Of a stretch of DNA of 64,000 bases, positions 1 to 64,000 are shown in pieces. The notes under the pieces are model-generated. The model saw nothing but the letters and a program-made list of their open reading frames with translations. It searched no databases and was not told where the DNA came from. Location of the stretch: the NCBI RefSeq assembly GCF_009601705.1, contig NZ_CP045687.1, positions 1,524,001 through 1,588,000 of the forward strand, given 5' to 3'. Made by a program: the position numbers and the translations under genes. Source of the stretch: Sulfolobus sp. E5-1-F (GTDB taxonomy: Archaea > Thermoproteota > Thermoprotei_A > Sulfolobales > Sulfolobaceae). The stretch's first letter is position 1. Each line of letters begins with the position of its first letter.

Positions 1-1
1 G

Positions 2-205
2 AGGGGAAATCTAGAACTAGGACCGGCGTTCTTAAGAAGAGTAAAAAAGGATGATCTTATCGTAGTCTCTACTCTTTCTAAGCTTTACACTATTAACTGT
101 TTTAGAATTGATACGGGGGATGAGAATTTAGATAAGCTCTTTTCAGGTGTCTACAATGTCATAGTAGGTTACAACAAATTTTACGCTATTAAAACTTGTC
201 AATGA
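2..205 (+). CDS. Predicted ATP-NAD kinase (COG3199-type), C-terminal end only
   Basis: An open frame from base 2 to the TGA at 203-205 gives the last 67 residues of a protein cut by the window edge. The visible part has the pattern NLELGPAFLRRV, then LIVVSTLSKL, then DTGDENLDKLFSG and VIVGY. This is how the C-terminal sandwich domain of the archaeal COG3199 family ends (predicted polyphosphate/ATP-dependent NAD kinases, which make NADP). The catalytic N-terminal part is outside the window, so the assignment rests on remembered family pattern only. The gene runs toward whiP with an 84-base gap. Confidence 0.6.
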   Translation, partial: RGNLELGPAFLRRVKKDDLIVVSTLSKLYTINCFRIDTGDENLDKLFSGVYNVIVGYNKFYAIKTCQ

Positions 206-289
206 GTACTACTTAAATGAAAAATTAACTGAATAATTCCAATCGGAATTTTAGCTTGTATTTTAAGTTATAATGCCTAATATAATAAG
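206..289 (+). promoter_or_regulatory. whiP upstream region with a short palindrome
   Basis: AT-rich 84-base gap between the kinase stop and the whiP ATG. It holds an inverted repeat at 235-250, AATTCC-AATC-GGAATT, with perfect 6-base arms. It also holds a TACTACTT element at 207-214, which resembles the TACTAC arms in the gap downstream of whiP. A weak A/T-rich box (TATAATG, about 269-275) lies close to the ATG, so transcripts may be nearly leaderless. An autoregulatory or initiator-binding site is an inference. Confidence 0.35.
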
Positions 290-1030
290 ATGAGTGAGGA
301 CTATCAAAGAGATGATATAGAGGCCATAGCACAGCAGATAAGTGAGGAGGAGAAGCCAGGTAAGGAGTCACCTAGATCCAAATTGGTTGAAGCAATACTA
401 CTCCTCCTTTACGCAAGACCATTAAGAACAGCTGAAATTGCAACTAATTTAGGTTACGAAACTAAATATATAAGTAGCTATCTCAGTTATTGGAAGAAGA
501 AAGGTTTGGTTTATCAAGAAGGGGGAAGATGGCACTTAAGTAGGAGAGGAGAGAATATAGCTAGAGATATCATCGAATCACAAAACAATTCTAAATTCAA
601 AGAATATTTATTACTTGCTAAGCAAGTACTAGAAAGTGAAAAAGTTTACCAGACAAAAAACAACAAAGCAGGGAAAAGAGATGACAAAAAAGCACAAGAA
701 GTTTTGTGGTTTATTGAAGAAAAAACCAGTAAGGAGAACAAAAAACAACAAAAGTCTAATCCAACGGATTGTATAAAGGAGATTTTGGATAAGCTTGATG
801 ATGATGAAAAAGAAATACTAAGCTATCTATTAAACAAATATAAAGAGTGGGGAACAACTTACATCTATCTCGATCAGCTTCAAGAAGAAATGAAAGCTGA
901 TACTAGTTGGTTATTTAGAGTGCTCAAAAACTTACAAATTAAAAGGCTCCTATACGTATATCAAGATCCTAAAATGGGAGTCAGAATAGGACTTTCGAAA
1001 ACTCTAAAAGAAAAGCTATCTTCTTGCTAA
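290..1030 (+). CDS. whiP: Winged-helix initiator protein WhiP
   Basis: A 246-residue soluble protein with a winged helix at each end. The N-terminal one spans about residues 28-90 ([20 protein letters not shown], then a wing with [10 protein letters not shown]). The C-terminal one spans about 170-246 ([15 protein letters not shown] to [14 protein letters not shown]). They are joined by a charged, Lys/Gln-rich linker. This architecture, and a position a few genes from thermosome alpha, match Sulfolobus WhiP, the replication initiator that acts at oriC3 independently of Orc1/Cdc6 and is distantly related to Cdt1 (known from Robinson and Bell). The start is the first ATG, which gives a complete first domain. 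It could be another tandem-wHTH regulator, but length and context favour WhiP. Confidence 0.75.
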
Positions 1031-1219
1031 CTTTCTCTTTCCCTTTTGTTATTATTTACTACTACTATATACATAGATTATATTATGGGGTATTGATTTG
1101 TATGTAAAAATTATACAAACTGTTTGCTTTAACATATAATATGATAAAGTCACATTAGTAGTAGTAGTAATCTATTTAATCTTTGTACTAGAAGTTATAG
1201 CAAGTAGGAGGGATAATTT
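1031..1219. other. oriC3: Candidate replication origin oriC3 (AT-rich gap beside whiP)
   Basis: A 189-base, very AT-rich intergenic stretch between whiP and the next gene. It contains a long-range inverted repeat: TTACTACTACTA at 1056-1067 and its complement within TAGTAGTAGTAGTAA at 1156-1170. Between these lies a second inverted repeat, TTGTAT (1098-1103) and ATACAA (1113-1118). In Sulfolobus the third origin, oriC3, lies next to whiP, so this gap is the natural candidate. I see no recognisable ORB element here. The exact origin could instead be the gap upstream of whiP. Confidence 0.5.
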
Positions 1220-1546
1220 ATGTCAACTAATAAATCAGTGAAAATGTCTGAAGATGAGATAAACAAAGCATTGGCAAAAGCCGAAAAAGAGGCGGAAAAA
1301 AAGGATCATAAGAGACAATGGATAGAACGTATGATAAAAAGCGCTAAAACTTACTACAAGTTATGTCCTTATTATGATAAGAAGAATAATAAGTGTTTTC
1401 TTACATTGGGCGATAAATGTCAGCGCGATGGTAAATATGAGACTTGTCCAATATTTATTTCATTCTTAGATAATAAGTATCAAGAAATTGTTAATAAGAA
1501 GAAAATGTTACCAATGGATTTTCAAGATTTAGCGTTAATGACTTAA
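1220..1546 (+). CDS. Small Cys-motif protein, function unknown
   Basis: A 108-residue protein with a good Shine-Dalgarno-like GGAGGG just before ATG. The N-terminal 45 residues are charged and probably helical. The core has four Cys at 49, 59, 67 and 76 in the pattern CPYYDKKNNKC...C...TCP, a likely metal (Zn or Fe-S) site. The same CPYY...C...C...C arrangement occurs twice in the minus-strand protein at 5789-6181, so the two seem to belong to one small Sulfolobales family. I do not recognise a function. The final residues (MDFQDLALMT) are not basic. It is followed at 37 bases by the next gene in the same direction, so co-transcription is possible. Confidence 0.7.
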   Translation: MSTNKSVKMSEDEINKALAKAEKEAEKKDHKRQWIERMIKSAKTYYKLCPYYDKKNNKCFLTLGDKCQRDGKYETCPIFISFLDNKYQEIVNKKKMLPMDFQDLALMT

Positions 1547-1582
1547 GTTTTATATAAAATGGCTTTCTAAATTATAAGTAGA

Positions 1583-2410
1583 GTGCCAAGACGTAAGAAA
1601 AATGAGGAAGAAAAAGCTTCTAGTGAAAAGAATAATAAAGAGGAGATGAGGAAGAAAAAATCTTCTAGTAGTAAAAAAACTGAGAAGTATGTAGATCCAG
1701 ATAAGGTTTTGGACGAATACTTGGATGAAGTAGTAAATGCGTTAGGAATTTCCTATTTAAACCTTTCAAGAGAGGTTCTAAAGGAGGTGTTAAGAGAGCC
1801 CTTTGCCATGGCCGTTGGGGAAGTAAAAACTAAGCCTAAAGTATCTACGATAATTAATAGGCTTAGAGCGATGGGAGATAGATTAATGGAAATAATATCG
1901 TATAAACTCTTACGTTTATATGATGTGGAGAAACTCAGTGATGACCAACTAGAGTTTATAGTAACTTATGGTAAAGGAGGTTTAATTCCAATAATGGATA
2001 AGTTATATAAAGAATGCTTGAAGAGAAATAGAAATGATTTAGTAGATCTATTGAGAGCTACTTGGTCGATGTTCGCAAATATCTTAAGATCTCCTATTAA
2101 ATGTCCTAAATGTGAATTTGATTCTGTAATGCCAGATTTGAGTTGTAGGATCTGTGGCTATACGTTAAGTATGAAGGAATTAAAGAATATTATACAAGTA
2201 ATTGATATATTACAAGATTTTTTGAAGATAGATAGGGATGGATTTAACGAGATCTTAAAGTCTGGTTTTTTCTATTATACTTCCGAGGGACCTATTCCGC
2301 CATCCAAATTTAGACCTAGTCAAGGGCAAATGTATTTTGAAGTAATTCTCAATAAGGAGGAGAAGAGAAAATTAGAGAGCATCTCGCGCAGTATTTTACC
2401 GGGGAGTTAA
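1583..2410 (+). CDS. Zinc-ribbon protein of unknown function
   Basis: A 275-residue protein starting at GTG. It has a Lys/Glu/Ser-rich disordered N-terminus (about 1-35), a helical middle (about 45-170), then a zinc ribbon CPKCEFDSVMPDLSCRICGY near residues 173-192, and a helical C-terminus. The charged tail and ribbon suggest nucleic-acid or ribosome contact, but I know of no assigned function. Its last 62 bases overlap the 3' end of the convergent gene at 2349-3131. Both overlapping ends look like real protein: here the C-terminus RKLESISRSILPGS, there a conserved-looking zinc finger. Confidence 0.65.
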   Translation: MPRRKKNEEEKASSEKNNKEEMRKKKSSSSKKTEKYVDPDKVLDEYLDEVVNALGISYLNLSREVLKEVLREPFAMAVGEVKTKPKVSTIINRLRAMGDRLMEIISYKLLRLYDVEKLSDDQLEFIVTYGKGGLIPIMDKLYKECLKRNRNDLVDLLRATWSMFANILRSPIKCPKCEFDSVMPDLSCRICGYTLSMKELKNIIQVIDILQDFLKIDRDGFNEILKSGFFYYTSEGPIPPSKFRPSQGQMYFEVILNKEEKRKLESISRSILPGS

Positions 2411-3131
2411 TTAATCCTCCACAACCCTCACATCTATAATCTTTTCCTCTTGTTTCAAGTAGTTTTTTAGAATTATGAAAAGCGTGGAATAGCTCATAAT
2501 TTTCTTTTAGCGTTTCTCTTTCCCATACTAGAATTTCATTAAAAATTTCATCCTTTGTTACTATCACATTAGATTTGTTAGATATGAAACTTTGCAATTC
2601 GTGTAAAGAGGTATTATAGAATGGTATTATAAACGAAATATTATTAATTTTGTATTCTAATCCTATCATTTGGATATAAGTATAATCTTGGTTTGTTATC
2701 GAGTATATTAAGTAGGCCATCAAGAAATCCGCCGTTAAAGGTAAAAAGATTTTATTTATTCCGTTTTTTTCCGAAAACTGTTTACTCTTTATGATTAAGT
2801 TCCATATATCATCAAGGATAGAATTTTGTGGTTCTAATGAGATTTCATAATATTGTAAATTAAATCTGGTGTAGATTTTATTTATTATATTTCTTAGAAT
2901 TTCTTGAATAAAGCTTAGATAAGAAGGATAAGCAAATAAGATTTTGTCACTATTTACTATTATTTTTCTTGGGTAAAGTTCTCTCTTAATTCTCTTGACT
3001 ATCTCGTCTTTGTTACATATGTTACATAATCTTCTTCCTCCTACTACGCTTATAGCATCTCTTTTGTTACATCTTTCGCACATCATATTAGAGAAGAATG
3101 AATTTTTTATCAATTTAAAAAATTGCTTCAC
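2349..3131 (-). CDS. Divergent Ncs6/TtuA-like protein without a PP-loop
   Basis: A 260-residue protein with a zinc finger at each end: CERCNKRDA...LCNIC near residues 18-39, and CEGCGGLINSPVKYCARC near 234-251. A central alpha/beta domain lies between them. This order (N-terminal finger, ATP-pyrophosphatase domain, C-terminal finger) is that of the TtuA/Ncs6/CTU1 tRNA 2-thiolation enzymes. The signature SGGKDS loop, however, is replaced by an unrelated stretch around FAYPSYLSFIQEIL, so ATP-dependent adenylation chemistry is unlikely. It may be a degenerate paralog with a binding or structural role. It runs convergent to and overlaps the previous gene by 62 bases, and lies divergent from thsA with a short gap. 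Confidence 0.5.
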   Translation of the reverse strand: MKQFFKLIKNSFFSNMMCERCNKRDAISVVGGRRLCNICNKDEIVKRIKRELYPRKIIVNSDKILFAYPSYLSFIQEILRNIINKIYTRFNLQYYEISLEPQNSILDDIWNLIIKSKQFSEKNGINKIFLPLTADFLMAYLIYSITNQDYTYIQMIGLEYKINNISFIIPFYNTSLHELQSFISNKSNVIVTKDEIFNEILVWERETLKENYELFHAFHNSKKLLETRGKDYRCEGCGGLINSPVKYCARCSLIFSSPPY

Positions 3132-3148
3132 GGTTTGCTTGGGAGAAA

Positions 3149-3163
3149 AATTTTTATATAAGC
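3149..3163 (+). promoter_or_regulatory. thsA promoter (TATA box)
   Basis: AAATTTTTATATAAG about 40-50 bases before the thermosome ATG is a strong archaeal TATA box. It is preceded by the purine-rich GGGAGAAAA (BRE-like). Transcription would start near 3180-3187, followed by a short leader containing GGTGTTGTGAGGT. Sulfolobus thermosome genes are strongly expressed and heat responsive; a heat-shock element is not visible to me. Confidence 0.65.
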
Positions 3164-3198
3164 GATACTAATGTTCACACGGAACGGTGTTGTGAGGT

Positions 3199-4881
3199 AT
3201 GGCAGCTCCAGTCTTATTACTTAAAGAGGGAACAAGTAGAACTACTGGTAGAGATGCGTTAAGGAACAATATACTTGCTGCAAAGACACTAGCTGAGATG
3301 TTAAGGAGCAGTTTAGGTCCAAAAGGTCTTGATAAAATGTTAATTGATAGTTTTGGTGACGTAACCATAACTAATGATGGTGCTACAATAGTAAAGGATA
3401 TGGAGATTCAGCATCCAGCAGCGAAGTTATTAGTAGAAGCAGCTAAAGCGCAAGATGCTGAAGTAGGCGATGGTACTACAAGCGCTGTAGTGTTAGCTGG
3501 TGCTCTATTAGAGAAGGCTGAAAGTTTATTGGATCAAAATATACATCCAACAATAATTATTGAGGGGTATAAGAAGGCATATAACAAGGCCTTAGAGTTA
3601 CTTCCACAGCTAGGAACTAGAATTGATATAAAAGATTTGAATTCTTCAGTTGCTAGGGACACTCTAAGAAAGATAGCATTTACTACGCTAGCAAGTAAGT
3701 TTATTGCAGAAGGTGCTGAATTAAATAAAATAATTGATATGGTAATAGATGCAATAGTTAATGTTGCAGAACCTCTACCTAATGGCGGATACAATGTGAG
3801 TTTAGACTTAATAAAGATAGATAAGAAGAAAGGTGGAAATATAGAGGATAGTGTATTAGTTAAAGGACTAGTACTAGATAAGGAGGTTGTACACCCTGGA
3901 ATGCCTAGAAGAGTCACTAAAGCCAAGATAGCCGTTTTAGATGCAGCGTTAGAAGTAGAGAAGCCTGAAATTTCAGCTAAGATAAGTATAACATCACCAG
4001 AGCAAATTAAGGCTTTCTTAGATGAGGAATCCAAGTATCTTAAGGACATGGTTGATAAATTAGCGTCAATAGGTGCCAACGTTGTAATATGCCAGAAGGG
4101 TATTGATGATATTGCACAGCACTTCCTAGCTAAGAAAGGTATATTAGCTGTAAGAAGAGTTAAGAGGAGTGATATAGAGAAATTAGAGAAGGCATTAGGT
4201 GCGAGGATAATAAGCAGCATTAAAGATGCTACTCCCGATGATTTAGGATACGCAGAATTAGTTGAGGAAAGAAGAGTTGGAAATGATAAAATGGTATTTA
4301 TAGAAGGAGCTAAGAACTTAAAGGCCGTGAACATCTTATTAAGAGGTTCAAATGATATGGCATTAGATGAGGCTGAGAGGAGTATAAATGATGCATTACA
4401 TGCTTTGAGGAACATATTATTGGAGCCAGTAATATTACCGGGTGGCGGTGCTATCGAGTTAGAATTAGCGATGAAATTAAGAGAGTATGCTAGAAGTGTA
4501 GGAGGTAAGGAGCAATTAGCTATAGAAGCATTTGCGGACGCATTAGAGGAAATACCTATGATTCTAGCTGAAACTGCAGGACTGGAGGCTATATCTGCGT
4601 TGATGGACTTAAGAGCTAGGCATGCGAAAGGATTAACTAATACTGGTGTAGATGCCATAGGTGGCAAGATCGTAGATGACGTATATGTGTTAAACATTAT
4701 TGAGCCAATAAGAGTAAAGGCTCAAGTGTTAAAGAGTGCAACAGAGGCAGCTACGGCAATATTAAAGATTGATGATCTAATAGCTGCTGCCCCATTAAAG
4801 AGCGAGAAGAAAGGAGGAGAAGGAAGTAAAGAAGAAAGTGGTGGAGAAGGAGGACCAAGTACTCCATCTTTAGGAGACTAA
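3199..4881 (+). CDS. thsA: Thermosome alpha subunit (TF55-alpha, group II chaperonin)
   Basis: A 560-residue group II chaperonin subunit that refolds proteins in a nine-fold double ring (the rosettasome) with TF55-beta/gamma. The ATP site shows [11 protein letters not shown] and [11 protein letters not shown] (about residues 35-65) and [12 protein letters not shown] (about 92-103), with a second conserved GGGAIE block near 416. The C-terminal tail is rich in Gly, Glu, Ser and Lys ([16 protein letters not shown]), typical of the alpha subunit. The sequence is very close to what I recall of S. solfataricus TF55-alpha. It is a single gene behind its own strong promoter. Its last 12 bases overlap the end of the convergent gene at 4870. 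Confidence 0.97.
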
Positions 4882-5241
4882 ATATTTTTTGTTAACTGAG
4901 ACTTTAACGTTAGACTCTTCAGTATTTTCTGTATATCCGTTTATTTCCTCCAATATTTTATCTGCTACTTTTTTTATGTCTTCATCTGTATAATTATCTT
5001 TAATAGCTTCTAATAGTTTCTTTGTTACGTCTGGGCCTAAAATTAAGCTGAGTTCTGTGAAGTCTGGGCTTAGTAGGAAATCTATTAGTTTTTTCGGATT
5101 TCCTCCGTAAGAGGAGAAGTTGTATTTAACTTCTGCCTCTCCTAAAATTCTTCTTGCTTCGTCTAGCCTTTTCGAGTCTATTGATAGTGGCGATAGGATC
5201 TTACTAGCTACATGTCTAAGGAAGTCCGGTTGATTCAACAT
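4870..5241 (-). CDS. Hypothetical protein
   Basis: A 123-residue, mostly helical acidic protein with no Cys and no transmembrane segment. I see a helical N-terminal half ([19 protein letters not shown]) and a second helical block [17 protein letters not shown] ending in an acidic tail. It starts at ATG with a 240-base AT-rich gap upstream and ends by overlapping the 3' end of thsA by 12 bases. I do not recognise a family. Its reading frame is clean and its codon use resembles its neighbours, so it is probably real. Confidence 0.6.
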
Positions 5242-5494
5242 TGTCGCCTAATAATGTTAATCTAAACACAATAATATAAGTATACATTCATGATCTAGCT
5301 TCCTTTCTATCTTAAAAGCTTCGGTCTCATTCTTTATAAGATCTGGTTATGAAGAGATATTAATTATTTAATATTAGAAATATTTATTGACCTATGCTAT
5401 AAGACGTTGGTATAATGAAGAATGAAATTGATTTTAAAAATTCGCATAATGTTTAAAAGTAAGAAATGAGAAATGAACGTGAGTGTGTATTAGT

Positions 5495-5803
5495 ATGAGT
5501 AATGAGACTAAGAAGAGAGGTAAGAAGTCGGCTTCCAATTCTGGTAGTAACGTGGAAAACAAACTAAAGGTAGTCTATTCTGATAAAGACGTTATAGTAA
5601 TGACTGCACCGAATGAGGACGAATTAAAACAAATACTACTTGACTTATTAAATGAAAAGCCAATGAATTTAAAGGAATTACATAGTATGTTATCTGGAAT
5701 TGCAAGCGAGGATAAGATAAGAAGAGCATTGGCGGATCTAGTTGAAAAAGGTAAAATCAACTTATCAGAAGACGGTAGATATGTTAAGTTAGGTACCGAG
5801 TAA
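5495..5803 (+). CDS. Small winged-helix DNA-binding protein
   Basis: About 102 residues with a basic, Ser/Lys/Asn-rich N-terminal tail (NETKKRGKKSASNSGSN) and a C-terminal winged-helix-like domain (LKQILLDLLNEKPMNLKELHSML, then LADLVEKGKINLSEDGRYVKL). I prefer the ATG at 5495 over the in-frame GTG at 5483 because it sits at the usual distance from the A/T box near 5430-5440 and follows a GTG-rich stretch. Likely a small chromatin-associated or regulatory protein; target unknown. Its last 15 bases overlap the convergent gene at 5789. Confidence 0.65.
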   Translation: MSNETKKRGKKSASNSGSNVENKLKVVYSDKDVIVMTAPNEDELKQILLDLLNEKPMNLKELHSMLSGIASEDKIRRALADLVEKGKINLSEDGRYVKLGTE

Positions 5804-6181
5804 AGTTCTATATGGACATCTTTGAAATTCTTTATTACATAATATGGCTTGACTTGTTACCAAAACTCTTTTAATTGCATTACAATATGCTATGATTCCT
5901 TTTTCACTCTTTATGAGCTGATAATGTTCACAACCACTGTCTACAATGCTCTCTAAAGCGTTTATTTTTGGGTAAAATCTAATCTCTTGCTCAATGGTTT
6001 TATCTTGATTAAATTTCTCTAATCCCGTTTTGCTATCGCTCCCATCATCTAAGAAGTATCTACAAGTTTTGAATTGACCAAAGCACCTATTAGTAGAAGT
6101 TACAACATCAGAAGGTTTATCTAATGCAGGTGATGTGCAATAACCATTCTTGTAATAGGGACATACATTATGTTTCTGCAA
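5789..6181 (-). CDS. Protein with two four-cysteine modules, unknown function
   Basis: A 130-residue protein with eight Cys in two similar modules. The first is C7, C15, C33, C40 (CPYYKNGYC ... CFGQFKTCRYF). The second is C84, C100, C115, C122 (CEHYQ ... YC ... CNKEFQRCPYR). Each resembles the single module of the 108-residue protein at 1220-1546. The pattern suggests Zn or Fe-S binding; I do not recognise a named family. It overlaps the upstream minus-strand gene at 6168-6371 by 14 bases, so the two probably form an operon, and it is convergent with the small winged-helix gene. Confidence 0.65.
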   Translation of the reverse strand: MQKHNVCPYYKNGYCTSPALDKPSDVVTSTNRCFGQFKTCRYFLDDGSDSKTGLEKFNQDKTIEQEIRFYPKINALESIVDSGCEHYQLIKSEKGIIAYCNAIKRVLVTSQAILCNKEFQRCPYRTLLGT

Positions 6182-6371
6182 TTTCTCTCACAATTACATG
6201 TACTCCAACTAGATCACTTTCATCTTTATTTTCTGTCCACTGTGGCAAATGTAACCTAGTTATTACAAGGTCTTCCCCTATGTGACTTAATGATTTTTTA
6301 AGTCCTTGTTCATTAATTTTGGGATTTCCACTATAATCCTCTACTATTAGGATTTCAACCCTTTTCTTCAT
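6168..6371 (-). CDS. Small hypothetical protein
   Basis: A 67-residue protein beginning MKKRVEILIVEDYSGNP, with an alpha/beta look: a first beta strand, a helix LKKSLSHIG, and a terminal strand GVHVIVREI. It starts 55 bases upstream of the divergent argS start and its stop region overlaps the start of the two-module Cys protein, which suggests translational coupling. No family recognised. Confidence 0.6.
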   Translation of the reverse strand: MKKRVEILIVEDYSGNPKINEQGLKKSLSHIGEDLVITRLHLPQWTENKDESDLVGVHVIVREIAET

Positions 6372-6425
6372 GATTATATGATTCTGGTGAGTAAATATTA
6401 AAAGTTATAAGGCATAAAACGTGAT

Positions 6426-8303
6426 GTGGATATAATAGGAAGAGCCAAGAAAGAATTGGCGGAATATGTAGCTACGCAATTGGGCATAAACGAGGAGGAA
6501 GTCTTTAAAAATATTACATATCCTCCTAGGGAGGAGCTTGGTGATTTATCGTTAGCGTTACCATCATTAATGAAGGGAAATATAAATGAGAAAGTGAAAT
6601 CATTACAAGAATATAAAGGTGAGTTAATAGATAAGATAGAAATAGCTGGAATATATCTTAATGCGAGGTTTAATATAAGAAATCTTTTTGTGAGAATCTT
6701 TAGTGTACTAGACGATAGTTATGGACTAGAAAAAATCGAAAAACCAAAAAGAATTGTAGTTGAACACACGAGTGCTAATCCGATACATCCGTTACATATA
6801 GGTCATTTGAGAAATACGATACTTGGAGATGCACTTGCTAGAGCGTTAAAAGCTAGAGGTCATTCAGTTAATGTTAGATTTTACGTTAACGATACCGGGA
6901 GGCAAGTTGCAGTTTTAATTTACGGCTTGAAACTTTTGGGTTTCCCTGATCCAGAGCCAAATGTAAAGAAGGATCTATGGTTAGGTACAATATACGCTAT
7001 GACTAATGTAATTTTAGAAATTAGAAAGTTAAGAGAAGAATTAAAGAAACTTACAGAGTCAGAGTATAGGGAGAAAGTAAGGGAATTAGATGATCTAATA
7101 GGAATAGCCAATGATCTAAGGAATAGGAATGAGGTACTTTTCGATAAGTTAGCAGATGCTGTAAATGCTTCTGAAGATCCGGAAAGGGAGATAGGAGAAA
7201 TCATAAAGAAATATGAAGAGGGTAATAATGAACTAAAGGGAATTATCAGAAAGTACATTAGTTATGCATTAGAAGGCTTCAGTGAGACTTTATCTAAACT
7301 TAATATAAAATTTGATAATTTTGATTATGAGAGTGACTTGTTATGGGGCAATATGGTTGATGATGTATTAAAGGCATTATTGTCTTCTCCAGCCAAAATA
7401 CCATATAAGGGAGTAGTAGCATTGGATTTAGATAGTTTCTTAGGTAATGAAGCTAGATCTAAGTTAAGAATTCCAAGAGGGCTTAAGATACCTCCTTTAG
7501 TGTTGATGAGATCTGATGGAACTACCTTATATACCGTGAGGGATATTGCGTATACAATTTTCAAATTTAATCAGTTTAATGCGGATTTGGTTATAAATGT
7601 GATTGCAGAGGAGCAATACATTCCGCAAATACAATTAAGAGGTGCTTTAGAGTTGCTAGGATATTCGAGATTTGCAGAAAATTTATTGCATTATTCATAC
7701 GGGATGGTTAACATCCAAGGGCTAAGAATGAGTGGAAGACTAGGAAAGATAATAACTATTGACGAGATATACGAAAAACTAGACAGTATAGTTAAAAATA
7801 AGCTGAAAGAAAAGGGCGGTAATATGGAAAATATTAATGATATAGCAAATGCAGCGCTTAGATATGCAATTTTGTCAGTTTCTGCAAATAAGCCTTTATC
7901 ATTTGATTTAAACAGAATAACAAGTTTTGAGCAGAATAGTGGGCCTTATTTACAATATACTTATGCTAGAGCCGTTAACATATTAGCTAAGTCTACTGAA
8001 AGCCTAACTATGGATAAGGTAGACTTTAACGATTTAGTTGGAGACAAGAGGAAAATATTAATCTTGATAGCAAAATTCCCTGAGGCATTCAAAAACGCTG
8101 TAGACAACTTAAGATTAGAAGATTTAGTAGCATTTCTGAGAGAGTTATCTGACGTATTTAATAGTTGGTATGATAAGGAGAGAGTACTACAAGAGCAAGA
8201 TCTAGGAAAGAGAATGTTAAGATTATATATAGTGAAAGGAGTGTCAGTTGTATTAAAGAATGGGCTAAGTGTCTTAGGTATAAGGAGCTTAGAAAGGATG
8301 TAA
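6426..8303 (+). CDS. argS: Arginyl-tRNA synthetase
   Basis: A 625-residue class I synthetase that charges tRNA-Arg. It has an N-terminal additional domain (about 1-105), then the HIGH signature in HPLHIGHLRNTILGDALARA near residues 120-139. The KMSKS-equivalent loop is MSGRLGKIIT near 434-443. The C-terminal DALR anticodon-binding domain begins around LRYAILSVSANKPLSFDLNR. Translation starts at GTG (GTG GAT ATA ATA). A tRNA-Arg(TCG) gene lies 178 bases downstream, a pleasing but probably accidental pairing of enzyme and substrate. Confidence 0.96.
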   Translation: MDIIGRAKKELAEYVATQLGINEEEVFKNITYPPREELGDLSLALPSLMKGNINEKVKSLQEYKGELIDKIEIAGIYLNARFNIRNLFVRIFSVLDDSYGLEKIEKPKRIVVEHTSANPIHPLHIGHLRNTILGDALARALKARGHSVNVRFYVNDTGRQVAVLIYGLKLLGFPDPEPNVKKDLWLGTIYAMTNVILEIRKLREELKKLTESEYREKVRELDDLIGIANDLRNRNEVLFDKLADAVNASEDPEREIGEIIKKYEEGNNELKGIIRKYISYALEGFSETLSKLNIKFDNFDYESDLLWGNMVDDVLKALLSSPAKIPYKGVVALDLDSFLGNEARSKLRIPRGLKIPPLVLMRSDGTTLYTVRDIAYTIFKFNQFNADLVINVIAEEQYIPQIQLRGALELLGYSRFAENLLHYSYGMVNIQGLRMSGRLGKIITIDEIYEKLDSIVKNKLKEKGGNMENINDIANAALRYAILSVSANKPLSFDLNRITSFEQNSGPYLQYTYARAVNILAKSTESLTMDKVDFNDLVGDKRKILILIAKFPEAFKNAVDNLRLEDLVAFLRELSDVFNSWYDKERVLQEQDLGKRMLRLYIVKGVSVVLKNGLSVLGIRSLERM

Positions 8304-8480
8304 TTGAGATATAGAGAAAATATTCCGTTGATTAGTAAAGATATTAATCATTAAGTGGAAGTCATTATAATTCTTGTTAAAGATAATATTTTGAAACAGA
8401 TAAAAGTATATATTTTGTAATGAAAAGCAGATATTTAGCTCTAATCTTAATAATTAAAGTGGGGTAAGGATATTATAAGA

Positions 8481-8884
<404 letters not shown>

Positions 8885-9062
8885 TAGTAGTTTCCTGAAA
8901 ATGACGCATAGTAGATAATGTTTAGTTTTTTCAATGTAGAATTTAAGGTGTATTTATACTGTATATGCTTAGACTATTTACGATTACTTAAATCTTCTTG
9001 AAGAGAATCTATGTTAATATTTAAGGTTTAAGGAATTTGAGGTAAATTTACGTAAAGTACTA
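8885..9062 (+). mobile_element. MITE (ISC1217/SM2-like), copy A
   Basis: A 178-base non-coding element starting TAGTAGTTTCCTGAAAATGACG and ending GTAAATTTACGTAAAGTACTA. It is flanked by perfect 6-base duplications CAATTA (8879-8884 and 9063-9068). The ends form an imperfect terminal inverted repeat (TAGTAGTTTCC against TAGTACTTTAC). Two further copies lie at 27136-27308 and 38499-38678. The same ends border the complete transposase-bearing element at 37145-38288, which can probably move these copies in trans. Size and relation match the SM2 MITE/ISC1217 pair described for S. solfataricus; the name is from memory. Confidence 0.85.
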
Positions 9063-9236
9063 CAATTACTAGATTGCCAGGCCATCATAGAGTGTGGTCA
9101 ACAATTTCATGCATTTGAGATATTTGCATTTATTATCACTCACCTATCCACTAAATACACTTGAGTATAAAGAATGTTGTAGATTAGGAAGAAGGTAGAG
9201 AGCTGACTCGTTAACCTATTAGAACTCCAAGGGAAA

Positions 9237-9731
9237 TGAAAGTCCATAGAGGAGAGCCTATGCTTCAATGTCCTTGCTCAGCGTAATCCCTCCTACCAAA
9301 CCCTCCTATGCCCAACATTAAACCAGTCAAAGGCATTATAAGCTGGTAAACCATCATGCAAGTAAATCACTCGATCAATCCTCTTAAAGTACTCACTCGC
9401 AATTTCCTCAATCCCCTCATGTTAACTAGGACAATCAATACGTGAAGGCCACTCCTCAAGCCATGAAGAAGGGAATAGCCTTTGTCACAACATCCCTAAC
9501 GATCCAAACGTAATAGTAATTACCCCTAACGCAAACAACCTTAGTCTCGTCAATAGCGTAAAGACCACTCAAGGACACTACATACTTAACCCTACCAAGC
9601 CTCTTATAATAGTACAACAAGGTGGAGTGTGGTAACCTACAAGAGGATAAGCCAGCTAGATAACTCGCTAAGCCTAACGCGATCTCCTCCCTAACGTGAA
9701 ATCTTGGCTTAAGATTAATATTATACTCCAT
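9237..9731 (-). pseudogene. Decayed IS6-type transposase
   Basis: Read on the minus strand, the 5' part (9456-9731) is an intact-looking 91 residues with the first catalytic region AIDETKVVCVRGNYYYVWIVRDV. After a stop the similarity continues in shifted frames with EEIASEYFKRIDRVIYLHDG (second Asp region), LPAYNAFDWFNV, and a last block resembling the IS6 C-terminus (LSTFFLIYN). The order is that of IS6/IS240-type DDE transposases such as the small Sulfolobus ISC735/ISC774 group. At least two stops or frameshifts make it inactive. I could not define terminal repeats. Confidence 0.7.
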
Positions 9732-9892
9732 TTAGGATTAAAATAACTTGGGCTAGACGGGGATATTCCATCTGTTCATCATGTACTCACCAATAAAAAT
9801 CCCGTGCTCACCCAAAAAGGTATTACGCTAAATAAAAACAATTTACTTTTGTAATAAAAGCAACTTGTACGATTAATTTCAAATTAATTAAA

Positions 9893-10185
9893 TTGTTGAC
9901 CACACTCGCTAACTTTGTAGTCTGCGATAAGTATGTTTGGCAAGCAACTATGTATATGTTATTTGGCGGGTTGTTAATTAAGCCTGTAAGTTTGTCCATT
10001 CTCTCGATAGCAAGACGTCACGGGCCTCCATTTGTCCTTATGCTTTCATTCCATTTATTTTATGTCTATTTATGGTTAGGTGTTGGGACTTAGCACTTAA
10101 CCACCTTGTTAATGAGTCTATGGGACTCCTTCGAGCCCAACGGCATGGTACTCACATGATCATTAGCCTTACCACCTAATCAATT
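9893..10185 (-). repeat. Mobile-element remnant, homologous to 27340-27575
   Basis: The minus-strand sequence around 10100-10180 (CCGTTGGGCTCGAAGGAGTC) and 9990-10060 (AATGGAATGAAAGCATAAGG) is clearly related to plus-strand sequence at 27390-27490 (TCGTTGGGCTCGAAGAGTCC; AATGGAATGAAAGTGTAGTG). Neither copy has an intact frame. Both could be the end of a TnpB-type IS200/IS605 gene, which is a guess. The plus-strand frame of 66 codons at 9893-10093 looks like a chance opening. Confidence 0.5.
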
Positions 10186-10242
10186 CAATAAATTCCTATA
10201 TGTATCGTCTTATAGATAAAATTTAATATATATTAAAAACAG

Positions 10243-10327
10243 TGCGGGGGACGGGATTTGAACCCGTGCAGGCCTTCGCCAGCAGGGCCTAAGCCTGCCC
10301 CCTTTGACCTAGCTCGGGCACCCCCGC
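10243..10327 (-). tRNA. tRNA-Leu (anticodon TAG)
   Basis: On the minus strand: acceptor GCGGGGG/CCCCCGC, anticodon stem GCAGG/CCTGC with loop CTTAGGC (anticodon TAG), a long type II variable arm, T arm with GGTTCAAAT, discriminator A. No intron and no CCA. It closes the mobile-element pocket that tRNA-Arg opens. Confidence 0.95.
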
Positions 10328-10360
10328 GCATTATAAAATAAAAATTGAGATTTAAAAAAG

Positions 10361-10630
10361 CTAGTCCTTTACTGTCTCCAGAATAGAAACAACGTTCCAA
10401 ATGGAGATTCTAGCATGTGTGGGCATATTAGGATCTTGGCTTATATCTTCCAAAATTCCTATCGCATTTGCAGCCCTTACTGCAGGACTTAAACCAAGGT
10501 CTTGAAGATTTCTTATTGCATCAGTTGCTGCTCTTCTAATGTTTCTGGGAACGCTCGTATCATTAACTATCTTTTGTAATAAAATTACTGCTTGTTTTAT
10601 CTTAGCTTCATTGTCATAAGGCATTGACAT
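10361..10630 (-). CDS. UPF0147 family protein
   Basis: An 89-residue all-helical protein with the UPF0147 pattern: [46 protein letters not shown], then [27 protein letters not shown]. The family is widespread in archaea and its role is not known. It is divergent from the zinc-ribbon gene at 10681 with a 50-base shared promoter gap containing TTTTTAATA. Confidence 0.9.
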
Positions 10631-10680
10631 GTCAAAACACCTCTATTACTTTTTAATATTAGGGAGTTTAAGAATTATTT

Positions 10681-11037
10681 ATGACTAACGAAAGTGAGGT
10701 AGGTGTTAAGAAGGCCGCTGAACTTTTACGTCAAGGCGCTGCAATGTTAGAAGAAGCTTGTCCTATATGCAAAATGCCATTGTTTAAATTGAAAAATGGT
10801 GATGTTATTTGTCCAGTTCATGGGAAAGTGTATATAGTGAAGAGTGAAGATGAAGAGAAGATTGTAAAGCGAAATTTGCAGTTAGATGAGATAGAAAGTA
10901 TATTAATAGATGGTCTATATTTAAGCGCTAAGAAGATAAAGGATGATCCACTAGATTCTGAAAGAATAATTCAGATTATAAGGTATTTGGACGCATTAGA
11001 ACGAATAAGGAAGATTAAAGTAAATTCTTCTGAATAA
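10681..11037 (+). CDS. Autoantigen p27 / SSSCA1-type zinc-ribbon protein
   Basis: A 118-residue protein with an N-terminal helix [17 protein letters not shown] and a zinc ribbon [22 protein letters not shown] (Cys27, Cys30, Cys44, His47). This is the archaeal form of the Sjogren's syndrome/scleroderma autoantigen 1 family, whose archaeal role is unknown. The C-terminal half is helical. Its last 23 bases overlap the 3' end of the convergent tmk. Confidence 0.88.
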
Positions 11038-11587
11038 TTTTTATTGCTTGCTCTAATACTTCATTCTTATCCTTGCTAGCATCTATTATGTAGAAATTGT
11101 ATTCTTTTGCGAGTTTTAGGTATTTTTCTCTAACTTTCGCTAGACTTCTAATCTTTTCTTCGAAGTTGAATTTATCATTTTTTATTCTACTGATTGCAAC
11201 CTCAATTGGTAAGTCTAATAATATTACCATATCAGGTTTAGGGAAATAAGAATTTACCATCTTTATCCACTGTTCATCTACTCCTAGAGCTCCTTGATAA
11301 GCTATGCTGGAGAAGTAATATCTATCAAGTATTATTAGATTAGTATCATCTTGTATTTTAGATAACCAATTAATGTGTAGCGCTCGGTCTGCTGCAAAGA
11401 GTAGTACTAATAGGATTGGATCGTTCCAGCCGATTTTTTCTATTAACTTTATTATATCTTCAGAAAACGGTTCTCTCGTAACAATCACGTTCAGTTTCAT
11501 TTTAGATTCTAGATACTCCTTTAATAGATTAGCAAGTGTTGTCTTTCCTGACCCGTCTATTCCTTCAATTGCAACTAGTTTTCGCAT
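11015..11587 (-). CDS. tmk: Thymidylate kinase
   Basis: A 190-residue dTMP kinase (dTMP + ATP to dTDP). The P-loop is GIDGSGKTT at residues 8-16. The DRY motif is seen as [13 protein letters not shown], and the [11 protein letters not shown] region precedes the lid. Length is normal for the family. It overlaps the upstream Clp1-type gene by 13 bases, so tmk, the RNA kinase gene and the 177-residue gene read as one minus-strand operon. Confidence 0.93.
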
Positions 11588-12657
11588 TTTCTAAATCTAA
11601 TTCTTCTTTCCTCAAATTTATCATTTAAGCTAATATACCCTAAAACTAGTCCCGTAAACCGTTTCACCCTGCTTAGTATTGTTATTTGGTTTTCTTTTAG
11701 GTCAACTAATAGGGCGGCTCCTACGACTCTCTTATTTTCTATTATGCCTAGTAGTGCTCCTTTTAGCAGATTGGGTGATATATAATAACCTACACATGGT
11801 TTTTCGTCAGATAATTGTATATATTCTCCCCATGCATAATATAGAATATCTGATATTTGCTTTCCTAGCAAATTTTCAGATAGGGTTTTTATGGTATTTG
11901 CTTCATTAAAATATCTCTCATATTTTGCTATTCTATTTGCTTTTCTTTCAGATCTAGACTTATGCAGATTTACGCTTTTTAAAAGAATCGTTCTATTTCT
12001 ATAATTTTCGGGTAACGAATCTTTTATTTTCTGATCAAATACTATTATATAATCAGGGTCAATTGTGTATATCAGTTCGAATTTGTGTAACATGGATTTT
12101 AGTCCGGAAGTCCACCCATCAGTGTCTATTACTGTTAGTTTTTCCTTTGGAGTTGTTTCATAGAGTCTTAATATTTTTTGAACGTGCAGTCTCGGATTCG
12201 TTGAAGGTGTTATATCTCCAAAGAATTCTAGATTATTATATCCAAGTTCCTCAAGATTAAGGGTTTTTCTCATTGGTTTCAATTCTGCTATGAAGGTTGG
12301 TAGAAATAAAGTAGATTGTCCAACATCTGCATCTATAATCTTTAAGTAAGGAGTTGCTAGATTTGCGAATAGATTAGTCAAGTAAGTTTTTCCGGAATCG
12401 ACATTTCCTAGAAGTAATACTACTCCTCCTGTGTTTGTGATCTCCTCTGCTATTTCATCCCATCTCAAATTTAGATCATCAGATATTTTTTTACAATCCA
12501 TTTCTAATCTCGTATTCTCATCATAAACAAGAGTATATGTTTTATCTGATGGTATGGTTAGCAAATCGTTTTTCTGTATCTCTATTCCGAGTATTCTAGC
12601 TTCGCCCTCTAGAGCTTTTATTGTACAAGGTCCTTGTATTATTTGTTCCTTTTTCAT
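11575..12657 (-). CDS. Clp1/Grc3-type polynucleotide kinase
   Basis: A 360-residue P-loop kinase of the Clp1/Grc3/Nol9 family, which phosphorylates 5'-OH ends of RNA (and DNA) in archaea. An N-terminal beta domain (1-75) is followed by Walker A GNVDSGKTY (84-92), the family signature DADVGQS (109-115), a catalytic-base region IDTDGW near 178, and a lid rich in Arg (RSERKANRIAKYERYF). A C-terminal beta domain follows. It overlaps its neighbours on both sides by 4-13 bases, so it is translationally coupled to the 177-residue gene and tmk. Confidence 0.88.
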   Translation of the reverse strand: MKKEQIIQGPCTIKALEGEARILGIEIQKNDLLTIPSDKTYTLVYDENTRLEMDCKKISDDLNLRWDEIAEEITNTGGVVLLLGNVDSGKTYLTNLFANLATPYLKIIDADVGQSTLFLPTFIAELKPMRKTLNLEELGYNNLEFFGDITPSTNPRLHVQKILRLYETTPKEKLTVIDTDGWTSGLKSMLHKFELIYTIDPDYIIVFDQKIKDSLPENYRNRTILLKSVNLHKSRSERKANRIAKYERYFNEANTIKTLSENLLGKQISDILYYAWGEYIQLSDEKPCVGYYISPNLLKGALLGIIENKRVVGAALLVDLKENQITILSRVKRFTGLVLGYISLNDKFEERRIRFRKCEN

Positions 12658-13187
12658 GAAGATGCCCTTAAGGCTATACTATACGCAGCTCTTATGTCTT
12701 TATCCTTTATCTGATTAAAGGGTGATTTCGCATTTGTATATTTCTCGTCTATGCCTTTTACATTTTCATAAATCATTGAGATAATTCTATATATTTCTTC
12801 TCCGTATTTATTTCCAATACCTACTCCTATTATTTTCCTTTTTGCTGGATATGTAATTAGGATTTCATTAATTGCGTTAATTAAAGGCTGAAGTCCATAA
12901 GATCTTCTATATTCTATCAATTCTCCATCTATGAGTGCAACAACAGTTAGATAAGGTGAATTGGTATCTATGCCTATTAATAGTTCGTTGAACTCTTGTT
13001 TTCCTCTTGAGATAGCTATTATACGGCCTACATATCTAAGAATATCATTTCTTTCCTTTACTGAATCTATTACTATTTTCACTTCACTATTCTCAGAAAT
13101 CTGTATATTTCTTCTCTTTAGCTCATCTAATATGTTCTTATATACCTTAGGAGAATCAGTGATAATTGCTACATTTTTTATTTTCAC
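12654..13187 (-). CDS. Uncharacterised protein with an RNase H/RuvC-like look
   Basis: A 177-residue protein. Residues 69-90 read LLIGIDTNSPYLTVVALIDGEL, with an Asp at the end of the first strand as in RNase H-fold (RuvC/YqgF-like) proteins. Residues 117-130 read RKIIGVGIGNKYGE, like the second strand. The N-terminal 60 residues look like a small alpha/beta domain (IKNVAIITDSPKVYKNIL). It is the first gene of the minus-strand operon with the Clp1-type kinase and tmk, and divergent from a RecA paralog. A nuclease or resolvase-like role is an inference; a non-catalytic member is equally possible. Confidence 0.6.
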   Translation of the reverse strand: MKIKNVAIITDSPKVYKNILDELKRRNIQISENSEVKIVIDSVKERNDILRYVGRIIAISRGKQEFNELLIGIDTNSPYLTVVALIDGELIEYRRSYGLQPLINAINEILITYPAKRKIIGVGIGNKYGEEIYRIISMIYENVKGIDEKYTNAKSPFNQIKDKDIRAAYSIALRASS

Positions 13188-13219
13188 ATGTAAGATGTTT
13201 ATTTAGTGAGTTATAAGCT

Positions 13220-13747
13220 TTGAATTTGTCAACATTTGTATTTGAAAGGGGAAATTTGGTGTCAATATACGGCGAGTCTGGAGTAGGAAAGACAAGCCTT
13301 TCGTTAGAATTAGCGTTGCAAATAAGGACTTCAGTTTTCATTTCAACTGAAGGTTCTCTTTTTGAGGCTAGGTTAGAAAAGATTAAGGTTGGTCAAGGAG
13401 TTTATTTTGCATCTGTCAAAAGCAATATTGAACTATTTAATGCAGTAATCAACTCTTTGGAATATAAGCCTAGTCTTATAGTAGTTGATATGATTAATAC
13501 GTTTTATAGATATGAACGGAATGTCCAGAGTTTTTCAAAGCTACTAATTATTTTAAGGTCTATTGCTGAGTCTAACGTAAAAATCCTATTAGTTTGGGAA
13601 GTATCAGCCAACAATAAGGTGGCTGGAGAAAAATTTATGCGAAAGTTCTCCGATGATGTTTTGAGGATTACGAAATCTTATATTATAGGTAACTTTAGGA
13701 GATGTAAATTTAAGATAACCGAAAGGGGTGTAATTGGTTGTCTATAG
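13220..13747 (+). CDS. RecA-superfamily protein, RadA paralog (RadB/Ral type)
   Basis: A compact 175-residue ATPase core. Walker A is GESGVGKT at 18-25. Walker B is SLIVVDMI with Asp90. The rest follows the RecA fold, without the N-terminal helix-hairpin-helix domain of RadA. Sulfolobus has three such RadA paralogs (Sso0777, Sso1861, Sso2452), which help recombinase loading; the place near mcm fits the Sso0777 type. Translation starts at TTG. Its end overlaps the start of carS by 10 bases. Confidence 0.82.
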
Positions 13748-14238
13748 CATACGGTCTTTTATTATCAATTCTCATATACCTACCCGCATTTGTGGCGAAT
13801 GGAAGTGGCCCATTCATTAAAAGGGGGACTCCAATAGATTTCGGTAAGAATTTCGTAGATGGGAGGAGAATATTTGGAGATGGAAAGACCTTTGAGGGAC
13901 TGATTGTTGCATTGACTTTCGGTACTACAGTAGGTGTTATTATATCTAAATTTTTTACAAGTGAATGGATCCTTATATCGTTTTTAGAGTCCTTGTTTGC
14001 AATGATAGGGGATATGATTGGTGCTTTTATAAAGAGGAGGCTTGGTATACCAAGAGGTGGAAGGGTTTTGGGTTTAGACCAATTAGATTTTGTCTTAGGA
14101 GCTTCTCTGATACTTGTGTTGTTGCGTGTAAATATAACGTGGTATCAGTTTTTGTTCATATGTGGGTTAGCTTTCTTTTTACATCAAGGTACAAACTACG
14201 TTGCTTATTTGCTAAAAATTAAAAATGTCCCATGGTGA
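13738..14238 (+). CDS. carS: CDP-archaeol synthase
   Basis: A 166-residue membrane enzyme that transfers CMP from CTP to digeranylgeranylglyceryl phosphate, making CDP-archaeol for polar lipid synthesis. Motifs: [18 protein letters not shown] (about 38-55), [18 protein letters not shown], and [12 protein letters not shown], with about five membrane spans between and after. Start is TTG, overlapping the RecA-paralog gene by 10 bases. It is the lipid-head-group partner of the egsA product at 29931. Confidence 0.93.
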
Positions 14239-14247
14239 AGTAATATC

Positions 14248-14577
14248 ATGCCAAAAAAGTATAACAGACTTTACAACGAGGTTATAAATAGCTATGTAAT
14301 TTTGATTCTAATATTTATTCTAATTATTGGTATATTGGGAGTCATTGCCTTTCCCTATTACATTTCACCGTTAAATAATGGACAAGCATTAAACAGTGCT
14401 GGTTACCTTGCTCTAGGAGTTATAATAATAATATTTTTGCTCCTGGGAGTTTACTTTATGGAGAGAAATGAGCATAGTTTAGGCGCAATGTCAATTCTAA
14501 TTTCACTTATAATTTTGGTTTTAGCCATATGGTCTATATACGGAATTAATGCCGTAAAATCTATATTTGGGATATGA
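14248..14577 (+). CDS. Small three-span membrane protein
   Basis: A 109-residue protein with three predicted membrane segments at about 15-36, 51-70 and 78-100 and a basic N-terminus (MPKKYNRLYNE), so the N-terminus is probably cytoplasmic. It starts 9 bases after carS in the same direction and is followed at 11 bases by the next small gene. No family recognised. Confidence 0.7.
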   Translation: MPKKYNRLYNEVINSYVILILIFILIIGILGVIAFPYYISPLNNGQALNSAGYLALGVIIIIFLLLGVYFMERNEHSLGAMSILISLIILVLAIWSIYGINAVKSIFGI

Positions 14578-14588
14578 GAGGATAACCC

Positions 14589-14807
14589 ATGGAAATGTTA
14601 AAGATAAAGCTGGCAAGTGGTAGAGAAGTAGAGATTAACGACGATGTAATAGCTGTTCTTAACGAATACGTAAGGACACAGATGACACTGGAAGAGCTAT
14701 CAAAAAGGTTAGGTCTCTCCGGTTGGGAAGAAGCTTACGAATTAATAAAGCAAGTACCAGCATGGGTAATGTGGTCTCCTTTACCAATATATAAGAAATT
14801 AACTTAG
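14589..14807 (+). CDS. Small conserved-looking protein
   Basis: A 72-residue acidic protein: a short beta region (MLKIKLASGREVEINDDV) and a helix-turn-helix-like stretch (MTLEELSKRLGLSGWEEAYELIKQ), ending in VMWSPLPIYKK. It is the last gene of the plus-strand run after carS and overlaps the convergent mcm stop by 4 bases. Function unknown; DNA binding is possible. Confidence 0.7.
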   Translation: MEMLKIKLASGREVEINDDVIAVLNEYVRTQMTLEELSKRLGLSGWEEAYELIKQVPAWVMWSPLPIYKKLT

Positions 14808-16861
14808 ACTTTTTTGTAACATTCTGGTTTTGCTTCGTATATTATACCACTTTTTCTCATATCTGTAAGTAATTTTTCTACGTTATTTTTTTCAATGCCA
14901 ACTTGTTGTGCTTCTTTTAGTATATCCTTAACCTTTGCACACTCTGAACTTACAGCCAAACTATCTATTATTTCTAGTATTTTCATCATTTTCTCTCTAG
15001 CGCTTTTAGGTTTACCAGTCATTATTGTATCTATATCTATTTTTCCACTTTCCATGTCAACTCCTACGCTTTCTAGGAATAGCCTCATTATATTTATAGC
15101 TCTTTCTGCATCCTCTCTGGTGACTTCTGATTTTAGAGCCATTTTAGCATAAGCTTCTGAAATTCTTATTAAAGCCTCTAGTTGTCTTGGAGTTATCAAT
15201 ATTGGGCTATCTGGAGTTTCCGAACTTTTCTTTCTCATCTCCACGAAGAAATCTGTAATTAGATTCTTAGCTTCATTCGTAATTTTTGGTGTAATATATT
15301 TTCTTGCATATGCTATATATTTTCTTAATGTATCTATATCTATAATGTTTTTTGTAGATTTCCCCGAATGCACATCTAATATATAGTTTGCAAGCTCTCT
15401 GTCTTGTTCACCGGGTTGATCTTTTAATATAAATATTAGGTCAAATCTTGATAAGATTGTTGGGGGTAGGTTAATATTATCAGATACTGGCCTTTCACTT
15501 ATGTATCTACCGAACTTTGGATTCCCAGCGGCAATAACTGCAGCTCTAGCGTTTAATTTAGCTACTATCCCGGCTTTTGCTATGGAAACTGTCTGTTGTT
15601 CCATTGCCTCATGAATAGCTACTCTATCTTCATCTCTCATCTTATCTATCTCATCTATCACGGCTATTCCACCATCGGCTAACACTAACGCACCCGCTTC
15701 TAAGTAATATTCTCCAGTTCCCTTTTCTCTAACCACGGCAGCTGTTAAACCTGCTGCTGTGGATCCTTTACCAGTCGTGTAAACTGCCCTTGGGGCTACT
15801 CTTGAGATAAACTGTAACATTTGTGATTTGGCAGTACCAGGATCGCCTATTATTAGAATGTGAATGTCTCCTCTTATTCTTGTATCTTCTAGAACCTTAG
15901 GAACTCCCCCGAATAATGCTAATGCTAGAGCTTCTTTTATTTCCCAATGACCATAAATAGATGGGGCTATTGATGCTATAATTCTATCACGTATCCAAGG
16001 ATCTTTGGCTAATTCCTTGATCTTCTTCTCATCTTCTTCAGAGATTATTACCTCATCTAATACTTTTTGTGAAACTTCTATACTACTAACTTTCATATAA
16101 ATGTCAAATACCGCTCTACTTCCTCTTTTAATTGGAGATTCTTGTTTTATCTCTAGAATTCCAGTTACTTTTACTCTATCTCCTGGCCTTGCAGAATCAA
16201 CTAAATCGTCTTCAAGGATTATTTCCAACTGTCTAGGTAACTGTCCAGAAGGTACTTCTTCTGGTCTCTCTTGGATTACTGCTTTTTGCCAGTCAAGTAA
16301 CTTCGTTTTCTCTGGGATTAACCTGAATTGTCCTGGCTTACCGCATTTTGGACAGATAGTTGGCATCTCTAATATTTCTGGCATCTCTTCATCTTCTGGC
16401 CACTCAAACTCTTGCATGCAGTCTGGGTGAATATGTTTATAAGTTGCCTTGTAAATTCTCTCTTTTACCGGAGTAACTTTAACTAATATTCCATCAATAG
16501 TTATTAGTTTATCTATATCAGTACTTCTTATTTTTCTAAGTTCTATAACTCTAGGTATTCCTACAATTCTAACATGTACCTTTTCTATATCTCGCTGATA
16601 TGTAGGATCCAATTGTAAGATATGATCATATAATGCACCTTCTAGAATTGGCAGAACAATTTTAGTGTTATTTATTATATCATAAGCTAGATTTTCGTCG
16701 AATGCGAGTATATCAGAAAACTCTACTATAAGACTTTTTTTCCTATACGCTATTAGTTCATTTATTCTCTCAATATATTTGTTCTGATTATTATTCTTGA
16801 AGGTCGTCAGAAATTCTATAAAAAGATCTCTATAATCAATCTGTTTGCTATGAATTTCCAA
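14804..16861 (-). CDS. mcm: Replicative helicase MCM
   Basis: A 685-residue hexameric 3'-5' DNA helicase. It has an N-terminal domain with a zinc motif (HPDCMQEF ... CPKCGKPG), then the AAA+ core: Walker A GDPGTAKSQ near 345, Walker B VIDEIDKM, and arginine finger LSRFDL. A C-terminal winged helix lies at about 610-685. Length and sequence are nearly those of S. solfataricus MCM, with scattered substitutions and one residue fewer. It overlaps gins23 by 14 bases and is co-transcribed behind it; the helicase and GINS proteins act together at the fork. Confidence 0.97.
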   Translation of the reverse strand: MEIHSKQIDYRDLFIEFLTTFKNNNQNKYIERINELIAYRKKSLIVEFSDILAFDENLAYDIINNTKIVLPILEGALYDHILQLDPTYQRDIEKVHVRIVGIPRVIELRKIRSTDIDKLITIDGILVKVTPVKERIYKATYKHIHPDCMQEFEWPEDEEMPEILEMPTICPKCGKPGQFRLIPEKTKLLDWQKAVIQERPEEVPSGQLPRQLEIILEDDLVDSARPGDRVKVTGILEIKQESPIKRGSRAVFDIYMKVSSIEVSQKVLDEVIISEEDEKKIKELAKDPWIRDRIIASIAPSIYGHWEIKEALALALFGGVPKVLEDTRIRGDIHILIIGDPGTAKSQMLQFISRVAPRAVYTTGKGSTAAGLTAAVVREKGTGEYYLEAGALVLADGGIAVIDEIDKMRDEDRVAIHEAMEQQTVSIAKAGIVAKLNARAAVIAAGNPKFGRYISERPVSDNINLPPTILSRFDLIFILKDQPGEQDRELANYILDVHSGKSTKNIIDIDTLRKYIAYARKYITPKITNEAKNLITDFFVEMRKKSSETPDSPILITPRQLEALIRISEAYAKMALKSEVTREDAERAINIMRLFLESVGVDMESGKIDIDTIMTGKPKSAREKMMKILEIIDSLAVSSECAKVKDILKEAQQVGIEKNNVEKLLTDMRKSGIIYEAKPECYKKV

Positions 16862-17387
16862 TTATATCACCGTATAATTCCTTAATAAGTTGTTTTATTG
16901 TTTTATAGATTAAAAGCTCTTCTTCCATCATTCCGTTAATTAGGTTTTGATCATCGATATTGAGAAACGCGAGCTGAATCAGTTTTCTTAGTCTTATTTT
17001 AATGATTTCATTTAGTATGCTTATTGATTTTCTAAGTTTTTCTAAACTCTCAACATTATTATCTCTCCTTAAGGTTTCCAGATAAAGTTGTACTCTACTT
17101 GAGAAATCCTTACCTAAGGGAACTAAAGATGCTGGTGTATTCACATTTTGTCTTTCTTGGAAAAGAATTCTTCCTAAATCTTCAATTGAAATTTTATCTT
17201 CTATTTTTGCTACGTTTTTTCCTTCTAAGACAATAGCTAACCATTGTGGCAACTGATTTTCACTTCCTTTTATTAACTCAACGTTACCCGCTGTTATTGA
17301 GCTTCCATTCCAGTCCTCTATTATCATAACTCGGCGAATATAAGTATTGGATAATCTTTTAATAGCTCTAAGTTTTACTTCAATCAC
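16848..17387 (-). CDS. gins23: GINS complex subunit Gins23
   Basis: A 179-residue archaeal GINS subunit (Psf2/Psf3 type, beta domain first, helical domain second). With Gins15 it forms the tetramer that couples MCM to primase and to the RecJ/Cdc45-like protein. Visible: N-terminal strands IEVKLRAIKRL and RRVMIIEDW, then helical blocks SRVQLYLETL and EEELLIYKTIKQLIKELY. Located just before mcm, as in S. solfataricus. The gene is divergent from the THUMP gene across a 36-base gap. Confidence 0.88.
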   Translation of the reverse strand: MIEVKLRAIKRLSNTYIRRVMIIEDWNGSSITAGNVELIKGSENQLPQWLAIVLEGKNVAKIEDKISIEDLGRILFQERQNVNTPASLVPLGKDFSSRVQLYLETLRRDNNVESLEKLRKSISILNEIIKIRLRKLIQLAFLNIDDQNLINGMMEEELLIYKTIKQLIKELYGDIIGNS

Positions 17388-17423
17388 AATCTATTTTTTC
17401 TTAATACAAAACCTTTATATCTA

Positions 17424-17939
17424 ATGGGGCAGAACCCAAAGGCTCTTGTAACTACAAAACCTGGTAAAGGCCAAAAATGTATAAATGAAATTTTGAATAG
17501 GATACTTATAAAAGATATTGATGCGAGAGTTATAGAATATATACAAAATGTAATTCTTATTTACTCAGATTTAGATCCATTAGTGATTTATGGTTTACTT
17601 TTCGCTTCTCCTCCATCTTGTGCAGAAAAAGTGTATCCATTTCAATGGATTATAAATTCCACTAACGAAAAGGAGATTATTGTTAATGTAATAAATTTTA
17701 TGAAAAATAGAGTAAAAGATCTCAAAACTTTTTATGTTAGATGTTATAATAGGGGAATTAATGTTGATTGTAGAGAAATTGAAATTGGAATAGGAATAGG
17801 GCTAAAGGACTTAATTAACGTTGACTTTAAAGATCCTGATGTTATACTCCACGTTAATGTATTAAAGGAATTCACTGGGATATCGCTTTTGAGGAAGAAT
17901 CAAGAAAAGTTTCGGACTACTCCCTTAGATAAAATATAA
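17424..17939 (+). CDS. THUMP-domain protein
   Basis: A 171-residue protein. The C-terminal part has the THUMP pattern: FYVRCYNRGINVDCREIEIGIG, then DLINVDFKDPDVILHVNVLK. The short archaeal THUMP proteins resemble yeast Tan1, which presents tRNA for ac4C12 formation, so an RNA-binding role in tRNA modification is likely. A TATA-like CTTTATATC sits close to the ATG, suggesting a leaderless message. It lies upstream of orc1-2 in the same direction, with a 35-base gap. Confidence 0.8.
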   Translation: MGQNPKALVTTKPGKGQKCINEILNRILIKDIDARVIEYIQNVILIYSDLDPLVIYGLLFASPPSCAEKVYPFQWIINSTNEKEIIVNVINFMKNRVKDLKTFYVRCYNRGINVDCREIEIGIGIGLKDLINVDFKDPDVILHVNVLKEFTGISLLRKNQEKFRTTPLDKI

Positions 17940-17974
17940 GGTAATACCACTTAATTTAGATTGGGGTAAAAGTT

Positions 17975-19216
17975 TTGGTTTCAGCTAAAGATATACTTTC
18001 AGATAGTTTGAGATCATCAGCATTAATAATCAAACATAAAGATAAGCTTTCGCTAGATTATGTGCCGGAAAATTTGCCACATAGAGAAGAAAAGATTAAG
18101 GAATTAGGTTTCATATTTAAAGATTTATTAGCTGGAGATGCTAAAGATTCAGAAAGAGTTGTAATAATAGGTAGGACAGGCACTGGGAAAACAGCAACGG
18201 TTAAATTATTTGGTAAAAATTTTGAATATATTGCGGAGAGAGAATATGGAGTTAAAATAAAGTATGTTCATGTAAATTGTTATCGGCATAGAACATTGTA
18301 TTTGATAAGCCAAGAAATAGCCAACGCGTTAAAACTACCTATACCTTCGAGGGGATTATCAGCACAAGAAGTGTTTAAGATGATCCATGAATATTTAGAT
18401 AGGAGAAATATACATCTAATAGTTGCATTAGATGAATTTGGACATTTCCTAAATACGGCAAATAATGAGGAAATATATTTCTTAGTAAGATTGTATGACG
18501 AAATATCAGCAATAATAAAGAGAATTAGTTATATATTTATAGTTAATGAAAGCCATTCCATTTATAAATTGGATAGAAGTATAAGGGATCATGTAGCCAG
18601 AAGATTAATTGAATTTCCTCCTTACAAGTCTATTGAACTTTACGATATTTTAAAGTATAGGGTAGAAGAGGCTTTTAATGATAATGCTGTAGACGATGAG
18701 GTATTACAATTCATATCTAATACTTATGGCTATGATAAAGGGGGCAATGGTAATGCCAGAATTGCAATAGAGACTCTAAGTTTAGCAGGAGAAATAGCAG
18801 AGAAGGAGGGGTCGCCAGTGGTATTGTTAGATCACGCTAAGAAAGCTAATTCTACAATAAATCCAGAGATTCAGGAGATTGTGGATAGTTTATCGTATCT
18901 TGATTTGCATCAACTTATACTCTTGAAAGCGCTAATAAGGGTTTTAAATAAGAATAAAGTTGATGAGGTTACGATGGGAACCTTAGAAGAGGAATATATA
19001 TCATTAGCCAGAGAGTTTAATGAGGAACCTAGAAAACATACACAAGTTTATGAGTATCTGAGGAAACTTAAAGTAATAGGGATAATTAATACCAGACAGA
19101 GTGGGAAGGGAATGAGAGGAAGAACTACTCTAGTTTCCCTTTCTCTACCATTAGATAAAAGATTAGATGATTATGTTATGCAACAAATATTGGTGAGGTT
19201 AAAATCGAGAGCTTAA
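17975..19216 (+). CDS. orc1-2: Orc1/Cdc6 family replication protein Orc1-2
   Basis: A 413-residue AAA+ protein with a C-terminal winged helix. Walker A is GRTGTGKT (66-73), Walker B LIVALDEFG with Asp153-Glu154, sensor region YIFIVNES, and the winged helix covers about 305-413. The TTG start gives MVSAKDIL, as I recall for Cdc6-2 of S. solfataricus (Sso0771). In Sulfolobus this paralog is not needed to fire an origin and is thought to act as a repressor, also in the DNA-damage response. It lies between the mcm/gins23 operon and the RFC genes. Confidence 0.93.
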   Translation: MVSAKDILSDSLRSSALIIKHKDKLSLDYVPENLPHREEKIKELGFIFKDLLAGDAKDSERVVIIGRTGTGKTATVKLFGKNFEYIAEREYGVKIKYVHVNCYRHRTLYLISQEIANALKLPIPSRGLSAQEVFKMIHEYLDRRNIHLIVALDEFGHFLNTANNEEIYFLVRLYDEISAIIKRISYIFIVNESHSIYKLDRSIRDHVARRLIEFPPYKSIELYDILKYRVEEAFNDNAVDDEVLQFISNTYGYDKGGNGNARIAIETLSLAGEIAEKEGSPVVLLDHAKKANSTINPEIQEIVDSLSYLDLHQLILLKALIRVLNKNKVDEVTMGTLEEEYISLAREFNEEPRKHTQVYEYLRKLKVIGIINTRQSGKGMRGRTTLVSLSLPLDKRLDDYVMQQILVRLKSRA

Positions 19217-19269
19217 TCTATAATTCATCTAAAATCAAGATATTATCTATATTAATAAAGTATGGTGAT

Positions 19270-19453
19270 ATGAATATCACTAAATTATATAGATTATCTA
19301 AGATTCATTATGATAAACTAAAAAGGGAATTGCAAGATTTACAGAAGATGAATCTAATTGAAATAATAGGTAGTGATAAAAAAATAGTTAGACTAAATTA
19401 CTCTAACCCTAAAGTAGTAATCTTAATTAACCTATTGGAAGAGTTAGATAAAA

Positions 19454-19470
<17 letters not shown>
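19270..19470 (+). CDS. Small winged-helix protein, start uncertain
   Basis: At least 66 residues of a winged-helix domain: NITKLYRLSKIHYDKLKRELQDL, then KMNLIEIIG and a wing with SDKKIVRLNY. The first canonical start (ATG 19270) cuts off helix 1. The same frame is open upstream back into orc1-2 and reads SSKIKILSILIKYGD just before the ATG, the expected first helix of such a domain. No ATG, GTG or TTG is available there, only an ATT at 19189. The true start is therefore probably non-canonical. It overlaps moaC by 17 bases. Confidence 0.6.
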
Positions 19471-22106
<2,636 letters not shown>

Positions 22107-22127
22107 TATCTCACTCCATGAATGAAA

Positions 22128-22601
22128 TTACTTTCTCTTATATTTACCCATTATGAATCCTTTATCTATCTCATGTCCCTTTATTAACGATTTCAATTTG
22201 TCAGCATCAATATTCTTAATTTCGTTTAATAATGTATCTACTGCATAAACATAAAAATAATATCTATGAGGTGGATGTGTTTTAGGGGGACACGGGCCAT
22301 TATATCCCACATTCCCAAAATCGTTTACACCTTGTATTCCATATTGTGATTTATACGCTTTTGGTACTCCTTCCGGTAATCTATTAGCAGTTATGTTATA
22401 TATTACCCAGTGTATAAAAGTTCCTCCAGGAGCGTCTGGGTCTTCTACAATAATTGCATAACTTTTAGCATTAGTAATAGGCTCCCATTCTAATTCTGGA
22501 GACAGATCTTGCCCATCACAAGTATATTTAATGGGTATAATATCCTCGTTCTTAAAGGCTGAAGATACTACCATCATCAAATATATACTTTCACTATTCA
22601 A
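22128..22601 (-). CDS. PEBP-family (YbhB/YbcL-like) protein
   Basis: Up to 157 residues of the phosphatidylethanolamine-binding/Raf-kinase-inhibitor-like family. Motifs: IPIKYTCDGQDLSPELEW, IVEDPDAPGGTFIHWVIYNI, GYNGPCPPKTHPPHRYYFYVYAVD. The anion-binding pocket residues (DPD, H, PP-HRY) are intact. Prokaryotic members are of uncertain function. Met9 or Met10 (MMVVSSAF) is the more likely start by comparison with family N-termini; the longest frame is given. It precedes rfcS on the same strand. Confidence 0.93.
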   Translation of the reverse strand: MNSESIYLMMVVSSAFKNEDIIPIKYTCDGQDLSPELEWEPITNAKSYAIIVEDPDAPGGTFIHWVIYNITANRLPEGVPKAYKSQYGIQGVNDFGNVGYNGPCPPKTHPPHRYYFYVYAVDTLLNEIKNIDADKLKSLIKGHEIDKGFIMGKYKRK

Positions 22602-22614
22602 AATTAAAAACGCT

Positions 22615-23250
22615 TTACATCTTCTTATTTAAGTAGAACTCTAATTCCTCATGTCCTTTACTGTGAATTTTTGCTACTATAACCCCAGTACCCGTAAAGG
22701 AATCTCGCTTTATTGCTGAGAACACAGCTCTCTTAGCTAGGTCAGCCGCCTCATCTAAAGTCATTTTGGGATTATATTCATCTTCTAGCACTCCCATAGC
22801 TACTGGTGAACCAGAGCCAGTTGCAACGTAATTTTCTTCAGTTATATCTCCTAAATAATCTAAATTAAACAATCTTGGCTGGTCATCGTAACCACCTATT
22901 AGGATTTGAACAATATAAGGAAAATATTTTGTTGCGGATAGTATGTTCGCTAGTCTAGTTGCAATTCCCTTTATAGAGATTGGCCCATATTTAGTAATAC
23001 TATTATAATGATATATATTTTTCAATACATCATATATAAACTGTAAATCGGCTACACTACCTGCAGTAGTTATTCCGATTTTATCCGTAATATATAATAC
23101 TTTTCTAACCATTTTATTGGCTACGAAAAATCCTGCACTAGCTCTCCTATCTGCTGCAAGAATTACTCCATCATTTACCTTAATTCCTACAGTTGTAGTT
23201 CCTTTAAGTATCTTATTTTCTAATTGCAACTCATTCCCCATAATTACCAT
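22615..23250 (-). CDS. psmB: Proteasome beta subunit
   Basis: About 211 residues of a 20S proteasome beta subunit. The start chosen, [17 protein letters not shown], leaves a short propeptide that is cut before TTTVGIKV, giving an N-terminal catalytic Thr. Other key residues are the Asp/Arg of ADRRAS and the Lys of KMVRKV. It has all the residues of an active subunit. The alpha partner is at 50720. The frame extends ten codons further upstream with a hydrophobic stretch that is probably not translated. Confidence 0.94.
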
Positions 23251-23305
23251 TAAAAGCAAGAATAAAAAGGTGACAGTCAATATATCATGTATTCTTAGTA
23301 GATCA

Positions 23306-24499
23306 TTAGTGTTTTCCTACAACGTTTAAAATATATTCAGTGACTTCAAGTAAATCTCCATCTTTATATAGCTCTCCGCTTATCATTAAACCAACTGGTA
23401 GGCCATTAAGGGTAGAAAATGGTATACTTATTGATGGCGCTCCAACTACATTAAATAGCTCAGTATTAGCTATTAGATATTCTCTAAATTGAAGAGGATT
23501 AGAGAGTACGTCAGAAATTTTAGGTGCAACAATTTTTGTTGTAGGGGACAAAATAAAATCAATATTTTTAAATGTTTTTATATATTCTTCTATTAATAAT
23601 CTCCTATATCTAAGAGCATCTATATAGTCTGTGGCAGAAATTTTCATACCATCAAGGAGTAACGTATAAGTATCTTTAAAGTATTTATCACTATTTTCAC
23701 TTATCCAATCTTTATGGAAGGAAGAAGCTTCAGCTAACGATATAGTTCTTCTAGTTTTAGATCCATATTGCCTTAGTAAAGGAAGATCTACCTCGACTAT
23801 ATCAAAGTATGAAGATAATTTTGCATATATTTCTTTCAGCAATATCCTTGAAACTTCCATATCATCGAATAAGAATAAACCTATACGCGGTCTTGTTCTT
23901 AATTTAGCTATTTCAACCTTCCTTTTTTCATTTGGCAAAATCGCATCAAAAACTCTTCGTAACAGTCTAATGTTATCTTTCACGATTATCCCCACAGTAT
24001 CCAACGACCAACTAAAGGGTATTACACCATCAGTAGGTATTAATCCAGTAGTTGGTTTAAATCCTATTACTCCACATAAAGACGAAGGAATCCTTACAGA
24101 CCCTCCAGTATCAGTACCAATTCCCACATCTACCATGTCTAATTTTACTGCAACTGCAGAACCACCACTAGAACCGCCACTTATTCTTTCTGGATCAACT
24201 GGATTTTTTGCAGGTCCTCCTATACTCGATGTATTAGTTGCACCTAACGCGAATTCATGAGTATTAGTTTTTCCTATTATCTTTCCTCCTTCTCTAAGTA
24301 TAGCGTCTACAACATAAGCATTTTCTTGTGGAACATAGTTTTCTAAAATTCTCGAACCAGCGGTAGTCCTTACGCCTTTAGTTAAAATAACATCCTTTAT
24401 TCCAAATGTAACATTCTTTAACTTACCCTTATTGTTTCCTTCGATATTATAGAGAGTGATAAATGCATTATATTTTGAATTTAATTCTTCTGATATCAT
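23306..24499 (-). CDS. Amidase (amidase-signature family)
   Basis: A 397-residue Ser-cis-Ser-Lys hydrolase. Lys35 in [10 protein letters not shown], the glycine-rich block [15 protein letters not shown] (about 106-120), and the nucleophile Ser in [15 protein letters not shown] (about 127-140) are all present. It is shorter than GatA (about 470-480) and lacks a partner gatB/gatC nearby, so a stand-alone amidase is more likely than an amidotransferase subunit. Substrate unknown. Divergent from the acryloyl-CoA reductase gene across about 210 bases. Confidence 0.9.
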
Positions 24500-24676
24500 C
24501 TTCCCTCACACAGAATAATGGTTCAAGTAACTTTTTAAGTATTGGATCTTTATCGTTTTCCTTCATTGTTATAATACTTATTAATTTGGTAATAAAAGCT
24601 TACAAACAATCCCTTATGGGAACACTTCACATATTATTTTTTTTAAAAACATATGGAGCCTACTATGATAGATAAT

Positions 24677-24687
24677 ATTTTTTATAC
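24677..24687 (+). promoter_or_regulatory. TATA box for the acryloyl-CoA reductase gene
   Basis: ATTTTTTATAC lies with its centre about 26 bases before the ATG at 24709, which places the transcription start at or within a base or two of the start codon. This indicates a leaderless message. Confidence 0.6.
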
Positions 24688-24708
24688 AGTTTAAACACAA
24701 TCTAACCG

Positions 24709-25710
24709 ATGAAAGCCGTAGTGGTTCCGGGTAAGCAAAAAGGATATAAGATAGAAGAAGTCCCAGATCCAATCCCAGGGAAAGATGAAGTTGTAATTAG
24801 AGTAAATAGAGCGGCATTATGTTATAGAGATCTATTACAACTACAAGGTTTTTATCCAAGAATGAAATATCCAGTAATCTTAGGACATGAGGTAGTTGGT
24901 ACAATAGAACAAATTGGAGAGAACGTTAAAGGCTTTAAAGAAGGTGATAAGGTAATTTCACTTCTTTATGCACCTGATGGAACTTGCCATTATTGTCAAA
25001 TTGGCGAGGAAGCGTATTGCCACTCAAGATTAGGTTATTCAGAGGAATTAGACGGCTTCTTTGCTGAAAAAGCAAAGATAAAAGTTACGAGTCTAGTAAA
25101 AGTTGGCACTAACGTTCTAGACGAGGGAGCAGTTTTAGTACCTTGCATAACTGGAATGGTTTATAGAAGCTTGAGAAGGGCAAAGTTGCAAAAGGGGGAA
25201 ACAGTTCTAGTCACAGGAGCTAGTGGTGGTGTTGGTATTCATGCTATACAAGTAGCGAAAGCACTTGGTGCTAAAGTGATAGGAGTAACTACATCAGAGG
25301 AAAAAGCCGCTTTCATAAGGAAATTGGCTGACCATGTAATAGTAGGTAGTAAATTCTCAGAAGAGGCAAAGAAGATAAGTGATGTAAATGTAGTTATTGA
25401 CACAGTAGGAACGCCAACAATAGATGAAAGTCTGAAAAGTTTATGGATGGGGGGTAGACTGATACAAATAGGTAACGTCGATCCAACTCAGATATATCAA
25501 CTAAGGCTAGGATACATTATACTGAAAGATATAGAAGTAATAGGCCATGCGTCTGCAACTAAGAGGGATGCAGAAGAGACTCTCAAGTTAACTGGAGAAG
25601 GAAAAATAAATCCCGTGGTCGCTGCAGTAGTAGAGCTGAATGAGATAGATAAGGGATATGAAATACTAAAGGATAAGCATAAGATTGGGAAGGTACTAGT
25701 AAAGCCTTAA
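24709..25710 (+). CDS. Acryloyl-CoA reductase (NADPH), zinc-type MDR family
   Basis: A 333-residue medium-chain dehydrogenase/reductase. GHEVVGTIEQIGENVKGF is the family core, GTCHYCQIGEEAYC has three of the structural-zinc Cys, and the Rossmann motif is TGASGGVGIHAIQVAKALGA near 166-185. It agrees closely with my memory of acryloyl-CoA reductase of Sulfolobus tokodaii/Metallosphaera (CYRDLLQLQGFYPRMKYP; LGYSEELDGFFAEKAK). That enzyme reduces acryloyl-CoA to propionyl-CoA in the 3-hydroxypropionate/4-hydroxybutyrate carbon-fixation cycle. A generic quinone reductase or alcohol dehydrogenase is the fallback. Confidence 0.8.
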   Translation: MKAVVVPGKQKGYKIEEVPDPIPGKDEVVIRVNRAALCYRDLLQLQGFYPRMKYPVILGHEVVGTIEQIGENVKGFKEGDKVISLLYAPDGTCHYCQIGEEAYCHSRLGYSEELDGFFAEKAKIKVTSLVKVGTNVLDEGAVLVPCITGMVYRSLRRAKLQKGETVLVTGASGGVGIHAIQVAKALGAKVIGVTTSEEKAAFIRKLADHVIVGSKFSEEAKKISDVNVVIDTVGTPTIDESLKSLWMGGRLIQIGNVDPTQIYQLRLGYIILKDIEVIGHASATKRDAEETLKLTGEGKINPVVAAVVELNEIDKGYEILKDKHKIGKVLVKP

Positions 25711-25736
25711 ATTTTTAAATCTTTTTATAGGTTAGT

Positions 25737-26351
25737 GTGAGGCTTAAAATTTCATGGATAGAGCTTAGTCAAGATTTATTACCGCATTCAGATTTAGATT
25801 CAAAAGAAGATCTTAAATTTATAAGCAATGAAATTCTTGAAGCATTTGAAATAGGAGGATATTCTGATGAAATAGAACTAGATGACAAAATATTAGAGAT
25901 AACTTCTATTTTCTCGTCAAAGTTAGTAAATGATATTCTAAGATCAATACAAATTTACGAAAAAGGGAGATGGGGTAAATTATTATCGGGTGATATAGTT
26001 ACTGTTATCGGAGAAACAATAACATATGCTCTTCTAAATCAGTTATTCGATGTAAGTATTAATGATATATTACCATTTAGAGGCGTAAAGTTCTTAGGCA
26101 TAATATCGGATTTAGTTATAAATATAGAAAAATATGATAAATTAAGAAAATTTTTAGATGCAGAGAACGGCTTATTATTCGTGGAAGCCAAGGCCACAAT
26201 GACCTATAGAAGATCACAAGTAGTTAATACAATATTAAAAAGCTTAGTTACAATTGAAAATCTTAGATATCCAGACAACTATGGACTAATTTCTTATATT
26301 ATAAGATACAATAACCAACTATACGATTTAATGATATTGATAAAACCGTAA
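25737..26351 (+). CDS. Unknown protein with a possible PD-(D/E)XK nuclease motif
   Basis: A 204-residue protein starting at GTG. The C-terminal half reads GVKFLGIISDLVINIE ... GLLFVEAKATMTYRR, which fits the D...(D/E)xK spacing of PD-(D/E)XK nucleases (Asp in ISDLVI, then EAK). An upstream helix GETITYALLNQLF could supply the first Glu. I do not recognise a named family. It is 26 bases after the reductase gene and 1 base before the next unknown gene, so the two unknown genes are probably translated together. Confidence 0.6.
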   Translation: MRLKISWIELSQDLLPHSDLDSKEDLKFISNEILEAFEIGGYSDEIELDDKILEITSIFSSKLVNDILRSIQIYEKGRWGKLLSGDIVTVIGETITYALLNQLFDVSINDILPFRGVKFLGIISDLVINIEKYDKLRKFLDAENGLLFVEAKATMTYRRSQVVNTILKSLVTIENLRYPDNYGLISYIIRYNNQLYDLMILIKP

Positions 26352-26352
26352 G

Positions 26353-26847
26353 GTGGGAAAAGTGAATTGCCTTGAGAGTCTTCATAAAGCATACATCTTG
26401 ACTTGGATAGGAGATTATAAAACAGCTAGTGAGTTAGCTACTCAATGTATTCAGCTTCTTTCAGATTCAGTAGAGATAAGGAGAAAGATAAAGGAAATAT
26501 TGAAGGAAGTCGATATGCAATATAAAATACCTAAAAAATTAAGGGAAGAAAATATAACTAGTCTCGATCTAATTCAAGTTGCACTTTATTATTTGGCAAA
26601 AAGGCTATCTATCAAAAAAGATAACTACAGGGAAATAATTGAAAATGGTAATATAAAACTGTCTGTAATTGGTTCGTTAATTAAAGAGGTTAGAGGATAT
26701 TGTGAGGGATGTAAGGGATATAAATATTTTATGCTAACTAAGGCTAAGGGATATGCGATACTTTATGACCAGATAATATACGCTGAATTTTTTGAAGGGA
26801 AGACAGAGGATGTAATAGATGAGATAATACACAACACTAAACTTTAA
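26353..26847 (+). CDS. Hypothetical protein with a CxxC pair
   Basis: A 164-residue mostly helical protein, starting at GTG. The N-terminal 55 residues look like a TPR-style helical pair (HKAYILTWIGDYKTASELATQC). The middle is helical, and the C-terminal third has RGYCEGCKGYKYFMLT, a single CxxC, followed by beta-like IYAEFFEGK. No family recognised. It follows the possible nuclease gene by one base. Confidence 0.6.
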   Translation: MGKVNCLESLHKAYILTWIGDYKTASELATQCIQLLSDSVEIRRKIKEILKEVDMQYKIPKKLREENITSLDLIQVALYYLAKRLSIKKDNYREIIENGNIKLSVIGSLIKEVRGYCEGCKGYKYFMLTKAKGYAILYDQIIYAEFFEGKTEDVIDEIIHNTKL

Positions 26848-26879
26848 ATTACATCCTTTTACTATTTTATAGCAACTAC

Positions 26880-26969
26880 GCCGCGGTGGTTTAGCCCGGT
26901 CAAGCGCAGGCACCGAAAGAATGCGGGCCTCTCGAGCCCGTGACCCGGGTTCAAATCCCGGCCGCGGCA
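26880..26969 (+). tRNA. tRNA-Glu (anticodon CTC) with a 17-base non-canonical insertion
   Basis: Acceptor GCCGCGG/CCGCGGC, anticodon stem CGGGC/GCCCG with loop CTCTCGA (anticodon CTC), T arm CCGGG TTCAAAT CCCGG, discriminator A. Between the D arm (ending AAGCG) and the anticodon stem (CGGGC) lies an extra 17 bases, CAGGCACCGAAAGAATG. Removing it gives a normal 73-base tRNA. It is best read as an intron outside the anticodon loop, cut by the archaeal splicing endonuclease; AGGC in the insert could pair with GCCT in the anticodon arm as the central helix of a bulge-helix-bulge. Confidence 0.9.
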
Positions 26970-27135
26970 CTCTCATTAATTATTATTTTACTTGATTATA
27001 GTTAATAAAAATATATATGAATTCCCAACAAATTCTATTTAATGGCGAATTTATTGCTAATGAAGGTAACATAATCGTGAATTAACGCGCAGCAGGAGTT
27101 GCAACGGTTATGAGGACTAAGTTTTTTAAAAAGTA
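26970..27135. other. Gene-free stretch after tRNA-Glu
   Basis: AT-rich sequence with no convincing frame. It opens with a T-rich run that could end the tRNA transcript. I recognise nothing else before the MITE. Together with the MITE and the debris downstream it makes an 850-base pocket between tRNA-Glu and tRNA-Val. Confidence 0.4.
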
Positions 27136-27308
27136 TAGTAGTTTCCTGAAAATGACGTATAATATATATCACGTTTAATTTTTCCAATGTAACATTTAAG
27201 GCGAATTTATATTAAACACGCTTGAAGTACTTATGATTATTTAAATCTCCTTGAGGAGAATCAATGTTAGTATTTAAGGAATTTGAGGTAAATTTATGCA
27301 AAGTACTA
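27136..27308 (+). mobile_element. MITE (ISC1217/SM2-like), copy B
   Basis: A 173-base relative of the copies at 8885 and 38499, with the same ends (TAGTAGTTTCCTGAAAATGACG ... AAAGTACTA). It lacks about seven bases of the GGTTTAA segment near the right end. The flanking hexamers AAAGTA (27130-27135) and ATAGCA (27309-27314) agree at only four of six positions, so this copy is older or its target duplication has decayed. Confidence 0.82.
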
Positions 27309-27339
27309 ATAGCAGTTTGTGAGATTGCTTATATACCCT

Positions 27340-27575
27340 ATGGGGACGATACCCTAAGGGTTAGTAAGATTGATGGTGATGCGAGCCCCGTATCGTTGGG
27401 CTCGAAGAGTCCTATGTCTCGTCACCAATGCTAAGACCCTACACTTAACCATGAAATGGAATGAAAGTGTAGTGACAAACGGGATAAAAGGTCTAACAAG
27501 TTCTGATTTAATACTAGTTATTCCAGCGAACAAGGGAGTTGGTCAGCAGTATCTTTTGTCCAATTTCTAATAACG
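27340..27575 (+). repeat. Mobile-element remnant, homologous to 9893-10185 (inverted)
   Basis: Shares blocks with the minus-strand remnant near 10 kb: GTTGGGCTCGAAGAGTCC at about 27395 and AATGGAATGAAAGTGTAGTG at about 27455. A 66-codon open frame (27370-27570) passes through it but has no family look and is interrupted relative to the other copy. A further 245 bases to the tRNA-Val show no gene. Confidence 0.5.
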
Positions 27576-27819
27576 AGAATGAAGTTATAAAAAGTAGATT
27601 ATTGAGATTGGATAAGGATAAGTAAAATCAGAAATTATAGTGCACCAGAGTTTGTTTGTAAATATCTTGTTGAATACTAAGATGTTTATAGTAATTTTGA
27701 AGAGCAATTTAATCAGGTTGTTGAGTGTATAATAAACGAGAGTTATCATTATCGTTCTTAATTTTTTATTGAATAGCACCTAATATTAATTTAACTTATT
27801 ATTATTATTTAGAAAATTT

Positions 27820-27896
<77 letters not shown>

Positions 27897-27941
27897 ACTA
27901 GTTATTTGATTACTAAGATATTTTACTTTAAAAGTTTTCCT

Positions 27942-29861
27942 TTAGGCTACTCTTAGGCTATCCAGTATTGCTGGAGTGTATATAAAAGGCTTATACCCCA
28001 ATCTATCATCTCTTATATAGTTAGCAAATGCCCTTATTGCTGATGCTTCTCCGTGATTTAATATTATATTTTTAGGCTTTGGTTCAATGTTTCTGAGGAA
28101 GTTAAACAATTGCCTTCTATCAGAGTGTCCAGAAAATCCTTCAACTGCTTCTACTTCCATATTAATTTGTATTGACTCTACTCTTCCATCCCTATCTAGA
28201 ATTTGTACTTCTTTTGCACCATCTCTCACTTTTCTACCTAATGTGCCCTCTGCTTGATAGCTTACAAATATTATTGCATTTTTAGGATCTGGCGCCATGG
28301 TCTTGAAGAACTCAACAGCTGGGCCTCCGTTTAACATTCCGGAAGTCGCTAAAATTATGGAAGGTTCCCCTTTTGCTATGTCCTCTTTATATCCTTCAAT
28401 TCTCTTAAAGTATTCTGAGGTAAACGGATTTTCATCCTTGTATAGTATTTCCTCTCTTACTTCTCTTCCTAACCATTCTGGATATGCATTATGAATAGCT
28501 GTAACTTCATCAACTAATCCCGTCACATAAACTGGCACTTCTGGAATTAGCTTCTTTTTCATGAAATCGTTTATTATAAGCATAATTTCTTGTCCTCTTC
28601 CTACAGCTAGTACTGGAATTAATACTTTTCCTCCTCTATTAAGCGTTTTATTTATAATCTCTAACAACTCTAATTCTGATTCTTCTCTATTTGGTTGATC
28701 TTGTGCTCCATAAGTGGTTTCCATAATTAATGTGTCAACTCTCGGAAATTCCGTGTTTGCTTTATCAAGCAATTTGGTTTTCGCATATTTGAAATCGCCA
28801 GTATAGACTATATTATGTTTTCCATCACCAATATGTAAATGAGCCATTGCAGATCCCAATATATGACCAGCATTATAGAATGTTAATCTTATGTCTGGAG
28901 CAATATCAGTAACCTCTCCATAATCTAACGTTATTGTATGTAATAACTCCTTTCTTACTTCTTTAGCGGAGTAAGGTATGGGTTTACCTTCTTTTTCTGC
29001 GACATCAAGAGAATCTAATTGCATTAGTGCCATTATATCCCTTGTTGGTACAGTAGTATATACTGGTCCCTCATATCCATATTTAAAGAGAAATGGAACC
29101 ATTCCGCAATGATCTAAATGGGCATGTGTAATAACTACAGCATCTAATTCCTCTATTTTTAATTGGTCAATATCAAGTCTAGGAAATAATTTCTCTCCAA
29201 ACATATTTGCACTGGGATTAAGTCCTACATCTAATAATACTTTACTTTCCGGAGTTTCCACTAGTACTGCAGATCGCCCAACTTCTAGAAAGCCTCCTAA
29301 TGCCGTAATTCTCACGTACTTATCTTGAAATACTGTCTCTCTATGTATCCTTTCTCCAAAAACCTTTAGTATTTTAGCCCTATATTCAGTCTCATTGTAG
29401 ATGTGCTCTAAAATACTATCGTACGTCCTAGACTTTATTGGTGGTTCTCTGACTATTTCCGCTTTCCAAAAGGTTTCTGCAAATATTCTTTGTTGTAATG
29501 AACCACCTTTTCCTATTACTAATCCTGGTTTCTTAGCTTTTATTAATACTTCACCTAAGTCATCATCGAATTTTATATCCACAATTTCAGCTTCCGTAGG
29601 TACAATGTTCTTTATTATTTCGACAGCTTCATTCTTATCTTTCCTAACTGAAGGGTCAGCCTTTATTATTATTCTCTTTTTAATATCCTTAGCGATCTTC
29701 TTTATTACTTCTCCCTTTTCTGTTACCATTGTCGGCTTTTTTACATATACAGCTATTGTAGGTCCTTCATATTCAATTCTGGTTATTCCCAAATCTTTTA
29801 GTTCAGAGTATATTAACGATATTGTATTAATCCTACTTTGAGATGCCAATTTATTCACCAA
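27942..29861 (-). CDS. aCPSF1: KH-domain beta-CASP ribonuclease
   Basis: A 639-residue ribonuclease of the archaeal CPSF73 type. Two KH-like RNA-binding domains come first (1-145, with GLVIGKGGS at 113-121). The metallo-beta-lactamase core follows (HAHLDHCG at 246-253, later GHILGSAM and [10 protein letters not shown]) with the beta-CASP insertion, and a last conserved His in [12 protein letters not shown] and NHGEASAI. In archaea this enzyme trims mRNA 3' ends and takes part in transcription termination. It is divergent from egsA, with a 69-base shared promoter gap. Confidence 0.94.
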
Positions 29862-29895
29862 CTTTAAGAAATAGCTACAACTGAACTTATCTATG

Positions 29896-29910
29896 CTAAT
29901 TTTTAATATT
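29896..29910 (+). promoter_or_regulatory. egsA promoter (TATA box)
   Basis: The AT-rich run AATTTTTAATATTTA is centred about 28 bases before the GTG start at 29931, which predicts a leaderless egsA message. On the other strand the same gap must carry the promoter of the aCPSF1 gene. Confidence 0.5.
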
Positions 29911-29930
29911 TAAATCTTCTCCTTTTATAT

Positions 29931-30986
29931 GTGAATGTAAAAGAACACGTGATCAGTTTACCTAGAAGGGTTTTCGTAGGGCATAATATAATATATGACA
30001 TTTCCGTCTACTTCTCACAACTAGGCATAGCTCCTCCATTTCTAGTGGTTACTGGAACAAAATATACTAAGAAAATAGCCGATAAAGTTATAGAAAATCT
30101 TCCAAAAGATGCTAAATACGAGGTAATTGAAATAGATACTGCTACTTTAGACGATGTATATAAGGTAGAGGAGGTTATTAAGAAAGTTAATCCTAACGTA
30201 TTGTTAGGAATAGGTGGAGGGAAAGTCATAGACGTTACAAAATATGCAGCATTTAGAAATAACCTAGAATTCGTCAGTATACCTACCTCTCCTTCACACG
30301 ATGGAATCACGTCGCCATTTGCTTCAATAAAAGGATTGCAAAAACCAGTTTCGGTAAAGGCAAAAGAACCATTAGCCATTATTGCAGACATAGAAATACT
30401 AAGCCTATCCCCAAGAAGATTAATCAATGCAGGAATAGGGGATACGATTGGGAAAATAATAGCAGTGAGAGATTGGAAGTTAGCTGCTAAGCTAAGAGGA
30501 GAATATTACGGTGATTATACAGCGTCTTTAGCGTTAATGTCAGCAAAACACGCATTTCAATGTACTAAGATAATAAATAAGGACATAAAGTACGGTGTAA
30601 GAATGTTAATGGAAGCATTAATAAGTAGCGGAGTAGCAATGGGAATGGCAGGAAGCACCAGACCGGCAAGTGGCTCTGAACATCTCTTTGCTCATGCAGT
30701 TGAGTTATTACATCCTGAGGGGATTTTGCATGGCGAACTAGTTGGTTTAGGGACAATTATTATGGCCTACTTACATGGTATAAATTGGAAAATAATAAGA
30801 AAGAGGCTTAAAAAAATAGGATTCCCAGTAAAAGCTAAAGATTTAGGTCTTTCTGATGAGGAAGTAATAAAAGCCTTAACCATAGCTCATACTATAAGAC
30901 CAGAGAGGTATACAATCTTAGGGGATAGGGGTTTAACCTGGAGTTCTGCAGAAAAAATAGCAAGAATAACAAAAATTATAGATTAA
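29931..30986 (+). CDS. egsA: sn-Glycerol-1-phosphate dehydrogenase
   Basis: A 351-residue NAD(P)-dependent enzyme that reduces dihydroxyacetone phosphate to glycerol-1-phosphate, the step that sets the stereochemistry of archaeal lipids. Motifs: NAD site [18 protein letters not shown] (about 91-108), [17 protein letters not shown] (about 119-135), and metal-binding His in [11 protein letters not shown] and HGELVGLGT. Length is normal. It starts at GTG and overlaps the end of the convergent FKBP gene by 4 bases. Confidence 0.95.
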
Positions 30987-31690
30987 GAGGAAGAGAAAGT
31001 ACTTTTATTATATTGTTGTAAAATCTCCACAGTATAATCTGATAAAACATAGTTTATTATCTCATAAGCTAAAGAGTAAACATTAATCTGTAAATCCTCT
31101 ACTAAGTAAAGATCCTTTGGTATAGTAATTTTAACACTCTTCTTTCCATCATCTAACTCAACGTTAAAACCATTTGCATATTTTGAGGAAAATCTACGCT
31201 CTATCAAAGCCATAATCTTATCCTTAGCGTTATCAAGAACCTTAACGACCTTAACATTGTAAACTAAAGTTCTTCCAGCCAACGGATGATTTAGATCTAA
31301 GACCACCCTACCTCCACTTACACTCCTTATTACTGCAAGGCTACCATCACTTAACCTTAACACTCTGTTTGGAACTGCTGTTATACCTTGCCTTCTTAGT
31401 TCTCCCAGAGGTACAATCTTAATTTTACTGTTATCTCTCTCTCCATATGCCTTTTCCGGCGGGATTTCTATTGTTTTCTCTTCGTTTAAATTAAAATTAT
31501 ATAAAGCCTCTTCTAATCCCTTAATTAATCTATTTTCACCTAAAATTACAAGTCTAGGACCATAGTTTCTAGTCTCGTCGTAAATATTAGCCTTTTTTGC
31601 CTCCTCTTCATTAGTTGTATCAACAATTTCTCCAGTATCCTTGATTTTTGCAGTATATTCTATATAAATAAAGTCGTTATTCTTAAACAT
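30983..31690 (-). CDS. FKBP-type peptidyl-prolyl isomerase (long, SlyD-like)
   Basis: A 235-residue folding helper. The FKBP domain begins [20 protein letters not shown] and includes [10 protein letters not shown]. The insert-in-flap region is between, with the typical [16 protein letters not shown] closing the domain (about 150). A C-terminal extension of about 80 residues ([21 protein letters not shown]...) is characteristic of the long archaeal FKBPs. Proline isomerase activity and chaperone action are expected; substrates unknown. Confidence 0.9.
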
Positions 31691-32009
31691 TATCCAGCCC
31701 TAAAAATACATTCTGAGTTAGTTTTTAAAACTACTGAAAAACAACCAGCAAAATGTCTCTACAAGGCAGAGGCCCTTAAGATAAGTAAATAGTGTTAGAA
31801 GATCATTTAAACTCTTAAACATCCTTAGAAAAGTTAAAGAATTCCTTTCATGATGTTATAGAATAATACATTCATAGAGTTAGAAAATATAACATATTTT
31901 AAAAAGTAGCCGACAATATCTTAGAGTTACTGTCAAGACATATTAACGTTTTCCATGTACAAGACGACAATAAAACTTATAATTGATAACTTAAATAAGT
32001 CTAATTAGA
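31691..32009. other. Intergenic stretch between FKBP and tRNA-Tyr
   Basis: About 320 AT-rich bases. The left end carries TTTTTAAAACT, read on the minus strand as the FKBP promoter. I see no open frame of note, no repeat shared with other parts of the window, and no C/D-box pattern. The right end supplies the tRNA-Tyr promoter (AACTTAAATAAG, about 31988-31999). Confidence 0.4.
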
Positions 32010-32098
32010 CCCGCCGTAGCTCAGCCCGGTTTAGAGCGCCCGGCTGTAGATAGGGGACAGTAACCGGGTGGCCCGGGGTTCAAGTCCCCGCGGCGGGA
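32010..32098 (+). tRNA. tRNA-Tyr (anticodon GTA) with a 13-base intron
   Basis: Acceptor CCCGCCG/CGGCGGG, anticodon stem CCCGG/CCGGG. The loop is CTGTAG, then the 13-base ATAGGGGACAGTA, then A, so the intron sits at the canonical 37/38 position. T arm CGGGG TTCAAGT CCCCG, discriminator A. Confidence 0.94.
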
Positions 32099-32146
32099 CT
32101 TCTTTACCCAATAATTTTTAAATCCAGATCAAGATGATTTTGATAG

Positions 32147-32386
32147 GTGAATTTTTTGGCAGAAACAGCGCATAAGGTGTTGGCAGAGTCATTAAATAAC
32201 TTAGTATTAGTTAAACTAAAGGGAAATAAGGAAGTAAGAGGTACACTAAGGAGCTACGATCAACATATGAATTTAGTCCTATCAGATTCAGAAGAGATAC
32301 AAAGTGATGGTAGCGGTAAAAAGTTAGGAACCATAGTAATAAGAGGAGATAACGTAATTCTAATTTCTCCTCTACAAACTTCTTAA
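32147..32386 (+). CDS. Lsm/Sm-like archaeal protein SmAP1
   Basis: A 79-residue Sm-fold protein that forms seven-membered rings binding U-rich RNA. Sm1 motif: [20 protein letters not shown], with YDQHMNLVL. Sm2 motif: [16 protein letters not shown]. It starts at GTG behind a TATA-like AATTTTTAAAT (about 32113-32123). It is followed by the eL37 gene at 16 bases; Lsm and eL37 genes are neighbours in many archaea, probably one operon for RNA and ribosome functions. Confidence 0.95.
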
Positions 32387-32402
32387 CATTAGGTGAGCTA
32401 AA

Positions 32403-32588
32403 GTGAAAGGTACACCATCATTTGGAAAAATGAATAAATCTCATACTCATATAAGGTGTAGGAGATGCGGTAGGAATGCTTATAACGTAAGTAAGCATTA
32501 CTGTGCAGCGTGTGGATTTGGAAGAACGAAGAAGATAAGAAGATACAGTTGGCAAAATAAAAAGGTCAATGGGGTCAGAATAAGATAA
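32403..32588 (+). CDS. rpl37e: Large-subunit ribosomal protein eL37
   Basis: A 61-residue ribosomal protein with a C4 zinc finger [20 protein letters not shown] near residues 19-38, a basic tail ([21 protein letters not shown]) and the conserved [18 protein letters not shown] start. The start is GTG. Its last base is the first base of the aminopropyltransferase ATG (TAATG overlap). Confidence 0.96.
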
Positions 32589-33493
32589 TGTTTGGTTGGC
32601 ATTGGCTTATAGAATGGCAAACGCCATATGAGTTTCACGGTCACTTAATAGAAAAAGTATTTGCTGAAGAGAAGACTCCATATCAGCATGTTACATTAGT
32701 CGAATTCACTAGGTTTGGAAAAGGACTTATAATAGATGGAAAAGTGCAATCAACTCTTTACGATGAATACATTTATCATGAATTGTTGGTTCATCCCTTA
32801 TTACTATCATTACCAAAACCTCCTAAGAACGTGTTAATATTAGGCGGTGGAGAGGGTGCAACGCTTAGGGAAGTTCTTAAGCATAAGTCTGTAGAAAAAG
32901 CAGTGATGGTTGATATAGACGAGAAGGTTATAGAGTTTGCTAAAAAGTATTTATATGAATGGCATCAGGGAGCTTTTGAGGATAAGAGGACTAGTCTAGT
33001 AATTGCTGATGGTTTAAAGTTTATAAAAGAAACAAAAGAGAAATATGACGCAATAATTCTAGACCTAACAGATCCAATCAAGGATTCCACATCATATATG
33101 CTTTACACTAAGGAGTTCTACGAGAAATTGAAAGGTATATTAAATCAAGGAGGTGGTATAGTGACACAAGCTACATCTCCATCATTTTCCATAGAAGTAT
33201 ATATAACAATTTACAATACTATAAAGGAGGTATTTAAGGAAGCGTCAGCTTCATACACCTATATGGCATCCTTTGATGGATTATGGGGATTCGTTTATGG
33301 GGGAGTAAGGCCAGACTTACTTTCAGAGGATGAAGTAAATTCGAAAATAAAGGAACGTATTAATGGACAGCTAAGGTTCTATGATGGCTATTCTCATAAG
33401 ATTTCATTTAGTTTACCTAAGAATATAAAAAGTGAATTCCAGAAGATAACCAAAGTATCCACCGAGAAAGATCCGATTTACGTTCCTGCGTAA
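32588..33493 (+). CDS. speE: Spermidine synthase-type aminopropyltransferase
   Basis: A 301-residue aminopropyltransferase. Motifs: [35 protein letters not shown]-fold [18 protein letters not shown] (about 81-98), [14 protein letters not shown] and [11 protein letters not shown]. In Sulfolobales this enzyme transfers aminopropyl from decarboxylated SAM to agmatine or other diamines (broad specificity) in polyamine synthesis. Longer than bacterial SpeE by a short C-terminal extension. It begins in a one-base overlap with eL37 and is followed by T-rich DNA (about 33494-33506). Confidence 0.93.
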
Positions 33494-33526
33494 TTTTTTA
33501 ATTTTTAACTATACTTATATTTAATT

Positions 33527-33635
33527 GCCGGGGTGCCCGAGCGGTCAAGGGGGTAGGCTCGAGACCTTTTCCAGCGTTACTGCGAGGGACCTACTGCCTC
33601 TCTGAGGCACACGGGTTCGAATCCCGTCCCCGGCG
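33527..33635 (+). tRNA. tRNA-Ser (anticodon CGA) with a 25-base intron
   Basis: Acceptor GCCGGGG/CCCCGGC, anticodon stem GTAGG/CCTAC. The loop is CTCGAG, then 25 bases ACCTTTTCCAGCGTTACTGC...GGG, then A (canonical intron position). A type II variable arm (TGCCTCTCTGAGGCA) and the T arm ACGGG TTCGAAT CCCGT follow, discriminator G. It is the left border of the 5-kb accessory island. Confidence 0.93.
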
Positions 33636-33839
33636 TATATCAACTCCTATAGAGTTTTCTATGCATAACATTAAGGGTACCAGTACATCATCTACCTCAT
33701 TTTCGCAATCCTATTTTCATTTAAAGGGATCTCATTATATTTAGTACTTCCTAGAAATATTAAAGACATTAAACATAAGGTTAAACTATGAAAAAGATTA
33801 CGAATCAAGGTTTGTAAATCTCATTAACTCTTCTCGGGT
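33636..33839. other. Gene-free stretch after tRNA-Ser
   Basis: About 200 bases of AT-rich DNA with no frame of note, leading into the coding fragment on the minus strand. I see no copy of the tRNA-Ser 3' end here that would mark an integration site. Confidence 0.35.
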
Positions 33840-34022
33840 TTAAAATAGGGTTATGGCTAGGATTTGAATCTCCAATACCGTTTCAGTATATTCCAATTGA
33901 TAAAGCTTTACGTCTAAGAAGTCACCCTTTGAGAACTTCTCCAACCTCTCCTCACTTATATTCTCATCGTCTGTAACGAGGAAGAGTGCCTCTTCAATCT
34001 GTTCTCTTGTTTTAGGGTGTTG
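33840..34022 (-). pseudogene. Fragment of an unknown protein
   Basis: On the minus strand an open segment of about 60 codons ends at a TAA and reads TREQIEEALFLVTDDENISE, then RLEKFSKGDFLDVKLYQLE and ETVLEIQILAITLF. The amphipathic, Glu/Leu-rich content looks like genuine protein. There is an in-frame stop just upstream and no start codon, so this is the tail of a broken gene. Family unknown. Confidence 0.45.
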
Positions 34023-34844
34023 TCACGCTTTAACCCGAAGATTTTCCTTCATTTCTCGGTGCGACCATTTTCCCCAGATGAGGGGAGTATTACTCTCCCC
34101 AGCTAATTAACCTATATGGCGATTTAGCTCCTAGTGAGGAACAAGATTTCGGAGTACTAGACTATCTTCTTAGCTAAGACGTATAGGAAGAGATGAAAAA
34201 TAGGGACCACGTTCCCTTAAGAGCTTTAGGACAAGGACCATAACTTGTAACGTGGGAAGAGTTAGTTCTCACCCTCATCTCCTACTTCATAGTCAACTCT
34301 TGGTCATTCTCTTATCTCTTCGGAGGATCAAATTGTATGGAGTTCATAGACGAAATGACCAGCTTTTCTCGAATAAGACGAGGGAAGATACAATTTCCCC
34401 AACACTTTCCAATCTCACTTGAACTCCCCTAGCTCACTTACTTACTTCATTGGCTCATTCTTGCTTTCCCTTCATCTTTTTGTGTAATAAATTCTATATT
34501 TTTCCTCCCGTTTGACTAGGGAAAGCATTATTTTTCTCTTATTCTTGGAAAATATAATGTCTTCTGATTTAAATAAAATCAACTAGCTTTATTTTAGTAT
34601 TTTCTAGTTTATCTCGATATACAAGAAATTCCTATGCTGATGTCTTATAATGTAGTTCTTGAGAGGTATATAAGTAATTTTTTAGAAAAGAACAAGTAAG
34701 ACTCAACTTTGGTTAATAACGTTTAATAAATGTTTGTAGAAAAGAAAAGAAGGAGTTACATTTATTAAAATTCACCTTAATTTAAATGGTTTTAGGAGTT
34801 TAAAAAAAAACAAAAGTATGAAGAAAAAAGAATAGTGAGAAAAG
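34023..34844. other. Decayed or non-coding DNA upstream of the membrane cassette
   Basis: About 820 bases with all frames broken by many stops. The first 450 bases are more C-rich and could be dead coding DNA. The last 200 bases (about 34640-34844) are very A-rich with several TATA-like runs and probably hold the promoter and leader of the cassette; GTGAGAAAAG precedes the ATG at 34845. No similarity to the other repeats in the window was seen. Confidence 0.45.
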
Positions 34845-35156
34845 ATGAGAACCAATAAAGTAGAAGAAAAATCTTACAAAGATGTATTACTATCAATTGT
34901 TGCCTTAGTATTATTAGCTATAACTCCATTAGCAATGCAAGGATGGGCGGTTTTAGTAGCATTTGGGATAAGTTGGGCAGTTGCAGGCGGTGCATCTGCT
35001 GCCACACTTTTTTCGGCAGCTGGAGTATTTGGTGGGTTAGCGGGAGCAGTATTTGATGGTAGTATTACACCGCATAACGATGATTTAAACATTTTATCTT
35101 TGGTGTTGAGTGGTGTAGGAGTAGCACTTTTAGCTATTTGCATACGATTTTGTTGA
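34845..35156 (+). CDS. Small Gly/Ala-rich hydrophobic protein (candidate peptide precursor)
   Basis: A 103-residue protein. A charged N-terminus (MRTNKVEEKSYKD) is followed by a first hydrophobic helix (about 14-32), then a Trp/Gly/Ala-rich segment WAVLVAFGISWAVAGGASAA and LFSAAGVFGGLAGAVF (34-70). A polar loop DGSITPHNDD comes next, then a last hydrophobic helix (82-100) ending RFC. It is 12 bases upstream of an M48-type membrane protease and clearly in the same operon. Small, Gly/Ala-rich hydrophobic products beside a SpoIIM/DUF95 gene recall circular-bacteriocin precursors; that is an inference. A holin-like or plain membrane protein is the alternative. Confidence 0.7.
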   Translation: MRTNKVEEKSYKDVLLSIVALVLLAITPLAMQGWAVLVAFGISWAVAGGASAATLFSAAGVFGGLAGAVFDGSITPHNDDLNILSLVLSGVGVALLAICIRFC

Positions 35157-35168
35157 GGAGATAGGAGT

Positions 35169-36629
35169 ATGAAGGGAAGTAAGAGGCATATAAGTTATGT
35201 AATTTTTTTGGTTTTATCTTATCTTTTGTTTTTAATATCCTATTTACCTCATATAGTATGGAAACAATATTCCTATATATCGATAATTTTCGTTTACGCA
35301 GGTACTGTAGCATTAGGATTAGCAATTGGATTATTTCTCTACTCGATAATCGCAATCTTTAGGGAAAAGAATACTGAAGCTAGATTACAAATATCAAAAA
35401 ATCCCCTTAACTCCTCACAGTCTAACACTAAATCTCTACTTCCTTTAATGAGACTACTTATGTTAGAATCCTTTTCTATCTCTACGACAGTTCCTATTAT
35501 CGCACTGCTAGTTTTCTTATACTTTATAAAAGTACTGCACGTAACCACGATTACCCTCATGGATATGGCTATTTTAATTACGCTTACTTTCTTTTTTGAA
35601 ACCTTAATAGCAACTATACTGTTTCCTAGAATTGGATTGTATAAGGGTATGAGAGCAGGGGAGATTAAAATTATAGAATTACCAAATGTTGCTGGTGGTA
35701 TTACGAGTGAAGTCCTTACATTGTCTCGTAACTCATTCTTCAAAACTATTATCTTCGTTGGTGAAGGAAACCCAAATTCCTCTATCGAGACTGTAAAGAC
35801 CCATGAATTAGGTCATGCTAGAGAGCATCATGGTATCTTTCTTGAGTTAATATTATTGTTCCTTTTTTCTATGATATACGATTTGATTTGGTTTATAGTG
35901 TATAATGTATTCTTTTTTCAAAATATTATTCACATTAGTCTAGCTCTTATCATTAAGATGGTGCTTATTACAATTAGCATATCCATTATAGTTCTTCTCT
36001 TACATCGAGTTTTGGAATCTAGGGCTGATGCTTTTACTTTCAGAAATATAGGTGAAAGAGCATATAATGATCTGATCAATACGCTCCAAGCAATGTATGG
36101 AGTAACGTCTACTGAAGATGCACCATTATGGAGTAGGCTTACTCATACTTCGTCTAGGAGTGCTCTGAAGACAGGAGATGCTCTCTCTTCATTAAACATT
36201 TGGGAGTTTCCCGTGGTTTTGTCCTTAATTGAATCTACCATATTAATGATTCCGTTTACTTCTTCTAAGGTAATAGGATTTTTGTTCCCGTTATCCTACG
36301 TAGGCTTTCTAGTTATAACATTCTTGTTAGGGACTATCTTCTTCCCAATATTGAAAGGATACTATGGGAAAACGACAAAAGGGGGAAGGAACTTCTCGTT
36401 TCTCTTGGCTGGAATTTATGTATTCATGAGTGAATGTGAATTATTAAGTTTTCCTAACATGTACCTAGTAATCCTTCAGTTCGTCCTTTGGGCAATATTT
36501 GCATTCTTAGTCATCAAAGTCTTCATAAAAAGTAAGCCTATTAAGGTGTTCTTGATCACGTTGTTTACATACTTAGGTATTAACGCTTTGGTTGGTACTA
36601 TTTGGATCGTTCTCCATCACGGTGTTTAA
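35169..36629 (+). CDS. Multi-span membrane metalloprotease, M48 type
   Basis: A 486-residue integral membrane protein with about ten membrane segments: two at the N-terminus (9-30, 37-62), two near 107-151, two after the active site, and four or five in the last 150 residues. The zinc site is HELGH at 212-216 (THELGHAREHHG), with a third ligand in VLESRADAFTFRNIGE (Glu283, then Asp287), the M48 (HtpX/Ste24) arrangement. The long C-terminal membrane region is not typical of HtpX. It probably cuts the upstream small protein or another membrane substrate. Spacing is 12 bases to the gene before and 1 base to the gene after. Confidence 0.82.
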   Translation: MKGSKRHISYVIFLVLSYLLFLISYLPHIVWKQYSYISIIFVYAGTVALGLAIGLFLYSIIAIFREKNTEARLQISKNPLNSSQSNTKSLLPLMRLLMLESFSISTTVPIIALLVFLYFIKVLHVTTITLMDMAILITLTFFFETLIATILFPRIGLYKGMRAGEIKIIELPNVAGGITSEVLTLSRNSFFKTIIFVGEGNPNSSIETVKTHELGHAREHHGIFLELILLFLFSMIYDLIWFIVYNVFFFQNIIHISLALIIKMVLITISISIIVLLLHRVLESRADAFTFRNIGERAYNDLINTLQAMYGVTSTEDAPLWSRLTHTSSRSALKTGDALSSLNIWEFPVVLSLIESTILMIPFTSSKVIGFLFPLSYVGFLVITFLLGTIFFPILKGYYGKTTKGGRNFSFLLAGIYVFMSECELLSFPNMYLVILQFVLWAIFAFLVIKVFIKSKPIKVFLITLFTYLGINALVGTIWIVLHHGV

Positions 36630-36630
36630 G

Positions 36631-37021
36631 ATGGTAGATAAAGTTGGCTGGAGGAAGATTCTGGGCATATATTTCGTCTTCTGGCTCGGACTTTTTGGTG
36701 GCGCCATATGGGATTATTTCTCAAGTTTTTAAAGCCGGAGTCCCGCGTGAACTCCCCATACCCAACTACTGGCTTTTCTTGAAGATAATAGTGGTTAACT
36801 TCACGTTTTCCATTATTATCTTCTTACTAGGTCATGATGTGATAATTCAGAGAATAGTGATTATTTTAGTTATATCTTTTGTTGTAGGTAGAATAGAATT
36901 TGCTACTGGTTTGCTTATAGGGTTAATTGGTACTCTTCCCCATGAAATCCTTGAACTCTTAGCATTTAGTTTCATGCTTATGCTGGACAAAATTATAGAT
37001 CTACCAACAGCTCTTGCTTAA
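36631..37021 (+). pseudogene. SpoIIM/DUF95-like membrane protein, split by a one-base frameshift
   Basis: The ATG at 36631 starts MVDKVGWRKILGIYFVFWLG (a first membrane helix) and stops at 36730-36732. The reading then continues one frame over with KAGVPRELPIPNYWLFLKII, further hydrophobic helices and the block GLIGTLPHEILELLAFSFM, which resembles the conserved LLPHG-x-ELPA motif of SpoIIM/DUF95. Removing one T from the T5 run at 36726-36730 joins both parts into about 129 residues. It is 1 base after the protease gene. It may be a pseudogene, a sequencing error or a slippage site. The alternative ATG at 36644 in the second frame gives an unlikely N-terminus. Confidence 0.65.
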
Positions 37022-37144
37022 AGTTATTGATAGTTGGACTATTAATGATCGTATATACAGCTTTCATAGAATCGTCGCTTACAATTTATATTCTTCAACA
37101 TTTCTATGGAGTTCTAAGTTCCTGGTCATGAATCAGTTTCCATT

Positions 37145-38288
37145 TAGTAGTTTCCTGAAAATGACGTCAATTTGAAATACCTTAAAAACTTTTTAGGATG
37201 ATAATACCAAGACTAAACAATGAAAATAACGAGTCTCTTCAACAGGGGATTTGCAAAGGTAAGGAAGTACCTAGAGAAAGTGAAGAAGACGCTAGGCAGT
37301 AAATCCCTAGTGAAGTTACTGGGTGCATCTCTGATCGAGGATGGATCAATGAGGGCCAAGTGCACCACGGCTGGAATTGACTACGAATACGCCTTGAGGA
37401 AGTTAGAGGAGGTCGCTAAGGTCGATCTAATCGAAGTAGTGAAGGAATTAGTAGGGGAACACAAGGTCCAGCTCTCAATAGACGACACACTAAACGAGAA
37501 ATACTACGCTGAAGCCGCGTGGGTCTCAGCTCACATGACCCAATTCTTCTACTCCAGGAAGGATAAAACCTACATCCCAGCACACCAAATCCTTGTAGCC
37601 ACAATAAGGGACTTGGAAACCAACGAGGTCTACTTGATCCACCTCGAGATCTACCTACCACAAAAAGTCGTGAATATCTTGAAACAAGAAGGGAAGCCAG
37701 TCCAGTTCAGAACGAAGATCGAAATCGCAATTGAGCTGATAGAGAAAGTGAGGAGGAGGCTTAACGTTAGTTCAATAGCGTTCGATTCGTGGTACGTGAA
37801 CAGGAGAACTCTTCTGCCCGGTGTTGTTTCGGAACTTAAGGCGAGCGCGCGGGTTACCGAGGGAGGTAGATCCGTGCCGGTCGCCGAGTTCCCCGAGGGA
37901 GAGTTCTCCGTCACGTACCTCGGCGTTCCTATTAAATTAATTGTAGTTAATAATTATAAAGGTTGCGGGAGGAGGTACTTCTTCACGACCGACCTAACCA
38001 TGACCTCTGAGGAGGTAATAACGACTTGGGAGAATAGGTGGGATGTTGAAACTGTGATAAGGGATTTGAAGGTCCTAGGCCTTAGGAGCAGTTCGTTCAA
38101 GAGCGTAGTCAAGATCCTCGGATACATGAAGCTTGTTGGACTAGTCGTGAACTTCCTCCACATCTTGAAGTATGAGCTCGGTTCCCACCTTGGTGTAAAG
38201 GCTCTCTCAAGGTACTTGAAAAACGTTTATGGATACTTCCTTGACTATAAGAAACTATTCAGACTACGATAAAATCTATAAAGTACTA
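37145..38288 (+). mobile_element. Complete insertion sequence, ISC1217-like, 1,144 bp
   Basis: Left end TAGTAGTTTCCTGAAAATGACG, right end TCTATAAAGTACTA, forming an imperfect terminal inverted repeat. The element is flanked by a perfect 6-base duplication TCCATT (37139-37144 and 38289-38294) and carries one intact transposase gene. The ends are shared with three MITEs in this window, so this copy probably mobilises them. The intact duplication and gene indicate a recent insertion. The ISC1217 name is from memory of size class and MITE relation. Confidence 0.88.
37220..38272 (+). CDS. DDE transposase (IS4/ISH3-like superfamily)
   Basis: A 350-residue transposase. Catalytic residues: Asp88/89 in LSIDDTLNEKYY, Asp189 in SIAFDSWYVNRR, and Glu277 in WENRWDVETVIRDLKVLGLR, which has the W..RW..E spacing of IS4-type enzymes. 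The N-terminus is basic and helical (DNA binding). Its codon use is richer in G and C than that of the flanking host genes (for example many CTC, GTC, GAG), consistent with foreign origin. Intact and probably active. Confidence 0.9.
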   Translation: MKITSLFNRGFAKVRKYLEKVKKTLGSKSLVKLLGASLIEDGSMRAKCTTAGIDYEYALRKLEEVAKVDLIEVVKELVGEHKVQLSIDDTLNEKYYAEAAWVSAHMTQFFYSRKDKTYIPAHQILVATIRDLETNEVYLIHLEIYLPQKVVNILKQEGKPVQFRTKIEIAIELIEKVRRRLNVSSIAFDSWYVNRRTLLPGVVSELKASARVTEGGRSVPVAEFPEGEFSVTYLGVPIKLIVVNNYKGCGRRYFFTTDLTMTSEEVITTWENRWDVETVIRDLKVLGLRSSSFKSVVKILGYMKLVGLVVNFLHILKYELGSHLGVKALSRYLKNVYGYFLDYKKLFRLR

Positions 38289-38498
38289 TCCATTCATTAA
38301 ATCTACTAAATTTTCCTTCTAGTAAAATACAAGTTCACCGTATTTTTCGTGCTATCACAGAATTTTTGCCGTCTTCTTTCAATTTAATGCTCTTTAACGA
38401 CAAAATTAACATCTGTCAACTACCTTTAAATCTGTTTTCGTAATCATAATACTATGCGTAAAAATAGCTAAAGATGAGATTTGTTATAAACATCACTA
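38289..38498. other. Gap between the IS and MITE copy C
   Basis: About 200 AT-rich bases from the right TSD of the IS to the left TSD (TCACTA, 38493-38498) of the MITE. No frame or motif recognised. Confidence 0.35.
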
Positions 38499-38678
38499 TA
38501 GTAGTTTCCTGAAAATGACGTATAATATATATCACGTTTAATTTTTCCAATGTAACATTTAAGGCGAATTTACACTATATACACTTGATGTATTTACGAT
38601 TATTTAAATCTTCTTGAAGAGAATCTATGTTAGTATTTAAGGTTTAAGGGATTTGATGTAAATTTACGTAAAGTACTA
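38499..38678 (+). mobile_element. MITE (ISC1217/SM2-like), copy C
   Basis: A 180-base element with the same ends as the complete IS 210 bases upstream and a perfect 6-base duplication TCACTA (38493-38498 and 38679-38684). It is very close to copy B in its left half and to copy A in its right half. From here to the tRNA at 38835 I see no gene. Confidence 0.88.
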
Positions 38679-38834
38679 TCACTACATAATTTCACGATAG
38701 ATTTAAGGTTGATATTACGTCCATAAATTAGAAACGGTGAACAATGCAATAAAGAAAACTTACCTCGGATCTTTAACTAAAGTTGTAGAATAGAAGTTTA
38801 CACAAAATTGAAAGAAAGTGGGATTATGTCATTA

Positions 38835-38908
38835 TGGGCCCGAGGGGATTTGAACCCCTGACCACTCGGTTATGAGCCGAGCGCTCTACCGAGCTAAGCT
38901 ACGGGCCC
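38835..38908 (-). tRNA. tRNA with anticodon CAT (elongator Met or Ile2)
   Basis: Minus strand: acceptor GGGCCCG/CGGGCCC, anticodon stem CTCGG/CCGAG with loop CTCATAA (anticodon CAT), T arm AGGGG TTCAAAT CCCCT, discriminator A, no intron. It is not the initiator (which begins AGC). Whether it is elongator Met or the Ile tRNA with modified C34 cannot be settled by eye; Met is a little more likely. It is the right border of the accessory island. Confidence 0.85.
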
Positions 38909-38956
38909 ACATATACAATAACTGAAAAACTGTTTTTAAGACTTGCGTTTAAACCT

Positions 38957-40210
38957 TTAGGTACCTGATTTCCACTGCTCTAAGTACTCTTTTTGCTCCT
39001 CTGATAACTCGTCAATTTGAATACCCATGGATCTCAACTTTATTCTAGCTACTTCATAATCTAACTCGATTGGCATATTGTACACTTTCTTCTCTAATTT
39101 CCCTCTATTCTTAACTAGGTGTTCTACAGCTAAAGCTTGATTAGCAAAGCTCATATCCATTACCTCGCTAGGATGACCCTCTGCAGCAGCTAAATTTACT
39201 AACCTACCGTCTGCTAGCAAGTAAACTCTCTTACCGTTAGGTAAAGTATATTCGTCAACATAAGGCCTTATATTTCTCACCTTAACTGCAGTCTCCTTTA
39301 ATCCTTTTACATCCACCTCTACGTTAAAGTGCCCTGCATTAGATAATATTGCGCCATCTTTCATGTTGAGTATATGTTCTACTCTAATAACTCTTGTATT
39401 TCCGGTAGCTGTTACAAATATATCTCCAATCTTTGAGGCCTCTGCTATGGGCAAAACATCAAAGCCATCCATTACTGCTTCAAGTGCCCTTATTGGGTCA
39501 ACCTCAGTGACTATTACTCTAGCACCCAGACCTCTTAGCCTATTGGCTATTCCCCTACCTACCCATCCGTATCCAGCTACAACCGCGATTTTGCCAGCAA
39601 TTAAGACGTTCGTAGCCCTGAGTATTCCATCTATCGCACTTTGCCCAGTTCCATATCTGTTATCGAAGAGGTACTTGGTATATGCGTTATTTACTGCGAT
39701 GACAGGATACCTAAGGATACCGTCTTTCTCCATTGCCTTAAGTCTGATGACGCCAGTTGTTGTTTCTTCAGTTCCGCCATAAATATCAAGTTTAGAACTT
39801 ACCTTTTCATGAATGTAAGCGTGCAAATCAGCACCATCATCCATTATAATATGCGGTTCGTGAATCTTTACAATACTTTCAATATTAGAATAGTAGTCAG
39901 CTTCATTTTCCCCTTTCCACGCAAATACGGAAATTCCTTCTTCTACTAAAGCTGCCGCTACATCATCTTGCGTCGAAAGAGGATTACTGCCGGCTAAAGC
40001 AACGTTTGCCCCACCTACTTTAAGAGTCTTAACTAATACAGCTGTTTCCTTAGTGACGTGGAGTACTGCAGATATATTAACGTCTTTTAGTGGTTTTTGC
40101 GACTCAAATCTCTTCCTTATTTCTATTAATGTTGGCATGTGTCTTTCTGCCCATTCTATTTGCTTTTTCCCCTCACTTGCGAGAGAAAGGTCTTTTATTC
40201 TGTAGCTCAT
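38957..40210 (-). CDS. ahcY: S-adenosyl-L-homocysteine hydrolase
   Basis: A 417-residue NAD-dependent enzyme that splits S-adenosylhomocysteine to adenosine and homocysteine, keeping the methyl cycle running. Motifs: [18 protein letters not shown], the active-site [10 protein letters not shown], the NAD loop [20 protein letters not shown] (about 212-231), GHFNVEVD and the C-terminal [21 protein letters not shown]. It lacks the C-terminal tail of bacterial and eukaryotic enzymes, as archaeal forms do. A single gene between a tRNA and a tRNA-Leu. Confidence 0.96.
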
Positions 40211-40285
40211 CGTAAGTTTTTTATCGAAAGAACATAAAAAGCTTAGGATTTTTCTTTGTTTACCTAAGTATACAAATTATATCAC

Positions 40286-40370
40286 TGCGGGGGGCGGGAT
40301 TTGAACCCGCGAAGGCCTTCGCCAGTAGGGCCTGAGCCTACCCCCTTTGACCTAGCTCGGGCACCCCCGC
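40286..40370 (-). tRNA. tRNA-Leu (anticodon CAG)
   Basis: Minus strand: acceptor GCGGGGG/CCCCCGC, anticodon stem GTAGG/CCTAC with loop CTCAGGC (anticodon CAG), type II variable arm, T arm GCGGG TTCAAAT CCCGC, discriminator A. No intron. It differs from the TAG isoacceptor at 10243 at only a few positions. Confidence 0.95.
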
Positions 40371-40399
40371 ATGTTAAATAAAGTGGAAGTTTTTGCTAA

Positions 40400-42060
40400 T
40401 AAATTATTACCATTATTCCGCAAAAAGATTTAGTGAAAACAAAGGATATGCCTTTGCTTGGAAACTTATTTTAGGGATCTCAGTTATTAGTACGAGTATA
40501 TATCAATTGTCAATTATTATGAGAAAGTATTTAAACATCAATTTATTAAATTCCATATAGTAATAGGAACTGTGGCTGGAATATCTCTAAGTTCAATCTT
40601 GGGTGTAATCGGTGAAATTATTGGGTCAATAAGTGCTTCATTTGATGTAGCACAGTAACAATGTGAGGTGATATTACTAAAAAACTACTATATGTATCAT
40701 ACAAGTAATAATAAAGTAATGATGAGATTTATCCAGCTATAGGTGTCGCCGAAAGAATCTCATCTACTGAGTATCAGGTAGTTCAAGAGCATATGAGTTG
40801 AAAACTGAGATTTTTAGACAAACATTTTGATTAGAACTGAGGGCATTGGATAGTTCTACTACGTTGGCGGAATTTTACCAACATGGATAGGTGACAGTAA
40901 TGTAGCAGTATATTAAGGTGATGCATTATTTAGGGGTTTAGTGAAATTATACTCAAAGGCTTGGGATACCTTTCTAAGCAATGGAGGAATTGGAATTATA
41001 TGATTACGAAGAATATCAACGCTTACTGAGTGGTATAATCCAGCAAGGTTTAAGTCATGCCATGGAGTATTAGGTACAATTTTGGATTACATAACTAAAA
41101 TTAGGAGGTTCTTCATTAATTGTAATTTCAAGTCTAGCACAAGAAATAACGCTTTCTCTTCCTAGTAGTCTACAGCAGTTAGTCTATCTTGGTAGTGGTG
41201 GCAATTAGTATGTGACAAAGAATATTATAGGAAGTTCATTAGGTGGAGAAAAATTTGACTTACTTCGTAATATTTTCGATTCGATATTCTTTCATTTATC
41301 TAGCTTTATTAGAGCAAGTAGTAAACGCGTTAGGTTTATCCGATTATCCAGCAACTACAGTTAATGGCCCAATAGATTTATTTTTAGATAATTGTAATCA
41401 GAATTCCAAACGACTATTGTGACCTGATTGCATTAGGAACCGAGTTTCGACCATTTATACGTGATTTTCAATTTAACGATATTGATGCTCCAATATTTGG
41501 TAGATTATTCTACGCTTCTTATTGCTTAGAATTTGGATTAGTGGGAGTCAAGTCTTTCTTTACAGAACTGTTAATATTAATAATCTTCAAGTTCAATTGA
41601 TTGTCTTGGATGTTGTTAAGCCTCCTATTTTACTGAAGTTAGTCCTATCAATTAAGCTAAGGAGTTGAATATAAGTGAGGGGTTTAATATACTATTAGAT
41701 GCCTTTAAGATGGTGAAAAAGGCTATTACTGAGCTTTCTACGATTTTTCCCATTGGCTACTGCAGAGTTAGGTGATTGGTCTGAAGTATCTTACGAAGAA
41801 GGATACAAGTAAGCTGAGCGAAGGGCTAAGGAAATACAAAACATGTATAATGAGGTGATATCTACAATATATAATGTATCGAGATTTATCCGGGTTTAAC
41901 TAGGAATTGGAAGGCAATGTATGAGCAAATGGTAAGTAACTATCTAAATAACATTTTACAAATTGCGAATCAGGATTGGAGTCTCAACGACCTAAAAGGG
42001 TTATTTGTTAAAGGGAGCTGCAAATTATTTATCATATAATTATGGGGTTTCATGTTAAAT
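40400..42060 (+). pseudogene. Heavily decayed coding region between two tRNA-Leu genes
   Basis: Plus-strand frames keep restarting as protein-like pieces separated by stops and frameshifts. Examples are VAGISLSSILGVIGEIIGSI with SASFDVAQ before a stop (about 40570-40658), GILPTWIGDSNVAVY then GDALFRGLVKLYSKAWDTFL (about 40870-40980), SSLIVISSLAQEITLSL (about 41110), and LTRNWKAMYEQMVSNYLNNI then LQIANQDWSLNDLKGLF (about 41900-42005). Together they suggest one or two large genes, perhaps of a virus or plasmid, now dead. No family recognised, no IS ends found. Confidence 0.55.
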
Positions 42061-42107
42061 TTTTGTACAGCTTCTTTTTCAGAAGATATAAGCAAAAGGA
42101 ATTATTA

Positions 42108-42207
42108 TGCGGGGGACGGGATTCGAACCCGTGCAGGCCTTCGCCAGCGGATCTCTTACTTGGGGGTCTTAAGTCCGCCCCCTTTGACCAGGCTCGGGCA
42201 CCCCCGC
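42108..42207 (-). tRNA. tRNA-Leu (anticodon TAA) with a 15-base intron
   Basis: Minus strand: acceptor GCGGGGG/CCCCCGC, anticodon stem GCGGA/TCCGC. The loop is CTTAAG, then the 15-base ACCCCCAAGTAAGAG, then A (canonical intron position). Type II variable arm, T arm ACGGG TTCGAAT CCCGT, discriminator A. An open frame at 42042-42263 that reads through it is an accident. Confidence 0.94.
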
Positions 42208-42296
42208 AATCTATTATACTGAGTTCACTTTTACCTTATATGTTTTTCCAACAAAAATCTTAATTATGTGGCATGTAATGAGTAAGAGGGAATATT

Positions 42297-42602
42297 ATGG
42301 TTAAACATTCGAGAGGTTATCGAACTAGATCAAGGAGTTTATTAAAAAAGAGTCCTAGAGAGAGGGGTGCAGTTCCATCTCTAAGTAGACTAATGGTTGA
42401 ATATAAGGAAGGCGATAAGGTCGTAGTAAAGATAAACCCATCAATACATTCTGCTATGCCTCATAGGCGTTACCAGGGTAAAGTAGGGAAAATTATTGGA
42501 AAACGAGGTAGGGCATATTTAGTTTCAGTCACATTAGGTGATAAGGAAAAGGTAATTATTGTTAGGCCAGAACATTTGATCCCTTTTAGTACTGGTGGGT
42601 GA
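42297..42602 (+). CDS. rpl21e: Large-subunit ribosomal protein eL21
   Basis: A 101-residue ribosomal protein: MVKHSRGYRTRSRSLLKKSP start, KEGDKVVVKINPSIHSAMPH, and HRRYQGKVGKIIGKRGRAYLV. Length normal. It opens a long plus-strand operon (eL21, RpoF, DUF655, KsgA, methyltransferase, TrmJ, eS1, GlmU-like), with 7 bases to rpoF. Confidence 0.97.
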   Translation: MVKHSRGYRTRSRSLLKKSPRERGAVPSLSRLMVEYKEGDKVVVKINPSIHSAMPHRRYQGKVGKIIGKRGRAYLVSVTLGDKEKVIIVRPEHLIPFSTGG

Positions 42603-42609
42603 TTAGTAT

Positions 42610-42951
42610 TTGTCATCTGTCTACATTGTTGAAGAGCACTATATTCCTTACTCAGTTGCGAAGAAGTTATTAAGCGATGTAATTAAATCTGGAGGTTCAT
42701 CTAATTTATTACAAAGGACTTATGATTATTTAAATAGCGTAGAGAAATGTGATGCTGAATCTGCGCAGAAGGTTGTTGAAGAGTTAAGCAGCATCATAAG
42801 TAGAGAAGATGTTAGGGCGATTTTAGCTAGTATCTGCCCTATTACACCCGATGAGGTAAGGAGTATTTTAGTAATGGATAGTAATAGGACATATACTTCT
42901 GAGGACATTCAAAAAATAATTGATATAATTAGGAAATACATTAAGAGTTGA
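42610..42951 (+). CDS. rpoF: RNA polymerase subunit Rpo4/F (Rpb4 homolog)
   Basis: A 113-residue helical protein that pairs with RpoE to form the stalk of archaeal RNA polymerase. [22 protein letters not shown] at the start, SRTYDYLN-type region [15 protein letters not shown], and the HRDC-like end [18 protein letters not shown] ... [12 protein letters not shown]. Start is TTG. It sits behind eL21 as is usual in archaea. Confidence 0.95.
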
Positions 42952-42992
42952 GTTTTTACTTTTAGAATCTATTACTACTTAGGGAAGTAGAA

Positions 42993-43619
42993 TTGCAAAG
43001 AAAAAGGGTAGTAAAGGAGCGAGTAGTGTATGTTTTAGATTATATGAGGGAAGGTAATCCATTAGATAAACATAAGTTTCATAGGGATAAGCCTCTTATT
43101 CAAGCTGTAGGTGAGGATTACTTCTTATTGCTTGAACTCACTCCTCTATCTTATAATTTGGATTTCTTTCCAGAGGATAAGATCGAATTGGATTCAAATT
43201 CCAGTGTTAAGGTTGATGCTCATATTTCTTATGAAGATCTTACATCGGTATCTAAGGATAATTTGCCTAAGATTTTGCATAAAATAGTTTCGGAGAAAGA
43301 AAAAGTCTTCGTGGAGATTTTTAACAAGGCTGAACCATTGACGTTGAAGCTTCATGCGTTGGAGTTATTGCCGAATATTGGTAAAAAGACTTTAAGACTA
43401 ATTCTGGAGGAAAGAAGAAAGAAACCCTTTGAGAGTTTTAAAGACATAGAGTCGCGTATAGGAGTTAAGGATGTGGCTTCTATACTAGTAGAGAGGATAA
43501 TAAAAGAGATGCAAGGTGGAGAAAAATACTATCTGTTTGTATATCCTCTTATATCAGATGAAAATAAAAGATTAGAGCAACAATTCATTTACGTGGGTTA
43601 TATTGAAAAGCTAAAGTAA
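42993..43619 (+). CDS. DUF655 family protein (OB fold plus helix-hairpin-helix)
   Basis: A 208-residue archaeal protein. The N-terminal half is a beta-rich domain (VVYVLDYMREGNPLDKHKFHRDKPLIQAVGED is its family opening; only the first 20 residues are needed to see it). The C-terminal half has a helix-hairpin-helix ALELLPNIGKKTLRLILEER with a following FESFKDIESRIGV repeat. Likely nucleic-acid binding in translation or RNA processing, as it always travels with rpoF and ksgA. TTG start. Its stop overlaps the open frame of the next gene. Confidence 0.9.
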   Translation: MQRKRVVKERVVYVLDYMREGNPLDKHKFHRDKPLIQAVGEDYFLLLELTPLSYNLDFFPEDKIELDSNSSVKVDAHISYEDLTSVSKDNLPKILHKIVSEKEKVFVEIFNKAEPLTLKLHALELLPNIGKKTLRLILEERRKKPFESFKDIESRIGVKDVASILVERIIKEMQGGEKYYLFVYPLISDENKRLEQQFIYVGYIEKLK

Positions 43620-43675
43620 GGCTATCTCAAGTTTTTCTTATTGATAAGAGTTTTGTAGAAAAGTTTATTTCATAT

Positions 43676-44272
43676 GTGGATAATAGAATTAGACCTATTT
43701 TAGAGATTGGATGCGGAAAAGGAAATATTACTAAGCTTTTGGAACCAGATATTTGTATTGAATTAGACGAGAAAATGATAGATTATTTGAAAAATTATAA
43801 TCTTGTAATAGCAGATGCTAGATATTTGCCAGCATTAAGGGGTCAATTGGTTTCTTCTCTACCTTACCAGATAACTTCAGACTTTTTTAAAGAGGTAGTT
43901 AAACTTGACAATTTACGTAAGCTTACACTGATCTTGCAAAAGGACTTTGTGGATAAGATTCTTAATGACCCTACATATATCTCTTTTTTGCTTAATTATG
44001 TTTTTGATATACAGACTAAGGACGTAATTCCGCCAAGATGTTTTAGTCCTCGCCCAAAAGTCTACTCGATTATTACAGTTTTTAATAGGGTGAGAGAATA
44101 TAATAAAGACGTTGATAACATAATTTCATGTATCAGTAGATATAGGAATAAAACTTTAAAAAAGGCTTCTAAGTTGTGTGGGTTTAGTTCGGAGAATAAC
44201 TTAAAGGTGAGGGAATTTAAACCTTGGCAAGTGTTAGAATTATTGAATTCCGTGGGATTAAGTTATGTTTAA
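43676..44272 (+). CDS. rsmA: 16S rRNA dimethyladenosine transferase KsgA/Dim1 (start uncertain)
   Basis: Methylates two adjacent adenines near the 3' end of 16S rRNA. SAM motif ILEIGCGKGNITKLL, motif for adenine LVSSLPYQITSDF (usual NLPY is SLPY), and IPPRCFSPRPKVYSIITVF. The GTG at 43676 is the first canonical start, but the conserved N-terminal SQVFLIDKSFVEKFISYV is encoded just upstream in the same open frame (from 43607). There, GTA AGG CTA TCT would give xRLSQVFLID. True initiation is therefore probably at about 43616 with a non-canonical codon. It overlaps the next gene by 49 bases. Confidence 0.88.
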   Translation: MDNRIRPILEIGCGKGNITKLLEPDICIELDEKMIDYLKNYNLVIADARYLPALRGQLVSSLPYQITSDFFKEVVKLDNLRKLTLILQKDFVDKILNDPTYISFLLNYVFDIQTKDVIPPRCFSPRPKVYSIITVFNRVREYNKDVDNIISCISRYRNKTLKKASKLCGFSSENNLKVREFKPWQVLELLNSVGLSYV

Positions 44273-44841
44273 GTGATCAGACATATGAACCTTCTGACGA
44301 TACCGATATTCTACTTGATCTAGTAAAGATAAGTAAAGGTGATAAGGTCTTAGATATGGGATCTGGTTCTGGAATTTTAGGAATATGGTCTCTAATAATG
44401 GGAGGAAAAGTTACGTTTATAGATATAAATCCATATGCGACTATATCTACGTTATGTTCCTTAAAAGTTAATAATTTATATAACAGTCCAAACTATTTTG
44501 GTGTTCTAAATTGCGATTTACTATCTTGTCTTAGAAAATATGATTTTGATGTAGCTATTTTTAACCCTCCCTATTTACCAGTTGAGGAGTATGATGAATG
44601 GATAGGGTATAGTTGGTCTGGTGGGAAGGATGGAAGTAAGATTCTTGTTGATTTTTTAAAAACTGTAAAAGCTAATAGAATTTATACTCTATATTCTTCT
44701 TTAAGTGATGAAGATAAGATATTATATGCTATTAATAATGGAAGATTCAAAATTTCACAGAAGTATGAGAAGGTTATTGGGTATGAGAGATTAATAGGAT
44801 TAGAGTTGGTGAGGGAGAATGATAAGAGTAGTGTTAGTTGA
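44224..44841 (+). CDS. HemK/Mtq2-type class I methyltransferase
   Basis: A 205-residue SAM-dependent methyltransferase. SAM motif VLDMGSGSGILGIWSL near 40-55, FIDINPYA, and the catalytic NPPYLP in FDVAIFNPPYLPVEEYD. The NPPY signature marks enzymes that methylate glutamine, or adenine/guanine amino groups; archaeal members of this size act on release factor aRF1 like yeast Mtq2, probably with a small Trm112 partner. TTG start inside ksgA and a 23-base overlap with trmJ indicate translational coupling. Confidence 0.88.
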   Translation: MASVRIIEFRGIKLCLSDQTYEPSDDTDILLDLVKISKGDKVLDMGSGSGILGIWSLIMGGKVTFIDINPYATISTLCSLKVNNLYNSPNYFGVLNCDLLSCLRKYDFDVAIFNPPYLPVEEYDEWIGYSWSGGKDGSKILVDFLKTVKANRIYTLYSSLSDEDKILYAINNGRFKISQKYEKVIGYERLIGLELVRENDKSSVS

Positions 44842-45532
44842 ACCTGAAGGTGAATATAATATTGGTTTTGTGGCTAGATTATGCAGAAACTTTTTGGTTG
44901 ATGAACTATACATAGTTAATCCAAGGGCTAACATTTCTGAGGCTTTCAGGTTTTCCGCTGGTGGGAAAGATACTTTAGAGAAGGCTAAAGTTGTGAAAAA
45001 CTTTGATGAGGCTATAAATGACGTTGATATTAAGATAGCTACTTCGAGTATAGCAGATAATAATGGAGATATTTTAAGGAAATCTATAAGACCGTGGGAA
45101 CTATTGCCTTTAATTCAAGGTAAGAAAGTTGCATTAATTTTCGGCAGAGAAAGCGTTGGTCTAACTAGAGAAGAAATATTTAAATGTGATTTTCTTCTTT
45201 ATATTCCTGCAAATCCCAGTTATCCTGTTCTTAATCTTTCCCATGCTGTTGGCATAGTATTATATGAAATTTGGAAAAATAGAGAATTACTGAATAATCC
45301 TCAGACTCCTACAATTTCTGATCAGTCAATAAAATTAATAGACAAATATACTGAAATTCTCTATAAATTGCTTAAAAGATCTGATGATGATTATAAGATG
45401 TATATAGCACTAAAACGTGCAATAATAAAGGGAGTAAAGGATGAGGAAGAGGCTAGGGTCATCATACACTTTTTGAGAAAACTTTATACCAGAATACTCC
45501 ACAATGAAAAGGAGATGAATAATGTCAGCTAA
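44819..45532 (+). CDS. trmJ: tRNA (cytidine-2'-O)-methyltransferase TrmJ
   Basis: A 237-residue SPOUT-fold enzyme. VVLVEPEGEYNIGFVARLCRN is the N-terminal signature, VALIFGRESVGLTREEI (motif 2) and IPANPSYPVLNLSHAVGIVLYE (motif 3, the SAM knot) follow, and a helical C-terminal extension. Archaeal TrmJ of Sulfolobus methylates the ribose of C32 in tRNA (established for S. acidocaldarius). Overlaps both neighbours (23 and 11 bases). Confidence 0.92.
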   Translation: MIRVVLVEPEGEYNIGFVARLCRNFLVDELYIVNPRANISEAFRFSAGGKDTLEKAKVVKNFDEAINDVDIKIATSSIADNNGDILRKSIRPWELLPLIQGKKVALIFGRESVGLTREEIFKCDFLLYIPANPSYPVLNLSHAVGIVLYEIWKNRELLNNPQTPTISDQSIKLIDKYTEILYKLLKRSDDDYKMYIALKRAIIKGVKDEEEARVIIHFLRKLYTRILHNEKEMNNVS

Positions 45533-46148
45533 AGGAGGGACAATCAAGGATAAGTGGAAAATGAAGAAATGGTATAGTATAATTACACCTAAAGTTTTTG
45601 GAGAGGTTTCCTTGGGTTCTACACCAGCTTACGATGTAACTCAAACCATAGGGAGAATAGTTGAGACAACTTTATATGATCTAACCGGCGATTTCAGCCA
45701 AGTTTACGTTCACTTATATTTTAAGATTGTAAGTAACGAAGGAGATAGATTGATTACGAGATTTGTTGGACATGAACTCTCAAGAGATTACTTAAGATCA
45801 TTAATTAGGAGAAAGAGCTCTAAAATAAACAGTATATTTGATGTTACTACTAAGGATGGTTATGTAGTAAGGGTTAAGGGGTTAGTTCTAACTACATATA
45901 AATGTCATCAATCTCAAAAAACGGCGATTAGAAAAATAATTAATGAGACAGTATCTAAAAAAGCTAGTGAACTTACTTTTGATGATTTTACACAGGAGGT
46001 AATATTTGGAAGATTAGCTAATGAAATATTTGAAGCAACAAAGAAGATATACCCATTAAGGAAGGCTGAAATAGAAAAAACTAAAGTTCTAAAAGTACCA
46101 GAGAATTTAGGTAAACAAGTTGAAAGCAGTAGTGTTAGCAGCAGGTAA
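45522..46148 (+). CDS. rps3ae: Small-subunit ribosomal protein eS1 (S3Ae)
   Basis: A 208-residue ribosomal protein: DKWKMKKWYSIITPKVFGEV, LGSTPAYDVTQTIGRIVE, VHLYFKIV and GHELSRDYLRSLIRR are typical. The ATG at 45522 overlaps the end of trmJ, and its own end overlaps the start of the GlmU-like gene by 29 bases, one of the longer same-strand overlaps here. Confidence 0.96.
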   Translation: MSAKGGTIKDKWKMKKWYSIITPKVFGEVSLGSTPAYDVTQTIGRIVETTLYDLTGDFSQVYVHLYFKIVSNEGDRLITRFVGHELSRDYLRSLIRRKSSKINSIFDVTTKDGYVVRVKGLVLTTYKCHQSQKTAIRKIINETVSKKASELTFDDFTQEVIFGRLANEIFEATKKIYPLRKAEIEKTKVLKVPENLGKQVESSSVSSR

Positions 46149-47343
46149 AGGAGAGAGATTAGAACCAATAACCCATACAAGACCTAAACCTTTTGTTCCT
46201 ATTCTTGATACTCCTTTAATTTTAAGAAATATTCGAACAGTCAAGAAATATGTTAGTGATATTATAATTGTAATAAATTCTAGCCATAAAGAATACTTTA
46301 AAATGATAGAAGGTGTTAGTCTAGTTGAACAGACTGAAGGAAAAGGCACTGCAGCAGCCTTACGAGCAGCAGAGAAATATCTTGAGAGGAATGATGAATT
46401 TTTAGTTATTTATGGGGACCTTCTTTTTGAAGAAGAAGCAGTGAAGAAAATAGTGGACACTCAAGGAGAAGTGATTCTAGCTACAGAATCTAACGATCCT
46501 AAAAAATATGGCGTTATAGTTAAAGATTCAGAAAATAGACTAGTGAAAATAGTTGAAAAGCCTGAGAATCCTCCTTCAAAATTGATTAATGCAGGTATCT
46601 ATAAGCTTACCTATGATATTTTCTCATATATGGATAAAATAAGTTTATCAAGTAGAGGTGAACTTGAGCTTACAGATGCTGTAAATCTCATCGGAAATAA
46701 GATGAAGGTGGTTACATATGATGGAATATGGTTAGATATAGGAAGGCCCTGGGATTTGATAGAGGCTAATAAGGTCCTTTTAGACAAAGAGAAGGATAAA
46801 AATCTAGGTGTGATCGAGGATAATGTTAGAATCAAAGGCAAGGTAATTATTGAAGATGGTGTTTTAATAAAATCTGGTACCTATATAGAGGGTCCAGTTT
46901 ATATAGGTAAAAATTCTGTTATTGGACCTAATGCTTATATAAGGCCATATAGTGTGATAGGGAGTAACGTTAAGATCGGTGCGTTCAATGAGATAAAGGA
47001 AAGTGTAATAATGGAAAATACAAAGATACCGCATTTAAGTTATGTCGGCGATAGTGTAATCTGTGAGGATGTGAATTTTGGGGCAGGAACGATAACCGCT
47101 AATCTGCGATTTGATGAAAAGGAAGTTAAAGTGAATATAAAAAATGAAAGAGTAAGCAGTGGAAGAAAGAAATTAGGTGCAATAGTAGGCGCTCATGTAA
47201 GAACCGGGATTAACGTGTCCATATTGCCTGGAGTGAAGATTGGTGCATATGCTTGGATTTATCCAAGTGCTGTGGTAGATAGGGATGTTGAGAAAGGTGA
47301 GAAATTCATCCCATACTACTTAAGAAGGTCTAGCGGTAGTTGA
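46120..47343 (+). CDS. GlmU-like bifunctional sugar-1-phosphate nucleotidyltransferase/acetyltransferase
   Basis: A 407-residue two-domain protein. The nucleotidyltransferase domain opens MKAVVLAAGKGERLEPITHT RPKPF (positions 1-25) with DIIIVIN and VIYGDLLFEE. The C-terminal left-handed beta-helix (about 225-395) has hexapeptide repeats such as VRIKGKVIIEDGVLIKSGTYI. It resembles Sulfolobus tokodaii ST0452, which makes several UDP/dTDP amino sugars for glycan synthesis. It overlaps rps3ae at the start and the convergent YchF-type gene by 24 bases at the end. Confidence 0.9.
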   Translation: MKAVVLAAGKGERLEPITHTRPKPFVPILDTPLILRNIRTVKKYVSDIIIVINSSHKEYFKMIEGVSLVEQTEGKGTAAALRAAEKYLERNDEFLVIYGDLLFEEEAVKKIVDTQGEVILATESNDPKKYGVIVKDSENRLVKIVEKPENPPSKLINAGIYKLTYDIFSYMDKISLSSRGELELTDAVNLIGNKMKVVTYDGIWLDIGRPWDLIEANKVLLDKEKDKNLGVIEDNVRIKGKVIIEDGVLIKSGTYIEGPVYIGKNSVIGPNAYIRPYSVIGSNVKIGAFNEIKESVIMENTKIPHLSYVGDSVICEDVNFGAGTITANLRFDEKEVKVNIKNERVSSGRKKLGAIVGAHVRTGINVSILPGVKIGAYAWIYPSAVVDRDVEKGEKFIPYYLRRSSGS

Positions 47344-48546
47344 TACAATCTTTATTACATCATTATTCTGTAGTTGATAATTCTCTCCAACTCTCATTTT
47401 TCTCTTTACATCAATAGCATATAAGAAACCTTTTGCTAATTCGGTATGTATAGCATTAGCTAAATCTTTTGGAGTAGAACCTTTCTTTAAGAGTATTGCG
47501 TCCGGTAAAACGTTTCCATTTCTGTCAGTCAGTTTTTTCTCATCTTCTACTGGATACGTTACAATCATGTTTAATGCATCAAAGGTCGCAGTATTTATCG
47601 CTTCTTGTACCCCAGTACTTCCATATACTTGTAACACATTATTTCTAATATATTCTAGAGCGTTTTTTTGGTTCTCGTTTAATGGTTTAAGTATGGTAAA
47701 ATTATTATCACCTGGAATGTAAGCTATTATACCAGCCTTTGCTGCTTTTCTTAGAGCCATTTCTGATGCTGCGCTAGTTGGAATAACCCACTTATATTTC
47801 TCTTTTAATCTTTTAATATTATTTCTAGCTTGTGGTAGATCGCTCTTGTTTGCAGCAATTATCATTGGTTTACTTATTGCTCGTAAAGTTTTAGCAAATG
47901 CTCTTAAATCTTGTTCTGTCCACTGCATTAGTTTTAGGTTTTCCAATTTTGTAATTTTTAGGGTTTCAATAATATGGGATCTATTTACAGATATTCCGGA
48001 TAATTTACTTAGTAATGCATCTACTAGATCTTTTCCAGACAAATCTGTTGTTCTTGCGAATTTAGCCCAATCTTTACTAACAATGGAATAAAACCATTCA
48101 TCAAGCTCATTTTCTATAAACTTTATATCCTCTTCTGGATCTCTAGATCCAGGTTCTACTGGGACACCTTCTTCATTTGTGGATCCGCTCGCGTCAATCA
48201 CATGTATTAGTGCATCAGCTTGACGTAAATCATCCAAGAATTTATTTCCTAATCCTCTTCCTTCATGAGCGCCAGGTATTAATCCAGCTACATCTACTAG
48301 TTTTATTGGTATGAATCTGTAATCTTCAATACATATAGAATTTTTTGGATTACACTTCACATTGAATTCAGTATGAGCGCATTTTATTTTTACATATCCT
48401 ATGCCTTCATTTGGATTTATAGTTACAAATGGTCTATTAGCTATTTCCACATCTTTTAGCGTTGCTGCTGCAAAAAACGTACTTTTACCCACATTGGTCT
48501 TTCCTATAATTCCAATGGTAATCATATGTTCTGATTTAGTGGACAC
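47320..48546 (-). CDS. YchF/Ola1-type GTPase with TGS domain
   Basis: A 408-residue P-loop NTPase. G1 is GIIGKTNVGKSTFF (about 13-26), G3 LVDVAGLIPGAHEGRGLGNKF, G4 IIAANKSDLP. A helical insertion follows, and the C-terminal TGS domain (about 330-405) has VYPVEDEKK-like start and the LKKGSTPKDLANAIHTELAKG repeat. The archaeal members bind ribosomes or tRNA-like RNAs; role not firmly known. Single minus-strand gene between two plus-strand blocks. Confidence 0.92.
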   Translation of the reverse strand: MSTKSEHMITIGIIGKTNVGKSTFFAAATLKDVEIANRPFVTINPNEGIGYVKIKCAHTEFNVKCNPKNSICIEDYRFIPIKLVDVAGLIPGAHEGRGLGNKFLDDLRQADALIHVIDASGSTNEEGVPVEPGSRDPEEDIKFIENELDEWFYSIVSKDWAKFARTTDLSGKDLVDALLSKLSGISVNRSHIIETLKITKLENLKLMQWTEQDLRAFAKTLRAISKPMIIAANKSDLPQARNNIKRLKEKYKWVIPTSAASEMALRKAAKAGIIAYIPGDNNFTILKPLNENQKNALEYIRNNVLQVYGSTGVQEAINTATFDALNMIVTYPVEDEKKLTDRNGNVLPDAILLKKGSTPKDLANAIHTELAKGFLYAIDVKRKMRVGENYQLQNNDVIKIVSTTARPS

Positions 48547-48586
48547 ATTTATTAATTAGATGCTTAGCATAGTATTTTGAGAATAG

Positions 48587-49689
<1,103 letters not shown>

Positions 49690-50189
49690 GTTGTTTCCTT
49701 ATGTCAAACGGTTAGGATATAACATGGTCTTTAGTGAAGACGGTGTAGTTGGTGTAAAAAGGGTCACTATAAAAGTTGAAAATGGAAATCAGTTGAAAAA
49801 GATGCTTAAGAAGCCATTCATTGATAGAGATGTGTTAGTCTTTGTAAAACCTCTTTCAATAGATGCCTTAAAGTATTCTATTATCAATAAGAGGGTTAAC
49901 GCTGTGATATTAGCTGATGATAATATAAGGATATTTAAGAAAAGTATGCTAAACCTATTAAGATTTTATAACAAATTCGTTGAGGTCTCACTTAAATCTT
50001 CTAGCGGGTTATTATATAATGCTATAGTATTTGCCTATAAATGGATACCTAATATTATTTTCTCCTCATATGCGGGTGATTTTAATGAGATCTGGAGTCC
50101 AATCTCTAAAATAAGTTATTTGACCATATTGGGAGCTGATGAAGAGGAAGCTTATAAGTTTGTTATATTAAATCCCATGAAGTTGTTGA

Positions 50190-50621
50190 ATGAACTCAAT
50201 TCAGCTAATAATTGACATCATATTAATATTATGGCTCCTCATATTAACTGTATTTTATCTCAGAAAAAAGAGTTTAAACATTAATATTGTAAAAAATAAG
50301 AAAATAGTGAGAGCAAAAAGATATATAGTATTTTACGTTATTGCAGAATCTAAAGTAAAAGGTGATGAGTTAGAGAGAATTGTTCGTAACTCTTTGAAGG
50401 ACCTATTAGGTAATGTATGGCTTAATATAGCAAATCCTAAAGTTGTTATATATAGAGAGGATACTCAAGAAGGTATTATATCTACTAATAGGATAGGCTA
50501 TAAGGCAGTTTTAGCTAGTTTACCTTTTGCTAAGGAAATTAATGGTAACAAAATACTTATAGTTCCTAGGAGAACAACCGGAAGCTTAAAAAAGGCTAAA
50601 AAACTAATCGGATTAAAGTGA
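50190..50621 (+). CDS. rnp2: RNase P protein subunit Pop5 (Rnp2) with an N-terminal membrane helix
   Basis: A 143-residue protein. The Pop5 domain begins at about residue 42 ([21 protein letters not shown], only 20 residues needed) and runs through [20 protein letters not shown] and [19 protein letters not shown]. Residues 5-24 ([20 protein letters not shown]) form a clear membrane-type helix not present in the core family, so this subunit may be anchored to the membrane. ATG start inside rnp3. Its stop codon is part of the C box of a C/D sRNA. Confidence 0.88.
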
Positions 50622-50668
50622 TGAAGCCGCTCCAGACTGTATCGATGATGTTCTCTGCGACGAGCTGA
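50618..50668 (+). ncRNA. Box C/D guide sRNA
   Basis: All elements are at archaeal spacing: C box GTGATGA (50618-50624), a 12-base guide AGCCGCTCCAGA, D' box CTGT (50637-50640), a 4-base gap, C' box ATGATGT (50645-50651), a 13-base guide TCTCTGCGACGAG (50652-50664), D box CTGA (50665-50668). By the fifth-nucleotide rule it would guide methylation of the U in CUCGU-CGCAGAGA and the second G of UCUGG-AGCGGCU. It overlaps the stop codon of rnp2 and ends just before the psmA promoter. rRNA or tRNA targets were not searched. Confidence 0.8.
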
Positions 50669-50674
50669 ACGATA

Positions 50675-50684
50675 TTTTTAAAAT
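50675..50684 (+). promoter_or_regulatory. psmA promoter (TATA box)
   Basis: TTTTTAAAAT lies about 40 bases before the ATG at 50720, predicting a start near 50705 and a 15-base leader with a GTGA element. It separates proteasome/exosome genes from the RNase P genes by their own promoter. Confidence 0.55.
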
Positions 50685-50719
50685 TAGGGACTACTCACTA
50701 TTTCATGAGTGAATAGTAT

Positions 50720-51445
50720 ATGGCGTTCGGACCAGCAGCTATGGGATATGATAGGGCAATAACCATATTCTCGCCCGACGGATCACTATATCAGGTAGAC
50801 TATGCGTTTGAAGCTGTAAAAAAAGGATGGACAGCAATCGGTATTAAATCGAAATCAGGTGTAGTTATCGCTAGCGAGAAAAGAAAAGCTCAATCATTAT
50901 TAGATGTAGATAGTATAGAGAAAGTATTTTTAATTGATGATCATGTAGGGTGCAGTTTTGCTGGGTTAGCCTCTGATGGTAGGGTTTTAATAGACTATGC
51001 GAGAAATATAGCACTACAACATAGGTTAATATATGATGAACCAGTTAGTATTGATTATCTAACAAAATCAGTTGCCGATGTTAAGCAAATGTACACGCAA
51101 CATGGAGGAGTTAGACCATTTGGCGTTGCATTAGTAATTGCAGGGATAGATAAATCAGTTCCTAAGTTATATATGACTGAACCTAGTGGGCAATATATGC
51201 CGTATCAAGCCGTTGCAATAGGACAAGGTTATTATACAGCTACTGAGTTTTTAGAGAAGAATTATAAGGAGGATCTGAATATAGAAGATACTATACTTTT
51301 AGCTTTAAAGGCCTTATCGGCCACTCTTAAGCCTAATGAAAAGTTAACTCCAAATACTGTGGAAATAGGATATGCCTCAACCCAAACTGGACTATTTCTA
51401 AAAATGACCAATGAAGATAAGAATATGTACTTACAGAAGTTATAA
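50720..51445 (+). CDS. psmA: Proteasome alpha subunit
   Basis: A 241-residue alpha subunit of the 20S proteasome. [26 protein letters not shown] is the alpha signature (first 20 residues suffice), [13 protein letters not shown] and [12 protein letters not shown] are conserved, and the HbYX-accepting Lys lies in [10 protein letters not shown]. No propeptide or catalytic Thr, as expected. Its beta partner is at 22615. The next gene, SBDS, is 17 bases on. Confidence 0.97.
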
Positions 51446-51462
51446 TAAGGTGGATTTTTTTT

Positions 51463-52164
51463 ATGACGAAGGAGCGTGATTATGTAGTAGTTAAATATGA
51501 ATCACATGGAGAGAGATTTGAGATATTAGCTAAGCCAAAAGAAGCATTAGCTTTTAGAAGTGGGAAGAGCGTAAGTCTTTCTGATGTAGTGGTTTCTGAT
51601 ACTATTTATAAGGACGTAAAGAAAGGTTTAAAAGCGTCTCCAGCGTCACTTAAAAAAGTTTTTGGCACTACAGATTTCGAGACGATTGTAAAAGAAATTT
51701 TACTTAAAGGTGAATTACCAGTAACTGCAGAACAAAGGAAAGAGATGCTAGAAACTAAGAGAAAGCAAATAATTGATTTTATTCATAGAAACGCAGTTGA
51801 TCCCAAAACTAATTTGCCAATTCCGCCAACTAGAATAGAGATGGCAATGGAACAAGCTAGGATACAAATCGATTTAAATAAAGACGTGGAAGCGCAAGCT
51901 ATGCAAATAGTAAAGGAGATTTCTAAAATAATTCCAATCAAAATTGCAAGAGCTTTACTTAGCATTAAAGTGCCATCAGAATATAGCTCTAAGGTTAGAT
52001 CGCAATTACATAACTTAGGGGAGGTAAAAAAAGCTAATTGGTTAGAAGATGGTACGTTACTGGCTGAATTGGAAATACCAGCGGGCGCACAGCAAGAGGT
52101 TATAGATAAATTAAATAATCTGACAAAAGGAGAAGTTGAAGTTAAAGTATTGCAAGTGAGATAA
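51463..52164 (+). CDS. Ribosome maturation protein SBDS (Sdo1)
   Basis: A 233-residue three-domain SBDS protein: N-terminal FYSH domain ([17 protein letters not shown] to [18 protein letters not shown]), a helical middle domain with [20 protein letters not shown] and [19 protein letters not shown], and a C-terminal ferredoxin-like domain. In eukaryotes it releases the anti-association factor aIF6/eIF6 with an EF-2-like GTPase. It lies in the exosome operon of most archaea. ATG start with a TTTTTT-rich short leader. Confidence 0.95.
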
Positions 52165-52166
52165 GC

Positions 52167-52910
52167 ATGAGTCAGTCTCAGAAAATTATTTTACAGCCAA
52201 GGTCAATAGTAGTACCTGGCGAGCTATTAGCTGAAGGCGAATTTCAGATTCCTTGGTCTCCCTATATATTAAAGATCAATAGTAAATATTACTCCACAGT
52301 TGTTGGACTTTTTGATGTAAAAGATACTCAGTTTGAAGTGATTCCTTTAGAAGGTTCGTTCTACTATCCTAAGGTCAACGATGTGGTAATAGGTTTGATA
52401 GAGGACGTTGAGATCTATGGTTGGGTGGTTGACATAAAAGCTCCTTATAAGGCATATTTACCAGCCTCAAATCTTTTAGGAAGGTCCGTTAATGTTGGAG
52501 AGGATTTAAGGAGATATTTAGACGTGGGCGACTATGTTATAGCTAGAATTGAAAATTTTGATAGGTCAATAGATCCCGTTTTATCAGTTAAAGGTAAGGA
52601 CCTAGGTCGTGTCAATAATGGGATAGTAATTGATATAATGCCAGTTAAGGTTCCGCGTGTTATAGGAAAGAATAAAAGTATGTATGAGACCTTGACCTCA
52701 AAAAGTGGATGCAGCATGTTTGTTGCTAACAATGGTAGGATATGGGCTACTTGTCCTTCCCGCTTTTCTGAAGAAATTTTAATTGAGGCAATTAGGAAGA
52801 TTGAAAATGAGTCACATATAAAAGGATTGACAGATAGAATAAAACAATTCATTGAGGAAAAATTAGGTGAGAGAAATGCTTCAAGTGGAGAGACCAAAAC
52901 TAATCCTTGA
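52167..52910 (+). CDS. rrp4: Exosome cap subunit Rrp4
   Basis: A 247-residue exosome subunit. N-terminal domain with [17 protein letters not shown]1 domain (about 65-150: [38 protein letters not shown]), and KH domain with [18 protein letters not shown] and [14 protein letters not shown]. It caps the Rrp41-Rrp42 ring and binds RNA. It overlaps rrp41 by 44 bases, so translation is coupled. Confidence 0.95.
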
Positions 52911-53613
52911 AGGTGGAAAACGAACAGATGGTAGAAAGCCCGATGAATTAAGGAGTATAAAGATAGAATTAGGGGTGCTTAAAAACGCTGATGGTTCAGC
53001 AATTTTTGAGATGGGAAACACAAAGGCTATAGCAGCAGTTTACGGTCCGAAGGAAATGCATCCGAGGCACTTATCTCTTCCAGATAGAGCAGTATTAAGA
53101 GTTAGATACCATATGACACCATTTTCTACAGACGAGCGAAAGAATCCAGCACCTAGTAGAAGAGAAATTGAGCTTTCTAAGGTTATAAGAGAAGCTTTAG
53201 AATCAGCCGTTTTAGTGGAACTGTTTCCAAGAACTGCAATAGACGTTTTTACTGAAGTATTACAAGCAGACGCCGGATCCAGATTAGTTTCATTAATGGC
53301 TGCATCTTTAGCGTTAGCCGACGCTGGAATTCCCATGAGAGATCTAATAGCTGGGGTAGCAGTAGGGAAGGCTGATGGAGTAATAGTTCTAGATTTGAAT
53401 GAACTCGAGGATATGTGGGGAGAAGCTGATATGCCGGTTGCAATGATGCCGTCTTTAAACCAAGTGAATCTATTCCAGTTAAATGGTAGTATGACACCGG
53501 AGGAATTTAGGCAAGCTTTTGATTTAGCTGTTAAGGGTATAAATATAATATATAATTTAGAGAGGGAGGCCCTAAAAAGCAAGTATGTAGAGTTTAAAGA
53601 AGAGGGTGTATAG
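52867..53613 (+). CDS. rrp41: Exosome catalytic subunit Rrp41
   Basis: A 248-residue RNase PH-fold subunit with the phosphorolytic active site of the archaeal exosome. [44 protein letters not shown], the RNA/phosphate-binding Arg in [16 protein letters not shown] and [15 protein letters not shown], and the catalytic [15 protein letters not shown] (first 15 residues). Very close to the S. solfataricus sequence. GTG start within rrp4. The rrp42 start is 2 bases after the stop. Confidence 0.97.
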
Positions 53614-53615
53614 AA

Positions 53616-54443
53616 TTGTCTTCTACTCCATCAAATCAAAATATTATACCTATAATTAAGAAGGAAAGTATAGTAAGTCTTTTTGAGAAAGGTATTAGGC
53701 AAGATGGAAGAAAATTAACGGATTATAGACCTCTTTCAATAACCTTGGATTACGCAAAGAAGGCTGATGGTTCTGCGTTAGTAAAGTTAGGCACAACAAT
53801 GGTATTGGCTGGGACAAAACTTGAAATAGATAAGCCTTATGAAGACACTCCTAATCAAGGAAACCTCATTGTCAATGTTGAACTCTTACCTTTAGCGTAT
53901 GAAACCTTTGAACCTGGACCTCCGGATGAGAATGCTATTGAATTAGCTAGAGTAGTAGATAGAAGTTTAAGGGATTCTAAAGCATTAGATCTAACTAGGC
54001 TTGTAATAGAACCTGGTAAAAGTGTATGGACAGTATGGCTTGATGTTTACGTATTAGACTATGGCGGGAATGTATTGGACGCATGTACGTTGGCCTCAGT
54101 TGCAGCATTATATAATACTAAAGTGTATAGGGTGGAGCAAGATTCTAACGGATTTAGAGTCAATAAAAATGAAATTACTGGTAAATTACCATTGAATTAT
54201 CCAGTAGTTACAGTATCTATAGCAAAAGTTGATAAATATTTAATAGTTGATCCAGATTTGGATGAAGAGTCAATAATGGACGCTAAGATTTCATTTTCTT
54301 ACACTCCAGATCTAAGAATAGTGGGGATTCAAAAGAGTGGAAAGGGCAGTATGTCATTACAAGATATTGATCAAGCTGAGAATACAGCAAGATTAGCGGC
54401 TGTTAAGCTTTTAGAAGAACTTAAAAAGCAGTTAGGAATTTAA
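53616..54443 (+). CDS. rrp42: Exosome ring subunit Rrp42
   Basis: A 275-residue RNase PH-fold subunit, catalytically inactive but needed for the ring with Rrp41. GIRQDGRKLTDYRPLSITLD, KADGSALVKLGTTMVLAGTK, GPPDENAIELARVVDRSLRD and LDYGGNVLDACTLASVAAL. TTG start. Followed by eL43 after 15 bases. Confidence 0.96.
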   Translation: MSSTPSNQNIIPIIKKESIVSLFEKGIRQDGRKLTDYRPLSITLDYAKKADGSALVKLGTTMVLAGTKLEIDKPYEDTPNQGNLIVNVELLPLAYETFEPGPPDENAIELARVVDRSLRDSKALDLTRLVIEPGKSVWTVWLDVYVLDYGGNVLDACTLASVAALYNTKVYRVEQDSNGFRVNKNEITGKLPLNYPVVTVSIAKVDKYLIVDPDLDEESIMDAKISFSYTPDLRIVGIQKSGKGSMSLQDIDQAENTARLAAVKLLEELKKQLGI

Positions 54444-54458
54444 TTATAGGCGACAATT

Positions 54459-54671
54459 ATGGGGAAAGTCACTGGAATTGCAGGAAGATTCGGGGCTAGA
54501 TATGGCTCTACTCTAAGGAAGAAGTGGAAAGAAATAATGGAAAAGAGGTATGAGGATCATCAATGCCCTTATTGTAAGACTACTGGTAAAGTTGTCAGAT
54601 TAGCTTCCGGAATATGGTACTGTAAGAAATGTAGTTCTAAGTGGGCAGGTCTTGCATACACACCGTACTAG
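54459..54671 (+). CDS. rpl37ae: Large-subunit ribosomal protein eL43 (L37Ae)
   Basis: A 70-residue zinc-finger ribosomal protein: GRFGARYGSTLRKKWKEIM, then HQCPYCKTTGKVVRLASGIW and YCKKCSSKWAG (four Cys). It overlaps the following Brix gene by 20 bases. Confidence 0.96.
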   Translation: MGKVTGIAGRFGARYGSTLRKKWKEIMEKRYEDHQCPYCKTTGKVVRLASGIWYCKKCSSKWAGLAYTPY

Positions 54672-55164
54672 AATAGTTATAACTTCATCTAGAGACCCTA
54701 GTATTAGGACAAGAAATTTTTTAAATATTTTGGCTTTTCTATTACCTGATTCAGTTAAAATTACACGTGGTAAAAAAAGTAAGATAGAGATATTTAAAAG
54801 GGCTATTAATTTAGGAGCAATATATTTGTTATTCGTATTAGCTAAGAATGGGAATCCATTAAGAATAGTTGTTTATGATTTAGAGAGTTTTTCTATAAAA
54901 TATCTTTTTAAATTAAGAGGTTTATCATTACCATCTGATTATAATATACCATTGCGTCAGATAAAAGGGCATAATACTATATGTATAGAATTAAACGGGT
55001 GTAATTTTCTGAGAGATTTTCTAGTCGATATGAATATCTACAATTTGTCGGATAATTGTGAAGTTGTTGTGAACTCAAAGCTAATCTCTAATAATATTTG
55101 TGAGCTTTTGTTCACGTTATCTACGAAAAACATTAAGTTTTTAAAGATGATATTAGAAGTGTGA
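54652..55164 (+). CDS. Brix-domain ribosome biogenesis protein
   Basis: A 170-residue protein with the archaeal minimal Brix domain: [20 protein letters not shown] at the start, [17 protein letters not shown], then [20 protein letters not shown]. Brix proteins (Imp4, Brx1 type) bind rRNA during subunit assembly. TTG start overlapping eL43 by 20 bases; the next gene starts inside its stop region (GTGTGA overlap). Confidence 0.85.
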
Positions 55165-55772
55165 AGATAGAGATTTCAATTTATGAAGAAAATTATAATA
55201 ACAATAAATTGGAAGATATAATATATGAGTCAATAATAATTGAAAAGATAGATACTAAATATGTAAAAATTGAGAAATCACCTTTACAGATTAAGATAGA
55301 TGCGCCATCAATTACAAGAGCTAGAGCTATAATGAACTCTTATATACTTTGGATCTATACAATTCTAAAGTCACTGGAAGAGGTGAAAAAAGTGGCCGAG
55401 AAATTACCTCCAGAAGTTCAAGCTCAACTAGCTAAATTTCAGCAGTTAAAAGATCAACTTGATAGATTACTATTGGAAAAGTCTACTATAGAAAATGAAT
55501 TAAGGGAGATAAACAAAGTACTGGAAGAATTATCAGTTCTAAATGCGGATGCTATTATTTATAAAATTGTGGGGAATCTGTTGATTAAATCAGATAAGAC
55601 ATCAGTGGAAAAGGAGCTTAATGATAGGAAAGAATTATTGGAACTCCGATCAAGGACTTATCAGAAGCAAGAAAGTATTTTAAGAAAGCAGTTAGAAGAC
55701 TTACAAGCTAAAATAAACGAGATGTTATCGAAGTATTATCCGCAAGGTGGCCAAACAGGTATAAAAGCTTAA
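55161..55772 (+). CDS. Pcc1-like KEOPS subunit joined in frame to prefoldin beta
   Basis: A 203-residue open frame. Residues 1-77 look like Pcc1, the small KEOPS subunit for tRNA t6A: a beta start [31 protein letters not shown] and [20 protein letters not shown]. Residues 78-203 are a complete prefoldin beta ([20 protein letters not shown] onward). No stop separates them. An internal GTG at 55392, preceded by GGAAGAGGTGAAAAAA, could start prefoldin beta separately. So this is either a true fusion or two genes in one frame with Pcc1 lacking its own stop. Confidence 0.8.
55392..55772 (+). CDS. pfdB: Prefoldin beta subunit (internal start)
   Basis: From the GTG at 55392 a 126-residue prefoldin beta results: [20 protein letters not shown], two long coiled-coil helices (about 5-50 and 75-115) joined by the beta-hairpin region [15 protein letters not shown]. 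This is the normal length and start for the family. It pairs with prefoldin alpha, not in this window, to hand unfolded proteins to the thermosome. The ribosome-binding sequence GAGGTGA lies 6-12 bases upstream, inside the Pcc1-like part. Confidence 0.8.
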
Positions 55773-55793
55773 GCGAGATAACTTATTAGTGTT

Positions 55794-56495
55794 ATGGTAA
55801 TTAGAATTTACGCCGATGATAGGGAAAAGGCTAGTGGTATACCAGAGTTATTAAAGGAGTTAGGAGTTACGGTAATATTTTCTCAACTTAGTGTTGCTGA
55901 TTATGTAATAGGTGAAGAGGCTGCAGTAGAGAGGAAGTCGGTAAATGATTTGGTAAATTCGGTTTTTGACAAAAGGTTTTTTGATCAAATCAGTAGGCTT
56001 TCAGAGGTTTATAATTTTCCAATGTTAATTGTTGAAGGTGATATTAATGAAATTAGGAAAATAACCGAAAAGTGGAGAGCGATAGATAATGCTTTAATTT
56101 CAGCTACGATTGATTATGACGTTAAAGTATTTTATTCTAGAGATAAAAAAGATACTGCAGAAGTTTTGAAAAAAATAGCAGAGAAGTATCAATTAGGAGA
56201 AAATGGAGGTAGGAGAATTAATTTACATAATAAAGCTAAACTAGAAAGTGTTTCTGATATACAGCTTTATATTGTAGAGTCTTTTCCTAATATCGGTTCT
56301 GTACTTGCTGAAAGGCTGCTACTTAAGTTTGGAACGATACAGAATATTTGTAATGCACCAATATCAGAATTGGAAAAAGCATTAGGTAGTAGGAAAAAAG
56401 CTGAGGATATTTATAAAATTTTAAGGGTACACTATTCTAAAACTAATGCTGATAATGATAGTAAGAAAAGTGCCTCTTTATTTGATTTCCTTTAA
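55794..56495 (+). CDS. xpf: XPF/Mus81-type structure-specific endonuclease
   Basis: A 233-residue short XPF. Nuclease core: IYADDREKASGIPELL, VADYVIGEEAAVERKSVNDL with the ERK catalytic motif, DKRFFDQISRL. A tandem helix-hairpin-helix follows (about 160-220: VESFPNIGSVLAERLLLKFG). The last residues SASLFDFL are a PCNA-binding box, as known for Sulfolobus XPF, which is active only with PCNA. It cuts 3' flaps and nicked junctions. Last gene of the exosome superoperon. Confidence 0.95.
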   Translation: MVIRIYADDREKASGIPELLKELGVTVIFSQLSVADYVIGEEAAVERKSVNDLVNSVFDKRFFDQISRLSEVYNFPMLIVEGDINEIRKITEKWRAIDNALISATIDYDVKVFYSRDKKDTAEVLKKIAEKYQLGENGGRRINLHNKAKLESVSDIQLYIVESFPNIGSVLAERLLLKFGTIQNICNAPISELEKALGSRKKAEDIYKILRVHYSKTNADNDSKKSASLFDFL

Positions 56496-56515
56496 ATTTT
56501 TTAGTCTCTTTTTTA
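56490..56515 (+). terminator. T-rich terminator after xpf
   Basis: The stop region of xpf runs into CCTTTAAATTTTTTAGTCTC and TTTTTTAG, two T6-type runs on the coding strand. This is the sequence type where Sulfolobus transcripts end, and it precedes the EF-2 promoter. Confidence 0.5.
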
Positions 56516-56519
56516 GCAT

Positions 56520-56532
56520 TACCTTTTAATAT
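56520..56532 (+). promoter_or_regulatory. EF-2 promoter (TATA-like box)
   Basis: TACCTTTTAATAT lies about 50 bases before the TTG start at 56574, predicting a start near 56553 and a leader of about 20 bases with GGTGAT just before the start. Confidence 0.5.
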
Positions 56533-56573
56533 GGGTCTAGAGAAGTTTAAGTGCGAGAAGTTGGTGATTTCAT

Positions 56574-58784
56574 TTGCCTAGATATAAGACAGTAGAGCAA
56601 GTTCTAAGCTTAATGAAAGATAGAACGAGAGTTAGAAATATAGGTATAATTGCTCATGTGGATCATGGAAAAACTACAACTAGTGATACGTTACTAGCTG
56701 CATCAGGTATAATATCTCCTAAAGTAGCAGGTGAAGCTCTAGCCTTAGATTACTTAAATGTCGAGCAACAAAGAGGTATAACAGTAAAGGCTGCTAATAT
56801 TAGCTTATATCACGAAGTAGAAGGTAAAGGTTATGTAATTAATCTAATTGATACTCCTGGGCACGTTGATTTTAGCGGAAGAGTTACAAGAAGTCTAAGA
56901 GTTTTAGATGGTTCAATTGTAGTTGTAGACGCAGTGGAAGGAATTATGACACAGACTGAAACAGTATTAAGACAAAGTCTGGAAGAGAGAGTTAGACCAA
57001 TCCTATTTATAAACAAAGTAGATAGATTAGTAAAGGAATTAAAGTTAAGTTCACAAGAAATGTTAAATAGATTATTAGATATAATCAGGCAATTTAATAA
57101 CTTAATCGATATGTATGGAGAACCAGAATTTAAAGAAAAATGGATGATTAACCCGCAAGCTGGAAATGTGATATTTGGATCTGCTAAAGATAAATGGGGA
57201 TTTAGTTTGCCTATGGCACAGAAAAAAGGAATTAATATGAAGAATGTTATTGACGCGTATACTTCTTCTGATAAGTCTAAACTTGAAGAATTAGCTTCAC
57301 AAGTTCCTATTAATGAAGCTCTACTAGATGCTGCTATAAAATTCGTTCCAAATCCTATTGAAGCGCAAAAATATAGAATTCCAAAAATCTGGAAAGGAGA
57401 TCTAGATAACGAGCTAGCTAAGGCGATGTTAAATGCTGATCCAAATGGTCCCATAGTATTTATGATAACCGATATGAAAGTTGATCCTCATGCAGGATTA
57501 GTCGCAACAGGAAGGGTGTTCTCAGGTACCCTTAGAGCTGGTGAGGAGTTGTGGTTAGTTAACGCTAAGACCTCACAAAGGATACTTCAGGTAAGCTTAT
57601 ACATGGGCCCAACTAGAGAGCTTGCAGAAGAGATTCCAGCAGGTAATATTGCAGCCGTATTAGGTTTAGATAGGGCAAGATCCGGAGAGACAGCTATTTC
57701 TGTTAGTTTTAGTAATGTGCAAGGGAGTTTTGAAAGATTACACTACATATCTGAACCAGTAGTTACTATAGCCGTAGAGCCTAAGAATCCTAAAGATTTG
57801 ACTAAAATGATTGATGCATTAAGGAAGCTTAGTATTGAAGATCCAAACTTAGTGGTTAAAATAAATGAAGAAACTGGAGAATACTTGCTATCGGGAATGG
57901 GTTTCTTACATTTGGAGGTGTCATTACAGTTATTACGTGAGAATTATGGTATTGATGTAGTTACTACTCCGCCAATTGTTGTTTATAGAGAAAGTATAAG
58001 AGCCAAGAGTCAAGTATTTGAAGGAAAGTCTCCAAATAAGCATAACAAGTTCTACTTAAGTGTAGAGCCTTTAAATGATAAGACTATAGAGCTAATAAGT
58101 AATGGCACGATAAGGGAGGATATGGATAGTAAAGAGATGGCTAAGATATTAAGAGATGAAGCCGGTTGGGACTACGATGAAGCTAAGAGAATTATTGCGA
58201 TAGATGAGAACGTTAACGTATTTGTAGATTTAACTAGTGGTGTCCAGCATTTGAGGGAAGTTATGGATACAGTGCTTCAAGGATTTAGGTTAGCTATGAA
58301 AGAAGGTCCTTTGGCACATGAACCGATTAGAGGTGTTAAAGTTATCTTACATGATGCTGTAATACATGAAGATCCTGCCCACAGAGGACCAGCACAGATA
58401 TATCCTGCAGTTAGAAACTCTATATTTGCTGGATTCTTAACTTCAAGGCCGACTTTACTAGAGCCAATACAGAAACTGGATATAAGAGTACCTGCAGATC
58501 TTATAGGCAACGTCACTGCAGTGATAACTAGAAAAAGAGGTAAAATCCTTGATGTTTCTCAAATAGCTAACATGTCTAGGATAACTGCTGAGATCCCCGT
58601 TTCAGAGTCATATGATATGGCAAGTGAACTGAGAGGTTCCACTGGAGGTAGAGCATTCTGGGGTACTGAGTTTAGCAGATGGGCTCCAGTTCCAGATAGT
58701 ATCTTACTGGATGTAGTTACTAAGATTAGAGAGAGGAAAGGGTTACCTAAAGAACTACCAAAAGTGGAAGATTTCTTGTCGTGA
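56574..58784 (+). CDS. fusA: Translation elongation factor EF-2
   Basis: A 736-residue GTPase that moves tRNA and mRNA through the ribosome. G1 [18 protein letters not shown]2 RGITVKAA, G3 [13 protein letters not shown]4 INKVDRL. Domain IV carries the diphthamide loop [18 protein letters not shown] with the His that is modified. The TTG start gives [10 protein letters not shown], as in other Sulfolobales. It stands behind its own promoter and a GGTGAT leader. Confidence 0.97.
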
Positions 58785-58790
58785 GTTGAA

Positions 58791-59519
58791 TTGTCGACTA
58801 ATTATAAAATATTCAATAATGTGAAGGCGGTGCTTTTTGATTTTGATGATACATTAGTTGACTTTAGTACGAAGGCTAAAGAAGCTTTGGATGCAGTAAG
58901 TAAGGATATATATACATACATAAAAGAGAATTATCAACAAGAGATTGATATAAATATAATTAGGAAATTAGTGGAGGAGGAAAGTAAAAAGTTAGATAGC
59001 AAGGGAGAGTATAATAGAAATAAATGGTGGGAGAGTATTCTAAAATCATTAAATATTGTTAATATAGATAAGTCTCAGCTTTATGATTGGACTAGTTTGT
59101 ATTGGTCGATTGCTAGTCAAACTGAACCATACGAAGATGCAAAGGAAATTATAGAATATCTAGATAGTAAAGGATATAAACTTGGTATAATTACAAATAG
59201 TGATGGAGAAGGTGGAAATAAAAGTAGTAGATTGAGGACTTTCCCCTTAATAGATAAATTCGATTTGATACTAATAGCTGGAGAGGGAGGTATTAGACCA
59301 AAGCCTAATTTAGAGCCGTTTATAATATCATGCGAAAGGTTTTCAGTAGAGCCCAGTTCGTGTGTTTTTGTAGGAGATGAACCAGTAAAAGATTGTTTAG
59401 CAGCTAAGAAGGCTAACATGATTAGTGTGTTAATAGACAGAGAAGGTAAAGTGAAAGACGCCGAACTTTATGCAGACTTTGTAATATCTAATCTTAAACA
59501 ATTAGAAGAATTTCTTTAA
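58791..59519 (+). CDS. HAD-family hydrolase (phosphatase)
   Basis: A 242-residue haloacid-dehalogenase-like protein. Motif I is VLFDFDDTLVDF (Asp17, Asp19), motif II LGIITNSDG, motif III a Lys in GIRPKPNLEPF, motif IV FVGDEPVKDCLAAKKA. The helical cap (about 30-110) makes it type I. Phosphatase of small metabolites, substrate unknown. TTG start 6 bases after EF-2, so it is probably co-transcribed; it overlaps the convergent M28 gene by 18 bases. Confidence 0.92.
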   Translation: MSTNYKIFNNVKAVLFDFDDTLVDFSTKAKEALDAVSKDIYTYIKENYQQEIDINIIRKLVEEESKKLDSKGEYNRNKWWESILKSLNIVNIDKSQLYDWTSLYWSIASQTEPYEDAKEIIEYLDSKGYKLGIITNSDGEGGNKSSRLRTFPLIDKFDLILIAGEGGIRPKPNLEPFIISCERFSVEPSSCVFVGDEPVKDCLAAKKANMISVLIDREGKVKDAELYADFVISNLKQLEEFL

Positions 59520-60971
59520 GATGAAGTAAATTTTGTTAATATATTCATTAGCTATTGATTCCTTTAATTCATTAATATAATACGAATAAAACCTATAAAA
59601 CATTTCATCTTTTCTCAGTCTTTTTATACATCCTAGATCCTCGATACAAACATCATTTTTTCTTGCAAGGTTTAGTCCCTTAATCTTATGAAATAATTCT
59701 ACTGTAGAATAGGGTTGATTAAGTTCTAGCACACCACCATATAATTTTATCATCTCTCTATACGGTTCCATATAATTTTTATCAAGTAAATCCTCAACAT
59801 TTACTAAGTAAGATTTTAGTTCTGCCGGTAATTCTACCATGTCTTTTTTAAGTTCCTCTTTCATTTCACTTGTTTTATACACTATATTTTCATTAATTAT
59901 TCTATTAATTATATCTAATACTGTACTTGCGTTTGAAAATGCATTGGATCTATCATTATCTATGATGTCGTATTCCCCATGATAATGAATATTTCCTAAA
60001 CTCTCTATTGTAATACTTGGAATTCCAACCTTTATGTATGAGTATCCATCACTATAGATCTCAGGGGTCCCAACGACATTTTTAAAATATTTTCTAGAGA
60101 GTTCAAGAAGTCCGGGGACGGATTTTAAAGCTAAACTTTCCTCACTTATATTATCTATGTTAATGTTAAGTAAGATATTGTCAACGTTTTTGTAATTTTT
60201 CAAAAACTCTCTAGATCCATGTGACCATGAGAATGTTGAGAAATTGAAAGAGCCTGATTCTTCCGCAGTAAATGAGATTAGATGTGTTTCGTAAATACTA
60301 GACCTAAATTCTCTTAATAAAGATACTGCTAAGAGATTGTCTCTCTCTCCTTTAAACCAATGATCATGATGTGCAGTAATATGTATTATCTTATTTTCGT
60401 TTTTCGAATTTCTTATGGCTTCGATAATATAACCTGTTGCAAAAGGATTTAAATCGGTTCTTAGCGATATTCTGCACTTACCCTTTATATGAGGAAAATC
60501 GTTCTCCTTAACATAAAACGCTGGTATCGGTGGTGGGTAACTAGGTCGATGACTTAGAAGGTCTCCATACTTTATCACGAATTTTCTTTTCTCGCTATCT
60601 AGAGAAAAGATAATTCCTAAACAATCTTTTTCTACTGCCTCTATATATAATTTATTGATTTCATATAAATTCTGTATCTTAATTTTCATTAAATTTCTAT
60701 CATTACATTCTTTAAAATTTTCTACTACACTTCCTTCAATTTCAGTTGATAAAGAGTAAGGAAGCGAAATTATATCTGTTATTGTTTTTGATTCGCATTC
60801 AAAAATTAGTTCTTTCTGTTCCCAATTGAGTACTCTAATCGGGATTAGTCTAATTTCATCACTATTGTCTTCCAGCATTTTTTTGATTTCTCTCACTAAT
60901 TTTATTTCATTACTGGATCCAGTTATTATTTCGCCATAATTAGATAAGGTTTTTAGATGTTGCAATAACAC
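59502..60971 (-). CDS. M28-type metallopeptidase
   Basis: A 489-residue soluble zinc peptidase (aminopeptidase Y/S type). Zinc ligands: HITAHHDHWFKGERDNL (about 193-209), ISFTAEESGSFNF, and a late IHYHGEYDIIDND. There is no signal peptide, so it is probably cytoplasmic. An N-terminal PA-like insert domain precedes the metal site, and a C-terminal helical extension of about 110 residues is unusual. It is divergent from the DUF447 gene with only 9 bases between. Confidence 0.85.
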   Translation of the reverse strand: MLLQHLKTLSNYGEIITGSSNEIKLVREIKKMLEDNSDEIRLIPIRVLNWEQKELIFECESKTITDIISLPYSLSTEIEGSVVENFKECNDRNLMKIKIQNLYEINKLYIEAVEKDCLGIIFSLDSEKRKFVIKYGDLLSHRPSYPPPIPAFYVKENDFPHIKGKCRISLRTDLNPFATGYIIEAIRNSKNENKIIHITAHHDHWFKGERDNLLAVSLLREFRSSIYETHLISFTAEESGSFNFSTFSWSHGSREFLKNYKNVDNILLNINIDNISEESLALKSVPGLLELSRKYFKNVVGTPEIYSDGYSYIKVGIPSITIESLGNIHYHGEYDIIDNDRSNAFSNASTVLDIINRIINENIVYKTSEMKEELKKDMVELPAELKSYLVNVEDLLDKNYMEPYREMIKLYGGVLELNQPYSTVELFHKIKGLNLARKNDVCIEDLGCIKRLRKDEMFYRFYSYYINELKESIANEYINKIYFILKKFF

Positions 60972-60980
60972 AAGTGAGTT

Positions 60981-61568
60981 ATGAAGAAGTTTTTAAAAAT
61001 GTTCTTTCCTCATGATGGGATATATGAGGTGTTAGTAGGTACTTCAGGGATAAAACCTATAATAAAACCACTTGGTATAGTTGTAGAGGCAAGTGAACTT
61101 AAGTTTAAAATATATAAGAGTACATTAACATATTCTAATCTAGAGAAAAACAACAAATGTTCAATACATGTAAGCTTAAATACAGATTTTTTTATTCTTT
61201 CAATGCTAGATAAGCTAACTTTTGATATGGATAGTGAATATAACGTTCCAATACTCAATAATCTGAATATTATTTACGCTGAGTGCAGTAAGGTTTCTGA
61301 TAATGATCCATCAATATTTTCAGTGAAACCGCTAGATTTGGAAATAAATTCTATTCCAACCAGAGCATATAATAGAGGTGATTATATTTCGGTTGACTTT
61401 CTAGTGAATTACACTAGATTAGACATATATAAGGGTGAAGAATTGGAAAAGCTTATTAGGATTTTAGGTTACGAATTAGGCGTAATAAAGCGTACATCCC
61501 CTCATACTTATAGTCTCTTGGAAGAAATAGTGAATAAGATAAGATTAAAAGGTTTTAAGCTAGACTAG
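60981..61568 (+). CDS. DUF447 flavin-binding-like protein
   Basis: A 195-residue split-barrel protein of the archaeal DUF447 family. GIYEVLVGTSGIKPIIKPLG, FKIYKSTLTYSNLEKNNKCS and HVSLNTDFFIL follow the family order (substrate- or FMN-binding split barrel, then a helical end). Family members bind FMN; reaction unknown. It is followed by leuB after 12 bases. Confidence 0.8.
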   Translation: MKKFLKMFFPHDGIYEVLVGTSGIKPIIKPLGIVVEASELKFKIYKSTLTYSNLEKNNKCSIHVSLNTDFFILSMLDKLTFDMDSEYNVPILNNLNIIYAECSKVSDNDPSIFSVKPLDLEINSIPTRAYNRGDYISVDFLVNYTRLDIYKGEELEKLIRILGYELGVIKRTSPHTYSLLEEIVNKIRLKGFKLD

Positions 61569-61580
61569 TTTTCTTTACAT

Positions 61581-62591
61581 ATGACTTTTCAAGTAGCTGT
61601 AATTCCTGGTGATGGTATAGGACCAGAGTTATACGAAGGAAGTAAAAGAATTATATCTAAGTTAATAGAGAAATACAATCTTGATATTAACTTAATTGAA
61701 GTTGAGGCTGGTGATACTGCATTAAATAAATATGGAGAAGCCTTACCTAAACAAACCTTAAGTGTTATAGAAAAGGCGGATATGATTCTAAAAGGTCCAG
61801 TTGGAGAGACCGCAATGGATGTTGTAGTTAAATTAAGGCAAATGTATGACATGTACGCAAATATTAGACCAGCTAAGTCACTACCTAATGTTCAGACAAA
61901 ATATCCAAATGTTGACTTACTAATTGTAAGGGAAAATACGGAAGATTTGTACAAAGGGTTTGAGTTCGTTCCGTTTAATGGGGTCGCAATAGCTATTAAA
62001 GTAACCACTGAGTTCGCCTCCAAAAGAATAGTTAATATAGCATTAAATTATGCTTTAATGAGGCGTCGTAAAGTTACGTGTGTTCATAAATCTAATGTTA
62101 TGAGAGTTACGGATGGACTTTTCGCAAGTGTTTGTAGGGAAGTTTTGAAAGGCAAGGTGAATTTTGAGGAGATGTATGTTGATGCAGCTGCTGCCAATTT
62201 AGTACGAGATCCAACTCGGTTTGATGTAATAGTGACTAGTAACGTTTATGGTGATATTTTAAGTGATGAGGCTAGTCAGATAGCGGGGAGTTTAGGTTTA
62301 GCTCCATCTGCGAATATTGGAGATAGAAAATCCATGTTTGAACCAGTACATGGTGCGGCTTTTGATATTGCAGGAAAAGGAATTGCTAATCCTACCGCAT
62401 TTCTGTTATCTGTATCAATGATGCTTAGTAGAATGTATGAATTATCTAAGGAGGATAGATATCTATTAGCATCTAAGTCGTTAGAGAATGCAATAATAGA
62501 GACCTACAAAAGTGGGAAGAAGCTAACGGAAGATGTTGGTGGTAATGCTAAGTTAAAGGACATGGTAGACGAAATATATAAGTATATATAA
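61581..62591 (+). CDS. leuB: 3-Isopropylmalate dehydrogenase
   Basis: A 336-residue beta-decarboxylating dehydrogenase: VIPGDGIGPELYEGSKRII, ILKGPVGETAMDVVVKLRQM (the substrate loop), VDLLIVRENTEDLYKG, KVTCVHKSNVMRVTDGLF, SNVYGDILSDEASQIAGSLG, and FEPVHGAAFDIAG. It agrees with Sulfolobus tokodaii IPMDH in length and loops, so leucine synthesis is the best call; isocitrate or homoisocitrate dehydrogenase are less likely. The start is ATG. Confidence 0.92.
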   Translation: MTFQVAVIPGDGIGPELYEGSKRIISKLIEKYNLDINLIEVEAGDTALNKYGEALPKQTLSVIEKADMILKGPVGETAMDVVVKLRQMYDMYANIRPAKSLPNVQTKYPNVDLLIVRENTEDLYKGFEFVPFNGVAIAIKVTTEFASKRIVNIALNYALMRRRKVTCVHKSNVMRVTDGLFASVCREVLKGKVNFEEMYVDAAAANLVRDPTRFDVIVTSNVYGDILSDEASQIAGSLGLAPSANIGDRKSMFEPVHGAAFDIAGKGIANPTAFLLSVSMMLSRMYELSKEDRYLLASKSLENAIIETYKSGKKLTEDVGGNAKLKDMVDEIYKYI

Positions 62592-62627
62592 TGTGTGCAA
62601 TGTAAAGTTTGATTAGTTACGAAGTTT

Positions 62628-62639
62628 AATTTTTATAAA
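62628..62639 (+). promoter_or_regulatory. ileS promoter (TATA box)
   Basis: AATTTTTATAAA lies about 40 bases before the likely start of ileS, predicting a transcription start near 62655. The short leader carries GGTGAG (62662-62667), at the usual 6-7 bases from the non-canonical start codon. Confidence 0.55.
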
Positions 62640-62672
62640 CTTGTCAAGTTTAATAGGGTATGGTGAGTTGAA

Positions 62673-64000
62673 TTATCCACTGTAATCAAGCCTCTTACTG
62701 GTAATTATGACCCCAAAAAGATTGAAGAGGAAATAATTTCATTTTGGGAAGAAAGTAAAATTTTCAACAAATTAAAAGATATTGTAAGCAAAAGAAAGGA
62801 AAAGTTCCTATTTATAGATGGTCCCCCATACCCTTCAAGCCCTACTCCTCATATAGGGACTATTTGGAACAAGGTAATAAAGGATTGTATATTGCGTTAC
62901 GAACGATTACTAGGTAAAAAGGTCCATGACCAGCCAGGGTATGATACACATGGATTGCCTATAGAAGTTGCAACTGAAAGGCTACTTGGAATATCGAATA
63001 AGCAAGAAATTATAGATAAAATTGGAGTAGAGAATTTCATTAATAAATGCAAAGAGTTTGCATTATCTAATGCTGCTAAAATGACACAAAACTTTAAGGA
63101 TGTTGGAGTCTTTATGGATTGGGAGAATCCTTACTATACGTTAGACCCTTCTTATATAAGCTCTTCATGGAGCGTAATTAAGAAAGCTTATGAGAAAGGG
63201 ATGTTAGATAAGGGTACTGCAGTATTACATTGGTGTCCTAGATGTGAAACAACTCTGTCAGATTATGAAGTGTCTGAATATAAGGATTTAGAGGATCCTT
63301 CTATCTATGTTAAGTTTAAGATTAAAGGTGAAAAAAACAGATATCTATTAATATGGACTACTACACCATGGACTATACCATCTAATGTTTTTGTAATGAT
63401 AAATAAGGACTATGATTATGCTGATGTAGAGGTTAATGGTGAGGTATTAATACTTGCAAAGGATCGTATAGAGGCTGTTATGAATGAGGCAGGTATAACT
63501 AACTACAAGATACTCAGAGTCTATAAGGGTAGTGAGTTAATAGGAATAAAGTACGAGCATCCTCTAAGAGATTTTGTTAGTGCTCAAACTAGATTAGATG
63601 ATTTTCATCAAGTTGTAGATGCTGGTAATGTAGTTACATTAACTGATGGTACTGGTCTCGTGCACGGTGCTACTGGACATGGTGAAGAAGATTTCATGGT
63701 AGGTCAGAAATATGGTTTTCCAGTAGTAATGTTTGTTAATGATAGGGGGGAATTTACTGAAGAAGGTGGAAAATATAAAGGCCTGAAAGTTAGAGAAGCG
63801 TCTAAGGTGATAATTAACGATTTGAAATTGAAAAACGCTTTATTCTTTGAAGGGAAGATAACCCATCGTTATCCCGTATGTTGGAGATGTAAGACTCCAT
63901 TAATACTTAGAGCTATTGATCAATGGTTCATAAGAGTTACGAAAATAAAAGATAAAATGCTTAATGAAATAGAGAATGTAAACTGGATTCCAGATTGGGG
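62673..64000 (+). CDS. ileS: Isoleucyl-tRNA synthetase, N-terminal part (runs off the window)
   Basis: An open frame of at least 442 residues to the window end. After a first codon TTA it reads [20 protein letters not shown], the expected IleS N-terminus, then the HIGH motif in [18 protein letters not shown] and [13 protein letters not shown]. The editing domain follows with [17 protein letters not shown] and [17 protein letters not shown], and a zinc-type CRRCKTPL-like CWRCKTPL near the end. No ATG, GTG or TTG precedes the HIGH region in this frame: the codon at the right place is TTA, where TTG is expected, after a GGTGAG element. The catalytic KMSKS part is outside. Confidence 0.9.

Follow-up and report, generated by a model that had tools for sequence, protein, structure and literature searches.

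A precursor-like small protein, a membrane M48 protease and a SpoIIM-like protein encoded by a recurrent archaeal gene trio, with a probably decaying copy in a Sulfolobaceae genome

Results

Gene content of the accessory insert

The 64,000-nucleotide stretch of DNA analysed here (the window) corresponds to positions 1524001-1588000 of the 2.54 Mb, single-contig genome of a member of the Sulfolobaceae. It carries a 5 kb accessory insert (Table 1) which is set among IS remnants and is absent from all three of the congeners compared (G001, G002 and G006). In blastn comparisons with these genomes of the same genus, homology ends at about position 33658 and is back at 38834; where the insert stands, they have a gap of only ~330 bp, and their DNA from speE to tRNA-Met(CAT) measures only ~0.5 kb. 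The preliminary description had placed the genes in an accessory island between two tRNA genes: the island is genuine, and the comparisons with the three congeners correct its borders to speE and tRNA-Met(CAT). In order, the insert contains degraded dispersed repeats, a trio of genes and an ISC1217-type element, of which ten near-identical copies occur across the genome. The part upstream of the trio (33660-34840) is without convincing genes, and its degraded repeats are common to several genomes of the genus. One end of the ISC1217-type element recurs as a 23-nt copy at 38499-38521.

Table 1. Features of the insert, in coordinates of the window
Feature	Position	Strand	Basis
Accessory insert, between speE and tRNA-Met(CAT)	33659..38833	.	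blastn
Putative membrane-active peptide precursor, 103 aa	34845..35156	+	ORF
Leader of the small protein, ~residues 1-28, ending in ...LLAITP	34845-34928	+	comparison with relatives
Membrane M48-family zinc protease, 486 aa	35169..36629	+	PF01435, invariant catalytic residues
HELGH zinc-binding/catalytic motif, residues 212-216	35802..35816	+	sequence, alignments
ESRAD motif, residues 283-287	36015..36029	+	sequence, alignments
SpoIIM/DUF95-like gene, broken	36631..37131	+	tblastn frames +3/+1/+3, profile pieces
IS element, ISC1217 type, 1145 bp (transposase ORF 37220-38272)	37145..38289	+	PF04693, E=1.2e-98

The first two genes are as they had been described, namely an open reading frame for a small Gly/Ala/Trp-rich protein and, 12 bases further on, one for a protein with HELGH and ESRAD motifs; the reported gap of a single base before the third gene also holds, its ATG at 36631 lying one base past the M48 stop. 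In the small protein of the window the core (~residues 29-103) has a GRAVY of 1.30 and 33% Gly+Ala, and the Gly-rich C-terminus of its relatives is replaced by ICIRFC. The M48 assignment of the second protein, for which a profile search had been proposed, was upheld by a PF01435 match of 21.2 bits, just over the cut-off of 20.3; a relative from Candidatus Brockarchaeota (locus L073) reaches 64.7 bits. Alignments show that H212, E213, H216, E283, A286 and D287 are invariant in the relatives from Sulfolobaceae, Vulcanisaeta and Brockarchaeota, and we take ESRAD, from what is known of the M48 family, to provide the third zinc ligand. The AlphaFold single-sequence model of the small protein (pLDDT 65, pTM 0.31) is too weak for recognition of a saposin-like or other helix bundle or for a fold search, as is the model of the protease (pLDDT 43) for a fold search.

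The third gene had been read as open at 36644-37021. That frame is in fact only the middle piece of a SpoIIM/DUF95-like gene, and 37021 is an out-of-frame end. One base shift near 36727 and a second near 36973, each of a single base, disrupt the gene and compensate each other: the frame that starts at ATG 36631 (MVDKVGWRKILGIYFVFWLGLFGG...) hits a stop at 36729-36731, the middle block with GTLPHEILELLAF (LPHEILELLAF) requires a move to the next frame, and for the C-terminus (AYAGQNYRS...AFIESSLTIYILQH) the reading returns to the first one. Searches by tblastn with intact homologues, which are 152-172 residues long, follow the gene through frames +3/+1/+3 from 36631 to ~37131, and a profile search recovers it in three pieces covering profile positions 1-36, 30-129 and 110-159. 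The SpoIIM relatives reach the PF01944 cut-off and have a conserved PHG..E and a C-terminal Glu; the conserved PHG is PHE in the window (Gly to Glu). The PF01944 search suggested earlier gave a divided answer, as the intact relative L012 scored 30.9 bits, over the cut-off of 26.9, and the fragment from the window scored 20.6, under it. The window row in our SpoIIM alignment was joined by hand across the frames and serves for comparison only.

Because its SpoIIM gene is frameshifted, the copy in the window is, to judge from the sequence, probably decaying or dead and the system probably inactive there. Alternatively, both frameshifts could be sequencing errors and this one copy intact and functional. 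The shifts involve single bases, one of them within a run of T, and the SpoIIM protein is well conserved on either side of them. We nevertheless consider this rather doubtful, as it needs two errors within ~250 bp of a single-contig genome and the locus has IS remnants all round. Decay is also made the likelier by the Glu that replaces the Gly of PHG and by the ICIRFC that the small protein has in place of a Gly-rich C-terminus.

Distribution of the trio in Archaea

A sequence search with the small protein as query matched no other genome, because its core is hypervariable, and relatives of the trio were located via searches with M48 and SpoIIM. M48 relatives turned up in five of the 98 genomes searched, a count that takes in the genome of the window, and all five are from Sulfolobaceae; when the search was widened to 229 genomes, the same five were recovered together with weak matches. 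SpoIIM-based searches reached further sets in Vulcanisaeta, which belongs to another order. At the related loci a Gly/Ala-rich protein of 105-113 residues is followed by M48 and then, mostly, by SpoIIM, the genes overlapping or lying a few bases apart. The order and strand are the same, and all three genes are open, at eight loci: L012, L013, L014, L016 and L017 in Sulfolobaceae, and L099, L138 and L141 in Vulcanisaeta. Five sets are broken or partial (L015, L018, L098, L139 and L140), with M48 in pieces in the Vulcanisaeta loci L098, L139 and L140. Dead copies turn up often, with L018, L075 and L076 and the remnant at G018:C1:1134073. A lack of co-occurrence of the three families in other genomes had been named in advance as one result that would refute the original proposal; the proposal passed this test, since several genera from two orders have the trio in the same gene order.

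Two loci depart from this arrangement. In L142, from Thermoproteaceae, M48 and SpoIIM are present and the small gene is uncertain. In L073 the M48+SpoIIM pair adjoins genes for an ABC ATPase and an ABC permease, and no small precursor was recognised at this locus. The L073 region (8582-12197) encodes the ABC ATPase, the ABC permease and a 578-aa secreted protein, followed by the pair, and its linked transporter is reminiscent of bacterial circular-bacteriocin clusters. Neither an ABC transporter nor a separate immunity gene was found beside the trios in the operons of Sulfolobaceae and Vulcanisaeta.

The trio genes were not found in the phage records, plasmid records and viral contigs searched; PADLOC gave no match, and the trio proteins had none in PHROGs. 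In most Sulfolobaceae genomes a further SpoIIM gene lies outside the trio (e.g. L042, L078). Two such genes (L078 5289-5909 and L079 4665-5348) are syntenic near Elp3- and Lsm-type genes, in a context unrelated to the trio.

Leader and core of the small protein

Among paralogues and syntenic orthologues the leader of the small protein, with a conserved Pro at its end, keeps 76-100% identity, and identity of the core goes down to 33-43%. Two copies of the trio in one genome, L015 and L016, share 85% of the amino acids and 92% of the nucleotides of the leader, against 39 and 51%, respectively, for the rest of the protein. In a sliding comparison of the two copies the drop in identity begins past the leader, and the C-terminal half of M48 and the start of SpoIIM are 100% identical. 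The syntenic Vulcanisaeta loci behave similarly: between L139 or L141 and L140 the leader is 76% and the core 33-42% identical, compared with 71-72% for SpoIIM and 70-85% for the flanking proteins. These patterns indicate that the core is the fast part of the protein, independently in two orders.

The composition of the core is also distinctive. In all six of the Sulfolobaceae relatives, counted apart from the window, its Gly+Ala content is 27-42%, Lys and Arg are absent altogether, and its GRAVY is 1.16-1.61. Among background hydrophobic 75-mers, none of 124 combined at least 27% Gly+Ala with the absence of Lys and Arg. A conserved leader joined to a hypervariable core is expected of bacteriocin/RiPP-type precursors, and it is found here in two orders of archaea. 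In its pattern of sequence change, the small protein thus looks like a peptide precursor.

Sibling cassettes

A different genus of Sulfolobaceae has, in two of its genomes, sibling cassettes beside the trio (L016 29-334 and 770-3475; L017 19-3763; L093 2953-8593; L094 5082-9864; L095 4120-6681; L096 4638-10004). No further members of this cassette family were found among 229 genomes. Each sibling small protein (101-133 aa) is accompanied by two or three further membrane proteins, of 349-420, 137-165 and 206-228 aa, which belong to no Pfam family. By eye the large partner, at lengths of 350-394 aa, had been suspected of similarity to M48, which was rejected at an hhalign probability of <1%; comparison of the 139-142 aa partner with SpoIIM gave P values of 0.016-0.036, at which a relation is unproven.

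The sibling leaders are of two types, MITTVV...LVA(I/V)PINSIMLTQAI and MSQQITIK...LLVPLE. Sibling small proteins can have leaders that are 98-100% identical at the DNA level and rests that are 43-58% identical. The reverse is seen between L093 5186-5521 and L095 6361-6681, in which the core is common (79% aa, 83% DNA) and the leaders differ (47% aa, 59% DNA), an apparent natural leader swap as far as the two sequences tell. Such modular exchange of leaders and cores strengthens the view that the small proteins are precursors.

Discussion

We lean towards the view that the trio encodes a bacteriocin-type precursor which M48 matures and for which SpoIIM provides export or resistance. The positively charged leader would anchor the precursor with its N-terminus inside, as its charge suggests, via a hydrophobic helix ending in the conserved Pro. 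The co-encoded zinc protease, whose linkage to the precursor is invariant, would then remove the leader at or just after this helix. The freed core, Gly/Ala-rich and devoid of Lys and Arg, perhaps closed head-to-tail first, would insert into the membranes of competing archaea and might kill them, and its sequence would change fast so as to escape or match resistance. SpoIIM would take part in export and/or self-protection, as in circular-bacteriocin clusters.

The combination of a conserved leader and a hypervariable core, together with the uncharged Gly/Ala composition of the latter, supports a membrane-active precursor, and the presence of SpoIIM in published circular-bacteriocin clusters, and of M48 in a few of them, points to a bacteriocin. 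Other observations argue against it: the want of an ABC transporter or immunity gene in the Sulfolobaceae and Vulcanisaeta operons and of any match to a bacteriocin family, the weak structure models, the Brockarchaeota locus without a small precursor, the broken copy in the window and a hypervariability that a surface or signalling protein could show as well. The initial proposal of a system that matures, secretes or gives immunity to a membrane-active peptide is partly sustained for the family, by the trio itself, the leader and core, and the composition; it probably does not hold for the frameshifted copy from which it was drawn.

SpoIIM/DUF95 had been linked with circular-bacteriocin loci, and the literature agrees, as all published clusters carry SpoIIM (PMC6131525). 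M48 peptidases were reported in two group-1 circular-bacteriocin clusters in a genome-mining study (PMC8659200). The trio resembles these clusters in its SpoIIM/DUF95 gene and its leadered small precursor, and the resemblance is closest to group ii (gassericin A/acidocin B type), whose members are very hydrophobic and have a low pI (PMC6131525), just as the core of the trio is very hydrophobic and poor in basic residues. It differs from them in being archaeal, in having M48 directly downstream of the precursor at every precursor locus rather than rarely and, at most loci, in having no ABC transporter or immunity gene; an ABC ATPase and permease adjoin only the Brockarchaeota locus. None of the small proteins tested matched a bacteriocin family in Pfam or NCBIfam. 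Since it is without the transporter and without sequence homology, we do not file the trio as a member of the circular bacteriocins, although by analogy it may work like one. For circular bacteriocins, neither the leader peptidase nor the cyclase has been identified (PMC8659200, PMC6131525). It is a tentative and rather improbable extension of our view that the trio represents archaeal circular-type bacteriocins and that its M48 is the leader peptidase, possibly also the ligase, which has escaped identification in the bacterial ones.

The small protein could instead be a hypervariable peptide with a role at the surface, in recognition or in signalling that M48 and SpoIIM process and put in place, serving for example to evade virus adsorption or to mark kin, with no killing involved. 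A conserved leader, a variable core and modular leader swaps would look alike in that case, and archaeal SpoIIM homologues have been linked to membrane remodelling (PMC5898192). However, a core that is almost wholly hydrophobic and without Lys or Arg is unlike an exposed recognition domain, and SpoIIM, sometimes with an M48 peptidase, is common to circular-bacteriocin clusters; we regard such a role as unlikely.

A toxin/immunity module, in which the small protein is toxic to the membrane of its own cell, M48 and/or SpoIIM destroy it or hold it, and the genes are kept by addiction, would account for a tight operon without a transporter, for the patchy distribution and dead copies, and for the divergence of parts of the M48 gene along with the core in L015, L016 and L017. 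Conservation of the leader apart from the core would, however, be unexpected in a simple intracellular toxin, the sibling cassettes have several precursors stacked side by side, and we find this explanation quite unlikely. Membrane quality control or stress proteolysis of the HtpX kind, with the small protein as a regulator, is a common role of M48 membrane proteases, but this already disfavoured explanation is made very improbable by the accessory and patchy occurrence (5/98 genomes), the hypervariable partner and the invariant SpoIIM partner.

Sulfolobicins SulA and SulB are antimicrobial proteins of Sulfolobales. The trio would be set apart from them, as they are larger secreted proteins that are not known to have M48 or SpoIIM partners. 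The M48 of the trio shares the HExxH...ExxAD core (PF01435) with HtpX/Ste24-type proteases, from which it differs in a long extra multi-span C-terminal region, in its accessory operon and in being very divergent. Archaeal SpoIIM proteins of arCOG01994 and arCOG01996 are PF01944 membrane proteins, the latter frequent in archaeal dark-matter islands, and in the sections of the two papers dealing with them no M48 or small precursor is named as a partner (PMC5898192, PMC4158269). A full-text literature search yielded no description of the archaeal trio, an earlier mention being possible in a survey of archaeal conflict systems published in mBio in 2019. The family is apparently new, and such a weapon system apparently undescribed in these archaea.

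Follow-up is merited at the intact loci rather than in the strain of the window. As a minimal operon that keeps a precursor together with a single membrane protease and SpoIIM, the trio offers a direct two-protein test of the leader peptidase and cyclase question. If our preferred reading of a bacteriocin-type precursor is true, hyperthermophilic acidophiles would have in the trio a peptide-weapon family that is new and whose leader-core swapping is visible in natural genomes.
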